A DNA stretch of 33,800 nt from Candidatus Omnitrophota bacterium (lineage in GTDB: Bacteria; Omnitrophota; Gorgyraeia; Gorgyraeales; Gorgyraeaceae). Both the position numbers and the translations under genes were made by a program. Below, piece by piece: positions 1-33,800 of this stretch; the first letter of the stretch is position 1, and every line of letters starts with the position of its first letter. A model generated the notes under the pieces. It was given only the letters and a program-made list of their open reading frames with translations, did not search any database and was not told the DNA's origin. The stretch is taken from NCBI GenBank assembly GCA_018902915.1, contig JAHIPS010000113.1:1-33800 (forward strand), read 5' to 3'.

Positions 1-91
1 CTTCTTCGCCATGATAACCTCTTATATTCTTCTCGACTTCGCTCGAAGAATATTGAATACTGTTCGAGCGAACGAAGTGAGTCGAGAATAA

Positions 92-1291
92 TTACACAGT
101 ACGTATGTCTTTCGGCAGCGTAAACGAAAATCTCGAACCGCGACCGAGCTGCGAGTCCACCCAGATCCTTCCTCTATGCAGTTCCACTATCTCTTTCGCA
201 ATGGGCAGGCCCAGGCCAGTGCCCTTTACGCCAGCTCTCTTTACCTTAGTCACTGAATAAAATTTATCAAAGACCTTGTCCAGATCTTCTTCCGCTATAC
301 CCGCGCCATTATCAATCACTCTCACCTGCACGAACCCGCCAAGGTCTTCCAGTATTATATTTACCATGCCGTTTTCTTCCGTGAACTTAATAGCGTTCGA
401 GATAAGATTCACGAGCACCCTTGTTATCTGGTCAGCGTCAAACCACATATTCACGTTCACATCAGGCATCTTCAGGTTAAGCTTTACGCCTTTAGCGTCA
501 GCATCTATCTTTAATGTCTCGTAGGAATGCTTTGCAACAATACAGATGTCCTGAAAATTTCTTTTCATATCTAGTTTTCCCGCCTCGAGTTTGGATATGT
601 CCAGCAGTTCGTTTATAAGCCGCAAGGTTCTCTCCACATTATTCATGGCAATCTCGAGAAATCTTTCCTGCTCAGCATTTATCTTCCCTGGTATCTTATC
701 AAGAAGAAGGTTCATGGCCTCTTTCACAGACGCGAGCGGCGAGCGCAATTCATGCGACACAGTGGACACGAAATCCAGTTTTATCTGGCTCGATCTCCTG
801 GCCTCTTCGTATTTCATTGCCCTGTCTATCGCGCTTGAAACATGCGCTGCTACATCATTTAACGCGTCAAGATCCTTTTTTCCAAAAACACCCCTTGTAG
901 TTTTATTATTGACATTGATAACGCCAAGAAGCTCATCCCCTGCCACCAGAAGAGGTACGCTTAAGAGAGAATTGTTATGATACCCTCCTTCTCTTTTCTC
1001 GAACCTCTTATCGCTTCGTATATCCTTTACAAGAAGCGGCTTCCTGTTCTTCGCGACCCATCCGGATACGCCCTCGCCCACCCTGGTCTTTGTGTTTTCA
1101 ATGATATCATCAGCCAGGCCCCTGGCTACCTTAATAGAAAGCTCCTGGTTCTCCTTGTCCAGAAGCATCAAAGACGCCTTTTCAACGTCCAATAACTCCG
1201 TTATCCTTTCCATCGAGGTCTTAAGACACCCCTCGAGCTCAACATTCGAGTTTATATCCTTTATCATGTCATTCCAGACCTTAATATCCAT
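92..1291 (-). CDS. GAF-domain sensor histidine kinase (GAF-HisKA-HATPase_c)
   Basis: H-box 'FVSTVSHELRSPLASVKEA', N-box 'NLISNAIKFTEENG', G-boxes 'DNGAGIAEEDL' and 'GTGLGLPIAKEI'; N-terminal GAF-like 'VGEGVSGWVAKNRKPLLVKDI'. Confidence 0.95.
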   Translation of the reverse strand: MDIKVWNDMIKDINSNVELEGCLKTSMERITELLDVEKASLMLLDKENQELSIKVARGLADDIIENTKTRVGEGVSGWVAKNRKPLLVKDIRSDKRFEKREGGYHNNSLLSVPLLVAGDELLGVINVNNKTTRGVFGKKDLDALNDVAAHVSSAIDRAMKYEEARRSSQIKLDFVSTVSHELRSPLASVKEAMNLLLDKIPGKINAEQERFLEIAMNNVERTLRLINELLDISKLEAGKLDMKRNFQDICIVAKHSYETLKIDADAKGVKLNLKMPDVNVNMWFDADQITRVLVNLISNAIKFTEENGMVNIILEDLGGFVQVRVIDNGAGIAEEDLDKVFDKFYSVTKVKRAGVKGTGLGLPIAKEIVELHRGRIWVDSQLGRGSRFSFTLPKDIRTV

Positions 1292-1297
1292 AACTTT

Positions 1298-1363
1298 CCC
1301 TCACCCTTCTCCCTCTCCCATAAAAACTTTTCAAGGTTTTATGGGAGAGGGCTGGGGTGAGGG
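1298..1363. repeat. Nested inverted repeat, family A (ccctcaccc..ccctctcccataaaa / ttttatgggagaggg..gggtgaggg)
   Basis: Inner arms 1311-1325 and 1337-1351 are perfect complements; outer arms 1298-1306 and 1355-1363 also complement. Second copy at 1748-1813. Confidence 0.9.
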
Positions 1364-1738
1364 CTACCTTTCCTTGGTATAGAATTTGATTTTGTCGACG
1401 AGTTCTTCGTCGTCAAACGGCTTTGCGATAAAATCTACAGCACCGACATCCTTTGCCTCTTTAGGACAAGACCCCTTACATAATCCGGCTGAAAACAATA
1501 TTATAGGTATATTTTTTGTATCAGGATTTTGCTTTAATTTTTTGCAAACTTCATAACCATGCATTACAGGCATAAATAAATCCAGAAGCACAATATCCGG
1601 CTTTGCCTCTTTTGCTTTATCAAGGCCGCTCAATCCATCATACGCGCAAACCACCTCAAATCCTTTTGATTCAAGGCGCGTCTTTGTAACTTTTATTATG
1701 TCTCGCTCGTCGTCGACGATTAATACTTTCGTAGGCAT
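1364..1738 (-). CDS. Stand-alone response regulator receiver (CheY-like)
   Basis: 'VLIVDDE', phosphoacceptor 'IVLLDLFMP', 'IILFSAG', 'AKPF'; no output domain. Confidence 0.95.
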   Translation of the reverse strand: MPTKVLIVDDERDIIKVTKTRLESKGFEVVCAYDGLSGLDKAKEAKPDIVLLDLFMPVMHGYEVCKKLKQNPDTKNIPIILFSAGLCKGSCPKEAKDVGAVDFIAKPFDDEELVDKIKFYTKER

Positions 1739-1747
1739 AATGTTTTT

Positions 1748-1813
1748 CCCTCACTCTTCTCCCTCTCCCATAAAAAATAAAAGATTTTTTATGGGAGAGG
1801 GCTGGGGTGAGGG
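1748..1813. repeat. Nested inverted repeat, family A, second copy
   Basis: 18-bp perfect arms 1761-1778 and 1784-1801 (ccctctcccataaaaaat / attttttatgggagaggg), 5-nt loop; outer ccctcac / gtgaggg. Confidence 0.9.
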
Positions 1814-1817
1814 CTCT

Positions 1818-2192
1818 TTACATCTTCAATATCTCTTTTATCTTCATAACCAGGATATCGAGCTCGAACGGCTTTTCAACATAGCCTGAGATCTTCTGAA
1901 AAGCAAATAAGTCCCGCACCTTTTCCTCTTCCTTGCCGCTAAGCACCAAAATAGGAATATTCTTTGTCTTGGGAAGCTTTCGTATCTCTTTCAAACACGT
2001 ATACCCGTCCATCTTGGGCATCATAATGTCCAGAATAATCAGATCAGGCACCTCCTGCTCTGCAACCTTTACGCCTACATCGCCATCACCAGCAGTCACC
2101 ACCTTGAAATTCTCCTGCTCGAATCTCATCTTCAAAAGTTTCTGCATGTCTTCTTCGTCATCTATCACCAGGATCTTTTTTTGTACGTCCAT
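1818..2192 (-). CDS. Stand-alone response regulator receiver
   Basis: 'ILVIDDEED', 'LIILDIMMPKMDG', 'ILVLSGKEEEKVRDLFAFQKISGYVEKPF'. Confidence 0.95.
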   Translation of the reverse strand: MDVQKKILVIDDEEDMQKLLKMRFEQENFKVVTAGDGDVGVKVAEQEVPDLIILDIMMPKMDGYTCLKEIRKLPKTKNIPILVLSGKEEEKVRDLFAFQKISGYVEKPFELDILVMKIKEILKM

Positions 2193-2202
2193 ACACCCTC
2201 CT

Positions 2203-2571
2203 CTAGTCTAACAACTCCTTTATCTTCGCCAGTAGCACCTCTGGTTCAAACGGCTTTGTTATATACGTGTCTGCGCCCATTTCCTTACCGATCTGTTTAT
2301 CCTTGTTCTCTGCCCGCGCAGTAAACATGATAATAGGTATATGCTTGTATTTTTCGTCAAACTTGAGCATCCTGCAGACCTTGTAACCATCGATCTTGGG
2401 AAGCATTAGATCCAGGATCAGTAAATCCGGACCTGTAGACCTGGCCTTATCCAATCCTTCCTGGCCATCAACTGCCTCGGTTATATCAAAACCAACTGCC
2501 TCCAGCCGAAACTTCAACATCTTCCGTAAATCTTCTTCGTCGTCGACTATAAGAATTTTTTTCTTATCCAT
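2203..2571 (-). CDS. Stand-alone response regulator receiver
   Basis: 'ILIVDDEEDL', 'LLILDLMLPKIDG', 'IIMFTAR', 'ITKPFEPEVL'. Confidence 0.95.
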   Translation of the reverse strand: MDKKKILIVDDEEDLRKMLKFRLEAVGFDITEAVDGQEGLDKARSTGPDLLILDLMLPKIDGYKVCRMLKFDEKYKHIPIIMFTARAENKDKQIGKEMGADTYITKPFEPEVLLAKIKELLD

Positions 2572-2935
2572 TGACCAACCCCCTTATTTTTTGCATTAAA
2601 TCCCTTGCGTCAAATGGTTTCTCTACAAAAAAGGATATCCCTTCAAGCGCAAAGAGATCTCCCACTTTTTTCTTTTCCTTAGCAGTCAAAACAATGATAG
2701 GTATATCCTTATACTCGTCTTCTTTTTTCATCTCTCTCAATGCAGTATAGCCGTCCATGCCAGGAAGCATGACATCTAATAAAATCGCGTCTGGCCTTTT
2801 CATCTTCACAGCCTTAAGCATCTCAGCCCCATCCTGCGCAGACATAAACTCAAACCCCTCTCCTTCTATTCTTAACTTTAGCATCTTCAATAAATCCACA
2901 TCATCATCTACAACCAATACCCTTTTTTTATCCAT
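2564..2935 (-). CDS. Stand-alone response regulator receiver
   Basis: 'VLVVDDDVDL', 'AILLDVMLPGMDG', 'IIVLTAKEKKKVGDLFALEGISFFVEKPF'; overlaps the next receiver by 8 bp. Confidence 0.95.
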   Translation of the reverse strand: MDKKRVLVVDDDVDLLKMLKLRIEGEGFEFMSAQDGAEMLKAVKMKRPDAILLDVMLPGMDGYTALREMKKEDEYKDIPIIVLTAKEKKKVGDLFALEGISFFVEKPFDARDLMQKIRGLVNG

Positions 2936-2948
2936 TATTTACCTCCAG

Positions 2949-4136
2949 TTACAAAGTATTATTCTTGCTCTTCAACTCCTTCTCAGCTTTCTTAATCAAT
3001 CCCTCTTTGTCTTTTGCGTCATCAGGATAAACCGCAACCCCAAAATTTAAAGAAACTCTGACCTTGCCTTTCATCCTGCCTATTATCTTCTCCGCGCCTG
3101 AAGAGTCTGTTCCTGCCATTATAACTATGAACTCGCCGTCCTTAAACCTAGTAACCTTGTCTTCTGGTCCTCTTACTACAGAGTGAATATTCTTTTCCAG
3201 CTCACTAATCGCCTCTTCAGTGGCGTCCTTGCGATTCCTGATTGCAAAAATAATAAGAGCGAGTTTCATGTCATTATATTTCGCCCTTTCTATTGCCTCG
3301 TCCAGCAGGAAATTAAACTCAGTATCCTTATCATAGACAGGCAATGCAAATATAAACTGACTGCCTTTATCCTTTTTGGATTCGACCCATATGTCGCCGC
3401 CGTGAAAACCTATAATACGCTTGCATACAGCAAGCCCAAGCCCAATACCAGCATGACGACGCGTCATACTGGTATCAAGGGGATTTAAGGTCTTGAATAG
3501 CCATGGGGCATCTTCTTTCGGGATACCTATTCCAGCATCCTCCACGATAACCTTTATTACTTTTTTCCCGTCTATACGACCGTCGCTGCTAGATATCTTT
3601 ATGCTACCGTTGGGCTTATTGAATTTTATCGCGTTTGATATAAGATTTTTTAATGCCTGGCTTATTCTATCAGGGTCAAACCACGTCTTCTCTATATTAT
3701 CCGAGAGCTCCATTTCAAAGCCAAGATTATTTTTCTCCGCGATAGGTCTTGTCAAGACATAAACATCCTTTATGATCTCATTTATATCCATCTTTCTCTT
3801 GTGCATAGTGACCCTGCCTGATTCTAATTTTGAAAAATCCAGGATGTTGGCTATGATGCCGACGAGCCTGTCTATATTATTCTTTGCCATGCTAAGAAAA
3901 TTCTTCTGCTCCACATTGATAGGACCAGCGATACCATCCAGCACGAGAGAAACGCTTTCCTTTATCGAAGTCAGGGGCGTGCGCAGCTCGTGTGAGATAA
4001 TGGACACAAAATCAGACTTTACCTTTGAAAGCTTCTCTATATCCTCGTTCGCCTTCAAAAGCGCCTGTTTTAGTTCTGCAATCTCTTTTTGCTGTTTAGT
4101 TATTTTAACAGCTCCCCCTCGATTATCAACAGACAA
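2949..4136 (-). CDS. Sensor histidine kinase with C-terminal degenerate GGDEF-like domain
   Basis: 'FVSIISHELRTPLTSIKES', 'NLISNAIKF', 'VEDAGIGIPKED', 'GIGLGLAVCKRII'; C-terminal ~110 aa ('ALIIFAIRN...FKDGEFIVIMAG...VSLNFGVAVYPDDAKDKEGLIKKAEKEL') looks GGDEF-like without a GGDEF motif. Start (TTG at 4136) uncertain. Confidence 0.88.
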   Translation of the reverse strand: MSVDNRGGAVKITKQQKEIAELKQALLKANEDIEKLSKVKSDFVSIISHELRTPLTSIKESVSLVLDGIAGPINVEQKNFLSMAKNNIDRLVGIIANILDFSKLESGRVTMHKRKMDINEIIKDVYVLTRPIAEKNNLGFEMELSDNIEKTWFDPDRISQALKNLISNAIKFNKPNGSIKISSSDGRIDGKKVIKVIVEDAGIGIPKEDAPWLFKTLNPLDTSMTRRHAGIGLGLAVCKRIIGFHGGDIWVESKKDKGSQFIFALPVYDKDTEFNFLLDEAIERAKYNDMKLALIIFAIRNRKDATEEAISELEKNIHSVVRGPEDKVTRFKDGEFIVIMAGTDSSGAEKIIGRMKGKVRVSLNFGVAVYPDDAKDKEGLIKKAEKELKSKNNTL

Positions 4137-4257
4137 TATACTTTTATAGCTATAAAAACCTCATCAATATATGGGCTATATAGACACTATTATATACGAA
4201 AAAACTAACTAGTCAAATTTTATTCGTGGAAACTTGGGGAGTTATACGGTTTGAAGG

Positions 4258-4917
4258 TTAAAAGGCGATTTTTAGCTTTGTTCCCACTGCATTGTAGTCG
4301 GTCCACTTGCCGCTGGATGAGGATTTGGAGCGCTGCCAGAGATAATATAATTCTCCCTTGAGCGTTTTGGTAATATTGAAGGTGAGGCCGGAAAAGAACC
4401 TGTTTCTGTTGAGCTCCTGTGAGTCAGAATCGAAAAAGGTCTCGTCCGCGACATATGGCTGGATCTTGTATTCTGTAAGGATGATGGGAGGCGTTATAGA
4501 AAGTTTATTCCTGTACTGCCAGACTTCATCCGCGTCTTCGCGTTCCCTGAACTCAAACCTGCTTTTGTTGCTGAATGAAAAATCCTGAAATTTCCATTTT
4601 ATGGTCCCGTTTATGTTGGGCTGGTACTCGGTTTTCCATCCGCCGCTTTTTTCCTCATTTATATGCCTGTAATTAACACTCAGGTCAAACCAGTCTGCCA
4701 GGCCTGAGTACGCAATGCCGACATCCGTGTGATTGTAATAGGGATTGTGCATATCATCTCCCCAGCGAAATTCCTGCTCTACACTGGCCTTCCATTCGTC
4801 CGCAAGTTTGACAGACGCGCTTTCTGTATTCCAGTACTGCCAGTCTCCGTCGTCAAAGGCAAAGGCGGCCTGGCCTGTAAAAATGATTATAGCAGCTAAT
4901 ACAACGATCATCGCCAT
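4258..4917 (-). CDS. DUF2490-like outer-membrane/periplasmic protein
   Basis: Signal peptide 'MAMIVVLAAIIIFTGQAAFA'; 'WQYWNTESASVKLADEWKASVEQEFRWGDD' and beta-strand-rich repeats; internal Met used as start. Confidence 0.7.
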   Translation of the reverse strand: MAMIVVLAAIIIFTGQAAFAFDDGDWQYWNTESASVKLADEWKASVEQEFRWGDDMHNPYYNHTDVGIAYSGLADWFDLSVNYRHINEEKSGGWKTEYQPNINGTIKWKFQDFSFSNKSRFEFREREDADEVWQYRNKLSITPPIILTEYKIQPYVADETFFDSDSQELNRNRFFSGLTFNITKTLKGELYYLWQRSKSSSSGKWTDYNAVGTKLKIAF

Positions 4918-5088
4918 GTCTCCTCCGGATTTCACAGGCACTATACATTAATCTAATCAAGGTTTCAAGAAAAATATTGAATTTTTTTGAAAGAAAATGA
5001 GGGGGTACCGTGTCTAATATAAATACAGTGACTATCTATAAAACTGTCAACAGTGATGACAGAATTTGATATTTAATATATTCATATA

Positions 5089-5116
5089 TTGACAAAATAT
5101 GAAAATATGGTATAAT
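5089..5116 (+). promoter_or_regulatory. Predicted sigma70-type promoter of the TA operon
   Basis: TTGACA at 5089-5094, 16-bp spacer, TATAAT at 5111-5116; tandem AAAATATG octamers at 5094-5101 and 5102-5109. Confidence 0.7.
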
Positions 5117-5141
5117 TGATATGGAAAGAGGGGTGATTAAT

Positions 5142-5411
5142 ATGTTAAGGAAATTAGGGCAGAATTATCAGATTGCTCTACCTAGGGAGGTGATAAAAAG
5201 CCTCCATCTCCATATCAATGATTATTTTGATATAAGGGTAAAGGACAGAAAAATCGTGTTAGAGCCGCAGCTTGTAATACCCAAAGACCAGGCCTATTTT
5301 TATACTCCTGAATGGCAAAAGGAAGAAACCGAAGCCCACGAGGATATCAAAAAAGGCCGTGTTACCAAGACCAAAAATACCAAAGAGTTATTTAAAAAAA
5401 TGGATGAGTGA
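5142..5411 (+). CDS. AbrB/MazE-fold antitoxin (start moved from 5121)
   Basis: 'MLRKLGQNYQIALPREVIKSLHLHINDYFDIRVKDRKIVLEP' is a SpoVT/AbrB-type domain; GAGGGG Shine-Dalgarno at 5128-5133; the 5121 ATG lies only 4 bp past the -10. Confidence 0.85.
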   Translation: MLRKLGQNYQIALPREVIKSLHLHINDYFDIRVKDRKIVLEPQLVIPKDQAYFYTPEWQKEETEAHEDIKKGRVTKTKNTKELFKKMDE

Positions 5412-5668
5412 TGCGTGTAGAAGCCACCCAAACATTTATCAGGCTATACAAGAAACTACCAGAAGAAGTTAAGGAAAAAACCAAAAAAGCTATTGAACTT
5501 CTCGAGGCAAACCCTTCGCATCCTTCCCTGGGGCACAAAAAGATGTCTGGCCAAAAAGATATATTTGAGATCAGGGTCTCTAAGAATTACCGCATTACCT
5601 ACCAAAGGATAAATGATACTGCCTATCTAAGAAAAATAGGCACTCACGATCTACTGCGCAATCCTTAG
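5408..5668 (+). CDS. RelE/ParE-superfamily toxin
   Basis: 'FIRLYKKLPEEVKEKTKKAIELLEANPSHPSLGHKKMSGQKDIFEIRVSKNYRITYQ'; starts GTG 5408 (4-bp GTGA overlap) or ATG 5411. Confidence 0.88.
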   Translation: MMRVEATQTFIRLYKKLPEEVKEKTKKAIELLEANPSHPSLGHKKMSGQKDIFEIRVSKNYRITYQRINDTAYLRKIGTHDLLRNP

Positions 5669-5687
5669 AAAAATCCCAAAAAATGAG

Positions 5688-6203
5688 TTATTTTGTATAT
5701 GCGGAGATTGCTTTATCCCAGCGGCCCTGGGATTTTAGGATGATCTCGGCGAGTTCGCGGACAGCGCCTTTGCCGCCGTGTTTCTGCGTGGTATAGTGGG
5801 CAATGTTTCTTACTTCCTGGATGGCGTTTGGAGGCGCTACTGCAAGACCGGCCCGTTTTATTATAGGCAGGTCCAGAAGGTCATCTCCCATGAAGCAGAC
5901 TTCGCTATCTTTTACGTGGAATTTTTTAAGGACCTTCTGGTAGATCTTGAGTTTATAGTGATCCGAATATACTGCTGCGACGCGCATGTCTTTAGCGCGC
6001 TTTAAGACTGCCCTGGTCTTTTTAGCAGTGATGATGACTGTTTTTATACCGGATTTACGAAGAAGAAAAACACCAAGGCCGTCTGTAACATTAAAAAACT
6101 TCAGCTCGTCCCCGAAATTGTCATAAATAATGCGGCCGTCTGTTAAAACACCGTCCACATCGAGTATCAGCAGTTTTACTTTTTTCGCGCGGTCCTCTGT
6201 CAT
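5688..6203 (-). CDS. kdsC: 3-deoxy-D-manno-octulosonate 8-phosphate phosphatase KdsC (HAD)
   Basis: 'LLILDVDGVLTDGRIIYDNFGDELKFFNVTDGLG', 'CFMGDDLLDLPIIKRAGLAVAPPNA'. Confidence 0.93.
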   Translation of the reverse strand: MTEDRAKKVKLLILDVDGVLTDGRIIYDNFGDELKFFNVTDGLGVFLLRKSGIKTVIITAKKTRAVLKRAKDMRVAAVYSDHYKLKIYQKVLKKFHVKDSEVCFMGDDLLDLPIIKRAGLAVAPPNAIQEVRNIAHYTTQKHGGKGAVRELAEIILKSQGRWDKAISAYTK

Positions 6204-6213
6204 ATTGATTAGA

Positions 6214-6393
6214 TTAAGTCAGGCTAAAAGGCCTATTGCAAGCTAATAGCCTTTTTTGTTTTTTATTAGTTTCTCTATCTACTGTATATTTTAAATTCAA
6301 ATTAACGAATTTCAGATAATCATCCATGGATAACTGTCTTTTATAAGCGCTTTTATCTCTAATAATGGGGAAGTTTAGTTTTTCCACTTTCAC
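6214..6393 (-). CDS. Small 59-aa ORF translationally coupled to the upstream nucleotidyltransferase
   Basis: GTG start overlaps the nucleotidyltransferase TGA (GTGA); reads VKVEKLNFPIIRDKSAYKRQLSMDDYLKFVNLNLKYTVDRETNKKQKRLLACNRPFSLT*. Below the ORF-track size cutoff. Confidence 0.65.
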   Translation of the reverse strand: MKVEKLNFPIIRDKSAYKRQLSMDDYLKFVNLNLKYTVDRETNKKQKRLLACNRPFSLT

Positions 6394-6926
6394 ATCCTAT
6401 TTAGTATTCTACTATAAAGTTCTTCGGTCCCAAATTTTAAACACACCTCTTTAAAATCTCTATCTTTGACATTAACCTTATTAACCCTTACTAATTCTAT
6501 GATATCCGGCAAATCTCTATTTTCACGTATCTTAGGATTGAACTTTAGTGAATGGAGTTTGAGAGCGATCAAATGATTCAAGGAAGGCACCATAAATTTT
6601 TGCTTTGCAATAGTAATTTCTTTGGCATCTTTAATAATCCTGGTCAGGGTTTCTATATCGACAAACATAAAGTCAATATCCATAAGATACTGCTGACTGT
6701 TTGAAAGTTTTGCGAATACATCCTGGCTATAATCCTTTTTATATCCTTCTTTCTCTAACAAAACTGATATTTCATCAAAACCGTCTTTGGTTATTAAAAA
6801 ATCGATATCTGCTGTTTGGCGCGACACCTTGTAATAGTTAACAGCAAAACCTCCGATTAAAACAGCGTCTGTATTTTTTTTATTAAATACGTCTGAAATG
6901 AGATGAAAAATTGTTGGATATTTCAT
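6390..6926 (-). CDS. Nucleotidyltransferase-fold protein (AbiEii / DUF6036-like)
   Basis: 'DAVLIGGFAVNYYKVSRQTADIDFLI' and 'MDIDFMFVD', then 'HLIALKLHSLKFNPKIRENRDLPDIIEL'. Confidence 0.75.
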   Translation of the reverse strand: MKYPTIFHLISDVFNKKNTDAVLIGGFAVNYYKVSRQTADIDFLITKDGFDEISVLLEKEGYKKDYSQDVFAKLSNSQQYLMDIDFMFVDIETLTRIIKDAKEITIAKQKFMVPSLNHLIALKLHSLKFNPKIRENRDLPDIIELVRVNKVNVKDRDFKEVCLKFGTEELYSRILNRM

Positions 6927-6929
6927 TCT

Positions 6930-7898
6930 CTATACAAGTCCTGCCTTTAAGAGATCCTGCACGTCCACGAGACCCACTGCGCGGCCCTTTTCGTCTACTA
7001 TCGGGACCTCGTCGATCTTATGCTCGCGCAATATCCTGAGCGCCTCGACTGCGAGACGGCCTTTTTTCAGGGCCTTTGGATTCTTTGTCATTATGTCCTT
7101 TACTTTTTTCTTTGAGGGATCATGACCTTCTTCCAGGTGCCTTCTTAGATCTCCGTCTGTAAAGATGCCTTTGAGCTTCCCGTTTTTATCAACTATCGTG
7201 GCGCTTCCAGCCCTTGCCTGCGTGATCTTTAAAAGCACGCTTTTTACCTTTGCATTCTCTTTCACTATCGGATTCTGGGCGCCTTTTCGCATTATGTCTT
7301 CTACCTTTAAGAGAAGCTGCTTTCCAAGGCTTCCTCCTGGATGTAGAAACGCGAAATCTATTTTCTTAAAACCCCTTTTATCAATGAGCGCGGCGCATAA
7401 AGCGTCTCCCATCGCGAGCATCGCGGTAGTTGAAGCCATTGGCGCCAGGCCCAGGGGACACGCCTCTTTTTTGATCGAGACATCTAAAAGCGCGTCGCTA
7501 TTTTTTGCGAGTGTCGAGCGCGGATTTCCCGAGATTGCGATAAGTTTTGCGCCTATCTTTTTTATATTCGGGATCAGTTTTATAATTTCCTCTGTCTCGC
7601 CGCTGTTAGAGGTCGCGATAATGACATCCTGCTTTTTTACGCGGCCGAGGTCGCCGTGGATCGCCTCTGCTGAATGCAGCCACAGGCTCGGCGTGCCAGT
7701 AGAAGCGAGGGTCGCGGAAATCTTGTTGCCGATAATACCGGCCTTGCCCATGCCTGTCACTACGACTCTTCCTTTACACGCATAAATTAAATTAACCGCC
7801 CTCTCAAAATCCTTGTTTATGCGGGAAGAAAGCCGTCTTATCGACTCTGATTCTATTTTTAATACTAGCTTAGCGCGTTTTTTTAACATTTCACTCAC
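6930..7898 (-). CDS. kdsD: Arabinose-5-phosphate isomerase KdsD/KpsF (SIS + CBS pair)
   Basis: 'GRVVVTGMGKAGIIGNKISATLASTGTPSLWLHSAEAIHGDLG', 'TSNSGETEEI', C-terminal CBS repeats; GTG start overlaps kdsA TGA by 4 bp. Confidence 0.95.
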   Translation of the reverse strand: MSEMLKKRAKLVLKIESESIRRLSSRINKDFERAVNLIYACKGRVVVTGMGKAGIIGNKISATLASTGTPSLWLHSAEAIHGDLGRVKKQDVIIATSNSGETEEIIKLIPNIKKIGAKLIAISGNPRSTLAKNSDALLDVSIKKEACPLGLAPMASTTAMLAMGDALCAALIDKRGFKKIDFAFLHPGGSLGKQLLLKVEDIMRKGAQNPIVKENAKVKSVLLKITQARAGSATIVDKNGKLKGIFTDGDLRRHLEEGHDPSKKKVKDIMTKNPKALKKGRLAVEALRILREHKIDEVPIVDEKGRAVGLVDVQDLLKAGLV

Positions 7899-8725
7899 CG
7901 TATGTTGTCCAAGGCTAAGCCTTGGACAATATTATCTATCTTCTTTACATCTTTCAACAAGCTCTCCAGCGTCTTTAAGGTAATCATGTTCGGGCCGTCG
8001 CAAGGCGCCTTGTCAGGATCCTTGTGGACCTCGAGAAACAGGCCGTCGCAGCCCATTGCAACTGCTGCGCGCGAAAGTCCCGGCACGAATTTTCTCTCGC
8101 CTCCTGAAGCGCTCCCTTTGCCGCCTGGAAGCTGCACGCTGTGAGTCGCGTCATAAACAACAGGGTAACCAAAGTCAGCTAATATCTCGAGTGAACGCAT
8201 GTCGCTCACGAGATTATTGTAACCAAATGTCGTGCCACGCTCTGTTATGATAATATTTTTATTCCCGGCGCTCTCTACCTTTTCTATTACATTCTTTATA
8301 TCCCAGGGCGCCAGGAACTGGCCTTTTTTAATATTAACTACTTTTGCTGTCTTTGCGATCTCTATGACAAAATCTGTCTGCCTGCACAGAAACGCAGGGA
8401 TCTGAATCACATCCAAAACTTTTTTTGCCTTTTCAAGTTCGGTTTTGCAATGCACATCGCTCAATATTGGCACAGCCAGATCCTTTTTTATCTTGGCCAG
8501 GATCTCCAGGCCCTCGTCAATACCAGGACCTCTATACGAATCCTTGCTGGAGCGATTTGCCTTGTCATAGCTGGACTTGAATATAAAACCCATGTCCAGT
8601 TTTTTGCAAATCTGACTGATGGACCTCGCATGCTCCATCGCGTGCTTCTCGCTTTCTATCACGCACGGCCCTGCGATCAATACAATCGGTTTACCCTTGC
8701 CTATCTCTACCTTTCCTACCTTCAT
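7895..8725 (-). CDS. kdsA: Kdo-8-phosphate synthase KdsA
   Basis: 'IAGPCVIESEKHAMEHARSI', 'FKSSYDKANRSS', 'GTTFGYNNLVSDMRSL', 'VYDATHSVQLPGG'. Confidence 0.97.
   Translation of the reverse strand: MKVGKVEIGKGKPIVLIAGPCVIESEKHAMEHARSISQICKKLDMGFIFKSSYDKANRSSKDSYRGPGIDEGLEILAKIKKDLAVPILSDVHCKTELEKAKKVLDVIQIPAFLCRQTDFVIEIAKTAKVVNIKKGQFLAPWDIKNVIEKVESAGNKNIIITERGTTFGYNNLVSDMRSLEILADFGYPVVYDATHSVQLPGGKGSASGGERKFVPGLSRAAVAMGCDGLFLEVHKDPDKAPCDGPNMITLKTLESLLKDVKKIDNIVQGLALDNIR
7905..7929. repeat. Palindrome family C (TTGTCCAAGGCT-A-AGCCTTGGACAA) forming the kdsA 3' end
   Basis: 12-bp perfect arms around one central base; encodes 'VQGLALDN' of KdsA. Confidence 0.9.
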
Positions 8726-8737
8726 CTCTTCCTTCCT

Positions 8738-9499
8738 TTATAAAAAGCTGAGCTGCTTTGAGCCTTTTATGACTTCTGTTGCCTTGAATAAATCCTCTGG
8801 CGTATCAATTCCGACCGTATCGTGTTTTGTCTCTATGACTTTTATCTTGTACCCATTCTCCAGCACCCTCAGCTGCTCCAGTTTTTCTATTTTCTCGAGC
8901 GGCGACTGCGGCAGGCTTTTGAATGTAAACAGAAAGTCTTTTTTATAGGCGTAGATGCCTATATGTTTATAATGTCTGCTTATCTTGTGTCCATTGCTTG
9001 TCGAGCGCGGCTTGTATGGGATGGCCGAGCGCGAAAAATACATGGCAAAGCCCTTTCTATCCATTACAACCTTTACTATGTTCCTGTCAAAAAGCTCGTG
9101 CTCTGCCTTGATCCTATGACAGAGCGTTGTCATCTGCACGTCTTCTTTGGTCTTTAAAAGCGGGCTTACCACGTCGTCTATCATTGACGGGTGTAGAAGT
9201 GGCTCGTCTGCCTGGATATTGACGACAATGTTTGCATCAATAGAAGCTGCGACTTCAGTGAGCCTGTCTGAGCCGCTCTTGTGCGCCTTTGACGTGTAAA
9301 TCGTTTTTGCGCCAAATCCTTTGGCTGCATTGTAGATGCGTTTGTCGTCAGTGGCTATTATAAGGTCTTCGATGGATTTTGACTTTTTGGCATTCTCCCA
9401 TGTGTGCTGGATAACTGGCTTGCCGCACAGGTCTGCCAGAAGCTTTCCCTCAAATCTCGTTGCCCCGTATCTCGCTGGAATTATCCCTATCGCTTCCAT
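8738..9499 (-). CDS. kdsB: CMP-Kdo synthetase KdsB
   Basis: 'IIPARYGATRFEGKLLADLCGKPVIQHTWENA', 'IATDDKRI', 'VNIQADEPLL', 'KHIGIYAYKKDFL'. Confidence 0.97.
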   Translation of the reverse strand: MEAIGIIPARYGATRFEGKLLADLCGKPVIQHTWENAKKSKSIEDLIIATDDKRIYNAAKGFGAKTIYTSKAHKSGSDRLTEVAASIDANIVVNIQADEPLLHPSMIDDVVSPLLKTKEDVQMTTLCHRIKAEHELFDRNIVKVVMDRKGFAMYFSRSAIPYKPRSTSNGHKISRHYKHIGIYAYKKDFLFTFKSLPQSPLEKIEKLEQLRVLENGYKIKVIETKHDTVGIDTPEDLFKATEVIKGSKQLSFL

Positions 9500-9520
9500 G
9501 TCTTCCTCATCTCCTTGCTT

Positions 9521-9563
9521 CTATATTTGACAAAACGTGCAATGCTCATTTTGTCCAATATAG
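9521..9563. repeat. Hairpin, family D (ctatatttgacaaaa / ttttgtccaatatag)
   Basis: 15-bp arms 9521-9535 and 9549-9563 with one mismatch. Confidence 0.75.
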
Positions 9564-10523
9564 GCGCATCGCGCCTAAAAGCTCTTCTTGCGTCACTACT
9601 GCAGTCCCGACCTTGCCCACCACAACGCCTGCTGCCAGATTCGAGACGCGCGCCGCTGCCTTCATGCCAGCGCCAGCTGCCAGCGCCAGTGTAAACACAG
9701 CCACCACTGTATCCCCTGCGCCTGATACATCAAATACGTCCCGCGCGAGCGTCGGTATATGCGTGGAGCGGCCGCTCTTCTCAAAAAGCTGCATGCCGTT
9801 CTCGCCCAATGTGATAAGAACCGCCTCGCATTTTAATTTATTAACCAATGCCTTGCCTATTTTTTGGATATCGCCGCCGCCATCGGCTTTTATCCCAAGC
9901 GCCTTTGCTGCCTCGTGATAATTTGGAGTAACAGCTGTCACTCCTTTATAATAATGAAAGTGCTCTTCTTTCGGGTCCACTGTCACAATTGTTTTATGCC
10001 TCTTTGCCAGCCGTAAAATCTCCTTCAAAAGCCGCGGCGTCACAACGCCCTTGCCATAATCCTCTATTATGATAGCGTCAATGTCGCTTATGATTTCCTT
10101 TATATAATCAATTATCTGGTCAATGACCCCGCTAGCCAGGCCGTGTATTTTTTCCTTGTCAATCCTTACGACCTGCTGGTGATGCGCGATCACCCTGGTC
10201 TTGAGCGTGGTCGGCCGTTCGCCGTCCACAACAACGCCTTCTACGTCCATGCTTTTCTTCCGCAGCTCGTCTGTAAGGATCCTGCCACGCTCATCCATAC
10301 CAACAACGCCTGCCATGTACACTTTGCCGCCAAGCGCATGAATGTTGTTCGCCACGTTTGCCGCGCCGCCTGGCATAAATGATTCTGACCGCACCCACAC
10401 CACAGGCACAGGCGCTTCTGGCGAGATCCTTGACACGTCGCCCCAAAGGAACTCGTCCAGTATGAGATCGCCCACGACAAGCACATTGACTTTATGAAAT
10501 TTTAATATAATATTCTTCGACAT
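9546..10523 (-). CDS. rfaE1: RfaE1-type D-glycero-beta-D-manno-heptose-7-phosphate kinase (PfkB family)
   Basis: 'VLVVGDLILDEFLWGDVSRISPEAPVPVVWV', 'PGGAANVANNIHALGG', 'VFDVSGAGDTVVAVF'; no C-terminal nucleotidyltransferase domain. Start at internal Met. Confidence 0.9.
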   Translation of the reverse strand: MSKNIILKFHKVNVLVVGDLILDEFLWGDVSRISPEAPVPVVWVRSESFMPGGAANVANNIHALGGKVYMAGVVGMDERGRILTDELRKKSMDVEGVVVDGERPTTLKTRVIAHHQQVVRIDKEKIHGLASGVIDQIIDYIKEIISDIDAIIIEDYGKGVVTPRLLKEILRLAKRHKTIVTVDPKEEHFHYYKGVTAVTPNYHEAAKALGIKADGGGDIQKIGKALVNKLKCEAVLITLGENGMQLFEKSGRSTHIPTLARDVFDVSGAGDTVVAVFTLALAAGAGMKAAARVSNLAAGVVVGKVGTAVVTQEELLGAMRLYWTK

Positions 10524-10551
10524 CTTCTGCTTCCCTCCCCGCCTTCTCGCC

Positions 10552-10588
10552 AAGTTGACAAATCTGACATTGTCAAAATTGTCAACTT
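10552..10588. repeat. Hairpin, family D (aagttgacaa / ttgtcaactt)
   Basis: 10-bp perfect arms 10552-10561 and 10579-10588. Confidence 0.75.
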
Positions 10589-11534
10589 AGAGGGATTCGA
10601 GGATGGATTGGGCCAGGAGCGGGATCATTATCTCGTGCTGTCCGATAATCGTATAACCCGCGCCGCCTGATTTTATCGGCCGCTTCACTACATTCTGATA
10701 AGGCCTGTAATGATTTATCATGTCAAAATTACATGCTGTAAAATTCTTTACCTTGTGGCCGAGATTCCTGGCAACATTCAGCGCCTTTAAAAATACCTCA
10801 GGAAGGATCACTGACGAGCCGATATTGAGCACTACTCCTCCGTCGCCAAGCCCTGAAACCACTTCTATGAAACTGTGAAAATCCCTGAGCGAGGCCTCGC
10901 CCATATTCGCGCCGTCAGCGCTCGGGTGCTGATGGATAATGTCAGTGCCTATGGCAATATGCACGGTGGCCGGCAGATTTTCTTTAACGCAATTATACAA
11001 AAGACTCAGGTCCTTAAAAGGTAGTTTTTCCTCTTTTATCACCTCGCCGATTGCCTGGCCAGCGCCAATGTCTTTTTCCACTGCCTCGCCTATTGCGCCG
11101 TTCAGATACAACGCAGTCTCTTTTGCCATGCCAAAGCTCCCGTCCTCCAGGCCTTCCTCGACATCCTCTGAAGTCTTGCCAATAAGCGCGATCTCAAAAT
11201 CATGAATCGCGCCCGAGCCATTCAATGCAATCGCGGTAATGACATCTTTTTTTATAAGCTCGATTATGACCGGATTCAGCCCGCATTTGATCACGTGAGA
11301 GCCCATCATCGCTATGACAGGCTTTTTCTTTTTGCGGCCAGAGATTATCGCGTCCACGGCCTGCTTTAAATTATTGGCAGCGAGTATATTGGGAAGGGAA
11401 TCGTAAAAATCAGAGAAGCTCGCGCCCTTTGAAGGAGTTTTTGCAAAATCCTGGCGCCTGACCTTGCTCTTCCTCCTGGATATCGGGTAGGTCTTTAATT
11501 TGGCTAAATCCATATCTATCTTATCTTTAGACAT
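10587..11534 (-). CDS. Conserved protein resembling deoxyhypusine synthase
   Basis: 'VIAMMGSHVIKCGLNPVIIELIKKDVITAIALNGSGAIHDFEIAL' and 'GDGGVVLNIGSSVILPEVFLKAL' recall the DHS NAD-binding fold; family call from pattern recall only. Confidence 0.5.
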   Translation of the reverse strand: MSKDKIDMDLAKLKTYPISRRKSKVRRQDFAKTPSKGASFSDFYDSLPNILAANNLKQAVDAIISGRKKKKPVIAMMGSHVIKCGLNPVIIELIKKDVITAIALNGSGAIHDFEIALIGKTSEDVEEGLEDGSFGMAKETALYLNGAIGEAVEKDIGAGQAIGEVIKEEKLPFKDLSLLYNCVKENLPATVHIAIGTDIIHQHPSADGANMGEASLRDFHSFIEVVSGLGDGGVVLNIGSSVILPEVFLKALNVARNLGHKVKNFTACNFDMINHYRPYQNVVKRPIKSGGAGYTIIGQHEIMIPLLAQSILESL

Positions 11535-11586
11535 ATATTCCCCTCGACTTATCGGAGTATTCTAACACCATTACTCCTGGGTGTCA

Positions 11587-11781
11587 ACCCCGTTCCAAAT
11601 TCTGTTCTTGTCAAGCCAAATTAGAAATGTCCTATAGTTACCAAAGTAGAAATGTCCTATTTTCATGATGTAATTAGTACCCCGTTCCAAATTCTTTAAG
11701 TATTAGCAAATGATATATAAGAATTGCACGCGGTCAGCTACAAACAATAAATGGACTATCAATTAGAATTTGGAACGGGGT
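11587..11781. repeat. Composite of three 17-bp repeats ACCCCGTTCCAAATTCT (two direct, one inverted) plus a doubled TAGAAATGTCCTAT
   Basis: Copies at 11587-11603, 11679-11695 and inverted 11765-11781; TAGAAATGTCCTAT at 11622-11635 and 11647-11660. Confidence 0.88.
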
Positions 11782-12580
11782 CAAGCTGCTCGATTTTTTG
11801 AAGCGTTATAGTGACAGTGCCCACAAAAGGTATGCCGCTCGTGACCATGAGAAGCGGGATCCTTTTCTCATCTGATGAAAACCACGCGGTGGCCTTTGCC
11901 TTTCGTTTTACCTTGCCCTGAAACCACGGCAAGGGCTCCACCATGAACGCCTCCCATTCGCCGACACCTTTAATATTTATAACGCCTTTCTTGTGGATCT
12001 TTGCTTCCAGTAGATAATTCTTTTCATCAGCGCTCATATTCGCAAAAATTGATTTTCCAACATTCACGTCCTGCAGTCTGAAATAATACATGATGCTCAG
12101 CGTGTCCTGCACGCGCATGGGTATATCAAATTCCTTTTTAGAGTGGTTAAGCCGCGAAAAATAAACCGCCTTTCCCTTTTTCTGGTAAAAATCAATATAT
12201 TCGTCCGAGCGATAACCGCCTTCTCTCTGTTTTTTCTCAAACCTCACAGGATAAAATTCTTCCACGTCCAGATACGTGAATATATCGTCTTCGACCTTGT
12301 AAAGCTTTGATATAATCGGCGTTGACTCGGCGCGAGCGTGTATCTTATAAACCTTGCGGCCGTTTCTTTCCGTGATCTCTTCTACGGTCAGCGTAGCAAT
12401 GCCAACATCCAGGCCCAGCCATTCTGCCTTGTATATAAGCTTCTCGCCTACCTGCAATTTTAAAGGCGGCGCCTTTATAACAAACTCTTCTGACTTGCGT
12501 ATGACCCTGTACTTTCCCAGAAACCCGCACCCGGATATAAAAAATATCAAAATAAATATAAATACTGCTTTCGGTCTCAT
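11759..12580 (-). CDS. DUF3108-like lipoprotein
   Basis: Lipobox 'FILIFFISGC'; 'LQVGEKLIYKAEWLGLDVGIATLTVEE' is DUF3108-like; ATG 12580 overlaps the upstream TGA (ATGA). Confidence 0.75.
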   Translation of the reverse strand: MRPKAVFIFILIFFISGCGFLGKYRVIRKSEEFVIKAPPLKLQVGEKLIYKAEWLGLDVGIATLTVEEITERNGRKVYKIHARAESTPIISKLYKVEDDIFTYLDVEEFYPVRFEKKQREGGYRSDEYIDFYQKKGKAVYFSRLNHSKKEFDIPMRVQDTLSIMYYFRLQDVNVGKSIFANMSADEKNYLLEAKIHKKGVINIKGVGEWEAFMVEPLPWFQGKVKRKAKATAWFSSDEKRIPLLMVTSGIPFVGTVTITLQKIEQLDPVPNSN

Positions 12581-13602
12581 AGTAATTCGCTGGCCTTTTC
12601 CACTACCTCTTCCACGGTTACTGATCTGATGCACAAAAAACCTTTATTGCAATTGTGCGCAAGGCACTCGACGCAGCCCACATCTTTATGAAGCGCCACG
12701 GTTCTATCTCCGAGCGGCCCCCACCTCTCAGGGCTAAGTCCTTTTTCATTTCTCGCAAAAATAGATATTACCGGCGTACCAATAGCGCATGCTATGTGGA
12801 CAGGGCCTGAATCATTTGAAATAAATAAATTCGCCTTTTTAAACAATGCCCCCAGATCCCCGAGAGATGTCCTGCCGCACAAAAATACCGGCTTATTTTT
12901 CATCGAAAACATGACCTTCTCGCCTATCTTTACATGCTCAGGGGCTGAAACCAATAAAGCGCGCACACCAAATCTCTCTATTAAAATGTCGGCGGCCTTT
13001 GCAAAATTCTCATGGGGCCACATCTTTGAAACAGAGCTCGCGCCAGGATGCAGGACTATAAACTTCTCTCCCTGCCGCAGCCCGTTTTCCCTGAGTAATT
13101 CTCCCACGTTCTTTTCATTCTCCTTCTTAACAGGCATGAGAAGCGGCGAAATCCTCGCATCAACCCCAATAGACCGCAATATATCCAGCGAATATTCAGC
13201 CTCGTGCTTTTCGCCAAGCCTCTTTTTGTAAGGCAATCTATTCGTCAAAAGAAAATCCATCTTGCCTCTCGCGTACCCCACTCTTTTTGGTATGCCGGCC
13301 AAAAACGAAATAAGGTTGACCCTGTTTGTAGAATGCAGGATCAGCGCAAGGTCAAATTTTTTATTTTTAAGCCACTTTGCAAAATAGAGTGTCTCTAAAA
13401 TACCTTTTTTATCACAGGTGATCACCTCATTGATGTACGGATTGCCCGCGACGATCTCTTTTGTCTTTGGCGAGACCATTACGGCAATATACGCGTTCGG
13501 AAACGCCTTGCGGCTGGCAGTAATCGTAGGCGTGGAAAGCACCACGTCGCCTATTCTATCTGTCCTCGCGATCAATATCCGCTTTATCTTTGTAATGTCC
13601 AT
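12577..13602 (-). CDS. Glycosyltransferase family 9 (heptosyltransferase)
   Basis: 'RILIARTDRIGDVVLSTPTITASRKAFPNA', 'FIVLHPGASSVSKMWPHENFAKAAD', 'FISNDSGPVHIACAIGTPVISIFA'. Confidence 0.92.
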   Translation of the reverse strand: MDITKIKRILIARTDRIGDVVLSTPTITASRKAFPNAYIAVMVSPKTKEIVAGNPYINEVITCDKKGILETLYFAKWLKNKKFDLALILHSTNRVNLISFLAGIPKRVGYARGKMDFLLTNRLPYKKRLGEKHEAEYSLDILRSIGVDARISPLLMPVKKENEKNVGELLRENGLRQGEKFIVLHPGASSVSKMWPHENFAKAADILIERFGVRALLVSAPEHVKIGEKVMFSMKNKPVFLCGRTSLGDLGALFKKANLFISNDSGPVHIACAIGTPVISIFARNEKGLSPERWGPLGDRTVALHKDVGCVECLAHNCNKGFLCIRSVTVEEVVEKASELL

Positions 13603-13620
13603 ATTTTTTAATATGCATTT

Positions 13621-13700
13621 AACTTATCCACACTGTATATCCCACGCCCACATCCACACTGTAGGGCACGTTTAAACGTGCCCTACAGTGTGGATAAGTT
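13621..13700. repeat. Palindrome family B: 44-bp perfect palindrome (13652-13695) inside a longer inverted repeat
   Basis: ATCCACACTGTAGGGCACGTTTAAACGTGCCCTACAGTGTGGAT, no spacer; also aacttatccacactgta 13621-13637 vs tacagtgtggataagtt 13684-13700. Confidence 0.95.
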
Positions 13701-14628
13701 TTTCTATAACGTCCTGTGCGCTGAGGTCTTTCATGCACTCGTGGTTGAACCTGCAGCGCGGTTTTTTGCACGGCGCGCATTTAAGGTCCTTTCGTATAAC
13801 CACGTCGTCCTTACCTGTAGGGCCGTACTCCCCTGGATCTGTTGGCCCGAATATTGCCGCTACCCTCACGCCGAGGTCACAGGCAATATGCAGCGCCGCA
13901 GAGTCGCATGTCAAAAGCAGCTTCATGCGCTCTATCAATGCAAAAAGCTGATTTAGATCTGTTTCTCCTGTCAGGTCGATCAGGTTTTCGCTCGCTATAG
14001 CATCTGTTATTTTTTTAGAACTATTTTTCTGGGCGCTGTCGCCTATTAAGACAATCTTGAAATCCCCATGGTTTAAAAGAGTCTTTATGACATCTATAAA
14101 CCCGTCTGTCCGCCACTGCTTTAAAAGACTGCGGCATGACGGGCTCACGCCTATAACCATATCCCCCTCTTTTACACCCTTTGCCTCGAGAAGCCCGGCC
14201 ACGCTTTTCCTGTCTTCCTCATCAATAAAAATATTCTGCCTGAGTCTACATTCGATTCCCAGCTCCTTTAATTTATTTAAATGCACTGATCTTTTGTGTA
14301 TGGCCCTGGTTTTATTTATTGAAAATAATTTTGACCTTTTTTTAGCGCCGATCAGGATCGGTATCAGGCTCGTCCTCATATCCACTGCCAGGTCATACAT
14401 CTGGGCCCTTAATATTCTGATAAAATCCATCTTTGTCTTTAAACCAGTTTGCTTGTCATACACAAAAACCCTGTTAACTCCCGGGTCTTTTTCAAAAATC
14501 TCTTTTGGCCGCGGTCCTACTACCACATCTATTTTCGCGCCGGGAAAATTGTCCTTTAGCGCGGATAAAACCGGCAATGCCAGGATTGCGTCGCCTATAT
14601 TGCTAAGTGTTATAAAAAGGATCTTCAC
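13672..14628 (-). CDS. Glycosyltransferase family 9 (heptosyltransferase)
   Basis: 'KILFITLSNIGDAILALPVLSALKDNFPGAKIDVVVG', 'LLTCDSAALHIACDLGVRVAAIFGPTDPGEYGP'; GTG 14628 overlaps upstream TGA; stop lies in the palindrome centre. Confidence 0.92.
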   Translation of the reverse strand: MKILFITLSNIGDAILALPVLSALKDNFPGAKIDVVVGPRPKEIFEKDPGVNRVFVYDKQTGLKTKMDFIRILRAQMYDLAVDMRTSLIPILIGAKKRSKLFSINKTRAIHKRSVHLNKLKELGIECRLRQNIFIDEEDRKSVAGLLEAKGVKEGDMVIGVSPSCRSLLKQWRTDGFIDVIKTLLNHGDFKIVLIGDSAQKNSSKKITDAIASENLIDLTGETDLNQLFALIERMKLLLTCDSAALHIACDLGVRVAAIFGPTDPGEYGPTGKDDVVIRKDLKCAPCKKPRCRFNHECMKDLSAQDVIEKLIHTVGHV

Positions 14629-15620
14629 GCCAGCGCCTCCATCACCTCTTCCACAGTTACCACGCTCATGCATTTATTGTCTTTGCACGAAAGTTTGTAG
14701 CAGGGGATCTCACAGCCGACGTTTTTCTCCAGGACTTTGTACGTACCACTGCCATAAGGTCCTGTTATGCGCGAAGATGTCGGACCAAATAACGCGATAA
14801 CAGGGGCTCCCACGCCCACTGCAATATGCATGGGCCCGGAATCGCTGGAGATAACCTTTTTCGCCTTTTGAAAAACAGCGCCCAGTGTCTTCAGGCTCGT
14901 CTTGCCGCACAATAAAAAAGGTTTGTTCTTCATCATCCCTGAGATATTCCTGCACAGCTCGATATCTTTTTTCGCGCCGGTCAAAACAACCTTCGCGTTA
15001 AACCTATTAACGATCTCGTCTCCTAATCTTGCAAAATTCCCGGCAGGCCAGCGTTTTAAATCCCAGTTTCCTCCCGGGTTTAATGCTATAAAATCCTCTT
15101 TGTCCTTAAGGCCTGCCTCTTTTAATATTTTAGACGCCTTGGTTACATCGCTTTCAGAGACAAAAAACTCATAGTTTACGCTTTTTGGCTCCAGGCCAAC
15201 GCCCCTGGCAAGACCTATAAAATATTCCACCCTGTGTAGATCTTTTTTTGGCGCAAGAATCTTTTTTGTCAGCAAAAATCCTGACTTCCTGTTATTATAG
15301 CCTATTCGCTCTGGTATCTTTGAAAGAAAAAGAAGCATTGTCCGACTCAGGGATTTACGCAATATAAACGCTGTGTCGAATTTTTTTGCCTTTAGCTCTG
15401 AGACAAGCAAAAGCCTTCCCATAAGATGGCTGTGGCGCCCCTTCGCATCATATGTGATGATCTCGTCTATGTAAGGGTTGCCTTCCAGGACCTCCTCGCA
15501 CCTCGAGTGCGTTAGTATGGCCACGTACGAATCAGGGGCATTCTCTTTAATTGCCCTTATAAAAGGAGTAGCAAAAATCGTATCGCCAAGCCAGTTTACA
15601 TTAACAATAAGTATCCGTTT
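14625..15620 (-). CDS. waaF: LPS heptosyltransferase II-like (GT9)
   Basis: 'RILIVNVNWLGDTIFATPFIRAIKENAPDSYVAILTH', 'NPGGNWDLKRWPAGNFARLGDE', 'VISSDSGPMHIAVGVGAPVIALFGPTSSRITGPYG'. Confidence 0.9.
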   Translation of the reverse strand, partial: KRILIVNVNWLGDTIFATPFIRAIKENAPDSYVAILTHSRCEEVLEGNPYIDEIITYDAKGRHSHLMGRLLLVSELKAKKFDTAFILRKSLSRTMLLFLSKIPERIGYNNRKSGFLLTKKILAPKKDLHRVEYFIGLARGVGLEPKSVNYEFFVSESDVTKASKILKEAGLKDKEDFIALNPGGNWDLKRWPAGNFARLGDEIVNRFNAKVVLTGAKKDIELCRNISGMMKNKPFLLCGKTSLKTLGAVFQKAKKVISSDSGPMHIAVGVGAPVIALFGPTSSRITGPYGSGTYKVLEKNVGCEIPCYKLSCKDNKCMSVVTVEEVMEALA

Positions 15621-15622
15621 CA

Positions 15623-16408
15623 TCAATCCTCGTCCCTGTGTTCCTTTATCCACGTGTAAAATCCGGATGTCTCGATCCAGAAAACAAACAAGCTGTCCGA
15701 TGTCAGAGAAATACGGAGGCGTTTCATTGCAAAAAGATCGTGCTTTGGGTAGCCCCTGCCAGGATTCGTGGCTACCGCGATCGCGTAGCCTGCTTTTTCG
15801 ACCTTATTCCTTACGTAATCATTAAAGCCGCCTGTCGGGTAGCTAAATGAGAAAATCTTTTTTCTAATATGGCTCTCGATCGCGCGCTTTGAATCTGAGA
15901 TCTCTATTTCCAATTTCTGCTCTGCCAGATCAGGCAGATACGCGTGCGTCATCGCGTGACTTCCGATAGAGATCACGCTGCTCTCAGACATCTCGATCAC
16001 CTGGTCCCATGTGAGATATCCGTCCCTTCCAATAAGCGCAGGTACTATAAAAATCGTTGCCGGAAGGCCAAACTCTTTTAAAACAGGATAGGCACAGGTG
16101 TAATTATTTTCATAGCCATCATCAAATGTAATAGCAATGGTCCTGGCCGGGATCCTGTTATTTTTTATTAGATCCGGTATCTCCTCGAGTTTCACGACAT
16201 TATAATCGCGTTCCTTTAAAAACCGCATCTGTCTTTCAAAGCTCCCGGGAGAAACGCTGAGCCTGGATATAGACGCCTTATCATCGATCCTGTGATACAT
16301 GATAATAGGCACGACATATTGACTGCGCGCCCATAAAAATCCAACGATCACAAGACTAACCGCAACTATTGATATTAAAAGACGTTTATTTTTTCTCATT
16401 TGTAACAT
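15623..16408 (-). CDS. Polysaccharide deacetylase (NodB-homology, CE4) membrane-anchored
   Basis: 'TIAITFDDGYENNYTCAYPVLKEFGLPATIFIV', 'SIGSHAMTHAYL', 'FSYPTGGF'; N-terminal TM. Confidence 0.93.
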   Translation of the reverse strand: MLQMRKNKRLLISIVAVSLVIVGFLWARSQYVVPIIMYHRIDDKASISRLSVSPGSFERQMRFLKERDYNVVKLEEIPDLIKNNRIPARTIAITFDDGYENNYTCAYPVLKEFGLPATIFIVPALIGRDGYLTWDQVIEMSESSVISIGSHAMTHAYLPDLAEQKLEIEISDSKRAIESHIRKKIFSFSYPTGGFNDYVRNKVEKAGYAIAVATNPGRGYPKHDLFAMKRLRISLTSDSLFVFWIETSGFYTWIKEHRDED

Positions 16409-17498
16409 TCCTGTAAACTGCCTCTACCTTATCCGCCATGCCATTGATGGAAAATTTCTGTATAACCGCTTCCCTCGCGGCCTGCGCCATTTTCTGGTAA
16501 AGTTCCCTGTCCTTTAAAAGCCTGATTGTCGGCTCGACCAAAAGCTCGTGCCTGGACGGCTCCACCAAAAATCCGTTCACGCCGTCCTTTACAATACTCG
16601 AAACCCCTCCGACATTTGTGGCAACGACCGGCTTTCCAGCAGCCATTGCCTCTAAAACCGCTATGCCAAGTCCTTCCTTTCTCTCAGGCGTGAACATGAA
16701 AACATCCATGACTGATAATATGTTCGCAGTATTGATCTGGGATTTTACAAATATCACATTATCCGCCAGGCCCAGACGCTGCGTCAGGTCCACGGCCTTT
16801 GAGCGCTCTTTCCCGTCTCCGACAAACACGAGTTGGACATTTGGTTTTTGTTTAAGGATCTCGTAAAGCGCGCGTAAAAGCACGTCATGGCCCTTGTCAG
16901 GCGTGAACCTCGCCACTGTGCCTATGACAGAATGGTCTTTCCTGATGCCGAATTTGTCCCTTAAGTCATCCTTTTCGCCTTCTTTAAAATCCCTGATATA
17001 CTTTTTTGCATTTATGCCATTGTATATTAACGAGATCCTGTCCCTGGATACATGAAAATCATTTACGAGGTGCTCATGCACCGCCTCGCTGACCGCTATC
17101 ACGCGATCGCCCCAGGCAGGCAAAAGCGTCCTCCCGACATTCTTTCTAAAAAATCCATGGCATGTCGTGACAAATCCCGCCCTGGATAGTTTTGACGCGA
17201 AAAATCCTATAACCTGCGTCACGCGCGTCTGCGCATGTATCACGTCTATGCCCATTTTTTTGACAATTCCTCTGACTTCAAAAATCTCGGCAAAGACCTT
17301 TGGGCTCAGTTCAGACTTTGTGAGCACGTCAAGCTTTATATGCGAGATACCTGCTGTCGCGAGTTCAGGCCCGAGCACGCCGCCGCTCGACGCCACGATC
17401 ACGTCTTCGCCCTTTGCCTTTAGCGCCTTTGCAAGGCTCACCGTATACGTCCCGATACCGCCGATGTTGAGATGAGTTGTTAAAAGTAATATCTTCAT
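16386..17498 (-). CDS. Glycosyltransferase family 4
   Basis: 'KILLLTTHLNIGGIGTYTVSLAKALKAKG', 'KEGLGIAVLEAMAAGKPVVATNVGGVSSIVKDGVNGFLV'; start at internal Met. Confidence 0.93.
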   Translation of the reverse strand: MKILLLTTHLNIGGIGTYTVSLAKALKAKGEDVIVASSGGVLGPELATAGISHIKLDVLTKSELSPKVFAEIFEVRGIVKKMGIDVIHAQTRVTQVIGFFASKLSRAGFVTTCHGFFRKNVGRTLLPAWGDRVIAVSEAVHEHLVNDFHVSRDRISLIYNGINAKKYIRDFKEGEKDDLRDKFGIRKDHSVIGTVARFTPDKGHDVLLRALYEILKQKPNVQLVFVGDGKERSKAVDLTQRLGLADNVIFVKSQINTANILSVMDVFMFTPERKEGLGIAVLEAMAAGKPVVATNVGGVSSIVKDGVNGFLVEPSRHELLVEPTIRLLKDRELYQKMAQAAREAVIQKFSINGMADKVEAVYRNVTNEKK

Positions 17499-17503
17499 AA
17501 ATA

Positions 17504-17635
17504 AAACTCTAAACACTAAACTCTAAATCCTAAACAAACTCAAAACTCAAAATCCAAATTTCCAAAACCGCAATTTTTGTGTTTGGGATTTAGGATTTGT
17601 TTAGAGTTTAGGATTTCGGATTTAGTGTTTATAAC
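17504..17635. repeat. Imperfect long inverted repeat, family F (aaactctaaacactaaa... / ...tttagtgttta)
   Basis: taaacactaaa 17510-17520 vs tttagtgttta 17621-17631; surrounding ctctaaatcctaaac vs gtttagagtttaggat. Confidence 0.8.
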
Positions 17636-19791
17636 TTTAATCTCTCCATCACCAGTTTATACACCTCATCCACCGTAATCTTTTCCATACACACGATGTT
17701 TTTGCACCTGGCCCTGTAGCAGGGGCCACAGTCCACTTTTTTCTGCAAGACAACGCCCTTTTCAGTAGGTTCAAAATGTCTTCTCGCGTCAGTCGGGCCG
17801 AATAGCGCGATAAAATCCGTGTTCATGGCTGACGCTATATGCATGGGCGCGCTGTCGCTCGTGACAAACACCCTGCATTTTTTTATCAATGCCGCGAGCT
17901 GCGTCACGGTCGTCTTCCCGGCCGCGTTCACGATCTTGGCGCGGGTGGAGCCTGTAAACTTTTTTACAATATCCGACTCTTCCTTTGAGCCGGTAACAAC
18001 AACCCTTACGTCTTTTGCAGTCAGCATATCTGAGAGCTTTGCAAAATTCTCTAAAGGCCACCTCTTTGTATTCCAGCTGCCGCCGATATTGATACCAACA
18101 AGTAATTGGTTCTCCCTCATCCACTGGTTCTTCAAAAAATCATCCACGTATGAAAAATCCTCTTTGCCTGGCCAGAGCTCCATGCGCTTGGAAGCGCCAA
18201 TGGTATTTATGCCCGCCTTCTTGAGCACCCTGAATTGCTCCTCGACAGGACCCGCGCCGATCTTTAAAGGCTTCAATCTATTGTTGAGCAAAAACCCGAA
18301 TTTATTATTGCTATAGCCATAGCGCTTCCTGACCGCTCCCAGCCACGCGATAATATGACTGGCCCTCGAATTCTGAAAATCCAGAGACATATCAAATGCC
18401 TTGCGCTTTACCACGCCAGCCACTTTTAAGAGTCCCCTGAGGCCAGCGTCATTTCCTTTTCTGTCATAAAAAATAAGCTCGTCTATATACGGGCATCTTT
18501 TCAATACATGCCTGGATTCGACTCCCGCGAGCACGCTTATAAACGCGTCGGGAAAATTATTCCTGATCTCCCTGATGCTCGGGACAGCGAGTATCACATC
18601 ACCTATCGCCCCTATTTTTATCACAAGGATCCTTTTCTTTTTGCACGCCTCCTCGTATACCTTTATAGTATTCTCGGCCATGCGCGTCAGGCTGTATTCT
18701 CTCTCTACTTTTTTCCTTGCCGCGGCCGCAAGCGTTTTGGCGAGCGGCCTGTCCTTTAAGAGTTTTATTATAGAATCCACCATTTCCATTATGTCGCCTG
18801 GCTTCACGAGCATACCGGTCTTATTGTTCTCTATGATATCCACTGCCCCGCCTATGCGGCCGCTTATAACAGGAACGCCCGCTGCCCCTGCCTCGATAAT
18901 GACGCGGCCGAATGCCTCCTGGCCAACAGACGGCAGGACCAGAAGATCCAGGCTTGACATCACCTCAGGTATGTCGTGCCGCGAACCTAAAAACTCCACG
19001 AATTCTTCTATGTTAAGCTTGCGGATCAATGTCTTTAGATTTTCCTTGTACTCGGGTTTACTCTTTGGCGCGTCGCCGACGATCAGCACCTTTACCCCGT
19101 TCGAAAGACCTCTGCTTTTAGGATCACCGTCTTTTCGAACGGGGTTTACCTTTGGGAATATCCTGACTACCCTCGCGATGGCCTGCAAGAAAAAGGCATG
19201 CCCTTTTATGGGTGTGATCCTTCCGACAACGCCGATTCTGTATTCTGTTTTTTGGCGCGTCTCGTCTATCGGATTAAATTTAAATCTTTCAAGGTCAACG
19301 CCCCTCGGGATAAACCGTATCCTGTCGCGCGGCACGGCAAAATCCTCTATCATGTGACGGCCTATGACGCTGGAGGAGACTATCACAAACCTGCCCCATG
19401 CCATGACGCGGCTTAAAGCATGCGTCGAGTAATAGCCGTGCGCGGTCGTGATAAAACTCGCGTCTGTTCGGCGGGTCGCGAAAAACGCGATAATGGCTGG
19501 CACGCGCGAGCGGGCGTGCACGATGTCGACGCGCCCGTCCTTTATAATGCGCTCGAGCCTCCCGACCATTTTCAACGCTGTAAAAAAAGACTTTTTATAC
19601 ACGGGGAGTTTTATGTGTCTTACGTCTATATCCGCGAGCTCCTTGACCATCTTGCCGCCACCAGACACAACAGTAACCTTGTGGCCCCGCTTCACCAGCT
19701 CCCTGGCCAGGTCAATCGTGCCTGTTTCCACACCGCCCACTTCCAGCATTGGAAGAATCTGTAATATATGCATAAGCTTCATACTGTTCAA
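17629..19791 (-). CDS. GT4-GT9 fusion glycosyltransferase
   Basis: N-terminal GT4 ('LPMLEVGGVETGTIDLARELVKRGH', 'EAFGRVIIEAGAAGVPVISGRIGG') followed in frame by GT9 ('RILVIKIGAIGDVILAVPSIREIRNNFP', 'FVTSDSAPMHIASAMNTDFIALFGPTDARRHFEP'). Confidence 0.92.
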   Translation of the reverse strand: MNSMKLMHILQILPMLEVGGVETGTIDLARELVKRGHKVTVVSGGGKMVKELADIDVRHIKLPVYKKSFFTALKMVGRLERIIKDGRVDIVHARSRVPAIIAFFATRRTDASFITTAHGYYSTHALSRVMAWGRFVIVSSSVIGRHMIEDFAVPRDRIRFIPRGVDLERFKFNPIDETRQKTEYRIGVVGRITPIKGHAFFLQAIARVVRIFPKVNPVRKDGDPKSRGLSNGVKVLIVGDAPKSKPEYKENLKTLIRKLNIEEFVEFLGSRHDIPEVMSSLDLLVLPSVGQEAFGRVIIEAGAAGVPVISGRIGGAVDIIENNKTGMLVKPGDIMEMVDSIIKLLKDRPLAKTLAAAARKKVEREYSLTRMAENTIKVYEEACKKKRILVIKIGAIGDVILAVPSIREIRNNFPDAFISVLAGVESRHVLKRCPYIDELIFYDRKGNDAGLRGLLKVAGVVKRKAFDMSLDFQNSRASHIIAWLGAVRKRYGYSNNKFGFLLNNRLKPLKIGAGPVEEQFRVLKKAGINTIGASKRMELWPGKEDFSYVDDFLKNQWMRENQLLVGINIGGSWNTKRWPLENFAKLSDMLTAKDVRVVVTGSKEESDIVKKFTGSTRAKIVNAAGKTTVTQLAALIKKCRVFVTSDSAPMHIASAMNTDFIALFGPTDARRHFEPTEKGVVLQKKVDCGPCYRARCKNIVCMEKITVDEVYKLVMERLKL
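19095..19144. repeat. In-frame palindromic insert in the GT4 domain, family E-like (ccccgttcgaaagac / gtcttttcgaacgggg)
   Basis: Arms 19095-19109 and 19129-19144 with a single-base bulge; encodes most of 'NPVRKDGDPKSRGLSNGV'. Confidence 0.88.
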
Positions 19792-19851
19792 GGCTTAGCC
19801 TTGAACAGCAGCCTTGAACAGCAAAACTTGTTCAAGGCTAAGCCTTGAACA
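19785..19851. repeat. Family C palindromes: two full copies plus a fragment
   Basis: tgttcaaggcttagccttgaaca 19785-19807; partial gccttgaacagc ~19811-19822; tgttcaaggctaagccttgaaca 19829-19851. Confidence 0.95.
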
Positions 19852-19880
19852 GCAAAGCCTTTAACAGCATCAGACAGTGT

Positions 19881-21908
19881 CTACATCAGTGCTTGTAAAC
19901 GCTGGGTGATGGCGCTTCTATCTCCCAGTTCTTTTAGCGCCGGCCTTTGTTTTAAGACCTGTTTTATAGTGTCGTATATTTCTTCAGCTGACGCAGTTTT
20001 TATATAGCCCTGTTTCTCAAGATTCTCAAGATTTCGACCATACTTACCCTTCACCCTCCACCCATGCCCCGTACCCGAACGAAGTGAGTGGTTCGGGGCT
20101 TCACCCTGCACCCCAAACACCACGACACGTCTCTTTGCGCTCACTGCCTCTGAGATCATAGAGATCGACTCGGGCGAGACAACAACCAGCTCGCTGGAGT
20201 CTAAAATCTTTTGCACAGCGCCTTTAATATTTTTTTCATTTGCAATAACCAAAAGTTTGCACCTTTCATTACCTTTCAATCTTTCTTTTAACAAAGAATC
20301 GATCTCAGGCGAAGTCCTTCTGGATGTTGAAATAAATACATCGCGATCCATGTCCTCCGCTATTTTAAAAACGCCGTCTATTGTCTTCTCCACGTCTTTT
20401 TTCTCCAATTTAAAATTCTTCGCATCGCCACCAATAAGTACCCCTATGCCCCGAGCTACGAGCCCCGAACCTTGAGCCATTCTATTAGGCGCTGCCTCTG
20501 TAATTAACATATTCCCTCTCCCCACCCTGTAGGGCAGGTTTAAACCTGCCCTACAGGGTGGGGAGAGGGTTAGGGCAAGGGGCTCATCATGCCTTGGTAA
20601 AATAATCAAATCAAATTTCCCGGCCCGGCCTAACCCGGGTTTCATGATCGCGGCATTCTTAGCATTATTCTCATACTTTAGGAAAATATTAGTGCCTGCT
20701 GTAGAAGCCCCGCAAGATATAATAATATCCGCGTATCTATTTTTAACTTCATCAAACGAAGTTTTCTTTAAACAAACCTTGAGACATCTCAAGCATCCCT
20801 GACACCGAGGCCCTGCAAAAAAACTGCAAACATCCAAAAGCATCCTTGCAAACTTATTCTTAAACTCTAGCTTGGCTATTTTAATCTTAACGATAGGCTT
20901 TTCTTGAATCCCCCGAGCCATGAGCCATGAACCCAGGGCATCCTCTACCATTTCTGCCACTGCCTGTGACTGATTAAGGTGACCTGGTTTGCCATCGCTT
21001 AAAACCAGAACAGTACGCTCTGGGGTTAATTTCCATCTTTTATGAGACCATAACCATTGATCCGGATATTTTCTGATATAGGCCTCTGTAATATCTGTTA
21101 TCTTATCCAGATTCTTTTTCATGTCTTTTTCTTTATCGCCTGTATTAACAAGATCTACGGGCCCTCCCATATCTATAACATGCCTATCGAATCCTGCCTG
21201 ACGTCTTATAAAACAAGTAACTATGCTAGCGCCTGTCTTTAATGCAAAGTTCACCGGGCCCTGAGCAGTCGAAGCAGGTCTATGCATAAAATTAACAAAT
21301 ACACCATTTGCCCCGGCATTTTGATCAGCAAGCATGCCTATGATCCTATTATCCTTAAGAGCTCTTACCATCCCTCTTATAGCAAAACCTTTTGAGACGA
21401 TCTTACAACCGCTCATCTCCCTGTACTTAATCAATAGCTTATTAAGCCTGTTATATTTTTGATCTCTAGCAAAAACCATGAGACTGTGACCTCTTGAATT
21501 AGCAGCTAAAGAAGCGATCTCCCAGTTTCCAAAATGCGCGGCTAAAAGTATAATGCCTTTACCTTTTTTAAGCGCATTTTCAATTATATCAAAGCCTTTC
21601 AGCTCTATGTATTTATCTAAATAGTGCTTTTTAAGAACTGGGACTTTTAATAATTCCACAACATTCATTCCCAGGCTCTCATAATGCGCCCTTAAGATTC
21701 CATTGATCTCTTTTGTCTTTTTTCCAGGAAATGCTGCCTTTAGATTAGCATAACCTATTGCGCGACGTCTGGTATTTAAAAAACATGCGAGATTACCCAG
21801 ACACCTTCCTATCCAGAGCGCAGGACGTAGAGGCATCAAGCAGCAAACCAAGCTAAGAGACCTAATTAATATGAATCCTATTAAGTCTACTATAGAGTCT
21901 TTGTTCAT
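19881..21908 (-). CDS. LpxL/HtrB-like lipid A acyltransferase fused to an ELM1-like domain
   Basis: N-terminal 'GIILLAAHFGNWEIASLAANSRGHSLMVFAR', 'MLADQNAGANGVFVNFMHRPASTAQGPVNFALKTGA'; C-terminal 'VLVLSDGKPGHLNQSQAVAEMVEDAL', 'VVVSPESISMISEAVSAKRRVVVFGV' (ELM1-like). Confidence 0.85.
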   Translation of the reverse strand: MNKDSIVDLIGFILIRSLSLVCCLMPLRPALWIGRCLGNLACFLNTRRRAIGYANLKAAFPGKKTKEINGILRAHYESLGMNVVELLKVPVLKKHYLDKYIELKGFDIIENALKKGKGIILLAAHFGNWEIASLAANSRGHSLMVFARDQKYNRLNKLLIKYREMSGCKIVSKGFAIRGMVRALKDNRIIGMLADQNAGANGVFVNFMHRPASTAQGPVNFALKTGASIVTCFIRRQAGFDRHVIDMGGPVDLVNTGDKEKDMKKNLDKITDITEAYIRKYPDQWLWSHKRWKLTPERTVLVLSDGKPGHLNQSQAVAEMVEDALGSWLMARGIQEKPIVKIKIAKLEFKNKFARMLLDVCSFFAGPRCQGCLRCLKVCLKKTSFDEVKNRYADIIISCGASTAGTNIFLKYENNAKNAAIMKPGLGRAGKFDLIILPRHDEPLALTLSPPCRAGLNLPYRVGRGNMLITEAAPNRMAQGSGLVARGIGVLIGGDAKNFKLEKKDVEKTIDGVFKIAEDMDRDVFISTSRRTSPEIDSLLKERLKGNERCKLLVIANEKNIKGAVQKILDSSELVVVSPESISMISEAVSAKRRVVVFGVQGEAPNHSLRSGTGHGWRVKGKYGRNLENLEKQGYIKTASAEEIYDTIKQVLKQRPALKELGDRSAITQRLQALM
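20514..20569. repeat. 56-bp perfect palindrome, in frame in the ELM1-like domain (family B core with family A-like flanks)
   Basis: CCCTCTCCCCACCCTGTAGGGCAGGTTTAAACCTGCCCTACAGGGTGGGGAGAGGG; every base pair checked by hand, no spacer. Confidence 0.97.
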
Positions 21909-22890
21909 TGTCAATTATTTTGAGTTCGATGTGTAAAACTAAAAAGCTGATAGCTGATAGCTGATAGCTGATAGCTTTTAACTTTACAGCATCCTTTTCG
22001 GTTGTAATTATTGTAACAATATTGTTTTCCTTGCAATAATCTTCTATCGACTCTAAATCCCTTTTTGCATAGAAATGGTGATCGCGGAAAATAAAGTGTT
22101 TTTTGAATCCAAGCCCTAGATTTGAAATTGTTTTTTCAAATGAACTAGGATTGCCAATTGCTGAAACTAGCGCAATATTTTTACCCTTCAATCCCTCGAT
22201 ATCCACGAGCTGCTCGTTTGAAAGTTTATAAAAATATCCGGGCGCATGAATCGATTTTACTATAAGGGCGTTGGGATTTATTTTTTTAAGCTTCTCTTCC
22301 AGGCGCACTGTATCCTGCGCTAAATCCACTTTTGTAAGCAAAAACACGCCTGACCTTTTAAGCGAGCCAAGACCCTCTCGCATCGAACCAGCAGGCATCA
22401 CGCAGCCGTTCCCGAAAGGGGCTGTCGCGTCAATACACACTATATCCAGATCCCTCTTCAGGCGCCTGTGCTGAAACCCGTCATCCAGTAAAATCGTATC
22501 TGCACCGTGCCTGGCTATTGCGGCCTTACCAGTCTTTACCCTATCTCTGCCCACCACTACTGGGACTTCGGAAATCAATCTCGGCAACAAGTCCTTCTCG
22601 TCATTGCCATAACCCCTTATTAAAATCGCGGGCCTTGAGCCATTTTTCAAAAGCTCTTTAGTAATAGCTGCGACTGCCGGAGTCTTTCCTGTGCCGCCCC
22701 ATGTAATATTGCCCACGCTAATAACTCTGGCATCAAGCGCACGCGCCTTAAAAATACCCTTGCGCCAGAAAAAATCCCAAATCACGAGGATCGCATAATA
22801 CACGGCTGAAAAAGGCAAAAGCAACAACCTCACATCTCCCCCTTCCTTGAGTTGACAAAATGAACGTGTCGCGTTTGTCAACTTAAGCAT
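21862..22890 (-). CDS. lpxK: Tetraacyldisaccharide 4'-kinase LpxK
   Basis: 'VISVGNITWGGTGKTPAVAAI', 'LLDDGFQHRRLKRDLDIVCIDA', 'IITTEKDAVKL'. The first ~150 aa of the tracked ORF overlap the permease and are spurious; start is ATG 22890 (TAATG overlap) or GTG 22833. Confidence 0.93.
   Translation of the reverse strand: MLKLTNATRSFCQLKEGGDVRLLLLPFSAVYYAILVIWDFFWRKGIFKARALDARVISVGNITWGGTGKTPAVAAITKELLKNGSRPAILIRGYGNDEKDLLPRLISEVPVVVGRDRVKTGKAAIARHGADTILLDDGFQHRRLKRDLDIVCIDATAPFGNGCVMPAGSMREGLGSLKRSGVFLLTKVDLAQDTVRLEEKLKKINPNALIVKSIHAPGYFYKLSNEQLVDIEGLKGKNIALVSAIGNPSSFEKTISNLGLGFKKHFIFRDHHFYAKRDLESIEDYCKENNIVTIITTEKDAVKLKAISYQLSAISFLVLHIELKIIDNEQRLYSRLNRIHIN
21945..21976. repeat. Heptanucleotide tandem repeat (AGCTGAT)x4.6 inside lpxK
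   Basis: agctgat at 21945, 21952, 21959, 21966, then agct; encodes 'AISYQLSAIS'. Confidence 0.97.
22850..22883. repeat. Hairpin, family D (agttgacaaa / tttgtcaact)
   Basis: 10-bp perfect arms 22850-22859 and 22874-22883 at the lpxK 5' end. Confidence 0.8.
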
Positions 22891-24167
22891 TAAAATAGTC
22901 CTGCGGCTATCAAAAAGCTCACTACAACGAGTGACACGATTGTCACTACTGTAGCAGATGAAAGCCACACCTTCATGGTAATCGGGCTCCTGGACTTTTT
23001 GCTTATTGATATGCCCAGGATGCTTGCCGCATGACCAACAGGCAGACCATTTGCGCCAAACCCAACGCCGAGCGCAAGGATCCACCATAGTGAATCTCCG
23101 CTTACACCGAGCGCTAAAAGCGTCTTCATGACAGGCAGCATAACCATTGTAAACGGCACTGCGCCCAGCATGGATGAAAACACGGCTGTCACCCATAAAA
23201 GCGCGACCTTGTATAATCTTATATCGATCTCCGCCAGGAAAACTGTCTTTGTCGCGATATACGACAAAACGCCTGTAGCCTGAAGTCCTCCGACAATAAC
23301 AAAAAAACATGTAAAAAACGCAAGGACAGGCCATTCAACATCGCGAAAGATCTCTTCCGGGTCAGGCCGTAATAATAAAAACGCCAGTCCCGCGCCAATC
23401 AACGCTATAAACGACGGGTAAAGACGCATGCGGTCGTGAAGGAAAAATAGCGTGAATGTAACCAAAAGCGCGATCAGACACTTTGTCATGCCAAGCCGGT
23501 CTTTTATCGCCCTTCTTGCGTCAATATTCAAAACCGCCTGAAAATTCCTGGGTTTTTCAGAAAGATGTTTCCTGTGAATGAATTTCAGGATAAAAAGCGA
23601 ATAAAAAATCGTCACGATGGTCACGGGAAAAAGATTCTTCAAAAAATCATTAAAACTAAATCCCGCTGCTGAACCGATAAGCATATTGGGCGGGTCTCCG
23701 ACCAGCGTCGCAACGCCTCCTATGATCGAAAGCAGGATCTCTGCCATCAGGATCGGCAAAGGCATGATGCCCAATATGTCGCATATAAGTATTGTGATAG
23801 GCACGACTATCACGATCGTCGTGACATTATCCACGAGCATTGAAAAAAACGCCGTTGAGATCCCCATTAGCGCCATTAAAAGCCACGGCATTCCCTTTGA
23901 AAACTTTGCAATGCTTATGGCAATGTATGTAAAAAATCCTGTTTTCTTCAGAATAGACGCTATAACCATCATGCCGAATAAAAGCCCCAGCGTGTTAAAA
24001 TCTATTGCCGCGAGCGCCTGTTTTTGAGAATAAAAACCGAGTATGGTCCCGGAGATGATCATTAAAAGCGCGCCGGTCGATACGACTATGACCTTGTCCA
24101 CCTTCTCTGTCGCTATAAGATAGAGCGTTGCTAAGACTATTATTGATGCGATTATAGTGCCAAGCAT
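22890..24167 (-). CDS. ArsB/NhaD-type (SLC13-like) ion permease
   Basis: Multiple TM segments; 'FSMLVDNVTTIVIVVPITILI', 'GGVATLVGDPPNMLIGSAAGFSFNDF', 'GANGLPVGHAASILGISISKKS'. Confidence 0.88.
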   Translation of the reverse strand: MLGTIIASIIVLATLYLIATEKVDKVIVVSTGALLMIISGTILGFYSQKQALAAIDFNTLGLLFGMMVIASILKKTGFFTYIAISIAKFSKGMPWLLMALMGISTAFFSMLVDNVTTIVIVVPITILICDILGIMPLPILMAEILLSIIGGVATLVGDPPNMLIGSAAGFSFNDFLKNLFPVTIVTIFYSLFILKFIHRKHLSEKPRNFQAVLNIDARRAIKDRLGMTKCLIALLVTFTLFFLHDRMRLYPSFIALIGAGLAFLLLRPDPEEIFRDVEWPVLAFFTCFFVIVGGLQATGVLSYIATKTVFLAEIDIRLYKVALLWVTAVFSSMLGAVPFTMVMLPVMKTLLALGVSGDSLWWILALGVGFGANGLPVGHAASILGISISKKSRSPITMKVWLSSATVVTIVSLVVVSFLIAAGLF

Positions 24168-24628
24168 TATTTTAGTTCTCCGTTCTCGAAAAATGTCTTG
24201 CAGATGTCGCTTCTCGTAACTATGCCCTGCAGCACCCCGTCCCTTGCCACGAGTATCCTGCGGACCTTGTATTTCTGCATCACTGCCACTACCTTTAAGA
24301 GTGACGCATTCTCCTCCACTGTCACCGCGGATTTTCTCATGATATCCTCTGCCACAAAAAGCTCAAAAGACGGCATTGACTCAAAGTCCTCATCAAGCGT
24401 TCCAAAATCATCTATAAAAACAATATTCTCTCCCAGCATATCGAAATAATCAGGTAAAAACACCGCCAGTATCTCTGTCTTTGTGATCATGCCGAGGATC
24501 TTTTTATCTTTATCAACCACGGGGATGCCGCCATAGCGCGTTTTTTTGAAGACATTATAGATCTCGCGCATTGGCGTAGAGGTTGAAACACTAACCACGT
24601 CTTTAGACATCACATCTCTGGCTTTCAT
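24167..24628 (-). CDS. CBS-domain-pair protein
   Basis: 'MKARDVMSKDVVSVSTSTPMREIYNVFKKTRYGGIPVVDKDKKILGMITKTEIL', 'VRRILVARDGVLQGIVTRSDI'; TAATG overlap with the permease. Confidence 0.93.
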   Translation of the reverse strand: MKARDVMSKDVVSVSTSTPMREIYNVFKKTRYGGIPVVDKDKKILGMITKTEILAVFLPDYFDMLGENIVFIDDFGTLDEDFESMPSFELFVAEDIMRKSAVTVEENASLLKVVAVMQKYKVRRILVARDGVLQGIVTRSDICKTFFENGELK

Positions 24629-24691
24629 CTTGCCTCCATATAAACCCTATATTAGTCTTATATTGTAATATATTTCTCTGAGATTGTCAAA

Positions 24692-25972
24692 TTAAGCAAG
24701 GGAAAGGATGAGGTCGAGGGTACGCTGGCTGGAACCTGAATTTTTATCAACATAGGTTTTTGCGTTCATGCCCATGTTTTTTCTCTCGCCGGGCTTATCC
24801 AAAAGTAACTTTATGGCAGCGCAAAGTTCATCTTTATTAGATACTTGCCTGGCTGCATTATTTTCAACAAACGATCGCGCCACATCTCGGTAATTGGCCA
24901 TAAATTTGCCAAAGATAACAGGCCTTGACAGGCTTGCCGGCTCAATAGGATTCTGACCGCCTCTTTTTTTAACAAGGCTGCCGCCCACGAATACGATGTC
25001 AGATGCAGTGTAGATGGTTTTGAGTTCGCCCATTGTGTCAAGAATGAATATATTGTCGCTCGTCGCTCGTCGCTCGTCGCTCGTATTAATCTGAGAATAT
25101 CTCATGGATTTAAACCTTGCTTTCAATAAAAGCCCTTCCACTTCTTTTACGCGTTCTATGTGGCGAGGCGCGATGAGAAGCCGTAAATCATTATAATCTT
25201 TTTTCAATCTGGAAAAACAATCTGTGACCATCTCCTCTTCTCCCCTGCTCGTGCTGCCAGCCACCAAAAAAATGTCTTTCTCTCGCAGGTTTAATCGGCC
25301 CCTGACTTCCCGTCTTTTGTCGCCGGCATTTAAAGGAGGTATGTCAAATTTCAGATTGCCAGGCACGAAGATCTTGTCTTTTGGCGCGCCCAAGGCCAAT
25401 ATCTTTTCACTGTCTTTTTCTGTCTGCATCAAGCAAAGAGAGAATTTGCCTAAAATACGCGAGATAACAAATCTTATTTTACTGTAACCGGCGAAAGATT
25501 TATCCGAAATCTTTCCGTTTACGAGGATGATCTTGGTATTGGCTTTATGAAGGGACGTGATTAGATTAGGCCAGAGTTCTGCCTCAAGACATAAAAACAT
25601 ATCTGGCTTTATAATTCGCACGACTTTATTGACTATAAAACTTAGATCGAGCGGGAAATAAAAAATCCCTTCTTTGTCTTTGGCTATTGTCCTGGCGATT
25701 TTATTGCCTGCTTGTGTTACGCTGGAGAAGACAAGCGTGTGAGACGGAAAGTTTTTTCTTAAAAGTGGCGCGAGGATACCTGCCGCCTTCATCTCGCCTG
25801 CGCTGACCGCGTGTATCCATATTATCCTGTTATTGGAACAGATAAACCTGAGGCCTTTGGGGAGAATTCCCAGTTTATCAGCCATGCCATACCTGTAACG
25901 GCCTGTCACGATTAGATACGGCAGGTATATTATCCCGAAAATCACGAATACCAGATCGTACAATATGCGCAT
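24692..25972 (-). CDS. waaA: Kdo transferase WaaA (GT30)
   Basis: 'IWIHAVSAGEMKAAGILAPLLRKNFPSHTLVFSSVTQAGNKIA', 'FCLEAELWPNLI'-like segment, 'DTMGELKTIYTASDIVFVGGSLVKKRGGQNPIEPA'. Confidence 0.95.
   Translation of the reverse strand: MRILYDLVFVIFGIIYLPYLIVTGRYRYGMADKLGILPKGLRFICSNNRIIWIHAVSAGEMKAAGILAPLLRKNFPSHTLVFSSVTQAGNKIARTIAKDKEGIFYFPLDLSFIVNKVVRIIKPDMFLCLEAELWPNLITSLHKANTKIILVNGKISDKSFAGYSKIRFVISRILGKFSLCLMQTEKDSEKILALGAPKDKIFVPGNLKFDIPPLNAGDKRREVRGRLNLREKDIFLVAGSTSRGEEEMVTDCFSRLKKDYNDLRLLIAPRHIERVKEVEGLLLKARFKSMRYSQINTSDERRATSDNIFILDTMGELKTIYTASDIVFVGGSLVKKRGGQNPIEPASLSRPVIFGKFMANYRDVARSFVENNAARQVSNKDELCAAIKLLLDKPGERKNMGMNAKTYVDKNSGSSQRTLDLILSLA
25055..25084. repeat. Heptanucleotide tandem repeat (GTCGCTC)x4.3 inside waaA
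   Basis: gtcgctc at 25055, 25062, 25069, 25076, then gt; encodes 'TSDERRATSD' just before 'NIFILDTMGEL'. Confidence 0.97.
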
Positions 25973-25974
25973 AC

Positions 25975-26034
25975 AATTTGTTCAAGGCTAAGCCTTGAAC
26001 ATTTTAATGTTCAAGGCTTAGCCTTGAACAAATT
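25975..26034. repeat. 60-bp palindrome built from two family C palindromes
   Basis: 29-bp perfect arms 25975-26003 and 26006-26034, 2-nt loop; each arm itself contains TGTTCAAGGCTWAGCCTTGAACA. Confidence 0.96.
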
Positions 26035-26040
26035 CATAAC

Positions 26041-26409
26041 TTACTCATAATACGTGGCGCAGGAGGTGTCAGACTCCCACACAGATACTGATTTTACAAA
26101 GACATTTTTCAGCTTTACGTTCTTTTGGAGTTCCGCGTAAATATGCCTCGCGATATTCTCAGCAGAAGGATTCTGTTTTTTAAAAGCTGCTGATTTATTA
26201 AGGTGCGCGTGATCGAGCTTTTTAAGCACGTTTTTTAGTTTAGACTTCAGCACCTTGAAATCCACGGCCATTCCAACCTCGTCCAAAGAATCACTCTCGA
26301 ATCTCGCTTCTATCTTCCAGTTGTGACCGTGCAATGCCTCGCACTTTCCTCTATAACCTCTCAGATTATGCGCACCGCAAAAATCCGCCTTAATCAAAAT
26401 CTCATACAT
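26041..26409 (-). CDS. queD: 6-pyruvoyl/6-carboxy-tetrahydropterin synthase family (QueD-like)
   Basis: 'FCGAHNLRGYRGKCEALHGHNWKIEARFE', 'MAVDFKVLKSKL', 'LDHAHLN', 'PSAENIARHIY'. Confidence 0.9.
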   Translation of the reverse strand: MYEILIKADFCGAHNLRGYRGKCEALHGHNWKIEARFESDSLDEVGMAVDFKVLKSKLKNVLKKLDHAHLNKSAAFKKQNPSAENIARHIYAELQKNVKLKNVFVKSVSVWESDTSCATYYE

Positions 26410-26423
26410 ATATTAACTCCATA

Positions 26424-26463
26424 TGTCATTGCGAGGCTGACAAAGTCAGCCGAAGCAATCTCA
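26424..26463. repeat. Hairpin repeat, family G (gtcattgcgaggctgacaaagtcagccgaagcaatctc)
   Basis: ggctgac 26435-26441 vs gtcagcc 26445-26451, flanked by attgc/gcaat. Confidence 0.85.
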
Positions 26464-26464
26464 T

Positions 26465-27262
26465 TTAATTTAATATAACTTTCCTGACCTTCTCAATTTT
26501 CTTTCCTAAAAATTTCCCACCGACTTTAACAAACTGCTCGACCGCGTCTGTTGCGAAAAAGCTATGTGTTGGCTTTTTTGAAGCGCTGGATAATTTACCT
26601 GATTTCTGTAAAATCTTCGCTACCTCTTCTGCCACTGAACTCGCGGAATCTACTATTTTAACATTCCTGCCTGTCACCTTTGAAATCACGCCTCTTAAAA
26701 GCGGGTAGTGCGTGCACCCCAGGACAAGCGTATCTATGTTTTTTCTCTTTAATGGCGTGAGATATTTTTTTACTATATCCAGCGTGATATTGCCGTTCAG
26801 CCATCCTTCCTCAGCAAGAGGCACGAACAAAGGACATGTCGCGGAAACCACCTTATTATTAGAGATAGATCTTATCTCTTTTTCATAGGCCTTGCTTTTT
26901 ATTGTTGTTGGCGTACCTATGACCCCTATCCTTCCATTCCTCGTTACCTTTACTGCTTTCCTGGCGCCGGGCCTGATAACGCCCACGATCGGAACATTAA
27001 ATCTCTTCCTCAATACAGGCAACGCAATACTCGACGCGGTATTGCAAGCAACGACAATCAATTTCACCTTAAACTTCTTAAGGAATTTAGTATTTTCTAC
27101 TGAGAATCGCTTTATGGTCTGGTCTGATTTTGTGCCGTAAGGCACCCGGGCTGTATCACCTAAATAGACGATCCTCTCATTAGGCAGGGCCTTCATTATC
27201 TCTTTAACAACAGTAAGTCCGCCTACGCCTGAATCAAATATGCCTATCGGTCTATTATTCAT
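26465..27262 (-). CDS. murI: Glutamate racemase MurI
   Basis: 'PIGIFDSGVGGLTVVKEIMKALPNERIVYLGDTARVPYG', 'VACNTASSIALP', 'LVLGCTHYPLL'; internal Met start. Confidence 0.95.
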   Translation of the reverse strand: MNNRPIGIFDSGVGGLTVVKEIMKALPNERIVYLGDTARVPYGTKSDQTIKRFSVENTKFLKKFKVKLIVVACNTASSIALPVLRKRFNVPIVGVIRPGARKAVKVTRNGRIGVIGTPTTIKSKAYEKEIRSISNNKVVSATCPLFVPLAEEGWLNGNITLDIVKKYLTPLKRKNIDTLVLGCTHYPLLRGVISKVTGRNVKIVDSASSVAEEVAKILQKSGKLSSASKKPTHSFFATDAVEQFVKVGGKFLGKKIEKVRKVILN

Positions 27263-27298
27263 AAAGGCCCTATAAAAATACTCCCCGCCAAACACCCT

Positions 27299-27460
27299 CA
27301 TTTATACCAGAAATTAGCCCAAAAAGCAACCGAATTACACTTATTGGGTATGTCATACAAAAAGATAGGTAAAATCCTGGGCATTGATCCCAAAACCGTA
27401 AAAAAGCCATATTGTCATCCTAAGGAGTCCCTTTTGAGGCTTACATTAGGGAAGGGGTGA
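27299..27460 (+). pseudogene. Orphan helix-turn-helix fragment of a transposase/recombinase-type protein
   Basis: Open frame HLYQKLAQKATELHLLGMSYKKIGKILGIDPKTVKKPYCHPKESLLRLTLGKG*; ATG-started part is only 36 aa. Confidence 0.5.
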
Positions 27461-27511
27461 TTGGATAATGCGAACCATTGAATGAGACAACATTATTGTT
27501 TTATTAAGATT

Positions 27512-27880
27512 TTAAATGAGTTGCTTCAAAATCTTTGGCATAATATCCTTTTCCAGATGTTCCAGACTAAAAGGCTTGGTGATATAATCGCTGGCTCCAT
27601 ATTCTTTGGCTAATTCAATCATTGCTTCATCTTTAACAGCTGTCATCATAATAACTTTGGCATTTTTATCAATCTCTTTTATCTGTTGGAGAATTTTCAT
27701 TCCTGATTGACCAGGCATTTTTATATCCAAAAGTACTATGTTTGGCTGTTTCTCTTTTACAATAGACAAAGCACTTTCTCCATCATTAGCTATAAAAATC
27801 TCATAATCTCTTTCTCCTAAATAGCGATTTAGAAAGTCAGATGTTGGAAGATCGTCGTCTACTATTAATAATTTAACCAT
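27512..27880 (-). CDS. Response regulator receiver
   Basis: 'LLIVDDDLPTSDFLNRYLGER', 'IVLLDIKMPGQSG', 'VIMMTAVKDEAMIELAKEYGASDYITKPFSLE'. Confidence 0.95.
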   Translation of the reverse strand: MVKLLIVDDDLPTSDFLNRYLGERDYEIFIANDGESALSIVKEKQPNIVLLDIKMPGQSGMKILQQIKEIDKNAKVIMMTAVKDEAMIELAKEYGASDYITKPFSLEHLEKDIMPKILKQLI

Positions 27881-30522
27881 TATGCATCTCCTTTCGCTTT
27901 TTGAAGAGGCAACTGAATAATAAAGGTAGTCCCTTCTCCTACTTTACTCTGGGCATCTATAGTCCCTTGATGAGCCTCTATGATCCCATGACAGATTGAA
28001 AGTCCTAATCCTGTACCACCTTCCTTTGTAGAAAAGAACGGGTCGAATATCTTTTTCAATTTTTCTTCAGGAATACCTTCTCCTGTATCCCTGAATTCAA
28101 TATCCACTACTTCACTCCCTTGTTTAAACATATCTGTCTTCCTTCTTCCAAATTTACTAATCTCTTCGGCGTAAGTCTTGATGGTCAATTCGCCTCCATT
28201 GGGCATAGCTTGGACAGCATTTAATATAATATTTAAAAAAACCTCCTGCAACTGACCAAAATCTGCCATTACCTCTGGTAAACTAAGATCTAATCGTTTA
28301 ATTATCTTTATATTCTGGTATTTTGTCTGATATCCTGAAAGATATAGAGTGTCTTCTATAGCCTTATTTATATCTACGCGTCCAATTTTGGGCTCTATTT
28401 TCCGAGAAAATTGCAGAAGTCTCTCTGTAATTCCTGCTGCGCGCTTTACTTGTTCGATTATAACTTTTGTAGCCCTTTTAACTTCTTGATCTTGGCTTTC
28501 CTTTGATAACATCTCTGCATTGCCTGAGATTACATTTAATGGATTATTGATCTCATGGGCTACTCCAGCAGCCAGCTCTCCTATGGCAGCCAATTTTTCC
28601 GACCTGATTAATTGCACCTGTAATCCCTTTATACTTGCGATCATATCTTTAAAAGAATTAGCAAGCTCTTCTATTTCATCGCCTGTTTTTACCTCTATCT
28701 TGTAATCTAAATCTCCTCTGCCAATTCGCCCTGTAGCTTCATGAAGTTTGATTATTGGCTTTACAAATATTCTACTAAAAATAAATCCTAAAGGTATCAT
28801 TATTATTATTAAAAGACCTGTAAGTACTACCCCTTGAAAAATAAGTGTATTTAACGGCCTAAATACCTCTTCTGCATCCTGGTCTATAAAAACCCTCCAA
28901 TTTATTCCTCTTTCTAAAAGAGCTGGATGGTTAATTTCTGCAAAAGCGAGAAATATCCTTCCTGTGTGAATATGGAGTTTATCTATTATCATCCATTTAC
29001 TTTTACTCTTTAATAAGTTTTCAAAATCCTCTTCGCGGCAAAATCTCATACTCAATGGTTCAATCCCCTCATGAAATACAACATAGCCTTCTTCATTGAC
29101 TAAAAGAGCATGACCTGTTTTACCAATTCCAAATTCTTTTAATGGCTCAAAGAAAATATCAATATCTATTACAGCCTTACATACACCTATTACTTCGCCT
29201 TTTTTATCTCTCACTGGAATTGCAAATGGCATAGCCAAGACATTGTTTGACTCATCAAATTCAATATCTTCTATAAAAATCTTGCCCTTTCCGCCATCGA
29301 AAGCCTCCTGCCACCATTCTTCATCTGCCTGATAAAAATCAGACGTCTTCCCTGATGAAGCAACTAATCCACCAAATCTATCAGTTATAAATATCTCAGC
29401 TATATCCTTTTCCTCTTCCTCTTTTAATATGTCTTTTAATTCAATACTGACCTTATTATTTAAATATTCTCTTACCAAGGGGCTATTATCAGGGGCTTCA
29501 ATCCACTTACTGTCCATATCCATAAGGTATCGCTGAATAGCGTTTGCCTCCATAGTCTCATATTTTAAATTGCTCTCTCTAATCGCATTTTTCCACACTC
29601 TATCAGTCAAATATGCCTTTATCTGTTCTATGTCCTCATCGAACATCCCAGAAATACTAGTTGCCAGTATATCCGCCATCTTTCTATGTTCATCTCCAAC
29701 TGTATTACGCAGTAAATTAAATCCCCAAAAATAACCTAAATTAATACCCATAGCCGCAATGATAAATATAGATAAAGAGATAAGCAGAGTAATCTTTCTT
29801 CTAATCCCTCCTCTTAATTTTGCCTTTCCTTTTTCGTAATAAAATAATCCTGTGATACCGAAAAAACAAACTGCTAAGATTATTGCGCAAAACATTCTAA
29901 AGAATTGCACCGGCATCCTAAAAAAATTGCTAAAATTAGGGTAATTGATTATAGAGGCAAGAAGGAAGTTTGCTTTCGGCACTAAAAGACCGCTAAAGAC
30001 ACCGTATAAGATAAAAGTAAAGATTGCCACTTGCGTGCTTATCAAAACTACTTTCGGCAGTTGTTTTTTGTCTAACCCTGAGAGTCTTAAATTTAAAGCA
30101 AAGGCGGTTAAAAATGACCCAGGGACACAGATAAAATATCTTGCTGCTATCCCTGCTATCAGAAAGTCTTTGCCCTGAATATACGTTAGCGCCCATACCG
30201 TTAAACAAATAATCCAAAGAAATTTTAGCCACTTAAACCCAGGCCTATGTCGAGTTATAACCTGAACTGAAAAAACAACCAGAAATATAAAAGAAATAGG
30301 TAACAATAAAGCCCCTATGATCTTTAATATCTCAACATTAAAAGGCTTTCCCCTTAAGATAAATAAATCAACCCATTCATTCAAACCATGAACCAAGCCA
30401 AACAGGCCTACTAACCAGACATCATCTGATAAATTCAAAAAATCATTTCGCTTAGGCATCATAAATATAACGATGCCCATTACAACGAAAGCTAATCCAT
30501 AGAAAAAGAAAATTGTTATCAC
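27880..30522 (-). CDS. Large membrane sensor histidine kinase (N-terminal multi-TM module, Cache-like domain, HAMP, HisKA, HATPase_c)
   Basis: ~7 hydrophobic segments, periplasmic region with 'VIGVCKAVIDIDIFFEPLKEFGIGKTGHALLVNEEGYVVFH', HAMP, 'ELAAGVAHEINNPLNVISGNAEML', 'GTGLGLSICHGIIEAHQG'. Confidence 0.93.
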   Translation of the reverse strand: MITIFFFYGLAFVVMGIVIFMMPKRNDFLNLSDDVWLVGLFGLVHGLNEWVDLFILRGKPFNVEILKIIGALLLPISFIFLVVFSVQVITRHRPGFKWLKFLWIICLTVWALTYIQGKDFLIAGIAARYFICVPGSFLTAFALNLRLSGLDKKQLPKVVLISTQVAIFTFILYGVFSGLLVPKANFLLASIINYPNFSNFFRMPVQFFRMFCAIILAVCFFGITGLFYYEKGKAKLRGGIRRKITLLISLSIFIIAAMGINLGYFWGFNLLRNTVGDEHRKMADILATSISGMFDEDIEQIKAYLTDRVWKNAIRESNLKYETMEANAIQRYLMDMDSKWIEAPDNSPLVREYLNNKVSIELKDILKEEEEKDIAEIFITDRFGGLVASSGKTSDFYQADEEWWQEAFDGGKGKIFIEDIEFDESNNVLAMPFAIPVRDKKGEVIGVCKAVIDIDIFFEPLKEFGIGKTGHALLVNEEGYVVFHEGIEPLSMRFCREEDFENLLKSKSKWMIIDKLHIHTGRIFLAFAEINHPALLERGINWRVFIDQDAEEVFRPLNTLIFQGVVLTGLLIIIMIPLGFIFSRIFVKPIIKLHEATGRIGRGDLDYKIEVKTGDEIEELANSFKDMIASIKGLQVQLIRSEKLAAIGELAAGVAHEINNPLNVISGNAEMLSKESQDQEVKRATKVIIEQVKRAAGITERLLQFSRKIEPKIGRVDINKAIEDTLYLSGYQTKYQNIKIIKRLDLSLPEVMADFGQLQEVFLNIILNAVQAMPNGGELTIKTYAEEISKFGRRKTDMFKQGSEVVDIEFRDTGEGIPEEKLKKIFDPFFSTKEGGTGLGLSICHGIIEAHQGTIDAQSKVGEGTTFIIQLPLQKAKGDA

Positions 30523-30605
30523 GATTTACTTCTCCTGCCAGCTCTTCAATAGTACCTCTTTTTCTATCATTTAAATCACCGATTGCTATTATATCGTAAA
30601 TAGTT

Positions 30606-31553
30606 TTACTTTAAAGTAAAATCTCGGTCTTTAAAATAATCATTTTCTAATTGCTTTTTAAGCTCTTTTCCTGAATCTCTGCCAGCGGAAAAACTCCAAT
30701 CAGTCTCCTTATCAACGTTAAACAAAATAAATGCTTTTATCTCTTTCATTCTCCTGATATCATTCATAGCTTCTTTTATCCATACTGCCTTATCTCCTCC
30801 ATTGCTTGTCGAGCTAAATTCACTGATTATTATAGGTTTTTTAAAATTATTCGTTATTTCCTTATACCTCTTCTCAAAAATCTCTTTAAAACTCATCCAC
30901 CTGCTCCACGATTTTGCATTGCCCCAGTTATAACCATCTATCCCGACATAATCTACGTATTCATCGCCCGGGTAATACAACATAAAATTATTATCTTCTC
31001 GAGGAACATCTTCCCAATTTACAGAAAAAACCCATTTCACATTGCTTGCGCCTGTTTCATCGAATATGTCTTTTACATGCTTGTAAATCGCAGTAAATTT
31101 CTCTCTGCCTATCTTTGTTCCTGACCATGGATACCAGTTTCCATTCATCTCATGAGCAAATCTTAAATAAACTACTTTATCTAGATTCTTCAAAACCTCG
31201 GCAAACTCTTTAATATACCTGTCCCATTCTCCAGATAATATCCTATCATAATCCAAACCCTCTTTAGTCATTGCATACCACGGTTCCCAGGTAACCAACA
31301 AAACGCAATCCTCTGAATAAACATCTGTTATAACTTCTTCATTAACGAAGTCCTCCCAATCCACAAAAACCATTACCAAAAATGGCTTTTTGCCATAATT
31401 ATTTTTGAAATCAACTATATCTTCTCGTGAAGGCTTATCGCTTAGAAAAGCGCCTGTAAGACAATATGTTTTGGAGTCAGTTGTGCATGATGAGAAAAAG
31501 GCAAATGATAGAATTATTGAAAGAAATGTCACTCCATATCGAAAAGGCTTCAT
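30606..31553 (-). CDS. GH26-like (beta-mannanase-type) lipoprotein
   Basis: Lipobox 'FAFFSSC'; 'VYLRFAHEMNGNWYPWSG' (acid/base Glu region) and 'KPIIISEFSS' (nucleophile region). Confidence 0.82.
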   Translation of the reverse strand: MKPFRYGVTFLSIILSFAFFSSCTTDSKTYCLTGAFLSDKPSREDIVDFKNNYGKKPFLVMVFVDWEDFVNEEVITDVYSEDCVLLVTWEPWYAMTKEGLDYDRILSGEWDRYIKEFAEVLKNLDKVVYLRFAHEMNGNWYPWSGTKIGREKFTAIYKHVKDIFDETGASNVKWVFSVNWEDVPREDNNFMLYYPGDEYVDYVGIDGYNWGNAKSWSRWMSFKEIFEKRYKEITNNFKKPIIISEFSSTSNGGDKAVWIKEAMNDIRRMKEIKAFILFNVDKETDWSFSAGRDSGKELKKQLENDYFKDRDFTLK

Positions 31554-31561
31554 ACATAACC

Positions 31562-31972
31562 CTATTTAATCTTATCTTTCAGAAACGGCACATACTGCAT
31601 GTCTACCGTCCTTATGTGGTTCATAAACCAATCACCGACTAAATCTTTCGCGGCAACAGCTAAGTTCGATGTTGCCCCCCTCTCCTGAAACTCTTTCTTC
31701 AGCTTGAGCACATTATTCGTAAAGACAGCATGCGCTGCCTTGTGGGGCGGATAGCCGGGATAGCTATTTTTAATCATAAAATCTTCTTCAGTGCTTAGAT
31801 GCACTTTTATATAACTCTCAAGAAAATTTACAGTGTTACTAACCTCTTCATTACCTTTGGCAAGTGTCAATGCCATTAAAAGATTATTGACTCTGTCAAA
31901 CAATTCCTTATGCTGGCTGTCGATGGTGGGTATGCCTGTTGTGGTTGATTCATCGAGCTTATATAAGACCAT
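31562..31972 (-). CDS. Bacteriohemerythrin
   Basis: 'IPTIDSQHKELFDRVNNLL', 'HLSTEEDFM', 'YPPHKAAHAVF', 'WFMNHIRTVDMQY' match the di-iron ligand pattern. Confidence 0.93.
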   Translation of the reverse strand: MVLYKLDESTTTGIPTIDSQHKELFDRVNNLLMALTLAKGNEEVSNTVNFLESYIKVHLSTEEDFMIKNSYPGYPPHKAAHAVFTNNVLKLKKEFQERGATSNLAVAAKDLVGDWFMNHIRTVDMQYVPFLKDKIK

Positions 31973-31987
31973 TGGGGGCCCTCCTAA

Positions 31988-33800
31988 TTATACTTTATTA
32001 AATTCTTCGTCCAATCGTTTAAGTTCCGCTGTTAATTTATTTGCTATGTTTGCCGCATTCGACAAATCTTTGCTTTTGCCAATATTTTCAAGAGCAAGCG
32101 CTATCTCAAAGGCAGGTTTTGCGTCAAAGTTTCCGACCGCGCCCTTAATAGTATGCGCGATGAGCCTTAGCGTCTCTGCATCTTTCTTATTGATCGCTTG
32201 CTGTATTTCTTCTAACTGTTTTGGGTACTCCTGACGATAAATATTAATAACTTCCTTAAGTACTCCCCTGTCACCGCCAACCTGCCCTAAAGCCTTTTCT
32301 ATGGAAAAAACTTTGCCGATATTATCACTATTATCCACAGTTACCCCCTTTCCTTCAACCGCCTTAAAAAGTTCCTCCATCTTTATGGGCTTTGGAATAT
32401 AATCATCCATACCTGCCTCTATACATTTTTCACGGTCGCCCTTAAGAGCATGCGCTGTCATAGCTATAATAGGGATATGAAAACCTGTCGTTTTTTCCCG
32501 CTCACGGATGGCGCGAGTTGCCTCATATCCATCCATCTCTGGCATCTGGACATCCATAAGAATAAGGTCGAATGATTCACGCGATAAAATATCCAATGCC
32601 TGTTTGCCATTTTCAACAATAATCACACTATGCCCTCTCTTGGTTAACATAGTCGACGCCACTTTCTGATTTACCTTGTTATCTTCAGCTAATAAAATAC
32701 GAAGCTTTTTAATGCCTTCTAGTGTAGGGGTCACGGCTTTTTCTATCTCATTAGCGGCTGCGACTTTTTGTTCAGAGAACCCCAAGCCCCTCTTAATCGC
32801 CTCAAGCAACTGTGAAGGGACAACAGGCTTCCTTAAAACCTCTCTTATCCCCGCCTCTCCAGCAAGCTTACGATCTTCTTCTTTTAATCCGCTGGCAAGC
32901 ATAATGACTACAATATCTTTCAGCAAGCCTTGCTTGTTCAGCTTATTTGTCACCTGAATCCCACTCATTCCCGGCATATTCATATCCATCAAAATGAGCG
33001 AAAAAGGCTTCTTATCCTCACGATCCTTGCTAACAGCAGAAAAGGCATCTTCTCCGGAAACAGCTTCCTCCGGGATCATACCCCATTTTTCAAGATATTT
33101 GTGAAAGATAAAACGATTTGTAGCACTATCATCCACAATTAAAGCATGTAAACCTTGCAGTTTTTTTGGCAAAATATCCTTCTTTTGAACCTGTGTCTTA
33201 TCAACGCCAAAATGTGCCGTGAAATTAAACGCGGTGCCTGGTCCGGCACCAGGTATAGAAGGCCCGGGCGCAGGACTCTCTATCCATATTTGGCCGCCCA
33301 TCATTTCGACAAGCTGTTTCGAAATAGAAAGGCCCAGCCCTGTGCCGCCATACTTACGTGACGTTGAAGCATCAGCCTGCGTAAAAGGATTGAAAATAAG
33401 TTTCTGTTGTTCAGATGACAGCCCAATACCGCTATCACGAACTAAAAACTGCAATACGCATCCGCTATCCTGTTCAGCCTCCTGAAGCCCGGCTGTATCA
33501 ACAGCCTGCTTAAGAAGTTGAACCCTTACCAAAATCTCTCCCTTTTCCGTAAACTTAACAGCATTATTAATAAAATTGACTAAAATCTGGCGTAATCGAA
33601 ATGGATCCCCTATAAGGGAAAAAGGAATCTCAGGGTCTATTTCCCACACCAATTCCAGGCCCTTGGTTTGGGCTAAAAAACCAACATTGTCTAAAACCTG
33701 TTTAAGAACATCCTGGATATCAAAAGGCACATCTTCTAATTTGACCTGCCTTGCTTCGACTTTAGAAAAATCAAGGATATCATTAAGCAGATTAAGAAGC
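31988..33800 (-). CDS. Hybrid histidine kinase (HATPase-REC-REC-HPt), truncated by the window end
   Basis: Frame stays open past the tracked start to the window edge (LLNLLNDILDFSKVEARQVKLEDVPFDIQ...); 'GGTGLGLSISKQLVEMMGG', 'LILMDMNMPGMSG', 'LILMDVQMPEMDGYEATRAIRE', HPt 'LRLIAHTIKGAVGNFDA'. Confidence 0.95.
   Translation of the reverse strand, partial: LLNLLNDILDFSKVEARQVKLEDVPFDIQDVLKQVLDNVGFLAQTKGLELVWEIDPEIPFSLIGDPFRLRQILVNFINNAVKFTEKGEILVRVQLLKQAVDTAGLQEAEQDSGCVLQFLVRDSGIGLSSEQQKLIFNPFTQADASTSRKYGGTGLGLSISKQLVEMMGGQIWIESPAPGPSIPGAGPGTAFNFTAHFGVDKTQVQKKDILPKKLQGLHALIVDDSATNRFIFHKYLEKWGMIPEEAVSGEDAFSAVSKDREDKKPFSLILMDMNMPGMSGIQVTNKLNKQGLLKDIVVIMLASGLKEEDRKLAGEAGIREVLRKPVVPSQLLEAIKRGLGFSEQKVAAANEIEKAVTPTLEGIKKLRILLAEDNKVNQKVASTMLTKRGHSVIIVENGKQALDILSRESFDLILMDVQMPEMDGYEATRAIREREKTTGFHIPIIAMTAHALKGDREKCIEAGMDDYIPKPIKMEELFKAVEGKGVTVDNSDNIGKVFSIEKALGQVGGDRGVLKEVINIYRQEYPKQLEEIQQAINKKDAETLRLIAHTIKGAVGNFDAKPAFEIALALENIGKSKDLSNAANIANKLTAELKRLDEEFNKV

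Follow-up and report, generated by a model that had tools for sequence, protein, structure and literature searches.

Palindromes that are translated as part of a protein have hitherto been regarded as peculiar to Rickettsia and Wolbachia, and the Rickettsia palindromic elements (RPE) reportedly go back to work by Ogata et al. in 2000 and 2002. RPE are described as in-frame mobile palindromes situated in conserved housekeeping genes and also in RNA genes (PMC2229807, PMC10969869), and their target duplication was entered as '?' in a 2007 review (PMC2229807). Two other groups of small bacterial elements are of relevance here. Bacterial MITEs (Correia/NEMIS, RUP, ERIC, Nezha, TIMEs) are short and non-autonomous, carry terminal inverted repeats and give target duplications, with some cases of in-frame fusions (PMC10969869, PMC2229807); they are mostly 70-300 nt long and resemble degenerated ISs (PMC3733652). 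REP elements, the GTAG- and CGTC-tagged palindromes accompanied by RAYT (Y1) transposases, are small and dispersed and some of them lie inside ORFs (PMC3733652).

The window analysed in this study, i.e. the whole stretch of 33,800 nt from a Candidatus Omnitrophota bacterium, contains a palindrome within a glycosyltransferase gene. The features of this locus are as follows.

19095..19144, no strand assigned: 50-nt palindromic element, most probably mobile, with the ends CCCCGTTCGAAA / TTTCGAACGGGG and an interior of 26 nt
19091..19094, plus strand: left copy of the 4-bp target-site duplication, TTTA on the plus strand and TAAA on the coding strand
19145..19148, plus strand: right copy of the 4-bp target-site duplication, TTTA
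19093..19146, minus strand: net insertion, 54 nt as read, residues 216-233, NPVRKDGDPKSRGLSNGV, missing from 29 of 29 orthologs
17629..19791, minus strand: host gene, a fusion of GT4 (Glycos_transf_1/Glyco_transf_4) and GT9 (heptosyltransferase-like), 720 aa, TTG start

The sequence at 19095-19144, CCCCGTTCGAAAGACCTCTGCTTTTAGGATCACCGTCTTTTCGAACGGGG, forms inverted-repeat arms which, with the outer A/T at 19094/19145 counted in, are perfect over 13 nt. In frame it is translated as NPVRKDGDPKSRGLSNGV, which makes up residues 216-233 of the product of 720 aa. The palindrome was recovered in none of 100 dinucleotide-preserving shuffles of the window, RNA folding of the palindrome strand gave z = -3.9 and an Rfam search of the window returned no match. 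The position of the inverted repeat as given in a first-pass annotation could be confirmed; the flanking 4-bp target duplication had been overlooked there.

A search for orthologs of the host gene over 39 relatives resulted in 30 loci, the window's own included, leaving 29 for comparison; 17 belong to the same family (63–75% identity) and 12 to the same class (45–49%), and orthologs were found in all same-family genomes searched except one. When aligned, the 18 residues (216-233) appear as an exact gap in all 29 orthologs, which supports the first-pass proposal that the GT4 domain holds an in-frame insert and shows that the segment is not universal among GT4 homologs. The gap is positioned between FPKV and KVLIVGD in the close orthologs while the aligner moves it by 1-2 residues in some of the distant ones. 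The nucleotide sequence of the window at this point is AAGGTAAA-CCCC...GGGG-TAAAGGTG and that of the ortholog L178 is AAGGTAAAGGTT. A single TAAA is found in the empty sites of L170, L178 (AAGGTAAAGGT), L184 and L188, compared with TAAA, 50 nt and a second TAAA in the window. Since the 50 nt of the element and the 4 nt of the duplication add up to 54 nt, or 18 codons, the reading frame is kept. The insert would have arrived relatively recently, after the split from the nearest sequenced relatives.

An AlphaFold model built from 28 aligned orthologs (mean pLDDT 90.3) places the insert between helix 198-211 and strand 232-239, in a loop of the C-terminal Rossmann domain. The only segments of at least three residues with a pLDDT below 50 are 217-220 and 222-230, and the question raised in the first pass, whether the insert lies in a surface loop, is answered by the model with a loop of surface type and low confidence. 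The 18-residue loop is probably unstructured and would be tolerated and neutral for the protein; no function is indicated for the peptide.

Within the window's own genome the palindrome at 19095-19144 is the only copy. The first-pass annotation had proposed a search across the proteome, and this check gave no second copy of the palindrome in the genome, so that the case for mobility in this species rests on the footprint and on what is seen in other species. The search pattern ACCCCGTTNGAAA-N(2-32)-TTTCNAACGGGGT, giving copies with the ends CCCCGTTNGAAA...TTTCNAACGGGG and a length of 27–56 nt in the set as limited by the pattern, matches 28 of the 285 genomes of the phylum, while a reversed control pattern matches none. 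Among GTDB contigs the pattern is present in at least 118 stretches, with about ten phyla represented among the matches listed; by record title these matches include Omnitrophota, Patescibacteria (several Parcubacteria), Nitrospirota, Deltaproteobacteria/Desulfobacterota, Nitrospinota, Elusimicrobia, Planctomycetota, Cloacimonadota, Aerophobetes and one MAG labelled Clostridia. The highest number in a single genome was seen in RBG_16_49_23, with up to ~95 ends per strand, and in UBA1562 near-identical copies occur at different sites (L045, L050, L105). The interiors differ widely among copies and most copies consist almost wholly of terminal repeat. The pattern gave no matches in IMG/VR viral contigs, and there is thus no sign of phage carriage. 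A search of the open-access literature revealed no description of the element family, of its peptide or ends, or of comparable elements from these phyla.

The target-site footprint was studied in 146 distinct copies, 145 of them scorable. An identical 4-bp word is present on both sides in 106 of the 145, compared with a mean of 37.7 and a maximum of 56 when the right flanks were shuffled. Matching flanks at widths of 2, 3, 5 and 6 were seen in no more than 6 copies each and inverted-symmetric flanks in only 5. The duplicated words are mainly TAAA (46) and TTTA (40), followed by TGAA (7), TCAA (5), TTCA (4) and others, and they all fit TNNA with TTTG as the sole exception. As the duplicated word differs between copies yet agrees on both sides of each, it belongs to the target. 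A footprint of this kind points to insertion through a 4-bp staggered cut, which is typical of DDE transposases.

A long ORF is spanned by 34 of the 146 copies, whereas 67% of positions drawn at random from the same loci fall in one, so that genes hold fewer copies than expected. The net length is divisible by three in all 34, although in-frame copies are to some extent preselected when an open frame is the criterion for lying in a gene. The empty-site view, in which the element and one duplication are removed, is independent of the filled frame and gave 32 copies in long ORFs, 31 of which are in frame and stop-free, the exception being L061. The ends are translated either as NPVR..SNGV (27 copies) or as TPLE..FLTG (7 copies), while the third frame contains a TAG in the common form. 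Among the host genes are those for IF-2, PNPase, topoisomerase I (TopA), DNA polymerase I (PolA), MurJ (twice), a Mur ligase, a class I tRNA synthetase, quinolinate phosphoribosyltransferase, a PBP transpeptidase, CinA and Ppx/GppA. The two in-frame copies in MurJ come from two Omnitrophota genomes (L017 1502-1554, residues 231-248, and L122 5102-5154, residues 224-241), and the similarity in residues would reflect either an inherited insertion or a repeated target.

The in-frame pattern is most simply accounted for by insertion at random, with the frame-breaking cases lost afterwards. The 31 of 32 in frame would then be the residue left by selection against frameshifts and so give no evidence of the coding 'strategy' suggested in the first pass, an idea which the depletion of copies in genes also speaks against. 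An adaptation in length was considered as well and rejected as too weak, 42 of the 97 copies outside ORFs having net lengths that are multiples of three and the other two classes holding 24 and 31.

The window contains further palindromes, to which the one at 19095-19144 is unrelated in sequence, as had been claimed. For the accompanying, more general claim of coding tolerance a second in-frame palindrome, at 20514-20569, is weaker evidence because the loop in which it lies is rich in indels, with insertions in several relatives too. This 56-nt perfect palindrome, which has no clear target duplication, is translated as part of the ELM1-like domain of ORF 19881-21914, and a related 44-nt perfect palindrome at 13652-13695 overlaps the GT9 ORF 13672-14673 at its end. 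Between genes the palindrome TTGTTCAAGGCTAAGCCTTGAACA was identified at 7905-7929, 19784-19852 and 25975-26034, twice as close pairs. A second repeat family of the same genome, with the ends CCCCGTTCCAAATTC / GAATTTGGAACGGGG and a length of ~50–105 nt, is found at 11584-11781 of the window and at L147 3488, L148 2670 and L149 3759; both the window ORF 11759-12634 and an ORF in L149 terminate within the CCCCGTTCCAAATTC repeat as ..PVPNS. These repeats were rejected as kin of the element at 19095-19144, being a different and longer family which is located largely at gene ends and has an inconsistent duplication.

In the search for the mobilising enzyme, DDE_Tnp_1, DDE_Tnp_1_4/IS1380-type and Y1_Tnp loci were inspected in element-rich genomes and none was bounded by these ends, and no end pairs 300–4000 nt apart with a matching duplication were present in 1.29 Mb of loci. 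The three transposase families and the paired-end search accordingly gave no autonomous parent IS, in MAGs that assemble multi-copy IS poorly. Orphan ends in six genomes (G288, G290, G285, G195, G171 and G197) were considered as ends of such a parent and discarded as decayed short palindromes. One element copy (L261 438-498, G288:C154) is located directly after a broken Y1_Tnp gene, with TTCA to the left, TGAG to the right and no duplication. A copy in UBA1562 that is 131 nt long and flanked by a CTCA duplication (L216 484-614, G285:C50) has the same ends as the others; it harbours an intact tRNA-Met(CAT) gene and itself interrupts the anticodon loop of another tRNA-Met, which ARAGORN detects only with the flanks joined. 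The tRNA-Met gene inside this element suggests that the ends can carry other DNA.

From these data the palindrome at 19095-19144 is very probably one copy of a non-autonomous, MITE-like mini-palindrome, mobilised by a transposase and inserted in frame in the GT4 domain. A putative trans-acting enzyme would recognise the ends CCCCGTTNGAAA and make a 4-bp staggered cut at TNNA in the fashion of DDE transposases, and repair would then give the 4-bp duplication. The target in this case would have been GGTAAAGGT, in the loop ahead of the beta-strand KVLIVGD in the C-terminal Rossmann domain of GT4, and with 50 + 4 = 54 nt the frame would be retained while the protein gains a loop of 18 residues. 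A bolder proposal, tentative and on balance doubtful, is that of one still-active minimal palindrome family with a TNNA footprint, spread over ~ten mostly subsurface phyla, moved by an unrecognised transposase and able to take along host sequences, for instance a tRNA gene, whose lengths (3n+2) and ends (with two of the three frames open in either orientation) would have been shaped for translation-neutral insertion.

A REP-like hairpin could instead be moved in single-stranded form by an HUH/Y1 enzyme (RAYT-like, Y1_Tnp), leaving no target duplication. Both the hairpin form and the presence of Y1_Tnp genes in nine of nine genomes tested, the window's own included, agree with this, but the target word is variable and its duplication is exactly 4 bp, which is not expected from IS200/IS605-type insertion. 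Nor is any Y1_Tnp locus flanked by the ends, and the sole locus with a copy (L261/L279) adjoins a broken Y1 gene, making a Y1 mechanism improbable. Even less can be said for the 18-residue loop having been recruited and selected for a new glycosyltransferase property. The gene is indeed open and otherwise intact over 720 codons, but the insert is confined to one species when compared with the 29 orthologs, the loop is modelled with low confidence and the peptide is set by the ends of the element, appearing as NPVRN..SNGV in unrelated proteins of other phyla as well.

The strong mRNA hairpin might also propose that the element is bypassed by the ribosome during translation or spliced from the mRNA. 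A skipped hairpin would make frame and stops irrelevant, so the frame statistics, with 31 of 32 ORF insertions in frame and stop-free and one frame-breaker (L061), count against this and render it very unlikely. A palindrome seen as a single copy, in a MAG that is 86% complete and divided into 128 contigs, could moreover be a product of chance or of assembly; the shuffles (0 of 100), the exact insert and duplication at an orthologous empty site and the recurrence of these ends in genomes of independent projects make this explanation hardly credible.

Regarded as transposase-mobilised mini-palindromes, the elements share with bacterial MITEs the terminal inverted repeats, the lack of own coding capacity and a target duplication of fixed length, whereas their varying interiors would not usually be seen in a classic MITE that arose by internal deletion. 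They differ from the REP/RAYT systems in their ends, CCCCGTTNGAAA, which are neither GTAG nor CGTC, in having no physical link to Y1 and in the exact 4-bp duplication. Through the measurable target duplication the mechanism becomes testable, the enzyme in question being one that makes a 4-bp staggered cut at TNNA and binds CCCCGTTNGAAA. For the host proteins the insertions mean that conserved enzymes can acquire new loops in one step, and for annotators that segments reading NPVRN..SNGV or TPLE..FLTG in metagenome proteins represent mobile DNA and not conserved motifs.

The nearest known kind is RPE, and the present elements act like RPE in that a palindrome is translated in frame within conserved protein genes. 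In size and host range they differ, RPE being ~105–150 nt and found in Rickettsia, with related palindromes in Wolbachia, while the elements described here are mostly 27–56 nt and spread over ~ten phyla. Compared with published descriptions of RPE they are also set apart by other ends and by the 4-bp target duplication, and it is mainly in the breadth across phyla together with the 4-bp footprint that the interest of this smaller family lies.
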